Shown here: piece by piece, positions 1 to 64,000 of the stretch
Position numbering within the stretch: position 1 is the stretch's first letter
Layout: each line of letters opens with the position of its first letter
DNA from: Olsenella uli
GTDB taxonomy: Bacteria; Actinomycetota; Coriobacteriia; Coriobacteriales; Atopobiaceae
Reading direction: 5' to 3'
DNA: 64,000 nt
NCBI RefSeq assembly: GCF_016899935.1
Contig: NZ_JACJJK010000001.1
Coordinates: forward strand, 310,001-374,000
Notes under the pieces: generated by a model
Told to the model about the DNA's origin: nothing
The model's database searches: none
The model's input: only the letters and a program-made list of their open reading frames with translations
Position numbers and translations under genes: made by a program

Positions 1-1490
1 ACGTCTACGTGGTCAGCGGGCAGGTTCTTCTCGGCCTCTCGTGCTGGCTGCTCTGCGTGGCCGTGAGCTCGCTCATGCCCGTCTTCCCCGCCGCGCAGGC
101 CGACGCGCACCCCCACACGGCGCTGCGCAACGTCGCCGCCGGCCTCGCCTGCGCCCTCGCCGTCGCGCTCGGCGTGGCGCTGCCGTCCTACGAGGACCTC
201 GGGGTGGAGATCAGCTACTGGAACACGGTCTGGACTTACCACACGCACGGGTTTCTCCCCGCGTTCGTCGCCGTGACGCAGGACCTCGCGATCGAGGTGC
301 CCGAGGGCTACTCCGACGAGGCCGCCGAGAAGCTCGAGGCCTCCTACGTCGCCGCCTACGACGAGACGCGCGGCGCCTCGGAGAGCCGCAAGGCAGCCGA
401 GGAGCAGTTCAGCGAGCTGCAGCCCTCGGTCGTCTACGTGGTCAACGAGACCTTCGCCGACCTCAACTCGCTCGGCGGCGAGCCGTGGGGCTACGCCGGC
501 CCCGAGCGCTACAACTCCCGTGACGACGACCTGCTGCGCGGCGCGCTTTCCGTCTCCACCACAGGCGGCGGCACCGCGAACTCGGAGTTCGAGCTGCTCA
601 CTGGCGTCTCGCTCGCCTACGTGGGCGAGGGGAAGTACCCCTTCTCCCTCTATGACCTGAGCCTGGGGCCGAGCGTGGTCCAGCAGTTCAGGGACCTCGG
701 CTACGCGACCACGGCCATGCACCCCAACAACCCCAACAACTACAACCGTCTGACCGCCTACGCGGGCCTCGGGTTTGACACCTACCTCTCCGCCGAGGAC
801 TTCGCGGGCGACGAGTGGTTCCACAGCGGCGTCTCCGACGCCGCCACCTACGACAAGGTGCTCGAGGTGCTGGAGTCGAGCGACCAGCCGCAGTTCGTCC
901 TCGACCTCACGATGCAGAACCACTCCGGCTACGCGCAGAACAACCTCGGAGAGGTGCCCCAATACTCCATCGACGGGCTCACCGAGGAGGAGAACGCCCA
1001 GCTCAGCGAGTACCTCGCCTGCATCGAGGAGTCCGACCGCGCGCTCGAGGAGTTTCTCGCCGAGCTCGAGGAGCTCGACCGCCCGGTGGTCGTGGTCTTT
1101 CTCGGCGACCACGAGCCGTACTGTGCGCCCTTCGTCAACGACGCCCTCCATCCCGGGGAGAGCGGCTACGAGCACGAGACGCGCCTCTACGAGACCACCT
1201 ACATGGTCTGGGCCAACTACGACGTCGCCGGCGCGGACCAGGACAGCCCCACGCGCGACGCGGGCATCTCGTACGTGACGGCGCTCGCGCTCGACGCGGT
1301 GGGAGCCCCCATGACCGACCTTCAGAAGGCCCAGGTGGTCGCCAGCGAGACGCTCCCGGCCGTCACTGCCATGGGCGTCCGCGACCTCGAGGGAACCTGG
1401 GTCCCGCTCGACGAGGCGGCCACGGTGTCGGAGGCCTACGCGGACCTGCAGACGATCACGTACCTGGAGTTCGGCCGGCTCGTGAGCTAG
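1..1490 (+). CDS. LTA synthase-like sulfatase-fold membrane enzyme, 5' end outside window
   Basis: The open frame enters from the left edge and ends with TAG at 1488-1490, so the start is missing. Hydrophobic segments near the edge look like the last membrane helices; the rest is an extracytoplasmic sulfatase-fold domain. Family features are VNETF (metal-binding Glu), GGGTANSEFELLTG (Thr at the position of the LtaS nucleophile), MQNHSGY and GDHEPY (metal-binding Asp-His). Such enzymes transfer glycerol-phosphate or related groups from phosphatidylglycerol to surface polymers. Whether this one makes lipoteichoic acid or modifies another glycan cannot be decided here. The family call is firm, the substrate is not. 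Confidence 0.85.
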   Translation, partial: VYVVSGQVLLGLSCWLLCVAVSSLMPVFPAAQADAHPHTALRNVAAGLACALAVALGVALPSYEDLGVEISYWNTVWTYHTHGFLPAFVAVTQDLAIEVPEGYSDEAAEKLEASYVAAYDETRGASESRKAAEEQFSELQPSVVYVVNETFADLNSLGGEPWGYAGPERYNSRDDDLLRGALSVSTTGGGTANSEFELLTGVSLAYVGEGKYPFSLYDLSLGPSVVQQFRDLGYATTAMHPNNPNNYNRLTAYAGLGFDTYLSAEDFAGDEWFHSGVSDAATYDKVLEVLESSDQPQFVLDLTMQNHSGYAQNNLGEVPQYSIDGLTEEENAQLSEYLACIEESDRALEEFLAELEELDRPVVVVFLGDHEPYCAPFVNDALHPGESGYEHETRLYETTYMVWANYDVAGADQDSPTRDAGISYVTALALDAVGAPMTDLQKAQVVASETLPAVTAMGVRDLEGTWVPLDEAATVSEAYADLQTITYLEFGRLVS

Positions 1491-1542
1491 CCCGCGCGGC
1501 GCGCCCGGGGCGTGCGCTCAGGGGGCGGGGTCCTGCGCTTCC

Positions 1543-2178
1543 CTAGAGGCCGAGCAGCCTGACGCGCTCGTGGATGGCCGCCTCGACCTCCTCGCAGATC
1601 TGCTCGAAGGTGACCGTCGGCGCCGTCGCGGTCTCACGACCCCGCCCCGGATGGAGGATGTCCCAGCGGGAGATCTTGCCCGCGGCGCGGCCCCTGCCGG
1701 GAGCGTGGTTGCCAAAGCCGGGCACGATCGAGTTCCACACCGGCACGTAGCGGGCGATGAGGGCCGACTCCGTGAGGGGCACCCAGACCGCGTTGAGGAC
1801 GAGCATGCGGCACGAGAAGTCCTCGACCCTCAGGTTGGTGGCCGCCTCGATCGACGCGCGATGGTCGCTCGCCACGCGGTCGTAGAGACGGGTGCCGGCC
1901 CTCGGCGTGTCGACGGCGCTGGTGTCCAGCTCGTTGCCCGTCAGGGTCTTGGGGCTCGCCTTGCCGATGTAGATGGGAAACGTGCCGGGGTCGGCGAGGT
2001 TGACGCCCGAGAGCTCCCGATAGGCGGGGAAGTCGCCGCTGTAGAAGAGGGCGTAGACGCCGTCCCCGTAGAACCGCTCGATGTCGGCGAGCGGCATCAG
2101 CTCGGAGCTCATCAGCTCGCGGGCGAGCGACTCCGAGAGGGAGGCGTAGTCGAGCGGGTTATACGAGCGCGGCTTCAT
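1543..2178 (-). CDS. Eco29kI-family type II restriction endonuclease (GIY-YIG nuclease)
   Basis: A 211-residue protein resembling Eco29kI enzymes, which cleave CCGCGG. The GIY half of the nuclease motif is seen as GVYALFYSG near residue 40 and the YIG half as IYIGKA near residue 72, followed by the Arg/His-rich core RLYDRVASDHRASIE. Its start overlaps the end of the methyltransferase gene by 20 bp on the same strand, with GAGGAGG upstream of the ATG, so the two are translationally coupled. The CCGCGG specificity is inferred from the family. CCGCGG occurs in this window, for example near 16103 and 21738, so host sites would need methylation. Confidence 0.88.
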   Translation of the reverse strand: MKPRSYNPLDYASLSESLARELMSSELMPLADIERFYGDGVYALFYSGDFPAYRELSGVNLADPGTFPIYIGKASPKTLTGNELDTSAVDTPRAGTRLYDRVASDHRASIEAATNLRVEDFSCRMLVLNAVWVPLTESALIARYVPVWNSIVPGFGNHAPGRGRAAGKISRWDILHPGRGRETATAPTVTFEQICEEVEAAIHERVRLLGL

Positions 2179-3262
2179 GTCTGACCTCCTCGCACGGCCC
2201 GGACGTGAGGGCGTCGTCGAACCACCTGCGCGCCGTGTCCTCGCGCAGGGCGCACGCGACGGAGGAGGCGACCACCCGGGCGAGCTCGACGGGAACGGCG
2301 TTGCCGATCTGGCGCATGCCCTCGCTCCATGCGCCTGTGAACTCGTAGCCGTCCGGGAACGTCTGGACGCGCGCGGCCTCGCGCACGGTCATGTAGCGCA
2401 GCGAGCCGTCGTCGAACCTGATGGTGTTCTCGCCGCCGGGGACGCCGTGGACGCCCGCCTTGATGGTCTTGCTGGGCCTGTCGAGCGGCGAGCCGGTGTG
2501 ACCGGGATACGACCGGGCCTCGCCGCCGCGAGACTCGTTGTTGAGCGCGGGGACGCCCTCGATCGCCTCGCCGAGCGTGACCCACGGCAGCCGGCCGCGC
2601 CCGTGGGTGCGCTCCGGGAAGGCCCAGGAGGCCTCGACGTCGGAGCGGAAGCCGACGATGATGACGCGATGGCGATGCTGGGGCACGCCGTAGTCGGCGG
2701 CGTCGATGACGGTCGGGACGACCTCGTACCGCACGGCCTCATGGTCGGCGCTCGTATGGGTGCGGGACAGACGGACGGCGTGCTGCTCCCACGTCTCCCC
2801 CGCTCGCCTGGAGAGCGAGGGGTGCTGGAGCCGCAGGAGGATGTACTCGTAGTACTGATGGAAGGACTCGCGCGTGAGCCCCTTGACGTTCTCGCAGATG
2901 AACGCACGCGGCCTCAGCTCGGCGAGGACGGCGGTGTAGGCGGGGAACATGTCGCGCTTGTCGGCCTCGGCGCGGGCCAGCCCGCCCAGGGAGAACGGCT
3001 GGCAGGGCGGCCCGCCGGCGAGAAGGTCGATGTCGTCCGGCAGAAACGACCAGTCCACGTCGCGGACGTCGCCCTCGATGATCCGCATGTCGCCGTCGAT
3101 GAGAGGGTAGCCCTTCTCCTGATTGAGGCGAAGGGTGTTGCAGCAGTTGTGCTCCCACTCGGCGGCGGCAAGGTGCCTGAACCCCGCAAGGGAGGTGCCG
3201 AGCAGAAGGCCGCCAGCGCCGGCGAAAAGCTCGACGGCGGTGAGGTTGCCGTTGGCGTCCAT
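2159..3262 (-). CDS. DNA (cytosine-5) methyltransferase of the Eco29kI-like R-M system
   Basis: A 367-residue C5-cytosine methyltransferase. Motifs appear in canonical order: FAGAGG (motif I, SAM binding) near residue 13, GGPPCQPFSLGG (motif IV, catalytic Cys) near 84, ENVKG (motif VI) near 123, QHRHRV (motif VIII) near 194, and QIGNAVPVELA (motif X) near 320. The target-recognition region lies between VIII and X. GGAGG precedes the ATG. It is transcribed before the nuclease, so protection would precede cutting, the usual order for a mobile R-M module. Cognate target inferred as CCGCGG from the neighbouring nuclease. Confidence 0.93.
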   Translation of the reverse strand: MDANGNLTAVELFAGAGGLLLGTSLAGFRHLAAAEWEHNCCNTLRLNQEKGYPLIDGDMRIIEGDVRDVDWSFLPDDIDLLAGGPPCQPFSLGGLARAEADKRDMFPAYTAVLAELRPRAFICENVKGLTRESFHQYYEYILLRLQHPSLSRRAGETWEQHAVRLSRTHTSADHEAVRYEVVPTVIDAADYGVPQHRHRVIIVGFRSDVEASWAFPERTHGRGRLPWVTLGEAIEGVPALNNESRGGEARSYPGHTGSPLDRPSKTIKAGVHGVPGGENTIRFDDGSLRYMTVREAARVQTFPDGYEFTGAWSEGMRQIGNAVPVELARVVASSVACALREDTARRWFDDALTSGPCEEVRHEAALV

Positions 3263-3330
3263 CGTTCGCCTCCATCCACGCGGACCGAACCAGCTCCATC
3301 ATACGTGAGGCCCCGGACAGAGGGCGCGTA

Positions 3331-3362
3331 CAAAAACAGATCGGAAGCAGCTGCCTCCGACC
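3331..3362 (-). terminator. Rho-independent terminator of tRNA-Val
   Basis: On the minus strand a ten-base-pair stem (TCGGAGGCAG with CTGCTTCCGA, one G-T pair) is followed closely by TGTTTTT. It lies just downstream of the tRNA-Val 3' end and separates it from the methyltransferase gene. Confidence 0.7.
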
Positions 3363-3372
3363 TGCGAGAGTT

Positions 3373-3447
3373 TGGTGGGCGTTACAAGATTTGAACTTGT
3401 GACCTCTTCCGTGTCAGGGAAGCGCTCTCCCCCTGAGCTAAACGCCC
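3373..3447 (-). tRNA. tRNA-Val (GAC)
   Basis: The reverse complement folds as a 75-nt cloverleaf with acceptor arms GGGCGTT and AACGCCC, an encoded ACCA end, and anticodon stem CTTCC/GGAAG around the loop CTGACAC, giving anticodon GAC. The T arm is ACAAG-TTCAAAT-CTTGT. Confidence 0.95.
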
Positions 3448-3486
3448 GTATGTTCCGCACTGCTTGGGGACCGCAGCGCGAGGGAT

Positions 3487-3516
3487 ATATTAGCAAGGAA
3501 CCCGCCCGGAGCGCAA
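3487..3516 (-). promoter_or_regulatory. Promoter of tRNA-Val
   Basis: Minus-strand -35 TTGCGC and -10 TAATAT are separated by 18 bp, about 39 bp before the tRNA. An AAATTT tract lies just upstream of the -35, as in the tRNA-Gly and tRNA-Leu promoters of this window, and may act as an UP element. Confidence 0.7.
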
Positions 3517-3562
3517 GCACAAATTTCGAGATTCTGAGAGATCGGCCAAAACGCCCGCGCCC

Positions 3563-4942
3563 CTACTTCTCGGCGGCGTCCTTCTTGGCGGCGGCCGCCT
3601 TGCCGGCTGCGATGCGCGCCTGGACGTCGGAGCCGCCCGCCTTCGCGCCGCCGCCGGACACCACGACCTTCTTCTTGGCCCCGGGCCTCACGGTGACGCC
3701 GCCGCGCGCCGCCACGCGCCTGCCGGAGCCCCGCCCGCTCACGAGGCCCACGATCTTCTTGCGCGCGCGGTTCCAGCGGCGGTTGAGGCTCTCGCCGCTC
3801 TTGGAGCGCATGCCCATGCACGGCGCGGCGATCAGCACCGGCAGCAGGTACTCCACGGCGCGCCAGATCACGAAGCCGGCCGTGGTGTGCACGCCGTACA
3901 TGCCCTGGAACAGGATCGCGAAGCCCACCTCGGCGCCGCCCGCGCCGCCCGGCAGCGGCACCGCGTTGATCAGCAGCTCCAGCATGGAGCCGGACGCCAG
4001 GCAGATCAGGAAGTCCGCCGGCTCGCCGAAGGAGCGCAGCACGAACCACGGCAGCGCGTACATGCAGCCGAGCTGCAGCAGCGTCACCGCCATCGTGAGC
4101 AGCATCTCGCGGACGTTTTTCGCGGAGCGCTTGAAGGCGGCAGAGAACTTGACCACCTGCGTGTTGACCATCTCGTAAGCGCTCTCGTACTTCTCGTCCT
4201 TGAGCCAGCCGCGCCGGTTGGCGAAGCGCAGCGCCCAGTTGCCGATCGCCACGACCGGCTTGGGGAACAGGCACAGGAAGAGCATCGCGCCCACCTGCAC
4301 CACCTTGAAGCCAAAGAGGAAGAGGCCGATCAGCGTGACGTCGCCGAAGGTCTCGTAGAAGTAGCCCCCGCAGAAGACGAGCATGATCGCCGCGAAGACG
4401 CCCTCGCCCGCCTCGTAGAGCACCGTGCGCGTGAAGTTGAGGGCGCTCGCCTCGCCCACCGACAGGCCCGCGCGCGTGAGGCGGTAGATCTGCGCCGGCG
4501 GGGCGCCCGCGCTGTTGGGTGTCAGGCGCATGAAGAAGACGCCGGAGGCCTCCACGCTCATGAGGTCGCGGATGCCCACGGGGTTGTCCGGGTCAGCGAT
4601 GATCGAGAGCGCATAGGCCAGCACGCCAAAGACGTAGTAGAAGAGGAAGCAGACCACGCCCGCCGCGATCCAGGTCAGGTCCACGCCGGCGAGCGACGTC
4701 ACGAACTCGTCGACCTGACCGGAGAAGACCAGGTAGGCGGCATAGGCCAGTGCCACGAAGCCCAGGAAGATGAAGGTCGTGCGCACCTGCCCCATTGACT
4801 TCTTGTCGGCAGCGCTGTCCTCGGGCGAGACCGTGCGCACGGCGGAGACCTTCAGCGGGACCTTCTTGGTCTTGGCCGCCGCGCTGGCCTTCTTGGGGCT
4901 CTTCTCGTCTGCTGCCACGTGCGCTCCCGTCGCGTGCGTCAT
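3563..4942 (-). CDS. LPG-synthase-type transmembrane flippase-like protein (UPF0104/YbhN family)
   Basis: A 459-residue protein with a Lys/Ala-rich cytoplasmic N-terminus (about 50 residues), seven or eight hydrophobic segments, and a basic Lys/Arg/Gly-rich tail of about 90 residues. The family signature is PLPGGAGGAEVGF near residue 330, with RLTPNSAGAPPAQIYRL near 140. The domain is the membrane part of MprF-type lysylphosphatidylglycerol synthases, but no aminoacyl-transferase domain is attached, so lipid flipping or export is the better guess. It follows the YbaK-like gene on the same strand. The ribosome site is weak, so the start may be slightly downstream. Confidence 0.8.
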   Translation of the reverse strand: MTHATGAHVAADEKSPKKASAAAKTKKVPLKVSAVRTVSPEDSAADKKSMGQVRTTFIFLGFVALAYAAYLVFSGQVDEFVTSLAGVDLTWIAAGVVCFLFYYVFGVLAYALSIIADPDNPVGIRDLMSVEASGVFFMRLTPNSAGAPPAQIYRLTRAGLSVGEASALNFTRTVLYEAGEGVFAAIMLVFCGGYFYETFGDVTLIGLFLFGFKVVQVGAMLFLCLFPKPVVAIGNWALRFANRRGWLKDEKYESAYEMVNTQVVKFSAAFKRSAKNVREMLLTMAVTLLQLGCMYALPWFVLRSFGEPADFLICLASGSMLELLINAVPLPGGAGGAEVGFAILFQGMYGVHTTAGFVIWRAVEYLLPVLIAAPCMGMRSKSGESLNRRWNRARKKIVGLVSGRGSGRRVAARGGVTVRPGAKKKVVVSGGGAKAGGSDVQARIAAGKAAAAKKDAAEK

Positions 4943-5010
4943 GGGTCCAGTCAGTCAAGTGTAACGCGCGGGGAAGGGGAGCGCGCGCTCGCGGCCCGCC
5001 GGCGGCGCGT

Positions 5011-5496
5011 CTACGGCAATTCTTCGTCTCTCCAGCCCTTGGCCACGTCGACCCAGCCCCGTGCGCCGGAGAAGCGCTCGAGCTCGTCCAGGGTGAGCTC
5101 GATCGCGGAGTTGGAGCTGCCGGCGGCCGGCCACACGGTCTCGAAGCGCCTGAGCGACTCGTCGAGAAACACGTCCACCCCCGGCTCCACGCCGAACGGG
5201 CACACGCCGCCCACCGCGTGGCCGATCAGCTGCTCGGCCTGGTCGGGCGTGAGCATCTTGGCCTTGGTGTGGAAGGTCGCCTTGAAGGCCGGGTTGTTGA
5301 CGCGGGCGTCTCCGGCGAAGACGATCAGCGTGGGCGTCCCCCCCACCATGAAGCTGAGCGTCTTGGCGATGCGCGCGGGCTCGGTGCCCACGGCCGCCGC
5401 CGCGAGCTCCACCGTGGCGCTCGACTCCTCGAACTCGCGGATGCGCGCGTCCGCGCCGAACTGCGCGAGGTGCGCGCGGGCCCTCTCGATCGACAT
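5011..5496 (-). CDS. YbaK/EbsC-family aminoacyl-tRNA deacylase-like protein
   Basis: A 161-residue single-domain YbaK-fold protein, the fold of trans-editing factors that hydrolyse mischarged tRNA. Family features include the conserved Lys in RIAKTLSFMVGG near residue 45, and AVGGVCPFGV near 100, where bona fide YbaK has a GxxSP-like loop. The ATG at 5496 is chosen because an AGGGGGGGGAG ribosome site lies directly upstream; a longer frame would read through the palindrome at 5513-5533. It lies downstream of mnmA and is probably co-transcribed with it. The tRNA species edited is unknown. A second paralogue is at 46191-46691. Confidence 0.82.
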   Translation of the reverse strand: MSIERARAHLAQFGADARIREFEESSATVELAAAAVGTEPARIAKTLSFMVGGTPTLIVFAGDARVNNPAFKATFHTKAKMLTPDQAEQLIGHAVGGVCPFGVEPGVDVFLDESLRRFETVWPAAGSSNSAIELTLDELERFSGARGWVDVAKGWRDEELP

Positions 5497-5512
5497 GGCT
5501 CCCCCCCCTGTT

Positions 5513-5533
5513 AATTGGGGACAGTCCCCAATT
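5513..5533. repeat. GGGGACAGTCCCC palindrome, copy A
   Basis: A 21-bp perfect palindrome with core GGGGACAGTCCCC flanked by AATT arms, located 17 bp before the YbaK-like start. It is an inverted copy of the palindrome at 5562-5590. Such palindromes are widespread dispersed repeats of REP type in many bacteria. Confidence 0.9.
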
Positions 5534-5561
5534 CCCACAAATTAGTTATATCAATCGTTTC

Positions 5562-5590
5562 TGTTAATTGGGGACTGTCCCCAATTAACA
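5562..5590. repeat. GGGGACTGTCCCC palindrome, copy B, containing the mnmA stop codon
   Basis: A 29-bp perfect palindrome around GGGGACTGTCCCC with arms TGTTAATT and AATTAACA. The last mnmA codon (TGT) and the TAA stop lie inside it, so the repeat end forms the mnmA C-terminus. Confidence 0.92.
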
Positions 5591-6631
5591 GACGATGCCG
5601 CCGCCGAGGCAGCGAGGGCCATCGTAGACCACGGCGGACTGGCCGGGCGCCACGCGGCGCACCGGTTCTTCGAAGCGCAACACGGCGCCATCGAGCTCCG
5701 CCTCGCGGAGCTCCCCCGTGTGGCGCGTCCGCACCAGATAGCGGCCCGGCGCGGGCGCCTCGCCGGAGATCCAGCGCACGTCGTCAAGGGCCATCTCCCG
5801 CGTGAAGAGCGCCGGGCTCATCCGGTCCGCCGTCACGTACACCACGTTCTTCTCGACGTCCGTCCTGACCACGTAGCGAGCGGGACCGCCGCCGAGGTCA
5901 AGGCCGCGCCGCTGCCCCACCGTGAAGAGGAACGCGCCGTCGTGGCGCCCGAGCACGCGCCCGGTCTCCCACTCCACCACGTCCCCGGCGCGCCGCTCGA
6001 GCGCGTCCAGAAGAAACGTGCGGATGCCCACCGGCCCCACGAAGCAGATGCCGTCGGAGTCCGGCTTGTTCTCCACGCCCAGGCCGCGCTCGGCGCACAT
6101 CCGGCGCACCTCGGCCTTGTCGCGGATCTCGCCCACGGGAAGGAGCGTGCGCGCCAGGGCCTCCTCGCCCACGCGCCAGAGGAAGTACGTCTGGTCCTTG
6201 TGCTCGTCGCGGGCGCGCAGCAGGCGCGTGCGCCCGTCCTCGCCGCGCTCCACGCGCCCGTAGTGGCCCGTCGCCACAAAGTCCGCCCCGGCCGCGAGCG
6301 CGCGCTCGAGGAAGGTCCCGAACTTGACCGTCTGGTTGCACATGACGTCCGGGTTGGGCGTGCGGCCGTGCGCGTAGGCGTCCACGAGGTAGTCCACGAC
6401 TGTGGCCTTGTACTCGGCCTCGCAGTCCCAGACCTCGAGGTCGATCCCCAGCGTCACGGCCACGCGCTCCGCGTCCGCGAGCTCGCGCGCCCACGGGCAC
6501 CGAAAGCCCGGCAGGTCGCGCGACCAGTTGCGCATGTAGACGGCCGTCACGTCGTGGCCGGCCTCCACCAGCAGCGCCGCCGCGAGCGCGGAGTCCACGC
6601 CGCCCGAGAGCCCGCAGAAGACGCGCGCCAT
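5585..6631 (-). CDS. mnmA: tRNA 2-thiouridylase MnmA
   Basis: A 348-residue enzyme that 2-thiolates U34 of Lys, Glu and Gln tRNAs. The PP-loop SGGVDSA lies near residue 9, the first catalytic Cys in NPDVMCNQTVKFG near 97, the second in SDGICFVG near 190, and the C-terminal beta-barrel follows. Its start overlaps the stop of the cysteine desulfurase gene by one base, matching the dedicated desulfurase-MnmA sulfur relay known from Bacillus YrvO-MnmA. The final residue and stop codon come from the palindrome at 5562-5590, suggesting the repeat inserted at or recombined into the 3' end. Confidence 0.96.
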   Translation of the reverse strand: MARVFCGLSGGVDSALAAALLVEAGHDVTAVYMRNWSRDLPGFRCPWARELADAERVAVTLGIDLEVWDCEAEYKATVVDYLVDAYAHGRTPNPDVMCNQTVKFGTFLERALAAGADFVATGHYGRVERGEDGRTRLLRARDEHKDQTYFLWRVGEEALARTLLPVGEIRDKAEVRRMCAERGLGVENKPDSDGICFVGPVGIRTFLLDALERRAGDVVEWETGRVLGRHDGAFLFTVGQRRGLDLGGGPARYVVRTDVEKNVVYVTADRMSPALFTREMALDDVRWISGEAPAPGRYLVRTRHTGELREAELDGAVLRFEEPVRRVAPGQSAVVYDGPRCLGGGIVC

Positions 6632-7833
6632 CAGCGGTGCCCCCAGTCGCCGGCGAGCGCAGCCATGCCCGCGTCGGTAAGGCCCGTGCGCGCCGCCTCC
6701 GCCCGCACGGCCTCCGCGATGGCGCCCGCGGCGTAGTCAACGTCCTCCTCGGTGGTGCCGCGCCCCAGCGTGAGGCGCAGGCTGCCCTCCGCGAGCGCGC
6801 GCGGCATGCCGATGGCCTCCAGCACGTGACTCACGCGCATGCGGCTGGCCGCGCAGGCCGAGCCCGTGCCCACGGAGACCCCCGCGCGCTCGAGCGCAAT
6901 CACGAGCCGGCGCGCCTCCACGCCCGAGAAGGACACGTGCAGCAGGCCCGGCAGCCGCCGCCTGGGGTTCGCAGGACCGCTCACCACCATTGACGGCACG
7001 CGGGCGAGAAGCCCCTCCAGCAGCCGCTCCCGCAGGCCCGCGAGCCGACGGGCCTCCTCGCCGCGCCGCTCGCTCGCGAGCTCCAGCGCCCTCGCGAACC
7101 CCACGATGCCGGCCACGTTCTCCGTGCCCGAGCGCACACCGCCCTCCTGGCCACCGCCGTAGACGAGCGGGCGCAGCCGCACGTCCTCGGAGGCCCAGAG
7201 CACGCCCACCTGCTTGGGGCCGTAAATCTTGGCGGCGGAGAGCGTGAGCAGGTCCACGCCCAGCGTGGCCACGTTCACCGAGAGGGCGCCCGCCGCCTGC
7301 GAGGCGTCCGAGTGCAGGTAGATGGGTGTCGTCTCCCCGGCCTCCAGGCGCCGCGCGCGCTCGGCCGCCACCACGCGCGAGATCTCCCGCACGGGCTGCA
7401 CGCAGCCGATCTCGCCGTTGGCGAGCTCCACCGAAACGAGCTCGGTGTCCGGCCGGATCGCGCGCGCCACCGCCGCCGGGTCCACGAGGCCGTCCGGCCC
7501 CACGCGCACCGTGCGACGGGCGTGCGTGCCGGCGCAGGCGAGCACGCTCTCGTGCTCGATCGCGTCCACGACCACGTGGCCCTCCACCGCCGCGAAGGCG
7601 AGGTTGTTCGCCTCCGTGGCGCCCGCCGTGAACGTGAGGCAGTCCGGGCGCGCGCCGATGAGCCGCGCCACGGTGCCGCGGGCGCGCTCCACGTCGTCGC
7701 GCACCTCGCGGGCGCGCGCGTAGGGCGCCGACGGATTCCAGAAGCGCTCCGTGAGGTAGGGCACCATCACGGCCGCGACCTCCGGGTCGACCGGCGTGGC
7801 CGCCGCGTAGTCCAGGTAGACCTCGCGCGTCAC
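6631..7833 (-). CDS. Cysteine desulfurase (NifS/IscS-like), sulfur donor for MnmA
   Basis: A 400-residue PLP-dependent class V aminotransferase. Visible features are the N-terminal YLDYAAATPVD, the His of DAIEHESVL near residue 95, the PLP Lys in LSAAKIYGPK near 200, and the persulfide Cys in GTGSACAASR near 325. The Cys loop is short, as in group II/NifS-like enzymes. Direct coupling to mnmA (one-base overlap) suggests it feeds sulfur to tRNA thiolation rather than general Fe-S assembly. It overlaps the upstream CmpB-like gene by 4 bp, so three genes form one unit. Confidence 0.93.
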   Translation of the reverse strand: MTREVYLDYAAATPVDPEVAAVMVPYLTERFWNPSAPYARAREVRDDVERARGTVARLIGARPDCLTFTAGATEANNLAFAAVEGHVVVDAIEHESVLACAGTHARRTVRVGPDGLVDPAAVARAIRPDTELVSVELANGEIGCVQPVREISRVVAAERARRLEAGETTPIYLHSDASQAAGALSVNVATLGVDLLTLSAAKIYGPKQVGVLWASEDVRLRPLVYGGGQEGGVRSGTENVAGIVGFARALELASERRGEEARRLAGLRERLLEGLLARVPSMVVSGPANPRRRLPGLLHVSFSGVEARRLVIALERAGVSVGTGSACAASRMRVSHVLEAIGMPRALAEGSLRLTLGRGTTEEDVDYAAGAIAEAVRAEAARTGLTDAGMAALAGDWGHR

Positions 7834-8807
7834 GGGCGCTCACCGCCCCGGCTCACCGCGTTGCCGTTCTCGTCCAGCACGATGTTGCCGTTCTCGTCCA
7901 CGAGGTCGCGCCGGTCGCCGATCTTGAGGTTCTGGAAGCGGCTCGAGATGAACTCGTCGTCGTAGTTGGTGTCCACCCACTGCTCGAAGGCGTTGGCCGG
8001 CGGCACGCCCGCGTCGCGCGCGGTCTTGCGGTCAAAGCACACGAGCGTCATCGCCACGTCAGCCACCAGGTAGATGGCCACGAGGGTCACGAAGACCGCC
8101 TGGCGGCGCGTGGTGGGCATGCCGATCTGGTAGAGCAGGCGCGGCATGACGGCGCGGCACCACACGAGCCCCAGCACGCCCCACGCCACGAGGAAGCGCC
8201 ATGCGACCCACTGCGTGATGTGGTCGGGCAGCCCGAGGTAGGTCCAGGACTCCGCGTCAAAGAACGTGGACATGGACCATCCCGCGAACTGCTCCAGCAC
8301 GCCGCCCACGAGCGCGGAGACGAGAAACACCTGCCAGCCGCGCGCCCCGCGCGAGCGCAGGAAGAAGCTCATCCACGTGAGCAGCACCGCGCCCAGGCCG
8401 TAGAGCGGCGAGAAGGGCCCCCACACGAGGCCCACGCGGCTCTCGGTGAGGCCGGAGCTCACGAGCATCCAGACCTCCTCGATGAGCAGGCCCGCCATCG
8501 AGCCGAGGAAGAAGATGATGACGGCCTGGTACCAGCCCAGATGCAGGTGGTCGAGGTACTCGTCGATGGCCTCGTGCGAGGCGTGCCAGCGGGCGAACAG
8601 GCGCCCCAGGCCGCGCTCACGCTCGGCGCGGGCGAGCTCGCGCTCGAGGACGTCCTCGGACTCCTCGAGGGCGCTCTCGGCGCGCTCGACGCTCTCCTCC
8701 CCGAGCTGGTCCCCGCGCGACAGCCACTCCCAGAAGAAGACGACCACGCGCACGAACCCCTGGATCACGGCAAAGAGAAACGCCACGAAGATGAGGGAGA
8801 GAAACAT
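7830..8807 (-). CDS. CmpB-type putative ABC-transporter type IV membrane protein
   Basis: A 325-residue membrane protein. A first hydrophobic segment is followed by a charged helical stretch rich in Glu/Arg (residues 30-75), then several membrane segments. The signature GPFSPLYGLGAVLL near residue 130 is characteristic of the family named putative ABC-transporter type IV. The C-terminus ends in a hydrophilic tail with two similar segments, DLVDENGNIV and VLDENGNAV. No ATPase partner is adjacent. Function unknown; it is first in the unit with the desulfurase and mnmA. Confidence 0.72.
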   Translation of the reverse strand: MFLSLIFVAFLFAVIQGFVRVVVFFWEWLSRGDQLGEESVERAESALEESEDVLERELARAERERGLGRLFARWHASHEAIDEYLDHLHLGWYQAVIIFFLGSMAGLLIEEVWMLVSSGLTESRVGLVWGPFSPLYGLGAVLLTWMSFFLRSRGARGWQVFLVSALVGGVLEQFAGWSMSTFFDAESWTYLGLPDHITQWVAWRFLVAWGVLGLVWCRAVMPRLLYQIGMPTTRRQAVFVTLVAIYLVADVAMTLVCFDRKTARDAGVPPANAFEQWVDTNYDDEFISSRFQNLKIGDRRDLVDENGNIVLDENGNAVSRGGERP

Positions 8808-8857
8808 GGGTGCAGCGGCTCCTCGAAACGGTCGTGCGACAACCCCTCAAGCATAAC

Positions 8858-8885
8858 AAAGAGGGCCGGTACATGACCGGCCCTC
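8858..8885 (-). terminator. Terminator of the first tRNA-Gly
   Basis: A ten-base-pair stem GAGGGCCGGT/ACCGGCCCTC with a five-base loop is followed on the minus strand by TTTGTTA. It lies between tRNA-Gly and the CmpB-like gene. Confidence 0.8.
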
Positions 8886-8894
8886 GAGAGTTTC

Positions 8895-8970
8895 TGGAGC
8901 GGGCTACGGGGTTCGAACCCGCGACCTCAACCTTGGCAAGGTTGCGCGCTACCAACTGCGCTAAGCCCGC
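8895..8970 (-). tRNA. tRNA-Gly (GCC), copy 1
   Basis: A 76-nt cloverleaf on the minus strand with acceptor GCGGGCT/AGCCCGC, an encoded TCCA end and anticodon loop TTGCCAA (GCC). The sequence is identical to the tRNA at 9347-9422. Confidence 0.96.
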
Positions 8971-8983
8971 GACGCAAGGAGTA

Positions 8984-9012
8984 ATGATACGGGAACGTCC
9001 GCCCGGACGCAA
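8984..9012 (-). promoter_or_regulatory. Promoter of tRNA-Gly copy 1
   Basis: Minus-strand -35 TTGCGT and -10 TATCAT are 17 bp apart. AAATTTTCG lies upstream of the -35, and the boundary motif GGCGAGAAGAAC lies further upstream at 9038-9049. Confidence 0.75.
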
Positions 9013-9037
9013 GCGAAAATTTGGACGGCGGCCCGAC

Positions 9038-9049
9038 GTTCTTCTCGCC
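9038..9049 (-). repeat. Boundary motif GGCGAGAAGAAC
   Basis: One of twelve occurrences of GSCGAGAAGRAC-type words in this window, here about 25 bp upstream of the tRNA-Gly -35 box. Confidence 0.6.
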
Positions 9050-9089
9050 CGGCGCGGCCCTCTCGGCCGCACCGTCCATCTCGCCCGAG

Positions 9090-9165
9090 ATAACGCGCTC
9101 GATTCAGCACAACTTTCTATATCAGCAGGTGGAAATTACGCGCTTGTATGATTGAGCACGTTAAT
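9090..9165. repeat. 76-bp covarying-arm element, copy 1
   Basis: Terminal inverted repeats TAACGCGCTCGAT and its partner ATTGAGCACGTTA flank a centre containing ATATCAGCAGGTGGAAAT. The centre matches copies at 27981 and 37447, while the arms differ between copies yet stay complementary within each copy. It lies between the two tRNA transcription units. Confidence 0.85.
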
Positions 9166-9201
9166 CGCGGGAGCAGAGGGGCATCAGCCGCAGCGGCACG
9201 G

Positions 9202-9226
9202 AAAAGGGCGCCCACTGGGGGCGCCC
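9202..9226 (-). terminator. Terminator after tRNA-Cys
   Basis: Two GGGCGCCC arms separated by five bases are followed on the minus strand by TTTTCC, immediately downstream of tRNA-Cys. Confidence 0.75.
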
Positions 9227-9235
9227 GTCACGTTC

Positions 9236-9309
9236 TGGAGGCGAAGCCCGGATTCGAACCGGGGGTCAGGGCTTTGCAGGCCCGTGCCTTACCACTTGGC
9301 CACTTCGCC
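9236..9309 (-). tRNA. tRNA-Cys (GCA)
   Basis: A 74-nt cloverleaf on the minus strand, acceptor GGCGAAG/CTTCGCC, TCCA end, anticodon loop CTGCAAA (GCA). No promoter is visible in the 37 bp separating it from the upstream tRNA-Gly, so it is probably transcribed with it. Confidence 0.95.
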
Positions 9310-9314
9310 GTATG

Positions 9315-9336
9315 AAAAAGGCCGAGGGAATCGGCC
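9315..9336 (-). terminator. Weak hairpin with T-run between tRNA-Gly copy 2 and tRNA-Cys
   Basis: A six-base-pair stem GGCCGA/TCGGCC is followed by TTTTT on the minus strand. It looks like a terminator, but tRNA-Cys downstream has no obvious promoter, so it may be partial or act as a processing signal. Confidence 0.5.
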
Positions 9337-9346
9337 GGAGGGTGCA

Positions 9347-9422
9347 TGGAGCGGGCTACGGGGTTCGAACCCGCGACCTCAACCTTGGCAAGGTTGCGCG
9401 CTACCAACTGCGCTAAGCCCGC
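9347..9422 (-). tRNA. tRNA-Gly (GCC), copy 2
   Basis: Identical to the tRNA-Gly at 8895-8970, with acceptor GCGGGCT/AGCCCGC, encoded TCCA and anticodon GCC. The duplication is confined to the tRNA body; the flanks differ. Confidence 0.96.
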
Positions 9423-9435
9423 AAAAGCAGGGAAT

Positions 9436-9464
9436 ACTATACGGGCCGGGGGCCGCTCGCGCAA
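9436..9464 (-). promoter_or_regulatory. Promoter of tRNA-Gly copy 2 (and probably tRNA-Cys)
   Basis: Minus-strand -35 TTGCGC and -10 TATAGT are 17 bp apart, 13 bp before the tRNA. Confidence 0.75.
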
Positions 9465-9510
9465 GCCTTGGTTTGCCCGGAGATGGAGAAACGATGAATC
9501 CGCAGCGTGC

Positions 9511-10266
9511 CTAGCATGCCGGGGCGCGCTTCTCGGGCCGGACCAGCTTCACGAGGCGCACCACGGTCCCCTCCCCCGCCCGCTTGAGCGAGATGCTCAC
9601 CGAGTCGACGAGCAGGCGCATGAGCTTGATCCCGCGCCCGCGCTCGGCGAACGCGCCCGTCTCGGGGAGCTCGCCGTCGTCGGGGACCTCGAAGCCGCAC
9701 CCGCAGTCGGAGACCTCCACGAGCGCCCGGTCGGGATAGGCCACCACCGTGACGAGCACGCCCCCCTCGCAGGTGTGGTCGACGGCGTTGCCGAGGGCCT
9801 CCCCGCAGGCGAGCTTCATGTCAAAGACGTCGTCCGGCGAGAAGGGCATCGTGGCCAGCAGCTCGCCCACGCGCTCGCGCGCCTCGGAGAGCGTGCGCTC
9901 GTCCACGCGAAACGTCATGCGCCGCAGCGGGAGCACCGAGGGGTCGAGGCTCGTGACCCGCGAGACGGCGCGGGCGCGCCGCACGGGCATGAAGTCGAGC
10001 ATGCGCATGCGCCGCAGCGCAAGGTACAACTGGTCGGAGACGTTGATGAGCGAGAGCAGGCCGCCCAGCCGCCGCAGGTGGCGCAGCTCCGAGAGGATGA
10101 GCCCCAGGCCGGCGGAGTCCACGTAGCCCACGTCCGCCATGTTCACGAAGATGCGCCGGCAGCCGTGCGCCGCGAGGCGCTCGATGCGCCGACGCACGGC
10201 GGGCGTGCTCGTGACGTCGAGGTCTCCCTCCACGGGAACGATGGCTATGTTCACGGAGCCGGACAT
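9511..10266 (-). CDS. STAS domain fused to an RsbW/SpoIIAB-type ATPase (anti-anti-sigma plus anti-sigma kinase)
   Basis: A 251-residue protein in two parts. Residues 1-100 form a STAS domain with the phosphoacceptor region VGYVDSAGLGLIL (Ser near residue 51). Residues 115-245 form a HATPase_c_2 domain with the N box KLACGEALGNAVDH near 155 and the G1/G2 boxes VSDCGCGFEVPDD and FAERGRGIKLM. In Bacillus these activities are separate, mutually antagonistic proteins (RsbV/RsbW or SpoIIAA/SpoIIAB). The upstream PP2C phosphatase would reverse phosphorylation of the Ser. No sigma factor is encoded nearby, so the output target is unknown. Confidence 0.88.
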   Translation of the reverse strand: MSGSVNIAIVPVEGDLDVTSTPAVRRRIERLAAHGCRRIFVNMADVGYVDSAGLGLILSELRHLRRLGGLLSLINVSDQLYLALRRMRMLDFMPVRRARAVSRVTSLDPSVLPLRRMTFRVDERTLSEARERVGELLATMPFSPDDVFDMKLACGEALGNAVDHTCEGGVLVTVVAYPDRALVEVSDCGCGFEVPDDGELPETGAFAERGRGIKLMRLLVDSVSISLKRAGEGTVVRLVKLVRPEKRAPAC

Positions 10267-10296
10267 GTGGTCCTTATTCCCCGCGCGGCCGGATGC

Positions 10297-12552
10297 CTAA
10301 CGCCGCGCGCCGCCCTTCTCGGCCGGCGCGAGCCCCACCTCGTCGAAGCGCAGCGCCACGATGGCCACGTCATCCTCGAGCCGGTTGCCGGTGAAGGCGT
10401 CGAGCGTCGCCAGCAGGCGCTCCACGAAGCCCTCGAAGGGCTTCTCGCCCGCCGACTCGCGCATCGCCGCCTCGCGCAGGCCGTCCTCGCCGAAGAACTC
10501 CCCCGACGGGTCGCGCGCCTCGGTCGTGCCGTCGGTGTAGAGCAGCAGCACGTCCCCTGCGTGGATGCGGGCGACGCCGTCCTGGTACGCGATGTCGTGG
10601 AAGGCCCCCACCACGCCGGACTGGACGTTCAGGGCGGAGATCTCGCTCGCGTCGGCGCTCACCATGAACGCGGGCGGGTGGCCGGCTGAGCAGTAGCGGA
10701 TCGTACCCCCGTCGAGGTCTATCAGGCCCACGAAGAGCGTGGCGAAGGTCTCGAGGCGCGAGAAGCCCAGGAGGAACTCGTTGAGCGAGCGGACCATGCG
10801 CGCGGGCGCGAGGCCCTCCCAGGCGTAGGCCCCAAGCGCGGTCTTGACGGCGGCGGAGACCGAGGCGGCCTCCACGCCCTTGCCAGAGACGTCGCCCATG
10901 ATCACGCAGGCGCGCCGCCCCGGCAGGCGGATCAGGTCGTAGAAGTCGCCGCCGACCGAGGCCGAGGCCGTGGCCGACGAGTAGACCGCCTCGGCGGTGA
11001 TGCCGTCCACGTCCTGCAGCTCGTTTCTCATGCCCGTCTGGAGCGCCTGCGCGATGCGCTTGTCCTGCTCGCGCGCCGCCTCGCCGCGCGCGATGTCGCA
11101 GACGTCCGAGACGAGGTCGGCCAAAAACTCCGCCTCCAGCTCGTCGAGCGGCTCCGCGCCGTCCGGGCGCAGCAGCAGGGCGTAGCGCTGCGGCCCCGCC
11201 GGCTCGCCGAGGTCGAGCAGGGCGCCCACGCACGGCTCGCCGAGGTCGCGCAGGGTGGCGGAGAGCTCGCTTTCAGGGGGCACCGGCACCACCGCCACGC
11301 CGTCGAAGGCGTGGTCGGCCGTGAGCTCGCGCAGGCGGACGGGGAGCTCCCGGGGGCCGTTGAGGGGCAGGTCGGCCACCGCGAGGGCGTCGTCGCCGCC
11401 CGCGTGCACGGGGACGAGGGCCGCGTCGAGCTCGTCGGCGACCTCGCGCAGGACGTCGTCCAGGCGGTCGAGCGCGCCGGCCCCCTCCCCCGCCGTGGCG
11501 GCGTCGAGGAGCTCCTCGCGCAGCTCGGTCTCGAGGGAGGCGAGCTCGTCGGCCCGCTGCGACCGGAGCGCGGTGAAGGCGCTCGCCAGCTGGACCGAGA
11601 GGTAGTGCGCCACGGAGTCGAGCAGGCGCGCGTCCTCCTTGGGCATCGGGCGCAGGCGCCTCCAGCCGACCTCGATGATCGAGATGACGTGCCCGCCGAA
11701 CCACACGGGCACGACCATGAAGCTCGTGAAGGGCGGCAGCATCGAGGTCCGCACGCGCAGGACCTCGTGGGTCTCCTCGTTCACGACGTCGCGCGCGGTG
11801 AGGCGGCCCTGTCGCAGCGCACCCGCGTCGGGCGCGACCACGCGCAGGCGCACGGTCCGCCCGTCGCGCACCGCGACGCGCTCGATGCTGCGCCCGAACG
11901 GCATGAAGCGCGCCGGGCGCTCCTCGAGCAGCGAGCTCGAGACGCCGCGCAGGCGAAAGCCGTCCGCCTCGGAGAGGTAGACGAGGGTGCCGTCGGCCTC
12001 CATGGTGTCCGTGATCTCCTCGAGGACGCGCCCGAAGAGCGCCTGGAGGTCGTCGGCGTCGATCGTGTCCAGGACGATGTTCAGCGTGCCCGAGAGCCGG
12101 TGGTTGGCGCGGCGCAGGTCGGCGATCGTGCGCTCCGTCTCGCGGTCGGCGAGCTCGCCCGTGTCTGCGGGGAGCGCCAGCAGCAGGTACGTCTCGCCCG
12201 GGGCGCGGACGGTGTCGCAGCGCACGCGCACGGAGACGGCCCGTCCCGAGGCGCCGGCGCAGACGGAACGCGCCGCCGTCCCGTCGACCGGGAAGGGCAG
12301 CGCGGCAGCCGAGAAGGGCCCCGCGGCGTCCCCCTCGTCTCCCGTGGGGAAGAGCAGGCGGACGTCGGAGCCCACGAGCCCCTCGGGGGCGCGGAAGAGC
12401 TCGGATGCCTCCTCGTTGGCCAGAAGGACGCGCCCGGAGCCGTCAAAGACCAGCACGGCCTCGCAACTGAGCTGCAGGAGCTTGGCGAGCGTCCCGACGA
12501 CGCTCCCCTCCCCGATGCCCTCGACGCGCCGGCTCAGTGCGCCCTGTGCCAT
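10297..12552 (-). CDS. PAS-GAF-PP2C (RsbU/SpoIIE-type) serine phosphatase
   Basis: A 751-residue cytoplasmic sensor phosphatase. Residues 15-130 resemble a PAS domain (CEAVLVFDGSGRVLLANEEA), 160-345 a GAF-like sensor, a charged helical stretch and variable region follow to about 520, and the C-terminal 230 residues are a SpoIIE/PP2C domain with SASVGGDFYDLIRL, VIMGDVSGKGVEAA, YCSAGHPPA and LLLYTDGTTEA carrying the metal-binding Asp/Gly residues. The ATG at 12552 has GGAGGGG seven bases upstream. The gene precedes the STAS-kinase fusion by 30 bp, so the two form a partner-switching module. The ligands sensed are unknown. Confidence 0.9.
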   Translation of the reverse strand: MAQGALSRRVEGIGEGSVVGTLAKLLQLSCEAVLVFDGSGRVLLANEEASELFRAPEGLVGSDVRLLFPTGDEGDAAGPFSAAALPFPVDGTAARSVCAGASGRAVSVRVRCDTVRAPGETYLLLALPADTGELADRETERTIADLRRANHRLSGTLNIVLDTIDADDLQALFGRVLEEITDTMEADGTLVYLSEADGFRLRGVSSSLLEERPARFMPFGRSIERVAVRDGRTVRLRVVAPDAGALRQGRLTARDVVNEETHEVLRVRTSMLPPFTSFMVVPVWFGGHVISIIEVGWRRLRPMPKEDARLLDSVAHYLSVQLASAFTALRSQRADELASLETELREELLDAATAGEGAGALDRLDDVLREVADELDAALVPVHAGGDDALAVADLPLNGPRELPVRLRELTADHAFDGVAVVPVPPESELSATLRDLGEPCVGALLDLGEPAGPQRYALLLRPDGAEPLDELEAEFLADLVSDVCDIARGEAAREQDKRIAQALQTGMRNELQDVDGITAEAVYSSATASASVGGDFYDLIRLPGRRACVIMGDVSGKGVEAASVSAAVKTALGAYAWEGLAPARMVRSLNEFLLGFSRLETFATLFVGLIDLDGGTIRYCSAGHPPAFMVSADASEISALNVQSGVVGAFHDIAYQDGVARIHAGDVLLLYTDGTTEARDPSGEFFGEDGLREAAMRESAGEKPFEGFVERLLATLDAFTGNRLEDDVAIVALRFDEVGLAPAEKGGARR

Positions 12553-12610
12553 GCAGGCCCCCTCCACGCGGTCCGTTTTGGCTAGCGTACCACGGCGCGC
12601 AGGGGGCAAC

Positions 12611-12622
12611 GTTCTTCTCGCC
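12611..12622 (-). repeat. Boundary motif GGCGAGAAGAAC
   Basis: Perfect 12-mer 58 bp upstream of the phosphatase start, oriented with the gene. Confidence 0.6.
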
Positions 12623-12664
12623 GTACAGGGGCACCGATTCTTGGGAGCAGGCCGTACCTATACG

Positions 12665-12688
12665 AAAACGGACCCCTTACGGGGCCCG
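12665..12688 (-). terminator. Terminator of tRNA-Leu
   Basis: The stem CGGACCCC/GGGGCCCG (one mismatch, TTAC loop) is followed on the minus strand by TTTTCG. Confidence 0.65.
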
Positions 12689-12698
12689 TCTGCTTTCG

Positions 12699-12789
12699 TG
12701 GTGTCGGAGGCGGGACTTGAACCCGCACGACCTTTTAGTCAGTCACTAGCACCTCAAGCTAGCGCGTCTGCCAATTCCGCCACTCCGAC
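12699..12789 (-). tRNA. tRNA-Leu (GAG)
   Basis: A class II tRNA of 91 nt with a long variable arm, acceptor GTCGGAG/CTCCGAC, encoded ACCA end, and anticodon stem CTAGC around TTGAGGT (GAG). Confidence 0.95.
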
Positions 12790-12816
12790 TTGTCACTGCG
12801 CTTTCGCGCAAGGAGT

Positions 12817-12845
12817 AGTATGCACCAGTCCCCTCCCACGCGCAA
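12817..12845 (-). promoter_or_regulatory. Promoter of tRNA-Leu
   Basis: Minus-strand -35 TTGCGC and -10 CATACT are 17 bp apart, with AAATTG-type AT-rich sequence upstream, as at the other tRNA loci here. Confidence 0.65.
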
Positions 12846-12934
12846 GCCCCAATTTTGAGGAATTTCTCGGCCGGCGCCGGTGCGCTCCGCCGACAGCGCT
12901 CAGGTGGGCCATTCAGACGTTTTGTACGCAGTCT

Positions 12935-12946
12935 GGCGAGAAGAAC
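12935..12946 (+). repeat. Boundary motif GGCGAGAAGAAC
   Basis: Perfect 12-mer on the plus strand in the gap between the opp operon terminator and the tRNA-Leu promoter. Confidence 0.6.
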
Positions 12947-12994
12947 GTCGGTTTGCTCCACCTGAGCCGGCAGCGCAGCGCCACGGCCGCACGA

Positions 12995-13028
12995 GAAAGG
13001 CGGGGCCGGGACGAACCCGACCCCGCCT
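12995..13028 (-). terminator. Terminator of the opp operon
   Basis: On the minus strand AGGCGGGG pairs with CCCCGCCT, with an inner GGG/CCC pairing, followed by TTTCT. It lies 27 bp after the oppF stop. Confidence 0.8.
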
Positions 13029-13055
13029 CCACGGGAACGCAATACAAGCGTGCGG

Positions 13056-14081
13056 CTACAGCTCGATCGAGGTCTCCTTGATCGGGTTCACGGCCGCGCA
13101 GTGGCACGCGCAGAGGTGGCCCGGGGCGACCTCGCGCAGCGTCGGCTCCTCCTCGGAGCAGTGCGCCTGGGCGATCGGGCAGCGCGTGTGGAAGCGGCAG
13201 CCCGTCGGCGGGTCGATCGGCGAGGGCGGGTCGCCCGGCAGAATGATGCGCTTGCGGGTCTTCTGGACGTCCGGGTCTGGCACCGGCACGGCCGAGAGCA
13301 GCGACTGCGTGTAGGGGTGGTGCGGCTCGGTGTAGAGGGTCTTCCAGTCGGAGATCTCCACGATCTTGCCGAGGTACATCACCGCCACTCGGTCGGAGAT
13401 GTGCTGGACCACGGAGAGGTCATGCGCGATGAAGAGGTACGCGGTGCCAAAGTGGTCCTGCAAGTCCTTGAGCAGGTTCAGCACCTGCGCCTGGATGGAC
13501 ACGTCGAGCGCGGAGACCGGCTCGTCGCAGATGATGAGCTTGGGGCGCAGCGCGAAGGCGCGGGCGATGCCGATGCGCTGGCGCTGGCCGCCGGAGAACT
13601 CGTGCGGGTAGCGGTTGATGTGCTCCGGGTTCAGGCCCACGACGTCGAGCAGTTCGCGGACGCGCTCGATGCGCTCCTCCTTGGTGCCGATGCCGTGGAT
13701 GGTCATCGGCTCGGAGACGATCTCGCCGATCGTCATGCGCGGGTTAAGCGAGGCCTGCGGGTCCTGGAAGACGAACTGCATCTCGCGGCGCATGGCCTTG
13801 AGCTCCTTGTTGTTCATCTTCGCGACGTCTTTGCCCTGGAAGTACACGTGGCCCGCCGTGGGGTTGGTGAGGCGCATGATCGAGCGGCCGGTGGTGGACT
13901 TGCCGCAGCCGGACTCGCCGACCAGGCCGAAGGTCTCGCCGGGGTAGATCTCGAACGAGATGTCCTTGACGGCGGAGACCACGCGCTTGGAGAAGCGCCC
14001 GGCGATCATGCCCGCCTCGGCGGGGAACTCCTTGGAAAGGTGCTCGACCTTGAGCAGCGGCTCCTTCGTGGTGTCGACCAT
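13056..14081 (-). CDS. oppF: Oligopeptide ABC transporter ATP-binding protein OppF
   Basis: A 341-residue ABC ATPase that energises peptide import. Walker A is GESGCGKS, the Q-loop follows in FVFQDP, the signature is FSGGQRQR and Walker B is [12 protein letters not shown]. The C-terminal oligopeptide extension carries [15 protein letters not shown], the Cys-rich segment typical of OppD/OppF. The start ATG overlaps the oppD stop as TAATG, a coupling arrangement; a longer frame running upstream inside oppD is rejected. It is the last gene of oppABCDF. Confidence 0.94.
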
Positions 14082-15211
14082 TAGGCCTCGCCTCCCTTCG
14101 GGGTCACGTCGAGCGTGTCGGGCATGCCCGTGGCGATCTTGCCGCGCGAACGCGACGTGTCGGGCGCGAACTTGAGGAACTCGGGGTCGTCCGCGAAGTG
14201 GCAGGCCGAGTAGTGGCCGGACTCGGTGACGATGTGCTCGGGCTCCTTCTGGTGGCAGATGTCCACGGCGTAGGGGCACCTCGGCGCGAACGGGCAGCCG
14301 GAGGGCAGGTTCACGAGCGACGGCGGGTTGCCGTGAATCGGCGTGAGCGGCTTCTTCTCGTCGATCGCCTGCTCGGGGATCGAGCGGATGAGGCCCCAGG
14401 TGTAGGGGTGGCGGCTCTCGTAGAAGATCTCGTCGGCGGTGCCGAACTCCACGGGACGGCCGGCGTACATGACCATGATCTTGTCGGCCATGTCGGCGAC
14501 GACGCCCAGGTCGTGGGTGATCATGATGATCGCGTTGCCGTTCTTCTCCTGCATCTCCTTCATGAGCTCGATAATCTGGGCCTGGATGGTCACGTCCAGG
14601 GCCGTGGTGGGCTCGTCGGCGATGAGGATGTCAGGGTCGCAGGCCAGCGCCATGGCGATCATGACGCGCTGGCGCATGCCGCCGGAGAACTGGTGCGGGT
14701 ACTCGTTGACGCGCTTCTCCGGGGACGGGATGCCCACCAGGCGCAGGAGCTCGGTCGCGCGCGCGAGGGCCTCCTTCTTGGAGTAGCCGCGGTGCAGGCG
14801 CAGGCCCTCCCCCACCTGACGGCCGATCTTGTAGACCGGGTTCAGGGAGGTCATGGGGTCCTGGAAGATCATCGCGATGTCGTTGCCGCGGATGTGCTGC
14901 ATCTCCTGCTCGCTCATCTCCAGAAGCGAGCGGCCGCGGTAGCGGACGTCGCCGCCCTCGATCTTTCCCGGGGGCATGTCGATGAGGCCCATGATGGTCA
15001 TGTGCGTCACGGACTTGCCGGAGCCGGACTCGCCCACCACGCCCAGGGTCTCGCCTCGGTCGAGCGTGTAGGAGACGCCGTTGACGGCCTTGACCACGCC
15101 GTCCTCGGTGTGGAAAAACATCTTGAGGTTGTCGACCTCGAGCAGGTGCTGGCCCTCGGGGATGGGCTGCGTCTTGAGGTCGACGTAATCGTTCTTCTTC
15201 TTTGCCATCAT
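14081..15211 (-). CDS. oppD: Oligopeptide ABC transporter ATP-binding protein OppD
   Basis: A 376-residue ABC ATPase pairing with OppF. Walker A is GESGSGKS, the signature is FSGGMRQR, Walker B is [12 protein letters not shown], and the C-terminal Cys-rich segment is [15 protein letters not shown]. The tail after about residue 340 is Asp/Ser/Lys-rich and longer than usual. Its ATG overlaps the oppC TGA by 4 bp. Confidence 0.94.
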
Positions 15212-16161
15212 GCATCCTTCATCTTGACGTCGAGGGCGTCGCGCAGACCGTCACCGAGCAGCGTGAAGGCGAGCACGGTAGAGAGGATCGCGAGACCCGG
15301 CATGATCATGAGCCAGGGCGCCGTCATGAGGTAGGCCTGACCGTCCTGGATCATGATGCCCCAGGAGGGGTTGGGCGGCTGGACGCCCATGCCGAGGAAG
15401 GAGATGGCCGCCTCGGACAGGATGGCGGAGCCGATGTTCATCGTCGCGTAGACCACGATGGAGGCCACGGAGTTGGGGAAGATGTGGCGGGCGATGATGC
15501 GCGCGTCGGAAGCGCCCATCGCGCGGGCGGCGTCCACGTAGTCGTTCTCCTTGACCGAGAGGATCGCGGAGCGGAAGACGCGGGCGATGCTCGGCCAGCC
15601 CAGGATGCCGATGGCCACGAAGACGTTCGTGATGCTCTGCCCCAGGGCCGCGATCAGGCACAGGACGAAGAGCACGTACGGGAAGGCCAGGAAGATGTCC
15701 GCTGCGCGCATGATGATGGTGTCCCAGATGCCGCCGTAGTACGCGGCGAGGGCGCCCATCACGAGGCCGATGGCCGTGGAGATCGCGGTGGCGAGAAGAC
15801 CGATGGTCAGCGAGATGCGCGCGCCGTAGATCACGCGGACGAGGATGTCACGACCGGTGACGTCCGTGCCGAACGGGTGGTCGAGCGACGGCGGCAGCAG
15901 CGACTGCGTGGCCATCTGCGTGGTGTCGGCCGCCGTGGGCGAGCCGAGCAGCTGGGGCGCCCAGAGGTCGGCCGTGATGGCGACGAGGGCGACGAAGATG
16001 ATCCAGCACGCGGCGATGATCGCGAGCTTGTTCTGGCGCAGGCGCTTCCAGGCGTCGCCCCAGAGCGTGCGCGACGTGCCGCTGCCCTTGTCGTGCTCCT
16101 GAGCCGCGGCGTCCGCCGTGGCCTCCATCCCCAGACGCTGGGTGGGACTCGGATACAGCAT
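15208..16161 (-). CDS. oppC: Oligopeptide ABC transporter permease OppC
   Basis: A 317-residue permease with a cytoplasmic N-terminal leader, a first membrane helix near residue 50, a periplasmic loop containing HPFGTDVTGRDILVRVIYG, and the binding-protein-dependent permease core with an EAA loop near DAARAMGASDARIIARHIFP. It follows oppB by 11 bp. Confidence 0.94.
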   Translation of the reverse strand: MLYPSPTQRLGMEATADAAAQEHDKGSGTSRTLWGDAWKRLRQNKLAIIAACWIIFVALVAITADLWAPQLLGSPTAADTTQMATQSLLPPSLDHPFGTDVTGRDILVRVIYGARISLTIGLLATAISTAIGLVMGALAAYYGGIWDTIIMRAADIFLAFPYVLFVLCLIAALGQSITNVFVAIGILGWPSIARVFRSAILSVKENDYVDAARAMGASDARIIARHIFPNSVASIVVYATMNIGSAILSEAAISFLGMGVQPPNPSWGIMIQDGQAYLMTAPWLMIMPGLAILSTVLAFTLLGDGLRDALDVKMKDA

Positions 16162-16172
16162 GTTCCGCCCTC

Positions 16173-17210
16173 CTAGTCTTCGCTCTTGCTGCTACCCAGC
16201 CTGATGCGAGGATCAAGGAAGGCATAGCTGATGTCGACGATGAGGTTGATGATCATGACCACCACGATGATGATCGTGACGCCGCCCATGACGAGCGGCC
16301 AGTCGCGCGCCGAGATGGCGCGGTAGATCTCGTAGCCCACGCCGGGCCAGTTGAAGACCGTCTCGGTGAGGATGGCGCCCGCCATCATCGCACCGAAGTC
16401 GATGCCGATGTAGGTCACGACGGGGATGAGCGCGTTCTTGAGGGCGTGGTGCAGGATGACCGCACGGTTGGAGAGGCCCTTGGCCTTGGCCGTGCGGATG
16501 TAGTCCTGGTTGAGGACGTCAAGCAGCTGCGAGCGCATGATGCGCGCGGTGTAGGCCGTGGAGACCGAGGCCAGCGTGAACGCCGGGAGGATGTAGTGCA
16601 TCCAGTCCTGGTACGGCGAGCTCGGGCTGCCGGCGCCGGAGATGGGCATCGAGAAGGCCCCGCCCGTGAGGTCCTTGAGCCAGATGCCAAATATCAGCTG
16701 CAAGATCATGCCGAGCCAGAACGCCGGGACGGCCACGAGCACCGAGGTCACGAGCGTCACGAGGACGTCCCAGAACGAGTAGCGCTTGACGGCCGAGATG
16801 AGGCCGGCGCCGATGCCCATCACCGCCTCGAGGCAGATGGCGCAGGCGGCGAGCTTGATGGTGTAGGGGTACTTCTCGGCGAAGATGTCCGTGACCGGGC
16901 GCTTCTTGGAGTAGGAGGTGCCGAGGTCGCCGTGGAGAAGGTCATCCATGTAGCGGATGTACTGCTCCCAGACGGGAACGGGAATGGTGTCGCCGTTCTC
17001 GTCGTAGATGGGCTGGCCGTTCTCGTTGCCGTAGATCATGTTGTTCTGCACCTCGAGCTGAAGACGCGTCTGCTCGGGTACGGCACGACCGCCGGTGATC
17101 ATCGAGATCGGGTCACCGGGCACGATTGCCTTCATGGCGAACAAGATGATCGTCACGCCGATGAAGACAGGGATGAATTGAAGCACGCGCTTCAATATGT
17201 ATTTCCCCAT
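16173..17210 (-). CDS. oppB: Oligopeptide ABC transporter permease OppB
   Basis: A 345-residue permease beginning with MGKYILKRVLQFIP, the usual OppB/DppB start. A periplasmic loop (residues 45-95) contains an Asn/Asp/Gly-rich segment GNENGQPIYDENGDTIPVP not typical of short DppB proteins. The EAA loop is near YIRTAKAKGLSNRAVILHHA. It is separated from oppA by a 127-bp gap with two hairpins, which probably lower permease expression relative to the binding protein. Confidence 0.94.
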   Translation of the reverse strand: MGKYILKRVLQFIPVFIGVTIILFAMKAIVPGDPISMITGGRAVPEQTRLQLEVQNNMIYGNENGQPIYDENGDTIPVPVWEQYIRYMDDLLHGDLGTSYSKKRPVTDIFAEKYPYTIKLAACAICLEAVMGIGAGLISAVKRYSFWDVLVTLVTSVLVAVPAFWLGMILQLIFGIWLKDLTGGAFSMPISGAGSPSSPYQDWMHYILPAFTLASVSTAYTARIMRSQLLDVLNQDYIRTAKAKGLSNRAVILHHALKNALIPVVTYIGIDFGAMMAGAILTETVFNWPGVGYEIYRAISARDWPLVMGGVTIIIVVVMIINLIVDISYAFLDPRIRLGSSKSED

Positions 17211-17243
17211 AGACTACTCCCTGCTGCCTAATCCATCAAAAGC

Positions 17244-17271
17244 GGGCGCCCATCCACGAGGACGGGCGCCC
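17244..17271 (-). terminator. Attenuating hairpin between oppA and oppB
   Basis: Two GGGCGCCC blocks separated by 12 bases form a stem followed on the minus strand by GCTTTTG. In a co-directional operon this suggests partial termination after oppA. Confidence 0.65.
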
Positions 17272-17276
17272 TGCAC

Positions 17277-17298
17277 AGATATAATCGAAATTATATCT
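17277..17298. repeat. AT-rich hairpin after oppA
   Basis: AGATATAAT and ATTATATCT form a perfect nine-base-pair stem with a four-base loop, 40 bp after the oppA stop. It probably stabilises the oppA 3' end together with the adjacent GC hairpin. Confidence 0.7.
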
Positions 17299-17337
17299 TT
17301 AGAAGCCCTTCTTCACCAAAGCTACGCTTCGCCAAAG

Positions 17338-19011
17338 CTACTCGGCGCTGACGAGCTGGGCCTTGGAGAGGTCGGCCTTCTTCTGCGGGTCGAGGTACAG
17401 CGTGGCCACGTTGGAGCCGCCGACCATGGTGTGGGTATAGAACATGATCGGGATGACCGGCATGTCCTCGGCGATCTCCTTGTTGACGGCCTGGAGGGCG
17501 GCCTTGCGCTCGGCGTCGTCAACGGTGGAGCGGGCGGCCATGAGCTTCTCATCGACGTCCGGGTTGCTGTAGCCGGCGCGGTTGTCGCCGTTGCCGGTGT
17601 AGAACAGCGGGTAGAGGAAGTTGTCCATGATCGGGTAGTCGGCGACCCAGCCCAGACGACCGAACTGGTAGTCCAGCTTCTGGTAGAGGTCGAGGCAGGT
17701 GGCCCAGTCCGGCGTGTTGGCGACGCAGGTGATGCCCACGGCCGCGAGGTCGGAGATGATGGAGTCCATGACCTCCTTGTGGCCGCCGTCCTGGTTCGAG
17801 GTGATCTCGAGGTTCAGGCCGCGGTTGCCGTCGGCGTCGGCGGGATAGTACTGGTCGAGGATCTCCTTGGCGGCGTCAACGTCGTAGCGGGAGTACTCCC
17901 ACGCGCCCTCCTCGTAGCCGTCGATTCCGGGCGGGACGATGTTGTCAGCCGGCGTGCGGGAGCCGCTGAAGAGCGTGTCGCAGATGGCCTGACGGTTGAT
18001 GGCCAGGGACACGGCGTGACGCAGGTTCACGTCGGCGAACGGGCCGTCGACCACGTTGCAGGTCAGGTAGTACGTGGAGGGCTCGGTGCCGTTGAGGAAC
18101 TGGTGGCCCGGGGTCATGGTGTAGCCGTCCTCGGACTCGCCGTACTGCTCGGCAGCGGACTTGAGGGAGGCCACGGGGACGTCGGAGACGTCGAGGTTGC
18201 CGGCCTGGAACTCCTTGTAGGCGGTCTCCACGTCCTTCTGGATCATGAAGTTGACGCCGTCGAGGATGGCCTTGTCGCCGTAGTAGTCGTCAAAGCGGAC
18301 GATGTTGATGTACTGACCGTCGACCCACTCGCCGTCCATCTTGAAGGGGCCGTTGCCCACGGGCGCGAGGCCGAAGTCGACCTGGTCCATGTCCTTGGCG
18401 CAGTCGGGGATGGGGGCCAGCGCCGGGTGGGAGGCCACGTAGGGGAAGTCAGCGTAGCTGTAGGAGAGCTTGACGACGAGCGTGGAGTCGTCAGGGCAGG
18501 AGAGGCCCGTCATCTCCTCGGCGTTGCCGGCGGCGAGGTCGTCGTAGCCCTCGATCATGGCGAGGTGGTAGCCGATCACCGACGGGCTGTCGGGGTTGGT
18601 GGCGGGGTTGACGATGCGCTCCCAGCCGTACTTCCAGTTGGCGGCCTTGACGTCAGTGCCGTCGTGGAACTTGGCGGCCTTGAGGTGGAAGGTGAACTCG
18701 GTGGCGTCATCGTTGACGTCCCAGCTCTCGGCGGCCAGCGGGACGAGCTCGCTGTTCTGGAAGTCGTACTGCGTCAGCGAGTCAAAGAGCTGGAAGCCGA
18801 CCTGGGTGCCCTGGTCCTCCTGCAGGTTGAAGGGCTCGATGCAGACCGGGTTGTTGATGTAGTAACGCAGGGTGCCGCCCGTGGCGCCACCCTCGGCGGC
18901 GCCGCCGCCACCCTTCTGGCCGCAGCCGGCAAGCGCCGCGAGCGCGCTGGCGGCGATGCCGCCCTTCACGAACGAGCGACGAGTGACACCACCCATCTTC
19001 TCCTGAGCCAT
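17338..19011 (-). CDS. oppA: Oligopeptide-binding lipoprotein OppA (SBP family 5)
   Basis: A 557-residue family 5 solute-binding protein. The leader contains TRRSFVKGG, a twin-arginine-like motif, then ALAALAGC, a lipobox with the lipidated Cys near residue 28, followed by a Gly-rich linker. The body has the family 5 pattern (AESWDVNDDATEFTFHLK, ADFPYVASHPALAPIPDC, NLRHAVSLAINRQAI). The ATG at 19011 is chosen for its AGGAGG ribosome site; a longer frame to 19077 is not needed. It captures extracellular peptides for OppBCDF. Confidence 0.94.
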   Translation of the reverse strand: MAQEKMGGVTRRSFVKGGIAASALAALAGCGQKGGGGAAEGGATGGTLRYYINNPVCIEPFNLQEDQGTQVGFQLFDSLTQYDFQNSELVPLAAESWDVNDDATEFTFHLKAAKFHDGTDVKAANWKYGWERIVNPATNPDSPSVIGYHLAMIEGYDDLAAGNAEEMTGLSCPDDSTLVVKLSYSYADFPYVASHPALAPIPDCAKDMDQVDFGLAPVGNGPFKMDGEWVDGQYINIVRFDDYYGDKAILDGVNFMIQKDVETAYKEFQAGNLDVSDVPVASLKSAAEQYGESEDGYTMTPGHQFLNGTEPSTYYLTCNVVDGPFADVNLRHAVSLAINRQAICDTLFSGSRTPADNIVPPGIDGYEEGAWEYSRYDVDAAKEILDQYYPADADGNRGLNLEITSNQDGGHKEVMDSIISDLAAVGITCVANTPDWATCLDLYQKLDYQFGRLGWVADYPIMDNFLYPLFYTGNGDNRAGYSNPDVDEKLMAARSTVDDAERKAALQAVNKEIAEDMPVIPIMFYTHTMVGGSNVATLYLDPQKKADLSKAQLVSAE

Positions 19012-19143
19012 ACTTTTCCTCCTCCTGTAAACGAGGCGGGCAAACCGTTTGCCCCGTCCCTCGGCCTGGGTGGGCATCTGATGCGCCCACCTTGACGGCT
19101 GCTTACTTTACCCTAAAAAAGCATCGGAGGGCCGTCCCGACAC

Positions 19144-19172
19144 GCATCTGAAACGTTTACGCCCCCAGATGC
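19144..19172. promoter_or_regulatory. Palindromes upstream of oppA, including a LacI-family-like AAACGTTT site
   Basis: CTGAAACGTTTACG at 19148-19161 has the AAACGTTT core typical of LacI-family operators. It lies inside a seven-base inverted repeat GCATCTG/CAGATGC. It is 137 bp upstream of the oppA start and could control oppA, or belong to the 3' region of secG. The function is inferred. Confidence 0.4.
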
Positions 19173-19255
19173 CGCATAACGGGCGTCCGGGGGCGCAATC
19201 TGTTGTGGTTTGGGCGACGCCTGGGCGCAGGCGCGGGGCGGCGCTGTGCTGCGCG

Positions 19256-19507
19256 CTAGCCGAGCCTGCCGGTCGGGAACGTCACGGCCATGACGACGAC
19301 GCAGACGACAAAGACCGTCGCGGTGATGACCGTGAGGCGGTTGAGGTTCTTCTCGAGCACGCCCGAGCCGGTGCCGGAGTTGTAGAGCGAGGAGGCGATC
19401 ATCTCGGAGACGCCGGTGCCCTTGCCGGAGTGCATGAGCACGAGAATCACGGTGAGGGCGCCGGAGAGGAAGAGCAGAACGGTGAGGACGATGTTGAGCG
19501 GGTTCAC
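19256..19507 (-). CDS. secG: Preprotein translocase subunit SecG
   Basis: An 83-residue protein starting at GTG 19507, which has GAAGGAG five bases upstream. Two hydrophobic segments (NIVLTVLLFLSGALTVILVL and TVITATVFVVCVVVMAV) flank the conserved cytoplasmic loop HSGKGTGVSEMI. SecG stabilises the SecYEG channel. The longer frame upstream has no ribosome site and is rejected. It lies downstream of tpiA, the gap-pgk-tpiA-secG order common in Gram-positives, but 239 bp with a palindrome separate them. Confidence 0.92.
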   Translation of the reverse strand: MNPLNIVLTVLLFLSGALTVILVLMHSGKGTGVSEMIASSLYNSGTGSGVLEKNLNRLTVITATVFVVCVVVMAVTFPTGRLG

Positions 19508-19615
19508 AGGGGCTCCTTCAGGACAGCTGCATAGCAAGTGGTTATGGTAGCACACCGCCGTGGTCGCTGCTCCAGGGAGGAATTTCGTACACTCGACGCG
19601 CATTCCTGCGGCACG

Positions 19616-19627
19616 GTTCTTCTCGAC
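19616..19627 (-). repeat. Boundary motif GTCGAGAAGAAC
   Basis: Eleven of twelve bases match GGCGAGAAGAAC; it lies 109 bp upstream of secG, oriented with the gene. Confidence 0.5.
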
Positions 19628-19716
19628 CTGCGCCTTTTCCGTTTTTCGGGTATCCAATATACGAATTACGCCACAGAAAGGGCCCGAGCCGAAGCCCGGA
19701 CCCCAAAAAGTTGCCT

Positions 19717-19737
19717 AAAACGGGTCTGACCCCTTTT
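19717..19737. repeat. GGGTCTGACCC palindrome
   Basis: AAAACGGGTC and GACCCCTTTT form a near-perfect 21-bp palindrome 10 bp after the tpiA stop. It resembles in design the GGGGAC-type palindromes at 5513 and 5562 and may also act as the tpiA terminator. Confidence 0.75.
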
Positions 19738-19746
19738 GAGCAAGTT

Positions 19747-20514
19747 TTACGCCATGGCGCTCTTGACCATCGCGGCGAAGCTGTCGGCCTTGAGGGAGGC
19801 GCCGCCGACGAGCGCGCCGTCGACGTCCTCCTTCTCCAGGAAGCCGGCGATGTTCTCGGGCTTGGCGGAGCCGCCGTAGAGGACGCGGATGCCCTGGGCG
19901 ACCTCCTCGCCGAAGACCTCGACGAGGGTCGCGCGGATGGCGCCGCAGACCTCCTGGGCGTCGTCGGCCGTGGCAGTCTTGCCGGTGCCGATGGCCCAGA
20001 TGGGCTCGTAGGCGATCACGTACTTGGAGGGGTCGGTGATCGTGAGGCCCTCGGTGTCCTTCTTGATCTGGTCGACGACGAACTCGACGTGCTTGCCGGC
20101 CTCGCGGACCTCGAGGGACTCGCCGCAGCAGGAGATGGGCACGATGCCGTGAGCCATGAGGGCCTTGGCCTTCTTGTTCACGTCCTCGTCCGTCTCGCCG
20201 AAGTAGTCGCGGCGCTCGGAGTGACCGATGATGCAGTGGGTGGCACCCACGGCCTCGAGCATGTTGGGAGCGGTCTCGCCGGTGTAGGCGCCGGACTCCT
20301 CCCAGTAGACGTTCTGCGCGCCGAGCGCGAACGGGGCGCTCGTCTGCTCGATGACCTCGGAGACGCCCTTGAGGTCGACGGCGGGCGGGCAGACGACGAC
20401 GTCAACGTCGCCGGTGCCGCCGGCCAGCTCGTCGGCAAGGCCCTGGGCGAGGACGACGCCCTCGCTGTAGGTCTTGTTCATCTTCCAGTTGCCAGCGATC
20501 ATCCTCTTACGCAT
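19747..20514 (-). CDS. tpiA: Triosephosphate isomerase
   Basis: A 255-residue TIM barrel interconverting dihydroxyacetone phosphate and glyceraldehyde 3-phosphate. Visible residues are the N-terminal AGNWKMNK (Lys), GHSERR (catalytic His), [12 protein letters not shown] (catalytic Glu) and YGGSAKPEN (phosphate loop). The start at 20514 overlaps the pgk stop by 8 bp, so it is translationally coupled. Confidence 0.96.
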
Positions 20515-21697
20515 CGAGAAGCGCCTCCACTCCGGGCAGGGCCTTGCCCTCGACGAGCTCCATGGACGCGCCACCGCCGGTGGAGATCCAGCTCATCTTG
20601 TCGGCCAGGCCGAACTTGTTGATGGCCGCGACGGAGTCGCCACCGCCGATGATCGAGGTGCAGTCGGAGTCCGCGATGGCGCGGGCGACGGCCTCGGTGC
20701 CGTGGGCGAAGTTGTCAAACTCGAAGACGCCCATCGGGCCGTTCCAGAAGACGGTCTTGGCGCCCTTGATGGCCTCGGCGTAGAGCTTCTCGGTCTCGGG
20801 ACCGATGTCCATGCCCTCACGGTCGTCGGGGATGGCGTCGGAGGCGACGATCTCCGGCACGGCGTCCTCGCCGAAGTGGTCGGCAACGCGGTTGTCCACG
20901 GGGAGCAGGATCTTGACGCCCTTCTCCTCGGCCTTCTTCAGCATCTCGCCGGCGCGCTCGACCCAGTCCTCCTCCTTGAGGGACATGCCGACGGACATGC
21001 CCTGCGCGAGGAAGAAGGTGTAGGCCATGCCGCCGCCGATGATCAGCGTGTCGGCGGAGTCGATCAGGTGATCGAGGACGCCGATCTTGGAGGACACCTT
21101 GGAGCCGCCGACGATGGCGACGAAGGGGCGCTCGGGCTCGGCGAAGATGGAGGTCAGGGTGTCGACCTCCTTCTCGAGCAGGAAGCCGGCGTAGGCGGGC
21201 AGGTACGCGGCGGGGCCCACGACGGAGCCCTGGGCGCGGTGCGCGGTGCCGAAGGCGTCGAGCACGAAGATGTCGCCGTAGGACGCGAGGATCTTGGCGA
21301 TCTCGGGGTCGTTCTTCTTCTCGCGCTTGTCGAAGCGGACGTTCTCGAGGACGAGGATCTCGCCGTCCTGGAGGGCGTCGACGGCGGCCTTGGCCTTCTC
21401 GCCGTAGGTGTCGTCGACGAACTTCACGTCATAGCCGGTGAGCTCGGCGAGCTTGTCGGCGGCCGGCTTCAGGGAGAAGGCGGGCTCAGGGCCGTCGCCC
21501 TTGGGGCGGCCGAGGTGGCTCATGAGGATGATCTTGGCGCCCTTGTCCTTGAGGTACTTGATCGTGGGGATGGCGGCGCGGACGCGGGTGTCGTCGGTCA
21601 CGACGCCGTCCTTCAGGGGGACGTTGAAGTCCACGCGCATGAGGACGCGCTTGCCCGCGACGTCGGCGTCGCGGACGGTCTTCTTGGTGAAGGCCAT
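20507..21697 (-). CDS. pgk: Phosphoglycerate kinase
   Basis: A 396-residue kinase making ATP from 1,3-bisphosphoglycerate. It shows [11 protein letters not shown] near residue 20, HLGRPKG near 61, and the C-terminal nucleotide-binding [15 protein letters not shown] and [14 protein letters not shown]. The ATG at 21697 is preferred because GAAGGAG lies five bases upstream; an in-frame ATG at 21703 lacks spacing. Confidence 0.96.
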
Positions 21698-21725
21698 GTT
21701 CACTCCTTCTTACGGGACCTTACGG

Positions 21726-21768
21726 AAAAGGGGCGCGGCCGCGGCCCTGTGAGCTGCGACCGCACCCC
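21726..21768 (-). terminator. Attenuator/terminator between gap and pgk
   Basis: A 13-base-pair stem GGGGTGCGGTCGC/GCGGCCGCGCCCC (two G-T pairs) is followed on the minus strand by TTTTCC. It lies between co-directional gap and pgk, so it should leave gap transcripts more abundant. Confidence 0.65.
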
Positions 21769-21794
21769 TGAGCGAAGCTGATGCGAAGCGGTTG

Positions 21795-22820
21795 CTACGC
21801 GACGAACTTCTCGAAGTACTTGATGGTGCGGACCATCTGGGAGGTGTAGGAGTTCTCGTTGTCGTACCAAGAGGTGACCTGAACGAGGCTCTGGCCGTTG
21901 CCGAGGTCCTGGACCATGGTCTGGGTGGCGTCGAAGATCGAGCCGTGGGTCTCGCCGATGATGTCGGAGGAGACGATGTCGTCCTCGTTGTAGGCGAAGG
22001 TCTCGGGGATGGTCTCGGCGTAGGCCTTCATCGCGGCGTTGACCTCGTCCTTGGTGACGACCTTGTCAACCACGCAGTAGAGGTTGGTGATGGAGCCGGT
22101 CGGCGTCGGGACGCGCTGGGCGGCACCGATGAGCTTGCCGTTGAGCTCCGGGAGGACCAGGCCGATGGCCTTGGCGGCACCCGTGGAGTTGGGGACGATG
22201 TTCTGCGCGCAGGCGCGGGAGCGACGCTTGTTGCCCTTGCGCTGCGGGCCGTCGAGCGGCATCTGGTCGCCGGTGTAGGCGTGGATGGTGGTCATGATGC
22301 CGGAGACGATCGGGGCGAAGTCGTTCAGGCCCTTGGCCATCGGGGCGAGGCAGTTGGTGGTGCAGGAGGCAGCGGAGATGATGTTGTCATCGGCGGTCAG
22401 CTGCTCGTGGTTGACGTTGTAGACGATCGTGGGGAGGTCGTTGCCCGCGGGAGCGGAGATGACGACCTTCTTGGCGCCGGCGTCGATGTGGGCCTGGGCC
22501 TTGGCCTTGGAGGTGTAGAAGCCGGTGCACTCGAGGACGACGTCAACGCCGAGCTCGCCCCAGGGGAGCTTGGAGGCGTCGGCCTCCTTGTAGATGGTGA
22601 TCTTCTTGCCGTCGACGGTGATGGAGTCCTCGCCGGCCTCGACCTTGTGGTCGCGGGCGTAGTTGCCCTGCGTGGTGTCATACTTCAGCAGGTAGGCAAG
22701 CATGTCCGGGGAGGTGAGGTCGTTGATGGCAACGATCTCGGAGCCCTCGTGACCGAACATCTGACGGAACGCCAGACGGCCGATGCGACCAAAGCCGTTG
22801 ATAGCAACCTTTACTGCCAT
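21795..22820 (-). CDS. gap: Glyceraldehyde-3-phosphate dehydrogenase, type I
   Basis: A 341-residue NAD-dependent dehydrogenase. It shows the Rossmann motif [13 protein letters not shown] at the N-terminus, the catalytic Cys in [12 protein letters not shown] near residue 155, the His in [10 protein letters not shown] near 180, and [13 protein letters not shown] near the C-terminus. AAAGGAG precedes the ATG at 22820. It is first in gap-pgk-tpiA. Confidence 0.96.
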
Positions 22821-22901
22821 GCTTTCTCCTTTCACGGGGCCGTCGGGGCTCCTCCCCGGCGGACCAAAGCACACATGGGCGTCGTGCCCTTGCCAAGCGA
22901 T

Positions 22902-22931
22902 AGTGTACCCCACACGAGACGGACCATACAA
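22902..22931 (-). promoter_or_regulatory. Promoter of gap
   Basis: Minus-strand -35 TTGTAT and -10 TACACT are separated by 18 bp, giving a leader of about 75 nt. The same GGGGTACACT string occurs at the uvrB promoter. Confidence 0.5.
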
Positions 22932-23026
22932 CGCAATCTGAAACACGGCGGCAATTTGAGCGGTGGGCGCTCAGATTTTGGCGGCTGACGTGAGATGGTT
23001 CCCGTACGGGGCTACGTGCGGGGCGC

Positions 23027-23038
23027 AGCGAGAAGGAC
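23027..23038 (+). repeat. Boundary motif AGCGAGAAGGAC
   Basis: Eleven of twelve bases match the boundary consensus, nine bases beyond the whiA stop and facing it. Confidence 0.55.
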
Positions 23039-23047
23039 GTGCGGCCG

Positions 23048-24001
23048 CTATTCCGCGCTCTTCTCGGCCGCTCGCTCGGCCTCCTCCACGAGCGCCTGCA
23101 GGCGCAGGAAGCGGTGGTACATCGCGGACTTGGACGCGGGCGGGTCGAGCCGCTCGCCGAGCGCCGCGAGGCTGAGCTCGGGGTTGGCCCTCCGGGCGCG
23201 GCAGAACTCCCGCAGCGCCGGCGGCAGCGCGGAGAGCCCGACGCTGCGCTCCGCCCGCTCGATCAGCTCGAGCTGCTCGGCGGCCGCCCCCGTCGAGCGC
23301 GCCTGGTTGGCCATCTCGGCGTTGACGCGCCGGTTGACGTCGTTCTTGACGGACTTCTTGGCGCGCGCGACCTCCACGAAGCGCGCCGTCCTGAGCGCGC
23401 CCATCCCCCGCAGCAGGGCGCTCACGTCGTCGTAGCTCTTGAGGTAGACGGCAAAGGCGCCGCGCCGCCGGTTCAGGCGCGCGGCCGCGCCGAGCGAGCC
23501 GACGAGGCGCACCAGGTCGGCCGCGTAGTCCTCCCCCGTCACCGCGATCTCCAGGTGGAACTCGCCGCGCGGGTCCGCGATGAAGCCGCCCGCCATGAAG
23601 GCGCCGCGCACGTAGGCGGAACGCGCCTCCGGGCTGGCGACGAGCGCCGCGGGGACGCCCGGGCTCAGGCCGCGCCCCGGCGTGAGGATGCCCATGCGCA
23701 CAAGGTCCGCGTCGAGCCCCTCCTGCACGGGCATCTCGATCAGGTAGTTGCGCGTCTTGTGCAGCACCGAGCGGCGCACCGTGAGCGAGGTCTCCAGGTC
23801 GAAGAGCTTGTGCGTGAGCTTGATCACCGTGCGCGCCACGGCGCCCGTCTCGGTGGCCACGCGGATGGAGTAGCGCCCCGACCCGTGGAACGACAGCGTG
23901 CCGCAGATGCGCACGAGCGCGGAGAGCTGCGCGAGCTCGGCCGCGCGCGAGGGGGGCTCCACGCGGGAGAGCTCGTCTTTGACCTCGGCGGTGAACGACA
24001 T
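23048..24001 (-). CDS. whiA: DNA-binding protein WhiA
   Basis: A 317-residue protein with an N-terminal homing-endonuclease-like domain (FTAEVKDELSRV, RGAFMAGGFIADP near 130) and a C-terminal helix-turn-helix (LPPALREFCRARRANPELSLAALGERL near 260). WhiA binds DNA and links growth, division and chromosome segregation in Actinobacteria and Firmicutes. It follows rapZ by 7 bp. The yvcK gene that often sits between rapZ and whiA is absent here. Confidence 0.94.
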   Translation of the reverse strand: MSFTAEVKDELSRVEPPSRAAELAQLSALVRICGTLSFHGSGRYSIRVATETGAVARTVIKLTHKLFDLETSLTVRRSVLHKTRNYLIEMPVQEGLDADLVRMGILTPGRGLSPGVPAALVASPEARSAYVRGAFMAGGFIADPRGEFHLEIAVTGEDYAADLVRLVGSLGAAARLNRRRGAFAVYLKSYDDVSALLRGMGALRTARFVEVARAKKSVKNDVNRRVNAEMANQARSTGAAAEQLELIERAERSVGLSALPPALREFCRARRANPELSLAALGERLDPPASKSAMYHRFLRLQALVEEAERAAEKSAE

Positions 24002-24008
24002 GGCGCCC

Positions 24009-24935
24009 CTAGCTCGTCCGGACGTTGGCGAGCGCGAGGTCGCGGTGCGAGATGCTCACGTGGTAGCCGCCCTTCTCGAGGTAGGCGGCCGTGGCCTCGG
24101 CGATGGCGACGCTCCTGTGCTGGCCGCCGGTGCAGCCCACGGCGATGGAGAGGTGGCTCTTACCCTCCGTCACGTAGCCGGGCATGGCCACGTCGAGCAG
24201 GCGCTGCCACGCCTCCATGAACTTCTCGGTCGTGGGGTTGTTGAGCACGAAGTCCGCGACCAGCTGGTCCTTGCCCGTGAGCGTGCGCATGACGGGGTCG
24301 TAGAAGGGGTTGGGCAGGAAGCGCACGTCGATCATCAGGTCCGCCTCGACCGGCATGCCGTGCTTGAAGCCGAAGGAGAAGACCGAGACCTCCATGAGCT
24401 GCTGGTCGGTGAGCTCGGAGAAGGCGCGGCGCAGGCGGGCGCGCAGCTCGCGGGTGCGCAGGCGGCTCGTGTCGATCACGAGGTCGGCGGCGTCGCGCAC
24501 GGCGGAGAGCTGGGCGCGCTCGCGGGCGATGGCGCGCCCGAGCGGCTCCCCCGGCGCGGCCAGCGGGTGGCGGCGGCGGTTCTCGTCGTAGCGGCGCATG
24601 AGGACCTCGTCGGAGGTGTCGAGAAACACCACACTGCAGGAGATCTCGTGCTCGCGCAGGCGGGTCACGGACTCCGCGAACTCGTCGAAGAGGCCCTGGC
24701 TGCGCAGGTCGCAGGTCACGGCGAGGTGGCGCCCCACGCCCGAGTTGATGCCCACGAGCTCGGCGAGCTGCAGAAGCAGGCGCGGCGGCAGGTTGTCCAG
24801 GCAGTAGTAGCCCATGTCCTCGAAGACGTGGAGGGCCTGGGTGCGCCCGGAGCCGCTCATGCCCGTGATCACCACGACGTCGGGCACGCGCGCGGCACCC
24901 TCCGCGGCGCGCATCTGCTGGCCGTCTGCTGACAT
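24009..24935 (-). CDS. rapZ: RapZ/YvcJ-family RNase adapter and nucleotide-binding protein
   Basis: A 308-residue P-loop protein with Walker A GMSGSGRTQA near residue 25, the conserved GYYCLDNLPPRLL near 46, FGFKHGMPVEADLMIDVRFLPNP near 195 and CTGGQHRSV near 272. In E. coli RapZ guides RNase E to sRNAs; in Bacillus YvcJ binds and hydrolyses nucleotides. The role in this organism is inferred only from the family. Confidence 0.92.
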   Translation of the reverse strand: MSADGQQMRAAEGAARVPDVVVITGMSGSGRTQALHVFEDMGYYCLDNLPPRLLLQLAELVGINSGVGRHLAVTCDLRSQGLFDEFAESVTRLREHEISCSVVFLDTSDEVLMRRYDENRRRHPLAAPGEPLGRAIARERAQLSAVRDAADLVIDTSRLRTRELRARLRRAFSELTDQQLMEVSVFSFGFKHGMPVEADLMIDVRFLPNPFYDPVMRTLTGKDQLVADFVLNNPTTEKFMEAWQRLLDVAMPGYVTEGKSHLSIAVGCTGGQHRSVAIAEATAAYLEKGGYHVSISHRDLALANVRTS

Positions 24936-24994
24936 GGGACCCCCCTCTCGGCTCCCGCCTAGTATACCCCGCCGCCCGGCGCGAGGCCCGAGCG

Positions 24995-26074
24995 CTACCG
25001 CTCCTCGGGGTAGACGACGCCCCAGTCGGCGCGCAGGCGCGTCATGAGCTCCATGACGTCGGCGGCGTAGTCGAGCAGGACGCGCTTCTCGGCGTCGCCC
25101 GCCACCGCGGCCTCGAGGTCGGCCATCTCGTAGCAGAGCGCGTAGGCCTCCTCGCCGGCGGCCACCTCCTCGGTGCGGCCGTCGTCGGTCCAGACGATCT
25201 GCGCGCGGTCGGCGCGGGGGTAGCCCGTCACCTCGAGGTAGCAGCGGTCGAAGGCGACGACGGCACGCTTGGGCTGCTTGGCGTGCAGCGTGAGCGAGAC
25301 CACGCCGAGCTGGCCCTCGGCGTTGCGGCAGACGATGCCGCCCTCCTCGTCCACGCCGGTCGCCGCGAGGTTGCCGAGCGAGACCACCTCGGTGGGCTGG
25401 CTCTCCATGAAGACGCGCATGATGGTGAGCGCGTAGACGCCGATGTCGAGTAGGGCGCCGCCGGCGAGCGCGGGGTTGAAGAAGCGGCTCGAGTAGTCGC
25501 CGTACTCGCGGAAGCTGCCAAAGTTGACCTGCGCGAGCCGCATGCGGCCGAACTCCCCGGAGCGGGCGCGGCGGAGCAGCTCGGCGTAGAGCGGCATGTG
25601 CAGGATCGTCGTGGCGTCCATGAGGACGACGCCGTTTTTGGCGGCCAGCTCGCGCGCCTCGTCGAGCTCGGCGGAGTTCAGCGTGATGGACTTCTCGCAG
25701 AGCACGTGCTTGCCCGCCGCGAGGGCGCCGCGCAGGTAGCGGATGTGCGTGTTGTGCGGCGTGGTGACGTAGACGGCGTCCACCGCCGGGTCGGCGTAGA
25801 GGTCCTCGACCGTGTCGTAGACGCGCTCGACGCCGTGGCGCTCCGCGAAGGCGACGGCCTTCTCGTGCGTGCGGTTGGCGACGCCGTGGATGCGGCGACC
25901 GGCCAGGGCGAGGGCGTCCGCCATCTGGTTGGCGATCACCCCGCAGCCGATGACGGCCCAGGTGAGCTGCGGCGCGGTGAAGATGTCGTCCGGGAACGGG
26001 CGGCCCTTCACGGCCTCGTAGGCGGCAGCGGCAGCGGTTGCGGCGTCGAGCGGAACGGCGGTCTTCTCGGGCAT
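24995..26074 (-). CDS. Gfo/Idh/MocA-family oxidoreductase
   Basis: A 359-residue NAD(P)-dependent sugar or polyol dehydrogenase-like protein. The Rossmann motif AVIGCGVIANQMADAL starts near residue 36 after a 35-residue extension; CEKSITLN near 125 is the characteristic EKP-like motif with its conserved Lys, and YSSRFFNPALAGGALLDIGVYAL is the family's substrate-loop region. AAAGGAGG precedes the ATG. It lies 59 bp upstream of rapZ on the same strand, with no metabolic link apparent. Substrate unknown. Confidence 0.85.
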   Translation of the reverse strand: MPEKTAVPLDAATAAAAAYEAVKGRPFPDDIFTAPQLTWAVIGCGVIANQMADALALAGRRIHGVANRTHEKAVAFAERHGVERVYDTVEDLYADPAVDAVYVTTPHNTHIRYLRGALAAGKHVLCEKSITLNSAELDEARELAAKNGVVLMDATTILHMPLYAELLRRARSGEFGRMRLAQVNFGSFREYGDYSSRFFNPALAGGALLDIGVYALTIMRVFMESQPTEVVSLGNLAATGVDEEGGIVCRNAEGQLGVVSLTLHAKQPKRAVVAFDRCYLEVTGYPRADRAQIVWTDDGRTEEVAAGEEAYALCYEMADLEAAVAGDAEKRVLLDYAADVMELMTRLRADWGVVYPEER

Positions 26075-26178
26075 GGGGCCTCCTTTGAGGTCAGACGGCT
26101 TCTCCGGGCTTCTCGCCCATTATCCCCCGCCGGCCCCCGTTTTTGTCGCGCGTCTTCATGATGTCATGCAGAGATGAC

Positions 26179-27877
26179 TCACATGTAACTGTAGTGCGAC
26201 CACACGTTGCCGTCCTGGTCGACCATGTCGGTCGTGACCGGGTCGTACGTGAAGGTTATCTCCACGGGCTCCAGAACGATGACGGTCGTGGAGTCCGGGC
26301 TCGTCCAGCGTCCCTCCTCCATGTTGACCCAACAGGTCCCGTCCGGATTGAACATGACGTTGCGCGTGGTCCCCTGCTGGTCCCACTCCCCGCTGAGCAC
26401 GACCGGCGTCGACATCGCGTCGTCGTAGGCAGCCACCGCCTCGGGGAAGCTCGCGGAGAGGTCGCCCGCGGCCGCGAGCGAGACCATACGGTACCCGAGC
26501 ACGCTGGCGTCGCTCCGCTGCGCGACCACGTGGTAGTAGCAGAGGCGGGGCGCGTCGGTGCCAGGCAGGGTGAGCATCGCCAGGTCATAGGCGAGGTAGG
26601 TGCCATACGAGGTGAAGTTGCCCGTCCAGACGGTCTCGCCGACGGGGGGCGGTACCCACGCGCACAGTCCAGGTGCCCGTGGACTCGTCGTAGAGGAGCG
26701 CGTCGGTGGCGTTGTGGAGGTAGGAGAGGTCATCGGGCGCCGAGCCGTAGTAGGTCGAGAGAATCGCGCGCACGCCGTCGTCGGTCAGGGTGTAGCTCCA
26801 GCCGGGGTCATGGGACTCGGCCACGCCCAGCGGGTCGCCCGAGACGCTCTGGCCCGTCTCGCCGTGCGTCAGAGCGAACGTGTCGCTCAGCGTGAGCGCG
26901 ATTGCCACGAGCTGGGCGTCGACGGTCACGTCGCCCGCCTGTGCCCGGACGACGGAGATCGTCTGCTGCCAGGCCCGGGGCTCCACGCCAAAGTTGTAGA
27001 GCGCGGCGAGGAGCTCCAGGTTGTCACGGGTCTGGTCGTCCACGGTCGCGGCGTCGCCCGAGACCTGGACGGCGTCGTCGAGGCGAACGTCGGTGAGGCC
27101 GGACAGGCCGGCGAGGTCGACGCTCTCCAGGCCGCAGCCGGTGGCGCTCACCGTCCCCAGGACGTCGCCCTTGGGCAGCGCGAGGGAGGAAAGCCCCGCG
27201 TTTCCGTCACAGCTGACGGACGCGAGGGCACCGTTGGCCGAGAGGTCGAGGCCCGTCAGCTGGTTGGAGGAGCAGTCGAGGTCGGCGAGGTTTGCCTGGC
27301 CGGAGACGTCGAGGCTCGCCAGCTGGTTGGAGGAGCAGTCCAGCGCCGTGAGGTTGGTCAGCCCCGAGAGGTCCAGCTCCGTCAGCTGGTTGCCGGCGCA
27401 GACGAGCTGCGCGAGGTTGGAGAAGGTCGAGATGCCCTCCAGGCTGGTGACGCCGAGGCCGGCAAGGCCGTTGCCCGCGACCGCGTCCGCCGAGGCGTCG
27501 CCGATCGCCGTGACGGCGTCAGCCTCCTCCTGGTCGATCCCGCCGTTGCCGTCGACGTCCACGTTCTGCGCGAGGTAGGCTCGGAAGGCCTCGTCCGGCA
27601 CGTCCTGGAGGTCGAGCACGATCTTGGGACCGAGCAGGTGCGGCAGCAGGAGCCACGCGGCCACGCCGAGCGCCGCGACGACCACCACGACCGCGGCCGC
27701 GACGAGCGCCGCCCGGCGGCGGCCGGGGCGTGCGGGCTTCTCGTACTTCTCGCCAGACGTGCCCTGGCCGAGGCTCGTGGGGTCATCCGCATGGGACCCG
27801 GCTGCGACGGCCGCTCCGCAGCGCGTGCAGAACCTCGCGTTGTCAGGAATGGTGCTTCCGCAGCTTGCACACCTCAT
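26179..27877 (-). pseudogene. Zinc-ribbon, membrane-anchored leucine-rich-repeat protein, frameshifted
   Basis: The start MRCASCGSTIPDNARFC at 27877 is a zinc ribbon with two CxxC pairs, followed by a Pro/Arg linker, one membrane helix (LVAAAVVVVVAALGVAAWLL), a DVDGNGGIDQEEAD calcium-loop-like segment, and about five LRR units of the LTELDLSG/LTALDCSSNQ type. The first frame reads to about 26650 and then becomes nonsense; the fitting continuation VGETVWTGNFTSYG lies in another frame to 26179. The shift falls at six consecutive G (plus strand 26644-26649). It could be decay, a sequencing error or slippage. The C-terminal part resembles an extracytoplasmic sensor domain of unknown function. Confidence 0.78.
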
Positions 27878-27980
27878 GGGCACCCCTCTCGGTCCGATTG
27901 CTCGCCCCATTCTAGCGTGCGGCCCCAACGCGGCTGTTGCGCAACTTCTCGACCGCGCGTCCACGCGAGCGCGTCATCGA

Positions 27981-28056
27981 TTAACGCACAGAATCAAGCA
28001 CAAGCTTTTATATCCGCAGGTGGAAACAACGCACATGTACGATTTTGTGCGTAATT
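27981..28056. repeat. 76-bp covarying-arm element, copy 2
   Basis: The left arm TTAACGCACAGAATC pairs with the right arm GATTTTGTGCGTAATT; the centre contains TATATCCGCAGGTGGAAA then AACGCAC. It lies between the LRR gene and the 3' end of uvrC. Confidence 0.88.
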
Positions 28057-28080
28057 GAGAGAGGGGCACGAAGGCGGGCG

Positions 28081-28092
28081 GGCGAGAAGGAC
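28081..28092 (+). repeat. Boundary motif GGCGAGAAGGAC
   Basis: Perfect consensus, nine bases beyond the uvrC stop and facing it. Confidence 0.6.
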
Positions 28093-28101
28093 CCCGGCTC
28101 G

Positions 28102-30060
28102 CTACTCCCCTTCCACGGGTTTCTCGGCAAGTTCCTCGGCGGCGCGCAGGGTCTGCCAGACGGCGCGCGCCACCTCGGCCGGGACGCCCGGCGTGGCCGC
28201 GATCTCCTCCTCGCTCGCGGCGCGCAGCCGCTTCATGGACCCGAACCGCCTCATGAGGGCGCGCCGCCGCTTGGGGCCCACGCCCGGGACGTCGTCGAGC
28301 GCCGAGCGCGTCATCGCCTTGTCGCGCAGCTCCCGGTGGAAGGTGATCGCGAAGCGGTGGGACTCGTCGCGTACCTGCTTGATCAGGTAGAGCGAGGGCG
28401 AGCCGCTCGGCAGCACGACCGGCGTATCGTCCCAGGGCACGAAGATCTCCTCGTCGGACTTGGCCAGTCCGCAGACCGGGATGTCCAGGCCGAGCTCCGC
28501 GAGCTGCTCCATCGCGGCCGTGAGCTGCGGCTTGCCGCCGTCCACCACAAGCAGGTCCGGACGGGACCCAAAGCGCTCGTCGGCCATGCGCTTCGGGGCG
28601 TAGCGCCGCCCCAGCACCTCCTGCATGGAGACGAAGTCGTTGGCCTCGGTGAGCGGCGTCTGGATCTTGAAGCGGCGGTACTGGGACTTGTCCGGCCGGC
28701 CGTTGGTGAAGACCACCATCGAGGCCACGGTGAAGTGGCCGTGGAGCGTCGAGATGTCGAAGCACTCGATCCGCATCGGCGGAGCGTCGAGCGCGAGCGC
28801 GCTCTCCAGCTGCAGCAGCGCCCGGTTGGTGCGCTCGTCGGCGTAGCCGGTCTTGACCATGTAGCGCATGAGCGCGTGGCGGGCGTTGGCGGCGGCCATG
28901 TCGAGCAGGTGGCGCTTCTCGCCGCGCTGCGGGCGGTGCAGGCGCACGCCGTGACCGCGCTTCTCGGCGAGCCAGCCCTCGATGACCTCGGCGTCGGCGA
29001 GCTCGCAGTCCAGGTCCACCTCGGCCGGGACGTCGGCCGTCTCGTCGTAGTAGCGCTTCACGAAGCCGCCGACGAGCTCCTCCTCGCCCACGTCGAGGCC
29101 CTTGTCCAGGATGAACTCGACCGAGCGCACGGTGCGGCCCTCGCGCACCACGAAGACGCAGGCGCAGCTGATGGTCTCCTCGCGGTAGAAGCCGATGAGG
29201 TCCGCGCTCACGTTTGACGAGAAGACCACCTGCTGGCGGTCGTCGAGCGCGTCCAGGCCGTCGAGGCGCGCCTTGAGCCGGCCCGCGCGCTCGAAGTCGA
29301 GGTTGGCGGCCGCCTCGTGCATCTGGTCGGTCAGCTCGCCGACGATCTGGCGGCGGTTGCCGGCAAGGAAGCTCTCCACCTGGCGCACGTGGCGCGCGTA
29401 CTCCACGGTGTCGATCATGCCGGCGCACACGCCCGGGCCGCGCCCCACGTGGTAGTCGAAGCAGGGGCGGCAGCGCTGCGCGAGCACCATGTTGGCGACG
29501 GCGGCCTGCGAGGGGTCGCGGTCCAGGACGCGCTTGGCGCGCTTCCACTCCGCGCAGGTGGCCATGCAGATGGGCACGACCTTACGCAGCGTGTCGATGG
29601 TCTCGCGCGCGGCGCGGGCGTCGGTGTAGGGGCCGAAGTAGCGCGTGCCCTTGCGGTGCTTCTCGCGCGTGTACTTGATCGCGGGGAAGACGTCGGACTC
29701 GGTGATGGCGATGAAGGGGTAGCTCTTGTCGTCCTTGTAGTCGACGTTGAAGTAGGGGTGGTACTGCGCGATGAGGTTGCGCTCCAGCACGAGCGCCTCG
29801 TGCTCGGAGCCCACGACCACGTAGTCGAAGTCGCGGACCACCTGCATCATGAGCGGGATCTTCTCGCGGTCGTCCTGAAGCGTCACGTACTGGCGCATGC
29901 GCGCGCGCAGGTTCTTGGCCTTGCCGACGTAGACGACCTCGCCCTTCGCGTCCTTCCACAGGTAGCAGCCGGGGTCGGTCGGGACCTGCGCCACCCGGGC
30001 GGCGAGAAGGGCGAGGTGGTCGTCGGCCCCGGGGGCGCCCCCCGCCTGCTGCCTAGACAT
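28102..30060 (-). CDS. uvrC: UvrABC system protein C
   Basis: A 652-residue excision endonuclease. The GIY-YIG domain (PGCYLWKDAKGEVVYVGKAKNLRARM) is at the N-terminus, a UvrB-interacting segment near 245-275 (LTDQMHEAAANLDFERAGRL), the RNase H-like domain has the catalytic Asp region IECFDISTLHG and LLVVDGGKPQL, and a helix-hairpin-helix pair (LDDVPGVGPKRRRALM) lies near the C-terminus. It overlaps the upstream ATP-grasp gene by 8 bp, so it is in that transcript. uvrA and uvrB lie elsewhere in the window. Confidence 0.95.
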   Translation of the reverse strand: MSRQQAGGAPGADDHLALLAARVAQVPTDPGCYLWKDAKGEVVYVGKAKNLRARMRQYVTLQDDREKIPLMMQVVRDFDYVVVGSEHEALVLERNLIAQYHPYFNVDYKDDKSYPFIAITESDVFPAIKYTREKHRKGTRYFGPYTDARAARETIDTLRKVVPICMATCAEWKRAKRVLDRDPSQAAVANMVLAQRCRPCFDYHVGRGPGVCAGMIDTVEYARHVRQVESFLAGNRRQIVGELTDQMHEAAANLDFERAGRLKARLDGLDALDDRQQVVFSSNVSADLIGFYREETISCACVFVVREGRTVRSVEFILDKGLDVGEEELVGGFVKRYYDETADVPAEVDLDCELADAEVIEGWLAEKRGHGVRLHRPQRGEKRHLLDMAAANARHALMRYMVKTGYADERTNRALLQLESALALDAPPMRIECFDISTLHGHFTVASMVVFTNGRPDKSQYRRFKIQTPLTEANDFVSMQEVLGRRYAPKRMADERFGSRPDLLVVDGGKPQLTAAMEQLAELGLDIPVCGLAKSDEEIFVPWDDTPVVLPSGSPSLYLIKQVRDESHRFAITFHRELRDKAMTRSALDDVPGVGPKRRRALMRRFGSMKRLRAASEEEIAATPGVPAEVARAVWQTLRAAEELAEKPVEGE

Positions 30061-31318
30061 CGAGCGGCTCGGCGTCCCACACGTAGCGCTTGAACTTGGT
30101 GATCTGGTGGTAGTAGGTCACCGCCGCCCAGAACGCGTGCGAGAGCGTGTCGGGCTTGTAGAAGAGCGGGCACTTGGCGAGGCCGCGACGGTACATCTCC
30201 AGGGTCCGCTCGCGCAGCTCGGGGTCGGCCACCGTGCGCCTGACCACGTAGGGCGGGACGCACGTGTAGAGGAAGGGCCTGGTCGCGTCCTGCGGCTCGA
30301 TTCGGCGACCGAGCACGAAGTCCTCCACCATGAGGCGCACGAAGTTGGACCCGGCGAGGTCCACGTAGAACGTGTTGCGCCCGGGGCGCGTGTTGACCTC
30401 GAAGAACTTGTACTCGCCGTCACGCGGGTCATACTTGACGTCAAAGTTGGCGAAGCCTCGGTAGCCCACGTGCGTAAGGAAGCGGCAGGCCTCCTCGATG
30501 GTCTTCTCGACGCGCTCGGAGAGGATGCAGACGGGGTTTCCGATGGCAAGGGGCGCGTGGTCCTGCAGCACGACGCGCCCCATGCAGGTCATGGCCGGCG
30601 TGCCCGTGGCGTCGACGTAAATCGTGATCGAGCGCAGGCCGTCGTCGCCCCCGGGGATGAAGTCCTGGACGATGAGCTCGCGGTCGTAGCAGGATGCCTG
30701 GAGGTTGCGGTAGATCTCCTCGAGCTCCTCGGGGGTCCGCACCTCGAAGATCTTCTTCTTGCCGGGGAACTCCGCGTAGTGGTAGCGCGCCGAGTTGGAC
30801 GGCTTGGCGATCACGGGGAAGCGCAGGGAGCTGGCATCGATGCGGGCCGTCCGGTCCGCGCAATCAAAGAGCAGCGTCTTGGGATAGGGAATCCCCAGCT
30901 CCTCGCAGATCGCGTAGAAGCGCTCCTTCTGGGTGATGTCGTCGAGGAGCGAGAAGTCGATGTAGGGCACGAAGAACCGCTCGGAGAGCTCGACCTTGTG
31001 GGCCGAGAGCGTGCGCGCGTACCAGTCGCCGCTGCCGACCAGCATGCCCACCTTCCCCCGGCCATCGAGCTCGTCCGCGATGCCCGCCAGCGTGGCGAGA
31101 AGGACCTCGTCGGAGTCCACGCCGTCGACGATGCGATAGTCACAGAACCGGCTCGAGGACGTGGCCTTGACGTCGGCCGTGGCCAGCACGATGGAGCGCA
31201 GGCCGTAGGTCTCGTGGAAGCAGCGCACGTAGCTGTAGCCCAGGATGTCCGCGCCCAGGACGACGGGGACCAGACGCTCCCGAACCTCGGCCTCACCGGA
31301 GAGGAACTTCACGCTCAT
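30053..31318 (-). CDS. ATP-grasp carboxylate-amine ligase, D-aspartate ligase-like
   Basis: A 421-residue ATP-grasp enzyme. The N-domain contains LVPVVLGADILGYSYVRCFHETYG, the ATP-binding region has FPVIAKPSNSARYHY near residue 170, IVQDFIPGGDDGLRSIT near 220, and the metal-binding FFEVNTRPGRNTFY near 315. It resembles ligases that add D-Asp to the stem-peptide lysine of peptidoglycan (AslA of enterococci) and other uncharacterised ATP-grasp proteins. Its place after an NlpC/P60 wall hydrolase supports an envelope role, but the amino acid is not determinable. The ATG at 31318 has GAAGG six bases upstream. Confidence 0.72.
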   Translation of the reverse strand: MSVKFLSGEAEVRERLVPVVLGADILGYSYVRCFHETYGLRSIVLATADVKATSSSRFCDYRIVDGVDSDEVLLATLAGIADELDGRGKVGMLVGSGDWYARTLSAHKVELSERFFVPYIDFSLLDDITQKERFYAICEELGIPYPKTLLFDCADRTARIDASSLRFPVIAKPSNSARYHYAEFPGKKKIFEVRTPEELEEIYRNLQASCYDRELIVQDFIPGGDDGLRSITIYVDATGTPAMTCMGRVVLQDHAPLAIGNPVCILSERVEKTIEEACRFLTHVGYRGFANFDVKYDPRDGEYKFFEVNTRPGRNTFYVDLAGSNFVRLMVEDFVLGRRIEPQDATRPFLYTCVPPYVVRRTVADPELRERTLEMYRRGLAKCPLFYKPDTLSHAFWAAVTYYHQITKFKRYVWDAEPLDV

Positions 31319-31342
31319 ACTCACCCTTCATCTTGTCAACAG

Positions 31343-31373
31343 GGGCGGCGCGCCGCAAAACGGCACGCCGCCC
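31343..31373. terminator. GC-rich hairpin between the NlpC/P60 gene and the ligase gene
   Basis: A 13-base-pair stem beginning GGGCGGCG with an AAAA/TTTT loop and no T-run after it. It probably protects or attenuates the transcript rather than fully terminating it. Confidence 0.5.
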
Positions 31374-31396
31374 GACAGCACCTGCCTGTCAGAACC

Positions 31397-32605
31397 CTAG
31401 ACGGGGCTCCCGCCTCCGCAGAAGCCGCTGTCAAGGAACACGGAGGTGATCACGACGCCCGAGCCGTAGCCGTTGGCGTGGCACACCATCCCGCCGCCGA
31501 TGTAGACCGCAACGTGGTAGATGACGCCGCCGCTCTGATAGAACACGAGGTCGCCGGCAGAGAGCGACGAGGCGCTGGACTTGAGGTTGCCGGCGTTGAC
31601 GACCATGCGGTACTGCGCGCCGGACTGGTGCGGGATGGAGATGCCCGCCTGCGCGTAGGCGTAGCTCGAGAGGCCCGAGCAGTCCATGGCGACGCCGGGG
31701 CTGCACGCGCCCAGCACGTAGGAGACACCCAGCTGCGACTTGGCCGCGCTCACGATCGTGGAGCGCTGCGAGGAGGAGAGGCTGCCGGAGCCCCCCTGCG
31801 AGGAGCCGCCGCCCGAGGTCGTCCCGCCGCCCGACGGGGCACCGCCGGAGGGGGTGCCGCCGCCGGAGCCGCCCTGAGCGGGCTGCTGCGGGTCCTCGGC
31901 GACGATGCTCTCGGCCTCCTGCCGCTGGCGCTCGGCCTCGGCGGCGCGCTCGGCCGCGAGGGCCTCCTGGAGCTCGCTCGAGAGGCCGTCGACGTAGGAC
32001 TGCGCCTCGCTCTGGGCCGAGGCGAGGCTCGCGGCGTCGGCCTCCTGCTGCTCGAGCAGGTCCTGGAGCTCGCTCTCCTGCTCGGAGAGCTCGGACTGCT
32101 GGCCCTCGAGCTCGCCCTGGAGCTGCTGCACGCTCTGGATCTGCTCGTTCTCCGCGTCGACGACCTTGCCGGCGTAGTAGATGTTGGAGGTCAGCTCCTC
32201 GAAGGAGCCCGAGGAGAGCACCAGGTCGGTGAGGGAGAGGACGCCGCCGCTCTTGTAGAAGTCGGAGACGTGGTCGGAGAGCGCCGCACGGGCGTCCTCG
32301 AGCTCCTCGGTGGTCTCGGCGATCTGGTCCTCGAGCTGGGAGATCTGATCCTGGGTGTCGGTGAGCTGCGTCTCGGTCTCGTCGGCCTTGGCCTGGGCGA
32401 GCTCGAGCTCGAAGGTGAGGTCGTCGAGCTTCTGCTGGGCCGTCGCCAGCTCCCCGGAGATCTCGTCGGACGTGGCCGCGCCCGCGACGGCGGGTGCGGA
32501 GAAGATGCCGGAAAGGCCGAGGACGACGGCGATGGACCCGGTAAAGACCCCACGCGCGATACGATGCGAGGGCGCGCACGCGGAAAAAGCTCGTATGTGG
32601 TTCAT
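31397..32605 (-). CDS. Secreted NlpC/P60 peptidoglycan hydrolase with coiled-coil domain
   Basis: A 402-residue exported protein. The leader (residues 1-45, GSIAVVLGLSGIFSAPAVAGA) is a signal peptide. Residues 50-250 are a long Glu/Gln/Leu-rich coiled coil of PcsB/RipA type, a Gly/Ser-rich linker follows, and the C-terminal NlpC/P60 domain carries the catalytic Cys in AMDCSGLSSYAY, His in YHVAVYIGGG and a third polar residue in MVCHANGYG. Such enzymes cut gamma-D-Glu-diamino acid bonds in daughter-cell separation. The start at 32605 has GGGAAGG upstream. Confidence 0.92.
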   Translation of the reverse strand: MNHIRAFSACAPSHRIARGVFTGSIAVVLGLSGIFSAPAVAGAATSDEISGELATAQQKLDDLTFELELAQAKADETETQLTDTQDQISQLEDQIAETTEELEDARAALSDHVSDFYKSGGVLSLTDLVLSSGSFEELTSNIYYAGKVVDAENEQIQSVQQLQGELEGQQSELSEQESELQDLLEQQEADAASLASAQSEAQSYVDGLSSELQEALAAERAAEAERQRQEAESIVAEDPQQPAQGGSGGGTPSGGAPSGGGTTSGGGSSQGGSGSLSSSQRSTIVSAAKSQLGVSYVLGACSPGVAMDCSGLSSYAYAQAGISIPHQSGAQYRMVVNAGNLKSSASSLSAGDLVFYQSGGVIYHVAVYIGGGMVCHANGYGSGVVITSVFLDSGFCGGGSPV

Positions 32606-32642
32606 GTAGTACCTTCCCGTGGCGGATGTAGGACTTCTAGCC

Positions 32643-32651
32643 ATCATAGCA
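32643..32651 (-). promoter_or_regulatory. Extended -10 promoter of the NlpC/P60 gene
   Basis: TGCTATGAT on the minus strand is an extended -10 element about 40 bp upstream of the start codon. The -35 region is poor. Confidence 0.5.
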
Positions 32652-32708
32652 AGTCTGCCCCGCGACGAGGAACATTCCACAATCCATAAAGACGCGCGGG
32701 CGCGACCC

Positions 32709-33026
32709 TTAGTGCCTGCGGGCGTCGAGCTCGCCGGCGAGCTCCTCGAGCGTCACGCCGTAGCGCTCGAGCGTGACGAGCAGGTGGTAGACGAGGTCGG
32801 CGGTCTCGTAGCGGATGTGGTCGTGGTCGCGGTCCTTGCACGCCATCACGACCTCCGTCGCCTCCTCGGTGAGCTTCTTGAGGAGGCTGTCCTCCTTGCC
32901 CTGGAGCAGCCGCGCCGTGTACGACTCCTCCGGCGAGGCGTCAACCCGGGAGTGAATCACCGCTGCGAGGCCGGCGACGGTCTCCCCCAGGTCCCCGTTG
33001 ACCACGTTCTCCGTGCGCTCACCCAT
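32709..33026 (-). CDS. hisE: Phosphoribosyl-ATP pyrophosphohydrolase HisE
   Basis: A 105-residue all-helical pyrophosphohydrolase, second step of histidine synthesis. It shows SYTARLLQGKEDSLLKKLTEEATEV (metal-binding Glu residues) and YETADLVYHLLV. HisE and HisI are separate here rather than fused as in enterics. It follows hisI by 2 bp and is the last his gene. Confidence 0.95.
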   Translation of the reverse strand: MGERTENVVNGDLGETVAGLAAVIHSRVDASPEESYTARLLQGKEDSLLKKLTEEATEVVMACKDRDHDHIRYETADLVYHLLVTLERYGVTLEELAGELDARRH

Positions 33027-33028
33027 GT

Positions 33029-33415
33029 CTACTCCCCGTCCTTCTCGTCCGTGTTTCCCACAAGCTCCCGGAAGAAGCAGCTCCTGTGCCCCGTGTGGCA
33101 CGCCGGCCCCGGCGAGTCCACCTCCACGAGCAGCGTGTCGGCGTCGCAGTCCACGAGCACGCGCCGCACCTGCTGCATATTGCCGCTGGTGGCGCCCTTG
33201 TTCCAGAGCTCGGAGCGACTGCGGCTCCAGAACCAGGTGGTCCCCGTCTCGAGCGTGAGGGCGAGCGACTCCGCGCTCATCCACGCCACCATGAGGACCT
33301 CGCCGGTCCCCGCCTGCTGCACCACGGCGGGCACCAGCCCGCGCTCGTCGAAGCGCACGTTCGCGACGTCCGCCGCCAGCGGCTCGACCTTCTCGCCCGC
33401 ATACTGATCTCCCAT
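33029..33415 (-). CDS. hisI: Phosphoribosyl-AMP cyclohydrolase HisI
   Basis: A 128-residue enzyme opening the purine ring in the third histidine step. Metal and zinc ligands are in [12 protein letters not shown] near residue 88 and [11 protein letters not shown] near 105; [16 protein letters not shown] is the substrate loop. The ATG at 33415 follows an AGAGGGG ribosome site. Confidence 0.95.
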
Positions 33416-33462
33416 CTTGTCCCCTCTCTTTTCGTCTGACTTCAGAGACCGCAAACCCGCTG

Positions 33463-33474
33463 GGCGAGAAGGAC
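33463..33474 (+). repeat. Boundary motif GGCGAGAAGGAC
   Basis: Perfect consensus in the hisF-hisI gap, ending one base from the hisF stop and facing it. Confidence 0.6.
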
Positions 33475-33475
33475 C

Positions 33476-34243
33476 TCAGAAGTCCAGGCGCACCGGGATG
33501 CCCTGGCTGGCCATGTACTCCTTGACCTGGCGAACCGTGAACGTGCCAAAGTGGAAGACGCTCGCGGCCAGGACCGCGTCCGCCTCCCCCTCCAGGATGC
33601 CCTCGGCGAAGTGCTCGAGCGTGCCCACGCCGCCCGACGCGATGACCGGGATCGGCACGGCGCGCGCGACCGCGCGGGTGAGCGCGAGATCAAAGCCGTC
33701 CTTGGTGCCGTCGCGGTCCATGCTCGTGAGCAGGATCTCGCCCGCGCCGCGCCGGGCTGCCTCCTCGGCCCAGGCAACCGCGTCGATGCCCGTGGCCTTT
33801 CGGCCGCCCGCCAGGTAGACCTCCCAGCGGTCCTCGCGCCCCACGCGTTTGGCGTCGATCGCGCAGATCACGGCCTGGGAGCCAAAGGCGGTGGCAGCGG
33901 CGGTGATGAGGCTCGGGTCGCGCACGGCGGCCGAGTTGAGCGAGACCTTGTCGGCGCCCGCCGCGATCATCGTGCGGCAGCCCGCCACGTCACGGAAGCC
34001 GCCGCCCACCGTGTAGGGGATGCGCAGCTCCGCCGAGGCACGGCTGGCGAGCTCGATCGTGGTGGCGCGATCGTCGGAGGTGGCGGTGATGTCCAGGAAG
34101 ACGACCTCGTCGGCGCCTTCGCGGTCGTATCTGCGGGCCAGCTCCACGGGGTCGCCCGCGTCGCGCAGGCCCACAAAGTTGACGCCCTTCACCACACGGC
34201 CGTCCTTGACGTCCAGACACGGGATGACGCGCTTGGTCAGCAT
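33476..34243 (-). CDS. hisF: Imidazole glycerol phosphate synthase cyclase subunit HisF
   Basis: A 255-residue TIM barrel that joins with HisH to make IGP and AICAR. The catalytic Asp residues are in [16 protein letters not shown] near the N-terminus and [15 protein letters not shown] near 175; phosphate sites are VGGGFRDV and [11 protein letters not shown]. The ATG at 34243 has AAAGGA four bases upstream. It is separated from hisA by about 2.4 kb holding an oxidoreductase and a Fic module, and its leader carries nested inverted repeats. Confidence 0.95.
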
Positions 34244-34264
34244 GGCTTCCTTTCGGGTCCGTCC

Positions 34265-34353
34265 GGGGCCTCGCCGCACCTCTCGCACGGCTCGGCGCTC
34301 ACTGCGTTCGCTCGCTGCGCGACTCGCCCTGCCGAGAAGAACGGCGAGGCCCC
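34265..34353. repeat. Nested inverted repeat upstream of hisF
   Basis: A perfect 12-bp outer stem GGGGCCTCGCCG/CGGCGAGGCCCC encloses an inner stem CTCGGC/GCCGAG. The right side contains the boundary motif GCCGAGAAGAAC at 34331-34342. It ends 22 bp upstream of hisF. Confidence 0.8.
34331..34342 (+). repeat. Boundary motif GCCGAGAAGAAC inside the hisF leader hairpin
   Basis: Eleven of twelve bases match the consensus. The motif forms part of both stems of the hairpin at 34265-34353. Confidence 0.55.
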
Positions 34354-34366
34354 AGCCGCACGGAGG

Positions 34367-34435
34367 GTCCATGTTGGCAAGCTTACCGAAGGTTGGGGGT
34401 GAGGGGGCGTCTCGCTCCCGGGTCGTAACATGGAC
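34367..34435. repeat. GTCCATGTT inverted repeat at the end of the reductase gene
   Basis: GTCCATGTT at 34367-34375 and AACATGGAC at 34427-34435 are perfect inverted repeats 51 bp apart, beginning three bases after the reductase stop. They may mark a terminator or the edge of the inserted segment. Confidence 0.6.
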
Positions 34436-34437
34436 GA

Positions 34438-35622
34438 TCAGCGGCGGCGGGCCCAGGCCCTGAGGGCCCAGCCGACGGGCCCCGGCTGGAAGCGGCGGCC
34501 CACGTCGGCGAGGAGCGCGGGGATGTCGATGTGCTGGGGGCACTTGCGCGTGCAGGCACCGCAGCCGACGCAGTTGCTCACGAGCCTGGGCTCCGCCGTG
34601 CGGACCGCGCTCGCGGCGTAGTACTGCCACGCGCCGGTGAACCAGCTGTGCGCGTAGCTCGCGTTGTAGGCCGAGAAGGACCCTGGGATGTTCACGCCGT
34701 GCGGGCAGGGCATGCAGTAGTTGCAGCCGGTGCAGGGGACGCGGTTGGCGCGCTCGAACTCGGCGACCACGCGCGCGATGACCTCGTGCTGCTCGGGCGT
34801 GAGCGAGCCGGGGAGGGCCCGCTCGGCGACGGCGGCGTTCTCTTCGACCTGCTCGGGCGCCGCCATGCCGGAGAGGAGCATCGTCACCTCGGGGTGGTCC
34901 CACACCCAGCTGAGGCCCCAGGCCGCAGGCGTCGCCAGCTCGGGCGTGGCGGCCGCGTCGAGGATGCGCCGGGCACGGTCGGGCAGGCGGTCGGCGAGGC
35001 GGCCGCCCAGGAGCGGCTCCATGACAAAGACCGCGAGGCCGCGCGCTGCTGCGGCGCGCAGGCCGGCGGTGCCCGCCTGGTACCTCTCACCCGCGTAGTT
35101 GTACTGGATCTGGCAGAAGTCCCAGTCATAGGCGTCCAGGACCACGGGGAAGTCCCCGGCGCTGCCGTGGTAGGAGAAGCCGATCTGCCGGATGCGGCCC
35201 GCGTCGCGCTGGCGGGCGACCCAGCCCTCGACGCCCAGCCCGCGCAGGCGCTCCCACTGGCCGGGGCTCGTGACGTTGTGGATGAGGTAGTAGTCCACGT
35301 GGTCCGTGCGCAGGCGGCGCAGCTGCTCGTCGAAGATGCGGTCGAGGTCGGCGGCGGTGCGGACCGAGCCGTGCGGGAGCTTGGTCGCCACGAGCACCCG
35401 GTCGCGCACGCCCAGCTCCTCGAGGGCGGCGCCCACGCAGGCCTCGTTGCCCGGGTAGAGGTAGGCAGTGTCCAGGTAGTTGATGCCCCGCTCGACCGCA
35501 CGGGCGATGATCTGGCGCGCCTGGCGCGCGTCGGGACGGCCGAGCGCGCCCGGAAAGCGCATGCACCCGAGCCCGAGCGCCGAGATGCGCTCGCCGTTTC
35601 TGGGGTTCACGCGGTACTGCAT
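34438..35622 (-). CDS. Aldo/keto reductase with C-terminal ferredoxin-like 4Fe-4S domain
   Basis: A 394-residue protein. Residues 1-280 form an AKR TIM barrel with catalytic Asp and Tyr in [11 protein letters not shown] near 50, Lys in VATKLPHG near 78 and His in YLIHNV near 107. The C-terminus has a Cys cluster [14 protein letters not shown] near 310 and a second one, [18 protein letters not shown] near 358, as in the AKR subgroup of anaerobes. Electron donor and substrate are unknown. It lies with the Fic module between hisA and hisF and has no known histidine role. GGGAGG precedes the ATG. Confidence 0.88.
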
Positions 35623-35666
35623 GGCTACCTCCCTCGCGTCTCTCCCGAGCACCGTTTCTGGCAACG

Positions 35667-36326
35667 TCACTCCTCATGCAGATGATTTGCGGCAAGGAGC
35701 TCTCGGTTGATGGGAGCTGACGGGTCACACGGTGTGACGATCTTGGAAAACATGCGAATCAGCTGTGAGTAGTCCCTGTCCTCCGCCGCCGAGCGGCTCG
35801 CCTCGTCATTCTCCTCGCCGGAGACCAGCCGCCAGTCAAGGTCGTATCCCGCATCGTGACAGAGCAACGTCCAGAACACACGTTGTGTCCTGCCGTTGCC
35901 CTCGCGAAACGGATGAACGAAGTTGTAGTTGTCATAGTGATACGCAAGCCGCTCAAGGAACGCCGAGCGTTCCAGCCCCTTGAGCATCTTGTCTCCAAGG
36001 AGCTCGGAGCGGGACCACTCCATTCCCATGGCGATGTTGGTCGACGGCAAGAAGAACTCCGCCCCGTCCACGTTCTTGCGAATCTCGACCGTGCGGACGC
36101 ACCCCGCCCACGCATATATGTCCTGGAACAATGCGTGGTGAATGCGGCAGAAATCATCCAGCGTGCCAGCAGGATGCAAATCCCCGCGCTCAATCAGCTC
36201 GCCCATTCGCAGCGATGCAAACTCCCCCTCCGCTCGGGCGAGGTCGTCGTAGGTCCTTGCCCCAACGAGGTTGCTCAGAACGCCGGTCTCGGGATCGAGG
36301 TAGGGGTCGACGAACTTATCCGGCAT
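35667..36326 (-). CDS. fic: Fic-domain AMP-transferase toxin
   Basis: A 219-residue Fic protein. The full catalytic motif HPFREGNGRTQR near residue 133 contains the His, acidic/basic and Gly-Asn-Gly-Arg residues needed for AMPylation; the flap region AEFFLPSTNIAMGM lies before it and the N-terminus is helical. Targets of related toxins (VbhT, FicT) include gyrase and topoisomerase IV; the target here is unknown. Its ATG overlaps the antitoxin gene by 11 bp, so the toxin is translated after its inhibitor. Lower GC than the surrounding his genes suggests transfer. Confidence 0.9.
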   Translation of the reverse strand: MPDKFVDPYLDPETGVLSNLVGARTYDDLARAEGEFASLRMGELIERGDLHPAGTLDDFCRIHHALFQDIYAWAGCVRTVEIRKNVDGAEFFLPSTNIAMGMEWSRSELLGDKMLKGLERSAFLERLAYHYDNYNFVHPFREGNGRTQRVFWTLLCHDAGYDLDWRLVSGEENDEASRSAAEDRDYSQLIRMFSKIVTPCDPSAPINRELLAANHLHEE

Positions 36327-36510
36327 GCGCGGACTCCCTACGGTCAATTCTCCAGCGACGTTTTGTCCTCTTCATCAGGTCCTCGATGGAGATGTCACCC
36401 TTTACGTACTCATCCGCGTCCTCACGGAACTCATCGGAAACGTATGCGCCCTCCATCTCTCCCGAATGAATGGCCTCTTCCATAAGTCTTCTGCGGTCCA
36501 CAGCTGTCAA
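36316..36510 (-). CDS. Fic antitoxin (VbhA-type, class I)
   Basis: A small protein of about 64 residues if translation starts at TTG 36510, behind AGAGGG. A later ATG at the Met of LMEEAIHSGEMEG is possible. SGEMEG fits the class I Fic inhibitory motif (S/T)xxxE(G/N), in which the Glu blocks ATP in the Fic active site. ADEYVKGDISIEDLM matches the second conserved segment of VbhA-like antitoxins. It is directly upstream of and overlaps the fic gene. Confidence 0.8.
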   Translation of the reverse strand: MTAVDRRRLMEEAIHSGEMEGAYVSDEFREDADEYVKGDISIEDLMKRTKRRWRIDRRESAHAG

Positions 36511-36625
36511 CCCCTCATACCCTCTATATGAGCACGTCCCCAGGGAGGGCCGTTTTTCGTTTTGAGCGACTCGAGTCCAGGCCAACCTGAGGCAAACTAC
36601 GAGCAAGCGCCGGCTCTACGTCGAT

Positions 36626-36654
36626 TGTATAGGATGAGACGCCCTCGAACGCAA
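36626..36654 (-). promoter_or_regulatory. Promoter of the antitoxin-fic operon
   Basis: Minus-strand -35 TTGCGT and -10 TATACA are 17 bp apart, just after the hisA stop, giving a leader of roughly 110 nt before the antitoxin. The module can therefore be expressed independently of his transcription. Confidence 0.6.
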
Positions 36655-36669
36655 AGCGCGAGGGGTGCG

Positions 36670-37404
36670 CTACCGGCATGCCGCGAGGGCGTCCGCGAGC
36701 GAGAAGGACCCCTCGTAGAGGGCGCGGCCGGTGATGGCGCCCTCGATGACGTCCGGCCCGAGGGCCGCGAGCGCGCGGAGGTCGTCCAGGCTCGCGACGC
36801 CGCCCGAGGCTACCACGGGGAAGCCCGCGACCTCGGCCACGTGGCGATAGGCCGCAGCGTCGACGCCGCAGCGCATGCCGTCGCGCGCGACGTCGGTGAA
36901 GACCAGGTGGCGGTAGCCCAGCTCGGCGAGGCGCGCCACGAGCTCGTCGGCCGAGAGCGCCGCGCCCTCGCGCCAGCCGTTCACGCGCACCTGACCGTCG
37001 CGCGCCGCGACGTCGGCCACGACGAGCTCGCCGAACTCGCGGGCCGCCGACTCGGCGAAGGCCGGGTCGCGCACGAGAGCCGTGCCGATGGCGATGCGCC
37101 GCACGCCGAGCGCGGCCAGGCGCTCCACGGCCGCCATCGAGCGCACCCCGCCGCCGGCGTCCACCGAGATGCCGTCCACGGCGCAGATCGCGCGGATCGC
37201 GGCGTCGTTGGCCGCGCGGGCCGCCTCGTCCTCCTCGAGCGTGGCGGAGAGGTCCACCACGTGCACCCAGCTCGCCCCGGCGTCACGGAACTTCTCGGCC
37301 ACCGCCGCCGGGTCGTCCGAGTAGACGTCCATGCGGGAGCGCTCGCCGTTCGCGAGCCGCACCACGCGCCCGCCCACCAGGTCGATCGCCGGGAACAGGA
37401 TCAT
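36670..37404 (-). CDS. hisA: Phosphoribosylformimino-AICAR ribotide isomerase HisA
   Basis: A 244-residue TIM barrel isomerase, fourth histidine step. The catalytic Asp residues lie in FPAIDLVGGRVVRL near the start and in VFTDVARDGMRCG near 130; phosphate loops are DAGGGVRSM and ASGGVASLDDL. AAGGAGGAG precedes the ATG at 37404. The boundary motif AGCGAGAAGGAC (36698-36709) falls within its last codons. Confidence 0.95.
   Translation of the reverse strand: MILFPAIDLVGGRVVRLANGERSRMDVYSDDPAAVAEKFRDAGASWVHVVDLSATLEEDEAARAANDAAIRAICAVDGISVDAGGGVRSMAAVERLAALGVRRIAIGTALVRDPAFAESAAREFGELVVADVAARDGQVRVNGWREGAALSADELVARLAELGYRHLVFTDVARDGMRCGVDAAAYRHVAEVAGFPVVASGGVASLDDLRALAALGPDVIEGAITGRALYEGSFSLADALAACR
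36698..36709 (+). repeat. Boundary motif AGCGAGAAGGAC within the 3' end of hisA
   Basis: Eleven of twelve bases match the consensus; it lies 28 bp before the hisA stop and is antisense to the gene. Confidence 0.5.
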
Positions 37405-37446
37405 GTTGCGCTCCTCCTTGTCGCGTCGCCGGACGGACCGTCGCAA

Positions 37447-37523
37447 ACAACGTACATATTTTGCTTCAACTACACATATCCGCAGGGAAAAATAACGCAC
37501 ATTGCAAATTATGTACGTTAATT
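37447..37523. repeat. 77-bp covarying-arm element, copy 3, overlapping the hisH stop
   Basis: The left arm AACGTACATATTTTGC pairs with the right arm GCAAATTATGTACGTT. The centre contains ACATATCCGCAGGGAAA then AACGCAC, matching copies 1 and 2. It fills the hisH-hisA gap and its edge supplies the hisH stop codon (TAA at 37518-37520). Confidence 0.85.
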
Positions 37524-38198
37524 AGGGCGGGCGCTCCCCTCAGAGCCCGCCAGCCGGACGAAGTTGCGCAGGATCTGGAGGCCCACCGCCGAGCTCTTCT
37601 CGGGGTGGAACTGCACGCCGTAGGTGTTGGCGCCGTCCCAGACCGCAGAGGCAAAGCTGCGCGCGTAGTGCGTGCGCGCGGTCACGACCTCGGCCGGCAC
37701 GTCGTCGGCGAGCGCGTAGGAGTGCGTGAAGTAGACGTGCGCGCCCTCGGCCACGCCCTCGAAGAGCGGGCACGTGCGACCGAGCGGCGTGAGGTCGAGC
37801 TCGTCCCAGCCCACGTGGGGCACCTTGAGGCGCGAGGACTCCAGGCGCGTGGCGCCGCCGGACAGCACGCCGAGGCCTGCGGCCGGCGCGCCGTCGCCCG
37901 ACTCGGTGCCGTAGTCAAAGAGGAGCTGCAGCCCCAGACAGATGCCCAGAAACGGCGCGCCCCGGCGCAGGGCGGCGAGAATCGCCTCGTCCTCGCCGCT
38001 CTCGCGCAGGTACGCCATCGCGTCGCCGAAGCTCCCCACGCCGGGCAGCACGAGCGCCGCCGCGCCGGCGATCGTGGCGGGGTCGTCGCTCACGAGGACT
38101 GTCCCGCCGGCGTCCGCGAGCCCCCGCTCGACGGAGCGCAGGTTGCCCTTGTGGTAGTCAACGACGACGATCGGCGCCGCCGTGCCGCTGGCCGCCAT
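37518..38198 (-). CDS. hisH: Imidazole glycerol phosphate synthase glutaminase subunit HisH
   Basis: A 226-residue class I glutamine amidotransferase supplying ammonia to HisF. The catalytic Cys lies in FLGICLGLQLLFD near residue 86, and His and Glu in VQFHPEKSS near 205. The C-terminal residues LAGSEGSARPN and the stop abut a dispersed repeat. The start shares one base with the hisB stop. Confidence 0.95.
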   Translation of the reverse strand: MAASGTAAPIVVVDYHKGNLRSVERGLADAGGTVLVSDDPATIAGAAALVLPGVGSFGDAMAYLRESGEDEAILAALRRGAPFLGICLGLQLLFDYGTESGDGAPAAGLGVLSGGATRLESSRLKVPHVGWDELDLTPLGRTCPLFEGVAEGAHVYFTHSYALADDVPAEVVTARTHYARSFASAVWDGANTYGVQFHPEKSSAVGLQILRNFVRLAGSEGSARPN

Positions 38199-38785
38199 CA
38201 GAGCGCCCCCTTCGTGGAGGGGACGCCGTCGACGCGCGGGTCGCTCTCGACGGCCGCGCGCAGGGCCCGCGCCGCCGCCTTGAACGTGGCCTCGATGATG
38301 TGATGCGCGTTCTCGCCGCAAACGAGCCGCAGGTGGAGCGTGATGCCCGCCTCGCGCGCGAGGCCGACGAAGAACTCCTGCGCGAGCTCGGTGTCGAAGG
38401 TGCCCACCTTGGCGGGACCGATCGGCACGTCCCAGTAGAGCCCGCCGCGCCCGGAGAGGTCCACGGCGGCCAGGACCAGCGCCTCGTCGAGCGGCACCAG
38501 GACCGAGCCGAAGCGGCGCACCCCGCGCTTGTCGCCGAGCGCCTCGCGCAGGGCCTGGCCAAGCACGATGCCCGTGTCCTCCACGGTGTGGTGGTCGTCG
38601 ACCTCGGTGTCGCCCTTGACGCGCACCGTGAGGTCGATCAGCGAGTGGCGCGCGAACGCGCAGAGCATGTGGTCGAAGAAGCCCACGCCGGTCTCGACGT
38701 CGTAGGCGCCTGTGCCGTCGAGGTCCACGGAGAGCCCGATGTCCGTCTCGGACGTGGCGCGCACGGCCTTTGCGGTCCTTGTCAT
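38198..38785 (-). CDS. hisB: Imidazoleglycerol-phosphate dehydratase HisB
   Basis: A 195-residue monofunctional dehydratase without the histidinol-phosphatase domain fused in enterics. Manganese ligands are in GFFDHMLCAFARHS near residue 38, DDHHTVEDTG near 64 and NAHHIIEATFKA near 165. It overlaps the hisC stop by 4 bp. Confidence 0.95.
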   Translation of the reverse strand: MTRTAKAVRATSETDIGLSVDLDGTGAYDVETGVGFFDHMLCAFARHSLIDLTVRVKGDTEVDDHHTVEDTGIVLGQALREALGDKRGVRRFGSVLVPLDEALVLAAVDLSGRGGLYWDVPIGPAKVGTFDTELAQEFFVGLAREAGITLHLRLVCGENAHHIIEATFKAAARALRAAVESDPRVDGVPSTKGAL

Positions 38786-39873
38786 GATTCCTCCCTTGTG
38801 AGCACCGCGAGCGCGTCGAGAAGGGCGTCGTTCTCCTCGCGCGTGCCCACGGTGAGCCTCAGGCAGTCCTGCGTGCCCGGCGCGGAGCTGAAGTCGCGCA
38901 CCAGGATCGAGTGCTCGTCGCGCAGCCGCTCCCAGGTGCGGTGGGCGTTCGGCACGCGCGCGAGCACGAAGTTGGCGGCGGAGGGCCACACGCGCACCCC
39001 GGGCAGCCCCGCGAGCCCGGCGGCCAGCCGCTCCCGCTCGGCCACGATGTCGGCCACCACGGGGACGAGGAGGTCGCGCCGCTCCACGAAGGCGAGCGCG
39101 ACCGCCTGCGCGAGCACGTCTACCGAGTATATCTGCCGGACAGCCCCGAGGGCGTCCACGACGGCCGGATCCGCCACGAGGTAGCCCACGCGCAGGCCGG
39201 CGAGGGCGAAGGCCTTGGAGAGCGTGCGCAGCGCGACGAGGCGCGGATTGTCCGCCACGAGCGGCACGAGGCTCTTGTCCTCGCCGGCAAACTCCACATA
39301 CGCCTCGTCCACGAGCACGAGTGCCTCGGTCTCGGCGAGCAGCCGCCCCACGAGCGCGCGGTCCGCAAGGCCGCCCGTGGGGTTGTTCGGCGACGTGAGG
39401 ATCACGAGGGCCGCGCCACGCGCGGCGGCGAGAAGGGCCTCGGCGTCCACGGAGAAGTCCTCCGCGTCGCGGGGTACGGCCACGACCGGCGTCTCGCACA
39501 TCGCGGCGAAGTTGGCGTACTCGGCAAAGTCCGGCGGGCACGTGACGACCGCGCGCCCGGGGCCGCCGAAGGCGAAGAGCAGGTTGAAGAGCAGCTCGTC
39601 GCCGCCGTTGCCCACGATCACGTGGGCGCGGTCCGTGCCGTGGCGCGCGGCCAGGGCGTCGCGCAGGGCGTTGGCCATCGGGTCGGGATAGCGGTTGAGC
39701 GGCGTGGCGGTCGCGGCGTCGCGCACGGCCTCGACGAGCTCGGCCGGCAGCGGGTGCGTGTTCTCGTTCGCGGAGAGATTCACGCGCACGGGGGAGAAGC
39801 GCGGGTCGTAGGGCTCAAAGCCGTGCAGCGCGGGCCGCAGGCGCGCCGTCACGTCGAGGCACTTCTTTGCCAT
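38782..39873 (-). CDS. hisC: Histidinol-phosphate aminotransferase HisC
   Basis: A 363-residue class I/II PLP aminotransferase. It shows VNLSANENTHPLP near residue 31, ILTSPNNPTGG near 160, VDEAYVEFAG near 190, and the PLP Lys in TLSKAFALAGLRVGY near 218. It lies 2 bp after hisD. Confidence 0.95.
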   Translation of the reverse strand: MAKKCLDVTARLRPALHGFEPYDPRFSPVRVNLSANENTHPLPAELVEAVRDAATATPLNRYPDPMANALRDALAARHGTDRAHVIVGNGGDELLFNLLFAFGGPGRAVVTCPPDFAEYANFAAMCETPVVAVPRDAEDFSVDAEALLAAARGAALVILTSPNNPTGGLADRALVGRLLAETEALVLVDEAYVEFAGEDKSLVPLVADNPRLVALRTLSKAFALAGLRVGYLVADPAVVDALGAVRQIYSVDVLAQAVALAFVERRDLLVPVVADIVAERERLAAGLAGLPGVRVWPSAANFVLARVPNAHRTWERLRDEHSILVRDFSSAPGTQDCLRLTVGTREENDALLDALAVLTREES

Positions 39874-39875
39874 GG

Positions 39876-41261
39876 CTAGTTCCTCCGCTCGAAGCCGGGC
39901 AGCGGGACGCCCACCGGCGCCGACAGCGCCTCCGGCCAGGCCACGCGATGGACGTCCACGACGTCGAGGTCGCCTCCCTCGGCCAGGCGGCGACGGATGC
40001 CCACGGAGAGCGCGTGGGCCCAGAGACCCTCGGCCTGGGCGATGGTCTGCGTGGCGGGGGCGTCCGCGAGCAGGCCCTCGGGCGTGTAGCAGATCACGCT
40101 CGAGCGCTTCTGGAAGTCGTAGACGCCGAGCGGGTTGGCCCAGCGCGCGGTGCCGCCGGTGGGCAGCGTGTGGTTGGGGCCGGCCACGTAGTCGCCCAGG
40201 GGCTCGGAGCTCCAGGGGCCCACGAAGATCGCGCCGGCGTTGCGGACGCGGCCGAGCAGGGCGAGCGCGTCCGCGCAGTGAAGCTCCAGGTGCTCGGGGG
40301 CGATCACGTTGATCGCGTCCACGGCGGCGTCGAGCGTGTCGCAGACCACGACCACGCCGCGCTCGGCGAGGCTCGCGCGGGTGATCTTCTCGCGCGGGCT
40401 CTGGGAGACGAGCGTCTCGATGGCGGCCCCCACGCGCTCGGCGAGGCCGGCGTCGCAGGTCACGAGGTAGCAGCTCGCCATCGGGTCGTGCTCGGCCTGG
40501 GCCATGAGGTCGGCGGCCACCACCTCGGGTGCGGCCTCGACGTCCGCGAGCACGCAGACCTCGGAGGGGCCGGCCACCATGTCGATGCCGACGTCGCCGG
40601 AGACGTAGCGCTTGGCGGCCGCCACGTAGGCGTTGCCCGGCCCCACGATCTTCTCGACCGCCGGGACGGACTCGGTGCCGTAGGCCACGGCGGCAATCGC
40701 CTGGGCGCCGCCCACGGCGTAGACCTCGTCAACGCCCGCGAGCGCCGCAGCGGCGAGCGTGTAGGCGGAGAGCGTGCCGTCCGCCTGGGGCGGCGTCACC
40801 ATGACCACGCGCGGGACACCTGCGACCTTGGCCGGGATCGTGTCCATGAGGACCGTGGAGGGGTACTGGGCGCGGCCGCCGGGCACGTAGACGGCAGCGG
40901 AGGCCACGGGCGTCACCTTGACGCCGAGCATCGTGCCGTCCGCGCGGGTGGTGAACCAGGACTGCTCGCGCTCGCGCTCGTGGAAGTCGCGGATCTGGTC
41001 GCGCGCCCGGGTGAGCGCGGCCAGGAACTCCGCCGGCACGACGTCGAGCGCGCCGCGCACCAGCTCGTCCGGCACGCGGAAGTCCCGCGGGCACGCCCCG
41101 TCGAAGCGCAGGCAGTAGTCGCGCACCGCCGCGTCGCCGCGCGCGCGGACGTCGTCCACGATCTTCTCGGCGGCGTCCATGACCTCGGCGGGGAGGACCC
41201 CGGAGCGGTTGAGGTCGGCCTGGGTGAGGCGCGCGCCCCCTTCGAGCGTTACCGTCCTCAT
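39876..41261 (-). CDS. hisD: Histidinol dehydrogenase HisD
   Basis: A 461-residue NAD-dependent, zinc enzyme for the last two steps to histidine. It shows [18 protein letters not shown] near residue 127, [15 protein letters not shown] near 230, [16 protein letters not shown] near 258 and [18 protein letters not shown] near 365, carrying the Zn ligands and catalytic His residues. The start overlaps the hisZG stop by 4 bp. Confidence 0.95.
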
Positions 41262-42925
41262 GACGCACTCCCCTTCCTAACCTCGGCGAGACGGGCGGCG
41301 AGGTCGCGAATCCTGCGGTCGCAGCGGTACGCCGCCGGTCCGGCGAAGAAGCGCGCCGAGCAGGCCATGACCTCGTCGACGATCACGAGGTCGTTCTCGG
41401 CGAGCGTGGTGCCGGTGGCGGTGATGTCCACGATGCGGTCGGTCATGCCCACGATCGGGCCCAGCTCGATGTTACCGTGCAGCGTGACGATGTCCACCTG
41501 CTGGCCGATCGAGTCGTAGTAGCGCTGCGTGATGCGCGGGTACTTGGTGGCCACGCGCACGGTGCCGCGCCAGGCGTAGTTGCGCTCGGCCTCCCCGGCG
41601 CTGCCGGCCGGCTCCGCCACGACGAAGCGGCACGCGCCGTAGCCCATGTCCACGAGCTGGAGCAGGTCGAGGTCGGCCTCTACGAGCGAGTCCGTGCCGC
41701 AGAAGCCGCAGTCGGCGCCACCGTGGCCCACGAAGGCCGGAGCGTCCTGGGCGCGCACGATCACGTACTCCACGTCGCCCTCGCGCACGACGAGGCGCCG
41801 GCCCGGGTTCTCCAGCTCTGCGGTGGGCAGGCCCGCCGCCGCGAGCGCGCGCACCGTGTCCTTGAAGAGCGAGCCCTTGGGCACCGCGACGCGCAGCGGC
41901 CGCTCGGCCAGGCGCACGCCCGGCGTCACCACGCCCGACTCGCCCGGCTCGCCGAGGACCTCCTGGAGGCGCTCGAGCGAGAGCGCGAAGCCGCAGGCCA
42001 CGAGGCCCGGTCGGCCCAGGTTGGCGAGGACCGCGTCGTAGCGGCCGCCCGAGGCGAGGCTCGCGGCGATGCCCTCGGCGTAGCCCTTGAAGATGATCCC
42101 GGTGTAGTAGTCGAACGAGTTGATGATCGAGAAGTCAAAGGAGAGCCGGCCCGCCTCGAAGAGGTCGGAGAGCTCCTCGGCGAGCGCCGCGAGCTCGGCG
42201 GTGCCGCGCGCGGCGGCGGGCACGCCGGCGTCGGCGAGAAGGGCGTCGAGCCGGGCGATCACCTCGATGCCGCCGCCCATGCGGCAGACCTCGGAGAGGG
42301 CGCGGCCGGCCGTCGGGTCGAGGTCCTTCTCGGCGGCTATTACCTCGTCGAGCGTGACGAGGTCGGACTCGTGGACGAGGTCGCGAACGCGCTCGGAGAA
42401 CGCGGGGCTCGGCGAGCAGGCGTCGAGCAGGGCCGTCACGGGCACGGGCGAGCCGAAGACGATGCGCCACGCGGGAACCTCGAGCATGGAGAGGGTCTCC
42501 GCGAGCAGGCGCACGACCTCGGCCTCCGAGGCGGTGCCGTCCTGCGCCACGAGCTCGACGCCGAGCTGCGTGAACTGGCGCGGCTGGCCGCGCAGGCTCG
42601 GCTCCTCGCGGACCACCGGGGCGCTGTAGCGCAGGCGGGCCGGGAGGTCCCCGGCAGCCACGCGGCCGGCCACGAGGCGAGCGACGGGCAGCGTGAGGTC
42701 GGGGCGCAACATGAGCAGCGTCTGGTCGGTGTCAAAGAGCTGGAAGGCGGAGTCCTTGATGCGGCCCCCGCGCTCGAGGGCGGAGCGCTCCTCGAGAAGC
42801 GGCGTCTCCACGGGGAGGTAGCCGTGCTCGGAGAAGCACCCCCGCACGACGTCGGAGATGCGCTCGCGGGCGAGCGCCTCCTGGGGAAGGATGTCGCGGA
42901 ATCCGCGCGGCGTTTTTGCGATCAC
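41258..42925 (-). CDS. hisZG: Fused HisZ-HisG: regulatory HisRS-like subunit plus short-form ATP phosphoribosyltransferase
   Basis: A 555-residue fusion. Residues 1-330 are HisZ, a histidyl-tRNA synthetase paralogue without tRNA charging (TPRGFRDILPQEA, MLRPDLTLPVARL, FTQLGVELVAQD, GGRYDAVLANLG). Residues 345-550 are short-form HisG (LRVAVPKGSLFKDTV, GADCGFCGTDSL, RVATKYPRITQRYY, HGNIELGPIVGMTDRIVDI), the first and feedback-controlled enzyme of the pathway. Normally these are separate subunits of a hetero-octamer. It is the first gene of the his operon. Confidence 0.93.
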   Translation of the reverse strand: MIAKTPRGFRDILPQEALARERISDVVRGCFSEHGYLPVETPLLEERSALERGGRIKDSAFQLFDTDQTLLMLRPDLTLPVARLVAGRVAAGDLPARLRYSAPVVREEPSLRGQPRQFTQLGVELVAQDGTASEAEVVRLLAETLSMLEVPAWRIVFGSPVPVTALLDACSPSPAFSERVRDLVHESDLVTLDEVIAAEKDLDPTAGRALSEVCRMGGGIEVIARLDALLADAGVPAAARGTAELAALAEELSDLFEAGRLSFDFSIINSFDYYTGIIFKGYAEGIAASLASGGRYDAVLANLGRPGLVACGFALSLERLQEVLGEPGESGVVTPGVRLAERPLRVAVPKGSLFKDTVRALAAAGLPTAELENPGRRLVVREGDVEYVIVRAQDAPAFVGHGGADCGFCGTDSLVEADLDLLQLVDMGYGACRFVVAEPAGSAGEAERNYAWRGTVRVATKYPRITQRYYDSIGQQVDIVTLHGNIELGPIVGMTDRIVDITATGTTLAENDLVIVDEVMACSARFFAGPAAYRCDRRIRDLAARLAEVRKGSAS

Positions 42926-42970
42926 AGGTGCTCCCTTCGGGCCGGGACCCGTCTCGGTTTTGCCCCGACT

Positions 42971-42998
42971 ACTTTAGCACACTAAAGTGACGATGCAA
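42971..42998 (-). promoter_or_regulatory. his operon promoter with ACTTTAG palindromic operator
   Basis: Minus-strand -35 TTGCAT and -10 TAAAGT are 16 bp apart. The arms ACTTTAG (42971-42977) and CTAAAGT (42982-42988) form a perfect inverted repeat covering the -10 and spacer, where a repressor would block RNA polymerase. A TrpR-superfamily HisR/YerC-type repressor is a plausible but unproven reader. Confidence 0.6.
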
Positions 42999-43240
42999 GG
43001 CGGCGGACGGACGAGCCCGCGCCACCCCGCGCGCCGGGAGACGAGCCGAAATCCTCCACGGGCGAAAGCCGCGCCGCCGGCGGGCGAGAAGAGGCCTCAT
43101 GCCTACAACTTCTCGAACCAACGAGCGTGCACGCCACGCCCAAGCTGCGCCGTTAGTCACCCGTCGGCCACCCGTAAGACGGGGTCGCGCCCTCCCCTGC
43201 TACGCTCGGCACCCCCATAGGGCGAGAGAAGGGAGACAGG
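42999..43240. other. Intergenic stretch with no recognisable feature
   Basis: This separates the divergent his promoter from the orphan gene at 43241. I see only variants of the boundary word (GGCGAGAAGAGG near 43082, TTCGAGAAGTTG near 43103) and no clear promoter, terminator or small ORF with a ribosome site. Confidence 0.4.
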
Positions 43241-43696
43241 ATGGCACTGCACTGGAAAGAGGCCCGCGTGATCGTGACGTGCGGAGGCCTGGGGGAGGTG
43301 GACGACGCGCCTGAGGACACCATCGTCATCGCGCTCAGGCCCGAGGAGGTGGACGAGCCCGAGACGATCGAGGCGGTCCGCAACCTCGTGCTCGACCGCA
43401 CGATCGAGCGCCGGCAGCAGATTCTGAGCGACGTCTACGCGCTCGGAGTCTCCATGCCGGACCCCACGGTCGAGGAGGGCGAGGACGACCCCGACGAGGT
43501 GACGGACGCCGAGCGGACCCTCCTTGAGAACCTCCGGGAGCGCGAGGGGGAGGACGAGGGCGACTCGGGCGCCGAGGACGACTGGACGGGAGGTCGGCCC
43601 TCGGTCGCGGAGAGCGGCCTTCTGCTCGGGGCCGACGCGGGACGGGGCGTGAGAATCTTCATCAGCCACGTCGAGGAGCTCGTGGTGCACAACTGA
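43241..43696 (+). CDS. Acidic orphan protein, function unknown
   Basis: A 151-residue protein I do not recognise. Residues 1-70 look folded (HWKEARVIVTCGGLGEVDD, then a helical stretch with RNLVLDRTIERRQQILSDVY). Residues 75-120 are very acidic (Glu/Asp/Gly). The end is a beta-like segment, GVRIFISHVEELVVHN. No signal peptide or membrane helix. GAAGGGAGACAGG precedes the ATG, so translation is plausible. A strong GC hairpin follows the stop. Confidence 0.65.
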   Translation: MALHWKEARVIVTCGGLGEVDDAPEDTIVIALRPEEVDEPETIEAVRNLVLDRTIERRQQILSDVYALGVSMPDPTVEEGEDDPDEVTDAERTLLENLREREGEDEGDSGAEDDWTGGRPSVAESGLLLGADAGRGVRIFISHVEELVVHN

Positions 43697-43702
43697 GCGG
43701 GT

Positions 43703-43736
43703 CCCGGCGGGCGGCAGCGACTCGCCGCCCGCCGGG
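43703..43736 (+). terminator. GC hairpin after the acidic orphan gene
   Basis: A perfect 13-bp stem CCCGGCGGGCGGC/GCCGCCCGCCGGG with an eight-base loop, seven bases after the stop, but with only a weak T-rich tail. Confidence 0.65.
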
Positions 43737-43743
43737 CTTGCCC

Positions 43744-43770
43744 TTGCACCTCCTTCTATTTTTGTATAAC
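43744..43770 (+). promoter_or_regulatory. Candidate promoter of the RHH toxin-antitoxin-like pair
   Basis: TTGCAC and TATAAC are separated by 15 bp in an AT-rich island, 25 bp before the ATG. The spacing is short, and the AACGTT/TTAACG words just downstream could be an operator. Confidence 0.35.
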
Positions 43771-43794
43771 GTTCTGTTTAACGAAAGGTGCGCC

Positions 43795-44133
43795 ATGAGG
43801 AAGGAACTCATCCTGATCCATGAACGCATCCATCGACGTCATCCGGAACTCACGGACCTCGACGTGCGGACGGCCTGGCTCGACGCCTTCGCCATCGGCG
43901 AGCGCGTCGGCGCCGACCTGCCACGACCGACGCTCGTCGGTCTGGGATACGACGGACGCGGTCGAGCTCTGGAAATGATCGGAACCGTCTTGGAGGACGG
44001 GGTCACGCTGGTCTACCATGCCCGAACCCCGCCGACGAAGAAGGTGCTGCGCGAACTGGAGGAGGCGCATCGTGGAGTACATCACGCAGGGAGGCGACGC
44101 CCTCACCGACCGGGACATCGAAGAGCTGGCTGA
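43795..44133 (+). CDS. Putative toxin of an RHH toxin-antitoxin pair
   Basis: A 112-residue protein. The body HPELTDLDVRTAWLDAF, VGLGYDGRGRALEMIG and DGVTLVYHARTPPTKKVLREL resembles small uncharacterised actinobacterial proteins encoded next to CopG-like antitoxins, with a beta-strand core and a conserved HAxxPTKK-like end. The last 20 residues are encoded in the overlap with the next gene and are low-complexity. Toxin activity is inferred from context only. The island is more AT-rich upstream than its neighbours. Confidence 0.6.
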   Translation: MRKELILIHERIHRRHPELTDLDVRTAWLDAFAIGERVGADLPRPTLVGLGYDGRGRALEMIGTVLEDGVTLVYHARTPPTKKVLRELEEAHRGVHHAGRRRPHRPGHRRAG

Positions 44134-44344
44134 GCGCTTCGAGCGCGGCGAGCTCCCTGGAAGATGGGGCCGCGTGCTGGTGGGGCGCCCGCGCATAAGC
44201 TCGGAGCAGCTCAAGCTCATCGGGGTCAGGGTGCCCGAGTCGGAAGTGCGCGCCTTTGACGCGAAGGCGGCCAGGAACGGTCAGACGCGCTCACAGCGAC
44301 TGCGCCAGCTCATCGAGCGCGACCTCGACGAGGACGGCGCCTAG
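44072..44344 (+). CDS. Ribbon-helix-helix (CopG-type) antitoxin-like protein
   Basis: A 90-residue protein starting at GTG 44072, eight bases after GGAGGAG and 62 bp inside the preceding gene. The N-terminal half (LTDRDIEELAERFERGELPG) resembles the toxin-contacting extension seen before RHH domains; the C-terminal half LKLIGVRVPESEVRAFDAKA with SQRLRQLIERDL is a ribbon-helix-helix. Such proteins neutralise the partner toxin and repress their own promoter. A longer reading from ATG 44018 is rejected because the ribosome site favours the GTG. Confidence 0.75.
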   Translation: MEYITQGGDALTDRDIEELAERFERGELPGRWGRVLVGRPRISSEQLKLIGVRVPESEVRAFDAKAARNGQTRSQRLRQLIERDLDEDGA

Positions 44345-44508
44345 CCTCATGCGACCCGGAGAGGAGACGTAGCGGTCCTGTGCCCTCCGGAGCCGGCTCG
44401 GGGCGCCGTGTGTGGAGTCTGGCCGTACTTCTCGGCCGCGACCTCGCCCGCAGGGGCGTTGGTGGCACTATGAAAACGTTGTGCCGCCGACGCGAAGGGG
44501 GACGAGAG

Positions 44509-46194
44509 GTGGGCCACGGGTCCGTGTATCAGCCGAAGCACATGAGGTCCTCGACGCCCGTCGAGGCCACGGCCGCCGACGCCGGGACGCCCCGTCCCGA
44601 GGGCCCGTCGGAGCCGGCCACGCAGGAGCAGGTCGGCCGCAGCGCGGCGCTGATGAGCGTCCTGGTGATCGTGAGCCGCCTCACCGGGTTCCTGCGCACC
44701 TGGGGCCAGGCCTACGCCATCGGCGTCACGGTGATGGCCAGCTGCTACTCCGTGGCCAACAACCTCCCCAACCAGCTCTACGAGCTCGTCGCCGCCGGCA
44801 TGCTGACCACGGCGTTCCTTCCGGTCTACATGACGGTCAAGAAGCGCGCCGGCGCCGAGGGGGCGAGCGCCTACACCTCCAACCTCGTCTCCATCGTGCT
44901 CGTGGTCATGGGCGCCGTCGCCGTCCTGGGGTTCGTCTTTGCCGCGCAGATGGTCTACACGCAGTCGTTCACCGCGACCGACGAGTTCGACTTCGACCTC
45001 GCGGTCTACTTCTTCCGGTTCTTCGTGATCGAGGTCGTGCTCTACGCCCTGTCGTCGATCTTCTCGGGTGTGCTCAACGCCGAGCGCGACTACTTCTGGG
45101 GCCAGGCGGCTCCCATCTTCAACAACTTCGTGACCACCGCCTCCTTCCTGGCCTACGCCGCGCTCGCCGACTCCAACCCCCAGCTCGCGCTCCTCATGCT
45201 CGCGCTCGGCAACCCGCTCGGGGTGGCCGTCCAGGTCGTCCTGCAGATCCCCCCGATGCTTCGCCACGGCATCCGCCTGCGCTTCCGCATCGACCTGCAC
45301 GACCCTCTGCTGAAGGAGACCCTCAGGATCGGCGTCCCCTCCGTCGCCGTGGTGGTCGCCTCGTTCGTCACCACCTCGGTCCAGTCGACCTCGGCGCTCT
45401 CCGTCGAGGCCACGGGCGCCTCGATCACCTACTACTCGCGCCTGTGGTATACGCTGCCCTACTCCATCCTCACGGTCCCCATCACCACGGCCATGTTCAC
45501 GGAGCTTTCCGACTACTGGGCACGTGACGACCGCACGTCATTCGCGCGCGGCATCGTCTCGGGTTCGGGGCAGATCCTGTTCTTCTCGGTCCCCTTCATG
45601 CTCTACCTGATCGTCTTCTCGGTGCCCCTCATATCGATCCTCGCGGCGGGCAGCTTCTCCGAGGAGGCCCTCGCCATGACGGCCTCCTATCTCGCCGTGT
45701 ACGCGATCTCGCTCCCCTTCTACGCGGTCTATATGTACCTGCAGAAGGTCGCCTCGGCGATGCGGCGCATGATGCTGTGCGCCTTTGCCAACGCGGCGGC
45801 CGCCGTCGTCCAAGTGGTAACGCTGCTGGTGTTCACCCCCGTCGTCGGGCTGAACTTCGTCGCCTTCTCCTCGACCCTCTTCTTCGTCACACTCTGCGTC
45901 GTCATGTTCGCGAGCCTTCACCGGGCGCTCGGGCACATCGGGCTCGGCGGCCTCCTTGCCTCCGCCCTGCGCGCGCTCGCGCTCGGCCTGGCGGGCGCAC
46001 TGGTGGGGGCGCTCATTCTGCGCGTCCTCGACTCCGTCGTCGGGGACTGCATGGGCTCGCTCCTCCGCTCGGCCGCCTACTGCGTGCTCGCGGGGGTTCC
46101 CGCCCTCCTCGTCACCTACGGCGGCGGCATGCTCCTGCACGTGCCGGAGGCGGAGATGATCCGGCGCCTGGCGCGGCGCGTCCTGCGGCGCTAG
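44509..46194 (+). CDS. murJ: MurJ/MviN-family lipid II flippase
   Basis: A 561-residue protein with a hydrophilic N-terminus of about 40 residues and about 14 membrane helices. Family features include SVLVIVSRLTGFLRTWGQAYAIG, NNLPNQLYELVAAGMLTTAFLPVY, and IFSGVLNAERDYFWGQAAPIFNN. It moves lipid-linked peptidoglycan precursor across the membrane. GTG 44509 is chosen for AAGGGGG upstream; an ATG at 44380 is in frame but has no ribosome site. It overlaps the convergent ybaK by 4 bp. Confidence 0.92.
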   Translation: MGHGSVYQPKHMRSSTPVEATAADAGTPRPEGPSEPATQEQVGRSAALMSVLVIVSRLTGFLRTWGQAYAIGVTVMASCYSVANNLPNQLYELVAAGMLTTAFLPVYMTVKKRAGAEGASAYTSNLVSIVLVVMGAVAVLGFVFAAQMVYTQSFTATDEFDFDLAVYFFRFFVIEVVLYALSSIFSGVLNAERDYFWGQAAPIFNNFVTTASFLAYAALADSNPQLALLMLALGNPLGVAVQVVLQIPPMLRHGIRLRFRIDLHDPLLKETLRIGVPSVAVVVASFVTTSVQSTSALSVEATGASITYYSRLWYTLPYSILTVPITTAMFTELSDYWARDDRTSFARGIVSGSGQILFFSVPFMLYLIVFSVPLISILAAGSFSEEALAMTASYLAVYAISLPFYAVYMYLQKVASAMRRMMLCAFANAAAAVVQVVTLLVFTPVVGLNFVAFSSTLFFVTLCVVMFASLHRALGHIGLGGLLASALRALALGLAGALVGALILRVLDSVVGDCMGSLLRSAAYCVLAGVPALLVTYGGGMLLHVPEAEMIRRLARRVLRR

Positions 46195-46691
46195 CCCCGT
46201 ACGATGTCGGCGAGGGCGGCGTCGCAGAAGCGCGCGAGGTCGTCCGGGGCGAGCGTGAGGCTGAGGCCGCGTCGCCCGCCCGAGACGTGGATCTCGTCGA
46301 AGAGCTGGGCCGTCTCGTCGATGAGCGTGGGAAACCGCTTCTTCATGCCGACCGGCGAGCAGCCGCCGCGCACGTAGCCCGTGACCGGCTCGAGGTCGCG
46401 CACATGCATCAGGCTGAGGCTCTTCTCGCCCGCCGCCGCAGCCGCCTTCTTGAGGTCGAGCTCGTCGGCCACCGGCAGGCAGCAGACCACGTGGCCGCCC
46501 GCCGGCGTCACGCACACGAGCGTCTTGAAGCTCGCCGCCGGGTCCTCGCCGAGCATCTGGGCTATGTGCAGCCCGAGCTCGCTCGAGGTGTCCGTCTCGT
46601 CGACCTCGTAGGTCACGTGCGAGAAGGGCACGCCGGCCGTCTCCAGCTCGCGCATCGCGTTGGTCTTCTGGAACTTCTCCCGGCGCGCCAC
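46191..46691 (-). CDS. ybaK: Cys-tRNA(Pro)/Cys-tRNA(Cys) deacylase YbaK
   Basis: A 166-residue trans-editing protein that removes Cys from tRNA(Pro). The catalytic Lys lies in AASFKTLVCV near residue 56, and the GGCSPVGMKKRFPTLID loop near 110 is the GxSPxGxKK signature of true YbaK. The C-terminal GGRRGLSLTLAPDDL matches the family. It lies 4 bp upstream of the uvrA stop, probably transcribed separately as a tail-in neighbour of murJ. Confidence 0.94.
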   Translation of the reverse strand: MARREKFQKTNAMRELETAGVPFSHVTYEVDETDTSSELGLHIAQMLGEDPAASFKTLVCVTPAGGHVVCCLPVADELDLKKAAAAAGEKSLSLMHVRDLEPVTGYVRGGCSPVGMKKRFPTLIDETAQLFDEIHVSGGRRGLSLTLAPDDLARFCDAALADIVRG

Positions 46692-46695
46692 GGGC

Positions 46696-49569
<2,874 letters not shown>

Positions 49570-49622
49570 GGGACCCTCCTCGGATGTGCCGGCCGGACCA
49601 ACCTTGTAATTGTAGCCCGTGG

Positions 49623-49686
49623 GGGCTGGGGGCATTCCTCCGGGAGGTGCGCTTCGCGGAACCTCCCTACGGAATGCCCCCAGCCC
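49623..49686. repeat. 64-bp hairpin element, copy 1
   Basis: Outer arms GGGCTGGGGGCATTCC and its exact complement enclose the inner stem GGGAGGT/ACCTCCC and a GCGC-TTC-GCG tip. The inner 41 bp are an inverted near-copy of the element at 49793-49856, whereas the outer arms differ. It lies 53 bp upstream of uvrA. Confidence 0.88.
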
Positions 49687-49792
49687 ATCACCTCCAACAA
49701 CTAGGTACCGAGCAGCACCGAAGTGGCGCGCCGGGCGCCGCGAGCCGGGCGTCCCCGTCGTCGCCGCTCGCTGCGAAAGATTGGTTGCCGTA

Positions 49793-49856
49793 GGCGTCCC
49801 GGTGTTCCGCAGGGAAGTTCCGCGCAGCGCACTTCCCGGAGGAACACCGGGGCGCC
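49793..49856. repeat. 64-bp hairpin element, copy 2
   Basis: Outer arms GGCGTCCCGGTGTTCC and GGAACACCGGGGCGCC (one mismatch) enclose the inner stem GGGAAGT/ACTTCCC. It has the same length and architecture as copy 1, in opposite orientation, just after the MBL-fold gene. Confidence 0.88.
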
Positions 49857-49865
49857 CCGAGAAAC

Positions 49866-50942
49866 CTACCGTTCCGCAGCGACGTAGCGGTGCACGCCCG
49901 CGGCGTCGGGCTCGCGGCGGACGGCGCCCGTCGCCACGAGGTGATCGAGGTGCGCCACGCTCTCGGAGGCGAGAAACCACCTCGTGAGCGCCGGCGTGGC
50001 GGCCCAGTCCTGCGGGTGCAGGCGCCAGCCCATCTCGCCCACCAGCTCGCGGCCCGCCCGCCCCGGCTCGCGCCGGATCGCCTCCAGCGCGCGGGCGCTG
50101 CGGCGCTCGTGGTGGTCGGCGTTCTTCTCGCACCGCACGGCGAGCGGGCCGCCCTGCAGGCCGTGGCCCAGGAAGGCGTGCTCGACGCCGCACGCGGCGA
50201 GCCGCCGCAGCGTGGCGACCTGCTCCCCGATGGGGTCCTCGCCCTCGTCCCAGAAGCCGATGCACGTGGAGCACAGGAAGAGCACCGCGTCGCCGAGAAA
50301 CGCCGTGCGGGTGCGCGGCTCCCAGAGCGCGCACTGCCCCGGCGTGTGCCCGGGGGTCGGCACGACCTCGAGCTCCCAGCGCCCGCAGCGCAGCGCCGCG
50401 CCGGCCGCCACCGTCTCGAACGCGATCTTCTCGGCCTCGAAGTTGCGCGCGTGATCCCAGATGACGTCGGCGAGCTCGGCGGACTCGACGGCGGGAAAGC
50501 CCTCCGCGCACAGGCGCCGCACCATCGTCTCGCGCCAGGCCGGCACGGCGAAGCGGCGCATGTCGGCGAGCACGCCCTCCGGGACCACCACGCGGGCGCC
50601 CGCGGCGGCGAGCTCGCGCGCGAGCCCGGTGTGGTCGATGTGGGCGTGCGTGAAGAAGACCTTGACGTCCTCGGCGTCCACGCCCAGGCCCAGGAGCGCC
50701 CGCATGAGGCGCGTGTCGTTGAAGTCGTCCGGCGTCCCGGAGTCCACGACGAGCGTCTCGTCGCCGTCGCGGACCACGAAGGCGTTCACCGACGGCAGGA
50801 AGGTGTCGTGCATGAGCAGCTCGACGCGCCAGACCTCGGGCTCCTCGAGCACCCGGTGGCAGGTGAAGCCGTCCCCGTCGAGCGTGAAGCAGTTCTCGCC
50901 GCAGCCCTGCCCCCAGTCCGCGTCGCGTACGTCGCCTGTCAT
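49866..50942 (-). CDS. MBL-fold metallo-hydrolase
   Basis: A 358-residue metallo-beta-lactamase-fold protein. The metal motif [13 protein letters not shown] near residue 87 gives HxHxDH; further ligands lie in [12 protein letters not shown] near 190, LGDAVLF near 208 and FLGHGLQ near 245. A C-terminal helical domain (about 270-358) resembles the winged-helix extension of the LACTB2/glyoxalase II-like group. GGAGGGAGG precedes the ATG. Substrate unknown. It is divergent from mrp. Confidence 0.85.
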
Positions 50943-50967
50943 GTGCGGCCTCCCTCCGAGCGACACC

Positions 50968-50979
50968 GTTCTTCTCGCC
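50968..50979 (-). repeat. Boundary motif GGCGAGAAGAAC
   Basis: Perfect consensus 25 bp upstream of the MBL-fold gene start, oriented with it, in the divergent region shared with mrp. Confidence 0.6.
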
Positions 50980-51050
50980 AGTATGCCCCATCCGGGGGAC
51001 CTTGGTTAGAATTGACACGAGCAAACACGGGCCACGACGAGAGGAACGGC

Positions 51051-51926
51051 ATGGACCAGAACGAGCAGGACAAGCTTCGCCAGGAGGTCGACGAGGTGCT
51101 GCACGGCCAGAAGCAGCCCCAGGAGCCGGCCGGCTTCCAGCAGAACGACTACTCCAACATCCGCCACGTCATCGGAGTGATGTCGGGCAAGGGCGGCGTG
51201 GGCAAGTCGCTCGTCTGCGGCATCCTGGCCGTGGAGCTCGCGCGGCGCGGCGCTCGCGTGGGCATCCTCGACGCCGACATCACCGGTCCCTCGATCCCGC
51301 GCATGATGGGTCTCGCAGACGCGCGCGCCCGCGGCGTGGACGACCTCATCGTCCCCGTGCTCACGAAGGGCGGCATCAAGGTCATGAGCGCCAACCTCGT
51401 ACTGGAGCACGAGAGCGATCCGGTGCTCTGGCGCGGTCCCGTCGTGGCCGGCGCGATCAAGCAGTTCTGGGAGGACTGCGCCTGGGGCGAGCTGGACTAC
51501 CTGCTCGTGGACATGCCCCCGGGGACGGGCGACGTGGCGCTCACCGTGTTCCAGTCGCTGCCCGTGGACGGCGTGGTCATCGTGAGCTCGCCGCAGGACC
51601 TGGTGCAGATGGTCGTCGGCAAGGCCGTGAACATGGCCAACATGATGAACGTGCCGGTGCTCGGCCTCGTGGAGAACATGGCCTACGTGGAGTGCCCGCA
51701 CTGCGGCGAGAGGATCTACCCCTACGGCCCGAGCCGCCTCGCGGAGACCGCCCAGGCCTTCGACGTGGACGCGCTGGGGCAGCTGCCGATGGACGCCGCG
51801 CTCGCCGAGGCCTGCGACACGGGCACCTTCGAGGGCAAGCTCCCCGAGGGCCTCTTGCCGGACGCCGTGGAGGCCGTCGTGCGCACCGCCGAGTTCATGG
51901 ACGCGCTGCACGGCCAGGACAAGTAA
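51051..51926 (+). CDS. mrp: Mrp/NBP35-family Fe-S cluster carrier ATPase
   Basis: A 291-residue P-loop ATPase (ApbC/Mrp) that binds and transfers Fe-S clusters. The deviant Walker A is [16 protein letters not shown] near residue 45; [27 protein letters not shown] and the cluster-binding [12 protein letters not shown] near 205 follow. The first 35 residues are Gln/Glu-rich and lack the DUF59 domain. The next gene starts right after its TAA, so they are probably co-transcribed. Confidence 0.93.
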
Positions 51927-51927
51927 C

Positions 51928-53115
51928 GTGGCGCGCGGGCCGAGAAGAACCTCGAGGTCGCGGGCGCGCGAGGAGGCGCTGGCCGCTGCGGGGGCCGTGC
52001 GCGTCCCCGCGCGCTGCGACGTCTGCGTGGTCGGCGGCGGGGCGGCCGGCCTCGCGGCGGCGATCGCGGCCGCAGGGGCGGGCGCGTCCGTCGTGGTGCT
52101 CGAGCACGCACCCGAGTGCGGGCGCACGATCCTCGCCACGGGCAACGGCCGCTGCAATTTCTCCAACGCGCGGCTCGCGTGGGAGCGCTACAACGACCCG
52201 GCGTTCGTCGAGGCCGTCTGCGGGCCGCGCTTTGACGAGGACGTGCTGGGGTTCTTCGGGGAATGCGGCCTCGCCTGGGCCGAGGAGGAGGGCGGGCGCC
52301 TCTATCCCCTCTCGCGCCAGGCGGCCTCGGTGCGCGCGGTGCTGCTCGGGCGCGCCCGGAGGGCCGGAGCCGTGCTGGCGGCCGCGCGCGAGGTCGTCGG
52401 CCTGGCAGGCGAGGGGGACGGCTGGCGCGTCTCGTATGCGGGCGTGAGCTCGGGCGCGCTGACCGCACGCTCCCTGGTGCTCGCGGTTGGCGGCGGCGAG
52501 GAGCTCACCCGCTCGCTGGGCCTTGCGTGCGCGCCCTACGAGCCGGTGCTCTGCCCGCTCGCGTGCGAGAGTCCCGACGGTGTGTCGCTCGCTGAGTTGG
52601 ACGGCCGGCGCGCGCACGTGGTCGCGCGGCTCCTGTGCGACGGCGCCGAGGTGGCCCGCGAGGAGGGCGAGGTGCTCTTCCGCGGCTACGGGCTCTCGGG
52701 GATCGCGGTCTTCGACCTCTCGCGCGTCGCGCGCGCGGGCGACGTGATCGCGCTCGACCTGACGGACGGGCTCGACGGGGACCGGGCGCGGCGGCTCGCC
52801 GAGAGGGCGGGCGGGCTCGCCGGGCTTCTCGACCCCGTGATCGCCGAGGCGCTGGGGGGCTCGCTCGAGCTTGCCCGTGACCTGCGCCTCGTCGTGCGCG
52901 GCCCGGCCGAGCAGGAGCGCGCGCAGGTGACGCGCGGCGGGCTGGTCACGAGCCAGTTCGACCCGGCGACGCTCATGGCGCGCGCGGCGCCCGGGCTCTT
53001 CGCCTGCGGCGAGGCGCTCGACGTGGACGGCGCCTGCGGGGGCTTCAACCTCGCCTGGGCATGGAAGAGCGGCCTCGTGGCAGGCGCCGCGGCGGGCGCT
53101 GCGGCAACGGGCTGA
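51928..53115 (+). CDS. HI0933-like FAD-dependent oxidoreductase
   Basis: A 395-residue flavoprotein. The dinucleotide-binding motif CVVGGGAAGLAAAIAAAGAG starts near residue 32, GRTILATGNGRCNFSNA is the family signature near 70, and the C-terminal FAD contact is LFACGEALDVDGACGGFNLAWAWKSG. The start GTG 51928 directly follows the mrp stop, but GTG 51997 would give the more usual short N-terminus. The codons between contain the boundary motif GCCGAGAAGAAC (51939-51950). Reaction unknown; relatives reduce diverse substrates. Confidence 0.88.
   Translation: MARGPRRTSRSRAREEALAAAGAVRVPARCDVCVVGGGAAGLAAAIAAAGAGASVVVLEHAPECGRTILATGNGRCNFSNARLAWERYNDPAFVEAVCGPRFDEDVLGFFGECGLAWAEEEGGRLYPLSRQAASVRAVLLGRARRAGAVLAAAREVVGLAGEGDGWRVSYAGVSSGALTARSLVLAVGGGEELTRSLGLACAPYEPVLCPLACESPDGVSLAELDGRRAHVVARLLCDGAEVAREEGEVLFRGYGLSGIAVFDLSRVARAGDVIALDLTDGLDGDRARRLAERAGGLAGLLDPVIAEALGGSLELARDLRLVVRGPAEQERAQVTRGGLVTSQFDPATLMARAAPGLFACGEALDVDGACGGFNLAWAWKSGLVAGAAAGAAATG
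51939..51950 (+). repeat. Boundary motif GCCGAGAAGAAC at a gene start
   Basis: Eleven of twelve bases match the consensus. It is read in frame as part of Pro-Arg-Arg-Thr if translation begins at 51928, exactly as at 58415-58426. Confidence 0.55.
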
Positions 53116-53133
53116 GTCCCCGGGCGCGCTCGC

Positions 53134-53200
53134 CGAGGCGGAGCATCTGCGGAAAATGCCGCCATTTTTACGGACAGTTTTCCGCAGATGCTCCGTCTCG
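53134..53200. repeat. 67-bp perfect-arm hairpin
   Basis: Arms of 23 bp with one mismatch (core GGAGCATCTGCGGAAAA and complement) flank a 21-base loop containing GCCGCCATTTTTACGG. It occupies the gap between two co-directional flavoprotein genes, has no T-run, and is longer than a normal terminator. Confidence 0.85.
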
Positions 53201-53256
53201 AGAAACTGGCAGGGTGCGCGGCACGGTAAGCTGACGGGAGAGCAACGGGAGGACGG

Positions 53257-54879
53257 ATGATCGAGGTCTCAGGCATACGCGTGCCGCTCAGGGCGCTGGA
53301 CGGCACCGACGAGCGCGAGCTGGCGGCGTGTCGGCGCGCGCTGGCGCGCAAGCTGCACGTGGACGAGAGGGACCTCGTGAACGTGGAGCGCCGCCGCCGC
53401 TCGATCGACGCCCGCAGGCGCGGCAACGTCCAGCTCACCTTCACGCTGCGCGCGGAGCTCGCGGGGGGCACGCGGCTTCCGGCCGACAAGAGCGTCCGCA
53501 TCGTGGACGAGACGCCGTTCGCCTTCCCCGCCCCCGTGACGCGGCGCCCCGCAGGGCGTCCCGTCGTCGTGGGCGCCGGCTGCGCGGGGCTCTTCTGCGC
53601 GCTCTCTCTCGCGCGCGCCGGCCTCGAGCCGCTGCTCGTCGAGCGCGGCGACGACGCCGCGCGGCGCGCGGAGGCCGTATGCCGGCATAACGAGACCGGC
53701 GAGCTCGACTGCGAGAGCAACATCCAGTTCGGCGTCGGCGGCGCGGGGACCTTCTCGGACGGCAAGCTCCAGACCGGCACCAAGAGCCCCGCGCACCGCC
53801 TCATCCTCGAGACCTTCGCGGCGGCCGGGGCTCAGCCCCAGATTCTCTGGGACGCCAAGCCCCACATAGGAAGCGACGTGCTCCCCCGCGTGGTCACCGA
53901 CATCGTCCGCCAGATCGAGGAGGCGGGCGGCGAGGTCCGCACCCGCTGCCGCATGAGCGACCTCGACGTCGCGGGCGGACGCGTGCGCGGCATCACGCTC
54001 GTGACCACAGGCGAGGAGGGAACGGAGCGGGAGGAGCGCGTGGACGCGAGCTGCGTGGTCCTCGCCTGCGGCCATTCCGCGCGCGACGTCTTCGAGCTCC
54101 TGCGCGAGCGCGGCGTCACCATGGAGCGCAAGACCTTTGCCATGGGGGTGCGCATCGAGCATCTCCAGGCGGACGTCAACCGGGCGCTCTACGGGCCCGC
54201 CGCCGGCCATCCCGCGCTCGGCGCGGCCCCCTACAGCCTCTCCTGCCACCTTCCCTCCGGGCGCAGTGCGTTCTCGTTCTGCATGTGCCCCGGCGGTTAC
54301 GTGGTCTCTGCCGCGAGCGAGCCGGGCGGCGTCTGCACCAACGGCATGAGCCTCTCCGACCGCGCCGGCACGAACGCAAACTCGGGCCTGCTCGCCAACG
54401 TCTTCCCCGGGGACCTGCCCGGCGACGACGTGCTCGCCGGAGTGGAGCTCCAGCGCGCCTGCGAGCGGGCGGCCTTTGCGGCAGGGGGTGGCGCGTACGT
54501 GGCGCCCGCGCAGCTCGTCGGCGACTTCCTCCAGGGCGCGCCCAGCTCGTCCGGCGGTCGCGTGGCCCCCACCTACCCGCGCGGAGTCGCCTGGGGCGAC
54601 GTCGCTCCCTGCCTGCCTCCGTACGTGGCCGAGACGCTGCGAGAGGCGATCCCCGCCCTCGGGCGCAAACTGCGCGGCTTTGACGCGCCCGACGCCGTGC
54701 TCACCGGCGTGGAGACCCGCTCGAGCTCGCCCGTGCGCGTAACGCGCGGGGACGACGGCCAGAGCCTCTCCGTGCGCGGCCTCTGGCCCGTCGGCGAGGG
54801 CGCCGGCTACGCGGGCGGCATCATGAGCGCCGCCACCGACGGCATCCTCGCCGCCGAGAAGATCGTGGCGAGCCTCTAG
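53257..54879 (+). CDS. FAD-dependent dehydrogenase, COG2509 family
   Basis: A 540-residue flavoprotein. Residues 1-90 are an N-terminal domain with RALARKLHVDERDLVNVERRRRSIDARR, the FAD fold begins at PVVVGAGCAGLFCALSLARAG near 105, NIQFGVGGAGTFSDGKLQTG near 152 is the COG2509 signature, and GEGAGYAGGIMSAATDGI near the C-terminus contacts FAD. Members are uncharacterised oxidoreductases. GGGAGGACGG precedes the ATG. It overlaps the convergent hydrolase gene by 4 bp. Confidence 0.88.
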   Translation: MIEVSGIRVPLRALDGTDERELAACRRALARKLHVDERDLVNVERRRRSIDARRRGNVQLTFTLRAELAGGTRLPADKSVRIVDETPFAFPAPVTRRPAGRPVVVGAGCAGLFCALSLARAGLEPLLVERGDDAARRAEAVCRHNETGELDCESNIQFGVGGAGTFSDGKLQTGTKSPAHRLILETFAAAGAQPQILWDAKPHIGSDVLPRVVTDIVRQIEEAGGEVRTRCRMSDLDVAGGRVRGITLVTTGEEGTEREERVDASCVVLACGHSARDVFELLRERGVTMERKTFAMGVRIEHLQADVNRALYGPAAGHPALGAAPYSLSCHLPSGRSAFSFCMCPGGYVVSAASEPGGVCTNGMSLSDRAGTNANSGLLANVFPGDLPGDDVLAGVELQRACERAAFAAGGGAYVAPAQLVGDFLQGAPSSSGGRVAPTYPRGVAWGDVAPCLPPYVAETLREAIPALGRKLRGFDAPDAVLTGVETRSSSPVRVTRGDDGQSLSVRGLWPVGEGAGYAGGIMSAATDGILAAEKIVASL

Positions 54880-56039
54880 TCCTTCGACGTCCCCGTGGGG
54901 AGAAGGGCCGTGAGGTCCGGGAGCTCGAACTCGGGCAGCTGCGGGAGCTCGACGTCCGGCATGACGGCTTGAACGAGCAGCACCAAGGCGCGCGTGATCG
55001 CACCGCGCTCCTCGGGCGCAAGGCCACCGAGCTCGCGCAGCATCGCGGGAACGGAGGTCTGCCAGCTTCCCTCCAGCTCCCCAAAGGTATCCGCCCCGGC
55101 GGCGCCGATGACCGAGAAGAGCGCGTCGACAAAGGCCGCCCGCTCCTCCCGAGTCATGCGCGCGATCCACTCGTTGAGCGTCCTGTCAACGAGGCGCGCG
55201 CCGTGCCCGATGGCCTCCTCGGACACGAAACCCGTGCCCTCGACGACCCACGAGAAAGGGTCGTGCTGCATGAGGCCGCTCGTGGATGACGCCACGACGG
55301 CATAGTCCTCCTGGCGCTCGAAGAGCATCCCGATCACGGACGAGTGGGGGACGGTCTTGGAGACGAGGTGCGCACGCCGCAGCCAGCTGGCATCCGCCAA
55401 CGCCTCCTTGGTGAAGCCGGGCCCGTCATGCGAGAAGGCCCTCGTGATGCGTGCCGCCACCGCCTCCGGGCAGCACACGGCGGCGTACACCGCAAGGTTG
55501 CCTCCCTTGGAGTGACCTCCCAGATAGAGCGGCCCCTCCACCAGGGACGCCACGCTCTCGAGATAGGCGAGCGCGGCACGCTGGGAGGGCACGCCCGTCT
55601 CGAACGCCATGTTGAAGTCCTCCTTCCAGCCCACGACCGTGTTGTCCGTGCCGCGGAAGGAGACGTAGGTGCCGCCTGCGGGCAAACGCAGGGTGCAGGC
55701 CGAGAACTGCTTCTCGGCGGACTCGTCGAAGTCGTCGACGTAGCCGCAGACGCGGACGTCACGGAAGCGCGGGCTCGCCGCGACGGACGCGAGTAGCCGC
55801 ACGAGCCCGTTGGGATCCCAGAGCCCCCTCGTCATGTCGTCGAAGCACTCGGCCCGAAAGAGCTCGCGCACCGGCAGTCCCTCCGGGCCGCGCACCTCCT
55901 CGCCCGGCCAGCGATAGTAGGAGAGGCAGGCCAGCACGAGGCTGTCCACCTCGCCCAGAGGGCGCTCGTCAAAGGTCTCGAACTCGCGTGCGAGGTACCC
56001 GAAGAGGCTCTTCTCGCTCCGTCCCATGCCAGGTTCCAT
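54876..56039 (-). CDS. Mbeg1-like (DUF2974) alpha/beta hydrolase
   Basis: A 387-residue cytoplasmic protein. The nucleophile elbow GGHSKGGNLAVYAA near residue 177 (Gly-His-Ser-Lys-Gly-Gly) and the preceding YVSFRGTDNTVVGWKEDFNM near 130 are characteristic of DUF2974 lipase-like proteins common in Firmicutes and Coriobacteriia. The C-terminal 130 residues are helical. The substrate is unknown. ATG 56039 is preferred over 56027 because of AGGGG upstream. It begins 8 bp after the uvrB stop and is probably co-transcribed. Confidence 0.83.
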   Translation of the reverse strand: MEPGMGRSEKSLFGYLAREFETFDERPLGEVDSLVLACLSYYRWPGEEVRGPEGLPVRELFRAECFDDMTRGLWDPNGLVRLLASVAASPRFRDVRVCGYVDDFDESAEKQFSACTLRLPAGGTYVSFRGTDNTVVGWKEDFNMAFETGVPSQRAALAYLESVASLVEGPLYLGGHSKGGNLAVYAAVCCPEAVAARITRAFSHDGPGFTKEALADASWLRRAHLVSKTVPHSSVIGMLFERQEDYAVVASSTSGLMQHDPFSWVVEGTGFVSEEAIGHGARLVDRTLNEWIARMTREERAAFVDALFSVIGAAGADTFGELEGSWQTSVPAMLRELGGLAPEERGAITRALVLLVQAVMPDVELPQLPEFELPDLTALLPTGTSKD

Positions 56040-56046
56040 GGTGCCC

Positions 56047-58281
56047 CTACTTCTTCCGCGGGCGGTAGCGGCGGCGGGTGGCGTGGGCGCTGCCCTTGCG
56101 GGCACCGGCCTTGAGGCGCTCGATCACCTCGTCGGCGCTGCCGCCCTCCACGCGCGTGCGGATCTCCACGATCTGGTCGCGGATGCGCGCGGCGGCCTCG
56201 AAGTCCATCGCCTCGGACGCGGCGGCCATCTCCTCCTCGAGCGCGTCGAGCACGTCGGCGAGCTCCTCCTTGGAGAGGCTCGCGAGCTCCGCGGCCACAG
56301 AGCGCGCCGTCTGCTCGCTCTCCTCGTGCGCCGAGAGGCTCTCGAAGGCCCCGTGGCTGCCCGTTCCGTGACGGTCGCGCGTCTTGCCCTCGAGCGTGGC
56401 CTCGGCCTCGGAGATGAACGAGGAGACGTCCGTGATCGACTTCTTGACCGTGCGCGGCACGATGCCGTGCTCCTCGTTGAAGGCTTCCTGCAGGGCACGC
56501 CGGCGGTTGGTCTCCCCTATCGCGGCGCGCATGGAGTCCGTGATCGTGTCCGCGTACATGATGACCTCGCCCTGGGCGTTTCTCGCCGCGCGGCCCATGG
56601 TCTGGATCAGCGAGCGCCGGTTGCGCAGGAACCCCTCCTTGTCCGCGTCCAGGATCGCCACGAGTGAGACCTCGGGGATGTCCAGGCCCTCGCGCAGGAG
56701 GTTGATGCCCACGAGCACGTCAATCTTTCCCACGCGCAGGTCGCGGATGATGTCCACGCGGTCCAGCGTGGCGGTGTCCGAGTGCATGTAGTTCACGCGA
56801 ACGCCCTCGTCGAGCAGGTGGTCCGTGAGGTCCTCCGCCATGCGCTTGGTGAGCGTGGTCACGAGGACGCGCTCCTTCTTCGCCACGCGCTCCTTGATCT
56901 CGCCGATGAGGTCGTCGATCTGGCCGTTCACCGGACGCACGTCCACCTTGGGGTCGAGCAGGCCCGTGGGACGGATGATCTGCTCAACCTGCTGCTGGGA
57001 GACCGACTCCTCGTAGTCTCCGGGCGTGGCCGAGACGTAGATGAACTGCGGCACGCGCGCCTCGAACTCGTCAAAGCGCAGCGGCCGGTTGTCGAGCGCG
57101 GAGGGCAGGCGGAAGCCGTGGTCGACGAGCGTGACCTTGCGAGAGCGGTCCCCCTCGTACATGCCGCGGATCTGCGGGACCGTGACGTGGGACTCGTCGA
57201 TGATGCAGACCATGTCCTTGGGGAAGTAGTCGATGAGTGTGTAGGGCGGCTCGCCCGCCTTGCGCCCGTCGAGGTGGCGCGAGTAGTTCTCGATGCCATT
57301 GCAGTAGCCCATCGTCTCGAGCATCTCGAGGTCGTAGCTCGTGCGCTGGGCGAGGCGTTGGGCCTCGAGCAGCATGTCGTTGGCCTTGAGCTCGGCCACG
57401 CGCTGCTCGAGCTCCTCGTTGATCGTCTCGAGCGCGTGCGTGACCTTGGGGCGCTCGGTCACGTAGTGCGAGGCGGGCCAGATGGGGATCGCGTCATACT
57501 CGCGCACCAGCTCGCCCGTGACGCCGTCCACCTCGGCGATGAGCTCCACCTCGTCGCCGAAAAAGGAGATGCGCAGCGGGTTCTCCGCGTAGGGCGGATA
57601 AACGTCCACGGTGTCCCCGCGCACGCGGAACGTGCCTCGGGAGAGGTCGTAGTCGTTGCGGTCGTACTGAATGTCTATGAGCGCTCGGATGAGGTCGTCG
57701 CGCTCGAGCGGCTCGTCCTTGCTCACGTTGGGCGCGAGCCCCGCGTAGTCCTGCGGGCTGCCGATGCCGTAGATGCAGCTCACCGACGCCACAACGATGA
57801 CGTCCCGGCGCGAGAGCAGGCTCGAGGTGGCCTGGTGACGGAGCTTCTCAACCTCCTCGTTGATCGAGGCGTCCTTCTCGATGTAGGTGTCCGTCTGGGG
57901 AACGTAGGCCTCGGGCTGGTAGTAGTCGTAGTAGGAGACGAAGTAGACCACCGCGTTGTTGGGAAAGAGCTCGCGCATCTCGCTCGCCACCTGCGCGGCG
58001 AGCGTCTTGTTGGGCTCCATGATCAGCGTGGGACGGTTGAGCTTCTCGATGGTCTTGGCCATCGTGTAGGTCTTGCCCGAGCCCGTGACGCCCATGAGCG
58101 TCTGGTAGCGCAGGCCCCGCTCCACACCGTCCGCCAGCTTCTCTATGGCCTGGGGCTGGTCGCCAGCCGGCTCGTAGGGCGAGACGACCGTCAGCGGCTC
58201 GCCCGCGCCCTCGCGCCCAAACCGCACCAGCTCGCCGCCCACGCGCTCCGGCACGCCCGTCTGCATCGCCTCCGCCACCAC
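56047..58281 (-). CDS. uvrB: UvrABC system protein B
   Basis: A 744-residue helicase-like repair protein. It shows Walker [14 protein letters not shown] near residue 48, the beta-hairpin [12 protein letters not shown] near 105, DESHVTVPQ (DEAD-like) near 345, helicase motifs V/VI ([25 protein letters not shown]), and the C-terminal UvrC-binding coiled coil [15 protein letters not shown]. It is about 70 residues longer than usual because of an insertion around 620-670. GTG 58281 has GAGAGGGGG upstream. A LexA-type box lies in its promoter. Confidence 0.95.
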
Positions 58282-58304
58282 GGCCCCCTCTCGTCGTTTC
58301 CAGC

Positions 58305-58341
58305 AGTGTACCCCATTTCTCGCAATACAAACACGTGTTCT
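58305..58341 (-). promoter_or_regulatory. uvrB promoter with candidate SOS (LexA) box
   Basis: On the minus strand AGAACACGTGTTTG (58328-58341) closely fits the Gram-positive LexA box CGAACRNRYGTTYC, with its AACACGTGTT palindrome. A -10-like TACACT lies at 58305-58310. The box would cover the -35 region. Confidence 0.6.
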
Positions 58342-58406
58342 TATTCTTTCTGATTTGTGTCCGCCCTTCATGTAGAATCGGGTCAGTCACGCGAACGGAG
58401 GGCTTC

Positions 58407-60683
58407 ATGGGAAGGCCGAGAAGAACGTCGCGCCCGGACCGGACGGGCGTCGCCCTGGTCGCCGTGGGCGCGCTCATCGCGGCCGCCGGCTTCCTGCTGC
58501 TCATCTCGCTCGACGACGCCGGCAGCCTCGACCAGCGCGCCGGCGCGCGCGTGCTCGTCGTGGGCGCCTTCGCGGCCCTCTACGGCCTCTATCGCCTGTG
58601 CTCGGACGGGACGCGGGGCAAGAAGGACACGTCCGCGCCCGGCGCCGCCGGGACCGCCTCGGGCGCGCCCGTGCTCGAGGGCATGCTCGCCCACAGCGAC
58701 GACGTCGTGGCCACGCTGCGCGACATCGTCGCCCACGGCGGGGACGGCTTCGGGGAGCTGCCGGAGCTGCTGCGCCGCACGGGCCTCATGGACTGGCCGG
58801 ATTCTCCCGTCGCACGCGCCCACCGTCTCCACCGCAGCGGCCGCTGGTGGCTCCTCGAGCCCTCAGGCGCGGACGAGACGGCGCACGAGCGCGTCGTGGC
58901 GCTCGAGGTGGCGCTCAACCTGAGCGAGGACCTCGCGGGTCGGCCCGGCCTGCCCGGGGCCGCCCTCGAGGAGCGCACCCGCGCCGTCCTCGCCGGCGCC
59001 CATCTCCTGCGCCCCCGTGCGCACGATGCGAACGACCCCGCCGGCGAGCTCCTGGACTTCCTGACCGAGGGGACGGACGCGCGCGGCGAGTGGGCCTGCC
59101 GGGCGCGCTTCTCGGACGCGTTCGAGAACCTGCCGCTGCCGGTGCGCATGGGACTCGCCTTCAACGCGAACGTCGCGTGCGGCCTCCTCTGCGCGCGCCT
59201 GACCGTGCCGGGACCCGCGTGCCTCTCGGCCGTAAGTGCGGACGAGGCATCCCGTGTTCGGATTCTCACGGGCTACGCCGCGCGCGTCGCGCTCGCGGTG
59301 GCCCGGGCGGCCTTCACCTCCTCCCCCGCGCTCACGCGCGTCGTGGTGAGCTGCGGCCATGGTGACGACGAGACGCTCGTCTCGCTCGACCTTGACGCTG
59401 GGGCCCTCGAGCGGCTTGACCGCCTCATGGGCACGGACGTCGAGGTCCTGCCCGCCGACCCGGCCCTGCGGGCGCGCACGGGGACGGAGGGGGCGCCCGA
59501 ACCCCTGGAGCCCCACCTCGCCCCCGACGACGAGCGGCTCTTTCCCCCGGAGCGCTACCAGGAGGTGGAGCTCGACGTCGCGCCCGCCGGGAGGCGGCTC
59601 CTCGAGGCCTGCGGGGCGCGCCGCGCCGCCGACCTCGGCATCATGGAGAAGGCCGGGCGCGCCCGCGCCTGGCGGGAGCTGGCCCCGCAGCTCGGCGACA
59701 CGACGCAGGGAGCCGTCATGCTTCTCGTGGAGCTCCGTGACCGGACGACCGACGTCACGGTCGCCGAGGCGTGCGGACGCGTGAGCAAGGCGCTCGTCGA
59801 CGGCAGGGTCGACGTCTCCGCAACCGACGAGCTCGGACGGCTCTTCGTCGACGGGAGCGAGCTGGCCACGGTGACGGAACGGGCACGCGCCGCGCTCGCT
59901 CAGGAGTGCTCGCCCGCGCGGCTCGAGGAGCTTCTCGCCGAGCTCGAGGCGGCGCTCTCCCCCGTCACGGGCATGGGCATCTACCTTGACGACACCGCGT
60001 CGGTGTATCGCTACTTCAACTCGTTTCCCGAGCGCGTCCGCTACAACCTCACGTTCCGGGACGACGGGCGCGCCGTGCGGCTCGTCCCCGACGAGTACTA
60101 CGCGGCGCACTCGCTCGCGGCCCGCGCCCTCAACCTGCTCGGACGGCCCGAGGAGGCGATGCCGCACGCCGAGGAGCTCATGCGCGTGGCGCCCGTCACC
60201 CCCGACGCGGCGCTCATGAAGGTGAGGGTCCTGGAGGACCAGTCGCGCATCTTCGAGGCGGCCGACCTCCTCAGGGAGACGATCGGCTTCGCCTCGACGC
60301 CCCGGGACCTGGCCATCTGCTTCTATCGGCTCGCCTTCATGGAGTGGAAGCTCGGGCGCGGCGACCTCACGGTTGCCTGCTACCAGCGGGCCATCAGCCT
60401 GCACCCGGAGGTGGCCGAGCTGGCGCAGGAGGAGCTGGACGACCTTCTCTCGGCAAACGGCGACTTGAAGAGGCTTCCCGACGACGACGTCACGGCCGCG
60501 CTCACCCGGGGCGGACTGCCCGTAGGAGGGGTGGCCGAGATGCGCCGGCAGACGCGCGACGCCCTCGTCGCCACCACCGACGCCGGCATATTCCCCGTCG
60601 CCTACGCGCTCGCGGGAAACCTCTGCGAGCTCGTCCGCGACGACGCCCTGCTTGACGTCCGTCGCTCGCTCATGCGCCCGTGA
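58407..60683 (+). CDS. Large TPR-containing membrane protein, function unknown
   Basis: A 758-residue protein with a basic N-terminus (MGRPRRTSRPDRTG), two membrane helices (VALVAVGALIAAAGFLLLI and VLVVGAFAALYGLYRL), then about 680 cytoplasmic or extracytoplasmic residues without a named domain. Residues 560-700 contain two or three TPR-like helix pairs (AHSLAARALNLLGRPEEAMP, ICFYRLAFMEWKLGRGDLTV). ACGGAGGG lies four bases before the ATG. It is divergent from uvrB and overlaps the convergent transglycosylase gene by 14 bp. I cannot assign a role. Confidence 0.75.
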   Translation: MGRPRRTSRPDRTGVALVAVGALIAAAGFLLLISLDDAGSLDQRAGARVLVVGAFAALYGLYRLCSDGTRGKKDTSAPGAAGTASGAPVLEGMLAHSDDVVATLRDIVAHGGDGFGELPELLRRTGLMDWPDSPVARAHRLHRSGRWWLLEPSGADETAHERVVALEVALNLSEDLAGRPGLPGAALEERTRAVLAGAHLLRPRAHDANDPAGELLDFLTEGTDARGEWACRARFSDAFENLPLPVRMGLAFNANVACGLLCARLTVPGPACLSAVSADEASRVRILTGYAARVALAVARAAFTSSPALTRVVVSCGHGDDETLVSLDLDAGALERLDRLMGTDVEVLPADPALRARTGTEGAPEPLEPHLAPDDERLFPPERYQEVELDVAPAGRRLLEACGARRAADLGIMEKAGRARAWRELAPQLGDTTQGAVMLLVELRDRTTDVTVAEACGRVSKALVDGRVDVSATDELGRLFVDGSELATVTERARAALAQECSPARLEELLAELEAALSPVTGMGIYLDDTASVYRYFNSFPERVRYNLTFRDDGRAVRLVPDEYYAAHSLAARALNLLGRPEEAMPHAEELMRVAPVTPDAALMKVRVLEDQSRIFEAADLLRETIGFASTPRDLAICFYRLAFMEWKLGRGDLTVACYQRAISLHPEVAELAQEELDDLLSANGDLKRLPDDDVTAALTRGGLPVGGVAEMRRQTRDALVATTDAGIFPVAYALAGNLCELVRDDALLDVRRSLMRP
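58415..58426 (+). repeat. Boundary motif GCCGAGAAGAAC at a gene start
   Basis: Eleven of twelve bases match the consensus, inside codons 3-7 of the TPR protein (Arg-Pro-Arg-Arg-Thr), the same reading as at 51939. Confidence 0.55.
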
Positions 60684-61314
60684 TCCCGTTGGGATAGCTC
60701 CGCCGGTACCCCTCGTAGGCCTCGCGCACGCGCTCCACGTAGGCGCGCGTCTCCGCGTACTCGATGTCCTCGGGAATCGAGCGCCCCTCGGCGATCCACC
60801 CCCGGACGGTGCCGATGCCGGCGTTGTAGGCGGCGATCGCCTCGTCGATGCTCGAGAGGTGCTCCTGCAGGTAGGCAAGGGTCGCACAGCCGTACTCGAT
60901 GTTGACCTCCGGGTCCGCGAGGCGCGCAGGGTCCCACCGGTCGGGGTCCACGACGCCCTGCGCCACCATGGTCTCCGCCGCCACCGGCATGAGCTGCATG
61001 AGGCCGACCGCGCCCGCCGGGGACACCGCGTCCTCGTCCCATCCGGATTCGCACTGGATGACCGCGCAGACGAGCAGCGGGTCCACGCCGTGGCGCTCGC
61101 TCGCCTCCTCGATCGCCTCCGCGTGGTGCACTGGATAGACGAGGTAGCGGCCGAGGCTCGTCGGCGTCGCGGCCACCACGGCCACGACGGCCAGCGTGAC
61201 GGCGAGAAGGACGACGGGCACCACGCGATACCAGCGTGCGAGGCGCTCGTGCCGGCCCCTCCTGCGGGGCGTGGGGCGCGCCCTCCGGCGCGGCGTCGGC
61301 CTACGCCCAGCCAT
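60670..61314 (-). CDS. Membrane-anchored lytic transglycosylase (SLT domain)
   Basis: A 214-residue protein with a basic N-terminus (Arg-rich, residues 1-28), one signal-anchor helix (VVPVVLLAVTLAVVAVVAA), and an SLT/lysozyme-like domain. The catalytic Glu lies in VIQCESGWDEDAVSPAGAVGLMQ near residue 90, with AIAAYNAGIGTVRGW near 160. It would cleave glycan strands of peptidoglycan outside the membrane. Its start overlaps the coaE stop by 14 bp, so the two are coupled. Confidence 0.9.
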   Translation of the reverse strand: MAGRRPTPRRRARPTPRRRGRHERLARWYRVVPVVLLAVTLAVVAVVAATPTSLGRYLVYPVHHAEAIEEASERHGVDPLLVCAVIQCESGWDEDAVSPAGAVGLMQLMPVAAETMVAQGVVDPDRWDPARLADPEVNIEYGCATLAYLQEHLSSIDEAIAAYNAGIGTVRGWIAEGRSIPEDIEYAETRAYVERVREAYEGYRRSYPNGITGA

Positions 61315-61906
61315 GGCCGTCCCACCAGGCGCGGACCCGCTCGAGCAGGTCCTTCTCGCCCGCCGTGTTGTCGATCACGGTCGTGGCGTGGGAGCGCAGG
61401 TACTCCTCGGAGGGCTGGCGCGCCACGCGCCGGTCAAAGTCCTCGGGGTCCATGCCCCGCCTCTGCGCCCGCGTGCGGCGGACCTCGAGCGGGCATGTCA
61501 CCGCGACCACCTCGTCGGCGAGGTCGAGCATGGGCTTCACGCGGTCGAGCAGCGGGACCTCGACCACGCAGCACACCGGCTCGCGCTGGCCGCAGATGCC
61601 CGAGGTGAGCATGCGGGCGAGCATCGCGCGGATGTGGGGCAGCTCGATCAGCTCGAGCAGCTCGGCGGACTCCGCGTCCGCGAAGGCGCGGCGGGCGAGA
61701 AGGGCGCGGTCGAGCTCGCCGGTCTCCGGGTCCACGAGGTCGTCGCCGAAGGCGTCGCACACCTCCGCCAGGCACTCGGTCCCCGGCGCGAGCACGGCGC
61801 GCGAGACCTCGTCGAGGTCGATGCGCCACGCGCCGAGCCGCTCGAGCTCACGCGCGACCGTCGACTTCCCCGACGCCGTCCCCCCAGCGAGAAACACCGT
61901 GTACAA
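61301..61906 (-). CDS. coaE: Dephospho-CoA kinase
   Basis: A 201-residue P-loop kinase for the last step of coenzyme A synthesis. Walker A is LAGGTASGKSTVARE near the start, the substrate Asp lies in IDLDEVSRAVL near 30, and VVEVPLLDRV and RRTRAQRRGMD (lid Arg residues) follow. The repeat array at 61966-62247 begins about 60 bp upstream of its ATG. Confidence 0.93.
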   Translation of the reverse strand: MYTVFLAGGTASGKSTVARELERLGAWRIDLDEVSRAVLAPGTECLAEVCDAFGDDLVDPETGELDRALLARRAFADAESAELLELIELPHIRAMLARMLTSGICGQREPVCCVVEVPLLDRVKPMLDLADEVVAVTCPLEVRRTRAQRRGMDPEDFDRRVARQPSEEYLRSHATTVIDNTAGEKDLLERVRAWWDGHGWA

Positions 61907-61965
61907 CCCAGACCTCCCTCTCGGACCGTGGACCCATCATCGCACATGCGCGGCAGGGCGGAACG

Positions 61966-62247
61966 TCTAGAATTTTCCGCCCTTGTCCCCACTCTTTCTG
62001 CGAATCGCCGCCCTTGTCGCAATGGTCTCTAGAAAACGCCCCCTTTGTCCGAGCGCGTTCTAAGAAAATCCCCTCTTGCCAAAGGTCACTCTAGTAATCG
62101 CCGCCCTTGTCCGGTTGAAGCGGCCAAAGTCCAGACAAGGACGGCGTTTTTTAGAACGCCTCATGACAAGGGCGGCATTCTCTAGATCGACGCCGGACAA
62201 GGGTGGAAATTCCTAGAATCCCCGCGGCAAGGGCGGCGATTCGTGGA
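61966..62247. repeat. Nine-unit, 31-bp-pitch array with inverted halves
   Basis: The unit is 23 bp, TCTAGAAAAC followed by GCCGCCCTTGTCC, with eight-base unrelated spacers. Five units run left to right, starting at 61966, 61997, 62028, 62059 and 62090. Four inverted units start at 62133, 62164, 62195 and 62226. Every step is 31 bp, about three helical turns; the units at 62059 and 62226 each lack one base. A 20-bp centre (62113-62132) separates the halves. Spacers are not complementary between the arms. It fills the gap between coaE and the ABC ATPase gene. Confidence 0.92.
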
Positions 62248-62273
62248 GCAGGGAGGCGCATCGGCGCGCGGCG

Positions 62274-62915
62274 CTAGCAGGCGGAGACGCGGCCGCCCTC
62301 GACGCGCCAGAGGGTGGGACCGTCGAAGAAGCGCAGCTCGCGCGCGTCATGGGTGGCCCAGAGGACGGTCTTCCCCGCAAGGAGCGGCCCCACGAAGGCC
62401 ATGACGGCGTCCACGGTCTTCTCGTCCATGCCCTTGAGCGGCTCGTCGAAGAGGAGGGTGTTGGCGTCGGCCAGCACGCAGCGCAGGATCGCCACGCGCC
62501 GGCGCTGGCCGCCCGAGAGCTCGCGCACGGGCCGCGCGTCAACGGGCAGCCCGCAGGCCGCGAGCGCCTCCCGCTCGTACGCGAGGAAGCGCGCGAGCGC
62601 CTCGCCGGAAAGTCGCGCCCTTGGCAGGCGGATGTTCGCCGTGGCCGTGAGGTTCTCGCAGAGGCGGTCCTCCTGGAACGTCATGGAGAGACGCACGCCC
62701 GCGCCGCGAACGACCTCGCCCGCGTCCGGCCGCTCCAGTCCCGCGAGCAGCCTCAGAAGTGTGGTCTTGCCTGCGCCGGAGGGGCCCATGAGCACGTGCG
62801 CGCGCCCCGGCTCGAAGCGCGCGGTCACGCCCCTGAGGACGCGCAGCTCGCCATAGCTCTTCTCGACGGCGCGGAGCTCGAGCGTAAGATCGCCGCCTGC
62901 GGACCCCCCGCTCAC
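62274..62915 (-). CDS. ABC transporter ATP-binding protein, SsuB/TauB/ThiZ-like
   Basis: A 213-residue ABC ATPase. Walker A is MGPSGAGKTTLLRLLAG near residue 35, the Q-loop MTFQEDRLCENLTA, the signature ELSGGQRRRVAI, and Walker B NTLLFDEPLKGMDE. It is shorter than usual SsuB. GTG 62915 is chosen because it overlaps the permease stop as GTGA with GGGAGG seven bases upstream. With the permease and binding protein it forms an importer for a sulfonate, nitrate or thiamine-precursor type ligand; which one is not determinable. Confidence 0.88.
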   Translation of the reverse strand: MSGGSAGGDLTLELRAVEKSYGELRVLRGVTARFEPGRAHVLMGPSGAGKTTLLRLLAGLERPDAGEVVRGAGVRLSMTFQEDRLCENLTATANIRLPRARLSGEALARFLAYEREALAACGLPVDARPVRELSGGQRRRVAILRCVLADANTLLFDEPLKGMDEKTVDAVMAFVGPLLAGKTVLWATHDARELRFFDGPTLWRVEGGRVSAC

Positions 62916-63703
62916 GGTCGCGCCTCCCATCGAGCCATGAGACGTCCCATGCCGCGCGTGACGAGCGCCTCCAGCACCACGGACGCCACGACGATCGCTA
63001 CGGTCCAGGCAAAGAGGTCGGGCGTGTCCAGGTAGACCTTGGCGTCGTAGAGGTGCTCGCCGATCGTGAAGTCCGGCAGGCCGATGACCTCGGCCGCGAT
63101 GCCCGCCTTCCAGGAGAGCCCCAGCGCGAGCGTCACGGCGGCGCGGAAGTACGGCAGAACCTGCGAGGCATAGACCAGCCGGACGCGGTCCCAGCCGCGC
63201 ACGCGGAAGACGTCGCACATCTCCAGCAGGCGCGGGTCGGTCTGACGGATGCCCTCGAGCACGTTGGTGTAGACGACGGGCAGCGCCATGACCAGGGCGA
63301 TCACGACCGAGAGATAGCGCGAGGACACCCACAGCAGCACGAGGATCACGAACGACGCCACCGGCACCGCCTTCATCGCGCCCATGAGCGGGGCGAGCAG
63401 CTCGCGAACGACCGGGACGCGGCTCGCGAGCGCCGCGAGCGCGGTGCCGGCCGCGACCGCTGCCACGTACCCGGCGCCGATCCGTCCGAGCGAGACGCCC
63501 ACCGATGCCCAGAACTCCCCCGTCCCCGCCAGCTCCGCGAGGCGTGCCAGCACCTCGAGCGGCCCCACGAGGATGATCCGCGCGTCGATCGCGCGCGCCG
63601 CGACCTCCCACGCCGCGAGCCAGAAGGCTACGCAGACGAGGCGGACGGCCCACGTCCGGAGCCGCCCGCCCTTCTCGTCTCCCCTGTCGCTGGCGCCGGA
63701 CAA
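62912..63703 (-). CDS. ABC transporter permease, SsuC/TauC-like
   Basis: A 263-residue permease with six predicted membrane helices. The EAA-like loop is TDPRLLEMCDVFRVRGWDRV near residue 155, followed by ALGLSWKAGIAAEVIG, typical of SsuC/TauC/ThiX permeases. It begins 2 bp after the binding-protein stop and overlaps the ATPase gene by 4 bp. Confidence 0.9.
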   Translation of the reverse strand: MSGASDRGDEKGGRLRTWAVRLVCVAFWLAAWEVAARAIDARIILVGPLEVLARLAELAGTGEFWASVGVSLGRIGAGYVAAVAAGTALAALASRVPVVRELLAPLMGAMKAVPVASFVILVLLWVSSRYLSVVIALVMALPVVYTNVLEGIRQTDPRLLEMCDVFRVRGWDRVRLVYASQVLPYFRAAVTLALGLSWKAGIAAEVIGLPDFTIGEHLYDAKVYLDTPDLFAWTVAIVVASVVLEALVTRGMGRLMARWEARP

Positions 63704-63705
63704 GC

Positions 63706-64000
63706 CTAGGCGCCGTAGTAGAAGTCGTCGCCGGGCAGCGAGCCGCCCACGGCCTCGGCGTTCTGGTCGGCGAGGACCGCCAGGTAGCCGGAGAGCTGCT
63801 CCTTCATATCAGCGCCGGTGACGCAGACGATGTTGCACTCGGGGATGGCCTTCTCGGCCACGGCCGCCGGCACGATGTCGTAGTCGCCCACGAGCTGCGC
63901 GGCACCCTCGACGTCGCTGTTCACGTAGTCGACGGACTCGGCGTAGTGGCCGAGGAAGGCGTCGACGGCGGCGGGGTTCTCGTCGGCGAACTCGGAGCGC
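63706..64000 (-). CDS. ABC transporter substrate-binding protein, C-terminal part only
   Basis: The frame runs in from the right edge (RSEFADENPAAVDAFLGHYA) and ends GGSLPGDDFYYGA at 63706. ENPAAVDAFL and NIVCVTGADMKEQLSGYL fit the C-terminal lobe of NMT1/SsuA-type binding proteins. It is the first visible gene of the transporter operon. The signal peptide and ligand pocket are outside the window. Confidence 0.82.
   Translation of the reverse strand, partial: RSEFADENPAAVDAFLGHYAESVDYVNSDVEGAAQLVGDYDIVPAAVAEKAIPECNIVCVTGADMKEQLSGYLAVLADQNAEAVGGSLPGDDFYYGA

Follow-up and report, generated by a model that had tools for sequence, protein, structure and literature searches.

We found that the array of 23-bp units downstream of an ABC transporter gene in Olsenella uli is one of at least 28 such arrays in this genome. 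The arrays are intergenic, lie mostly at gene 3′ ends, and consist of two arms of directly repeated units that converge on a 20-bp centre. Relatives carry arrays of the same type, and two sister types with a different unit and a pitch of 41 bp occur in the genus, sometimes at the same sites. Changes in pitch and in centre length correspond to whole turns of the DNA helix, and units resist decay while the spacers between them drift. Units do not covary across the arms, except at the central dyad. These observations argue against a long RNA hairpin and for protein binding on one face of duplex DNA. Our best reading is that the arrays are protein-bound boundary or roadblock elements at gene ends, although the protein has not been identified and the function is inferred from sequence alone.

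An array of nine phased units in Olsenella uli

The window analyzed here is a 64,000-nt stretch of the O. uli genome (G000; contig NZ_JACJJK010000001.1, positions 310,001 to 374,000). The array contains nine units, five on the plus strand followed by four on the minus strand (Table 1). The steps between first coordinates are 31, 31, 31, 31, 43, 31, 31, and 30 bp, the 43-bp step being the one across the centre. The array lies between an ABC transporter ATPase gene and coaE, both on the minus strand. An earlier note, made from the sequence alone, had described nine units with an exact 31-bp pitch, unrelated spacers, and one change of orientation around a 20-bp centre. This observation is confirmed, and the only correction is that the last step is 30 bp.

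Table 1 Features of the array and its neighboring genes in the O. uli window
Feature	Coordinates	Strand	Description	Support
Unit 1	61966..61988	+	Outermost of the left arm; A-type, TCYRGGAAWCGCCGCCCTTGTCS	25.8 bits
Unit 2	61997..62019	+		28.9 bits
Unit 3	62028..62050	+		24.1 bits
Unit 4	62059..62081	+	The weakest unit	15.3 bits
Unit 5	62090..62112	+	Innermost of the left arm	31.0 bits
Centre	62113..62132	.	20-bp dyad; the same length recurs in nearly all arrays, the sequence varies	
Unit 6	62133..62155	-	Innermost of the right arm	26.2 bits
Unit 7	62164..62186	-		24.6 bits
Unit 8	62195..62217	-		28.4 bits
Unit 9	62225..62247	-	Outermost of the right arm; 30 bp from unit 8	27.2 bits
coaE	61301..61906	-	Dephospho-CoA kinase; start about 60 bp from the array	Pfam CoaE PF01121, E 9.4e-34
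ABC transporter ATPase	62274..62930	-	Stop 26 bp from the array	Pfam ABC_tran PF00005, E 1.2e-24
ABC permease	62912..63703	-	Same operon as the ATPase	Pfam BPD_transp_1 PF00528, E 1.8e-10

The array is not a chance occurrence. A weight matrix for the unit gives nine hits of 12 bits or more in the array region, against a mean of 0.007 in 300 shuffles of that region (largest 1), and no chain of three units was found in 286,362 bp of array-free DNA (window 1-61900 and 23 viral loci). We note that the matrix was trained on arrays that include this one. Independent of the matrix, a two-unit pattern at 31-bp pitch has 83 + 80 matches in the whole genome and 0 + 0 when the same pattern is read backwards, and the 10-base core has 106 matches against 3.

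A dispersed family in the genome and in relatives

A DNA search of the O. uli genome found 56 matches. In 19 stretches of this genome, 265 units pass 11 bits. We read 23 distinct arrays in full, and five more were seen as centre matches only, giving at least 28 arrays in 2.1 Mb. All 23 have the same layout, with the CTTGTC ends of the units converging on a centre. Three loci (L021, L023, and L026) repeat the whole two-armed block three times. No called gene spans an array, and overlaps are at most a few bases at gene ends.

The two-unit pattern occurs in 5 of 40 genomes, including that of O. uli, all of the same genus, and the centre pattern occurs in 4 of 31 genomes of the genus. A scan of a collection described as covering 84,980 species, in which records near the window's genome may be left out, found 46 stretches from Olsenella sp. 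An270 (taken here as G004), Atopobium sp. UBA1382 (G023), an uncultured Olsenella (CASEQJ; G014), and one 3.8-kb contig of an uncultured Collinsella bin (CASEEY010000155.1; G195, locus L054). The array on the Collinsella-bin contig is nearly identical to that of UBA1382, so the contig is likely mis-binned. Searches of phage and plasmid collections with settings for distant matches returned no match. In IMG/VR, 23 stretches hold a single two-unit match each, but none holds a chain by the matrix, and we regard these matches as chance.

The array is not tied to coaE. The neighboring ATPase gene is kept in all nine genomes compared at this site, and the array is present in three of them, G000 (5+4 units), G004 (6+5), and G014 (6+3), and absent from six, G023 and the genus genomes G001, G002, G009, G019, and G022. 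In G023, G001, and G009, pairs of hairpins of about 80 bp, seen by eye, sit where the array sits in O. uli (L036, L039, and L041). These hairpins are not high-copy elements: one core has 0 or 1 copy and the other 0 to 5 copies per genome. G022 carries two A-type arrays, with no other found (L034, G022:C3:328000-347900). Both flanks of one of them match An270, at up to 94.5%, suggesting probable horizontal transfer, and an ORF pair that looks by eye like an IS3-type transposase lies 0.7 kb from the other.

Spacing follows whole helical turns in three array types

Over all A-type loci examined, 520 of 548 same-orientation steps are 31 bp, 13 are 30 bp, and 2 are 32 bp, and 73 of 86 centre steps are 43 bp. 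Ten deviating steps, expressed as offsets from the mode, cluster on multiples of about 10.5 bp (P 2.5e-5 against uniform offsets; best period 10.5-10.75). Steps explained by whole missing units were left out, duplicated blocks were counted once, and two of the ten offsets assume missing units. We note that these offsets were chosen by hand, so the P value is only indicative.

A result obtained afterwards says the same. Four other genomes of the genus (G003, G040, G006, and G013) carry B-type arrays, with CTTC units of about TCCCGGAATCGGCGACCTTCTCC, a pitch of 41 bp in 57 of 69 same-orientation steps (31 bp in 8), and a centre step of 43 bp (14 of 15) or 33 bp (1 of 15). C-type arrays, with units of the form GTTAGGAA..CGTCCCC (about GTTAGGAATNCGGGCGCGTCCCC), have a pitch of 41 bp (11 of 11) and a centre step of 43 bp (8 of 8), and occur in G003, G040, and G023. 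The differences of 10 bp are one helical turn.

We then searched 395 genomes of the order with R1, a pattern built from A-type and two B-type centres, and R2, built from C-type centres, which matched 14 and 13 genomes, respectively. Strong matches are in this genus and in the Collinsella-bin contig only. The search uses strict filters and scores few candidates per genome, so counts per genome are lower bounds and misses are possible. Weak single-place matches of R1 and R2 outside the genus (G149, G218, G313, G317, G101, G175, G200, G216, G033, and the R2 match of G195) and in G019, G012, and G020 are not claimed as arrays. In the five of these loci that were scanned there was no chain of units, except for two C-like hits 41 bp apart in G012 (L179), and single C-like hits in G019.

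Different types stand at the same sites in different species. The intergenic site of the second array in locus L016 is A-type in G000, G004, G014, and G023, B-type in G040, and empty in G001. The first L016 site is A-type in G000, G004, and G014, C-type in G040, and empty of all three types in G023 and G001. The site beside coaD is A-type in G000 and B-type in G040, as judged by matching neighbors read by eye. The site upstream of marR is A-type in G000, G004, and G023, B-type in G006, and empty in G001.

Units are maintained while spacers drift

In 28 orthologous array pairs, conserved unit positions are 88% identical, variable unit positions 62%, spacers 47.5%, and centres 51%, whereas non-orthologous arrays give 84, 52, 33, and 33%, respectively. 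Six pairs from one unusually conserved locus (L054, L057, L066, and L068) raise these values; without them, conserved positions are 86% identical (1709 of 1992) and spacers 38% (350 of 920). Spacers are therefore near saturation while units hold. Detection favors intact units, but gaps that look like one decayed unit (61-63 bp) are only 10 of 548 steps. The pairs share genomes and are not independent. Of the 28 pairs, two have centres that look clearly inverted in place between An270 and the CASEQJ genome (L067/L079 and L071/L073), and a third flagged case is weak.

Comparisons across the arms covered 80 arrays for the spacers. Mirror spacers are no more complementary (3.09 of 8, n 179) than non-mirror ones (3.23 of 8, n 623), and mirror units are no more alike (15.69 of 23, n 265) than other cross-arm pairs (15.66 of 23, n 1161). 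Arm lengths hardly correlate (r 0.18). In contrast, the innermost units and the centre covary across the dyad at some positions (position 18, T/T 76 and G/G 4; position 21, P 0.0005; position 22, P 0.001), while pairs beyond the innermost show no positive covariation (k = 1 to 3). Over the whole inner unit the excess is slight (P 0.065); within single genomes it is significant in G000 (P 0.004) but not in G004, G014, or G023, and related arrays are counted apart. A protein dimer at a dyad or a small central hairpin would both explain this covariation.

Arrays are placed mostly at gene ends

Of 77 arrays, 71 have both neighbors called, and of these 24 lie between convergent, 41 between tandem, and 6 between divergent genes. 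In comparison, 114 array-free gaps of 60 bp or more give 10, 70, and 34 (Fisher P 3e-5 for convergent and 4.6e-4 for divergent). Gene calls come from a simple codon-usage script, orthologous loci are counted apart, and the background gaps were not freed of orthologous repeats. Arrays start a median of 27 bp behind a stop codon (n 89) and end a median of 112 bp before a start (n 53). In 12 of the 89 gene ends, the stop codon lies inside the outermost unit.

A terminator-like hairpin lies between stop and array in 12 of 76 array-adjacent gene ends, against 40 of 110 other ends. We note that the stretch before an array is short (median 37.5 bases examined), which alone lowers the count, and that at least two of the 40 background hits lie in arrays further off. 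No intrinsic terminator, defined as a GC hairpin with a short loop followed by a T run, was found in window 61850-62350 in a scan that allows loops of 3-8 only and so could not see a hairpin over the centre. A search of window 61000-63000 against Rfam gave only two miRNA-family matches along the inverted arms, both far below gathering score, which we consider an artefact of these arms.

A protein-bound boundary element is the favored interpretation

We interpret the array as one copy of a dispersed family of duplex-DNA elements. In this view, a sequence-specific DNA-binding protein would bind each 23-bp unit, and because units lie a whole number of helical turns apart (31 or 41 bp; 43 or 33 bp across the centre), all copies would sit on one face and could assemble cooperatively into two filaments that meet at a central dyad. 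From either flank, a moving machine such as RNA polymerase would meet the same side of every unit in the first arm. Placed right behind stop codons, above all between convergent genes, the complex would most likely act as a two-way boundary, that is, a roadblock that ends or insulates transcription, and possibly a topological barrier. Our analysis establishes the geometry, the phasing, the intergenic 3′-end placement, the maintenance, and the presence of different types at the same site, while a bound protein, its cooperativity, and the boundary function are inferred. We consider it rather likely, from phasing and maintenance, that the arrays are bound by a protein as duplex DNA, but we hold the boundary function as a whole with only even confidence.

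Several results do not favor the boundary function. No binding protein was found. Arm length does not follow incoming transcription: arms facing a gene 3′ end average 4.18 units (n 83) and arms facing a 5′ end 4.63 (n 49; P 0.07), opposite to a simple polar roadblock. The 41 arrays between tandem genes and the 6 between divergent genes lie where a terminator is less needed. In G023, an array upstream of marR is followed by a separate hairpin with a T run, seen by eye. Array-free relatives live with the same gene orders. We considered MarR as the binding protein, because the one array found in G006 lies upstream of marR, but dropped it because that promoter has its own conserved palindrome between array and gene. 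This palindrome, AAGGTACC...GGTACCTTGACA, was seen by eye at the promoter of marR in a two-ABC-exporter operon, with or without an array upstream (L138, L172, and L137). A promoter reading, with GGAAT and GTC as an ECF-type promoter, was also dropped because the gap is only about 9 bp.

The interpretation in the earlier note is partly supported. Its proposals that selection acts on units rather than on one long hairpin, that spacing follows the DNA helix as expected for cooperative one-face protein binding, and that the array is not a CRISPR agree with our results. Its suggestion of an operator or partition site is not supported as a single local site, as the array is one of at least 28, and its alternative of a mobile repeat amplification, taken as neutral, fits poorly because spacers drift while units and geometry stay. 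Scattered single units without pitch, which the note had set as a finding against its reading, were not seen in the stretches examined, although copy number per arm does vary between species.

Alternative explanations

The least unlikely alternative is a mobile or formerly mobile element, in which the arms are transposase-binding ends, as in Tn7-like transposons, joined without cargo, and types A, B, and C are families with different transposases that prefer gene 3′ ends. Sites repeated within each end and 10-bp periodic tolerance of site spacing are known for the CAST transposase TnsB (PMC10201428). Such sites are direct within an end and inverted between ends, and our arrays share this arrangement and helical spacing. 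The occurrence of the three types at the same sites, the patchy distribution in the genus, and the IS3-like ORF pair in G022 also fit. However, there is no signal of target-site duplication, as 10 of 75 arrays share an exact 5-mer near both ends while shuffled pairs give 15.4. Unit number per arm varies freely, there is no cargo, and orthologous arrays sit at many fixed sites with drifted spacers. Apart from G022, no neighbor of an array looked like a transposase by eye, and Y1 transposases are absent from An270, which has many arrays.

Nearly as well placed, though also doubtful, is a chromosome-organizing site (nucleoid, condensin, or topoisomerase loading) whose target is chromosome structure rather than transcription. 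The number of arrays, the preference for convergent gene ends, and the dyad with phased arms are in its favor, and REPs at gene ends are gyrase targets in E. coli (PMC3733652). Against it, no consensus such as parS or matS was seen by eye, and relatives do without the arrays.

Less likely is an RNA-level element, in which the inverted arms form a long hairpin that terminates transcription or protects mRNA 3′ ends, like transcribed REPs. The 3′-end placement, the complementarity of the arms by design, and the covariation at the dyad may suggest this. However, mirror units are no more alike than other cross-arm pairs, mirror spacers are no more complementary than non-mirror ones, pairs beyond the innermost show no positive covariation, arm lengths hardly correlate, the spacing follows 10.5-10.75 bp rather than an A-form repeat, and the scan with loops of 3-8 found no terminator-like site in the array.

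Neutral tandem expansion is very unlikely: blocks are duplicated in some arrays (L021, L023, and L026) and adjacent spacers are more alike than random ones (0.44 against 0.35), but units outlast spacers, pitch and centre stay fixed across three motif types and several species, and decayed units are rare.

Comparison with known systems

REP and BIME extragenic repeats are likewise dispersed and intergenic, mainly between convergent and unidirectional genes (PMC3733652). They also form clade-specific sequence families. Their units are short palindromic hairpins with a GTAG or CGTC foot, whereas the consensus TCYRGGAAWCGCCGCCCTTGTCS is not self-complementary and the units are 23-bp direct repeats at helical pitch with one inversion. 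We found no link to RAYT (Y1) transposases: PF01797 is absent from An270, is found once in O. uli and twice each in G014 and G023, and is present in 28 of 31 genomes of the genus without relation to arrays. CGTC-type REPs also lack such a transposase (PMC3733652), so this excludes only the RAYT kind. Iteron arrays and clustered operators have direct repeats at near-integral helical turns, but an iteron origin is single and lies beside an initiator gene, while the arrays are dispersed over at least 28 loci beside varied genes with no shared function seen, and have an inverted second arm and a 20-bp centre. CRISPR repeats are near-identical, in one orientation, with unique spacers of about 30 bp, whereas here spacers are 8 bp, the orientation flips, and units are about 67-70% alike. 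Protein roadblocks of transcription, such as LacI, share the mode of action proposed here (PMC10310618, PMC4132739), but the cases known to us are single regulatory sites, not dozens of two-armed arrays.

Literature searches, which reached few subscription papers, found no description of such arrays. We regard them as dispersed extragenic repeats that are here read as binding-site arrays. A bolder possibility, which we hold only tentatively, is a class of bacterial chromosome element not yet described: two-armed, helix-phased nucleoprotein arrays that close gene ends from both sides, maintained by a diversifying family of DNA-binding proteins. In this view, the half-site changes (CTTGTC, CTTCTC, CGTCCC) and the pitch jumps by one turn while site and architecture persist, so genomes would switch type in place. 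If the arrays are protein-bound boundaries, a clade of gut bacteria has a genome-wide, sequence-programmed way to mark gene ends, with a readable geometry rule. The natural presence, absence, and type difference at matching sites in relatives makes this testable in one strain, Olsenella sp. An270, a chicken caecum isolate. The joint change of half-site and pitch would be a natural experiment on how a DNA-binding protein and hundreds of its sites evolve together.

Other repeats in the window

The word GGCGAGAAGRNC occurs 21 times in the window (for example at 28081, 33463, 61201, and 61349) against 0.23 expected from dinucleotide shuffles, and 9 of 28 GGCGAGAAG copies are intergenic although 90% of the window is coding by our gene caller. 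By eye, it forms a hairpin stem in L138, and it recurs in array centres and in the B-type unit. It resembles a DNA-uptake-like word and is partly codon-driven. Two copies of the 26-mer CTGTTAATTGGGGACWGTCCCCAATT, palindromic in part, lie 53 bp apart at window 5508-5586, and a 63-bp tandem repeat is present in three copies at window 27235-27420.
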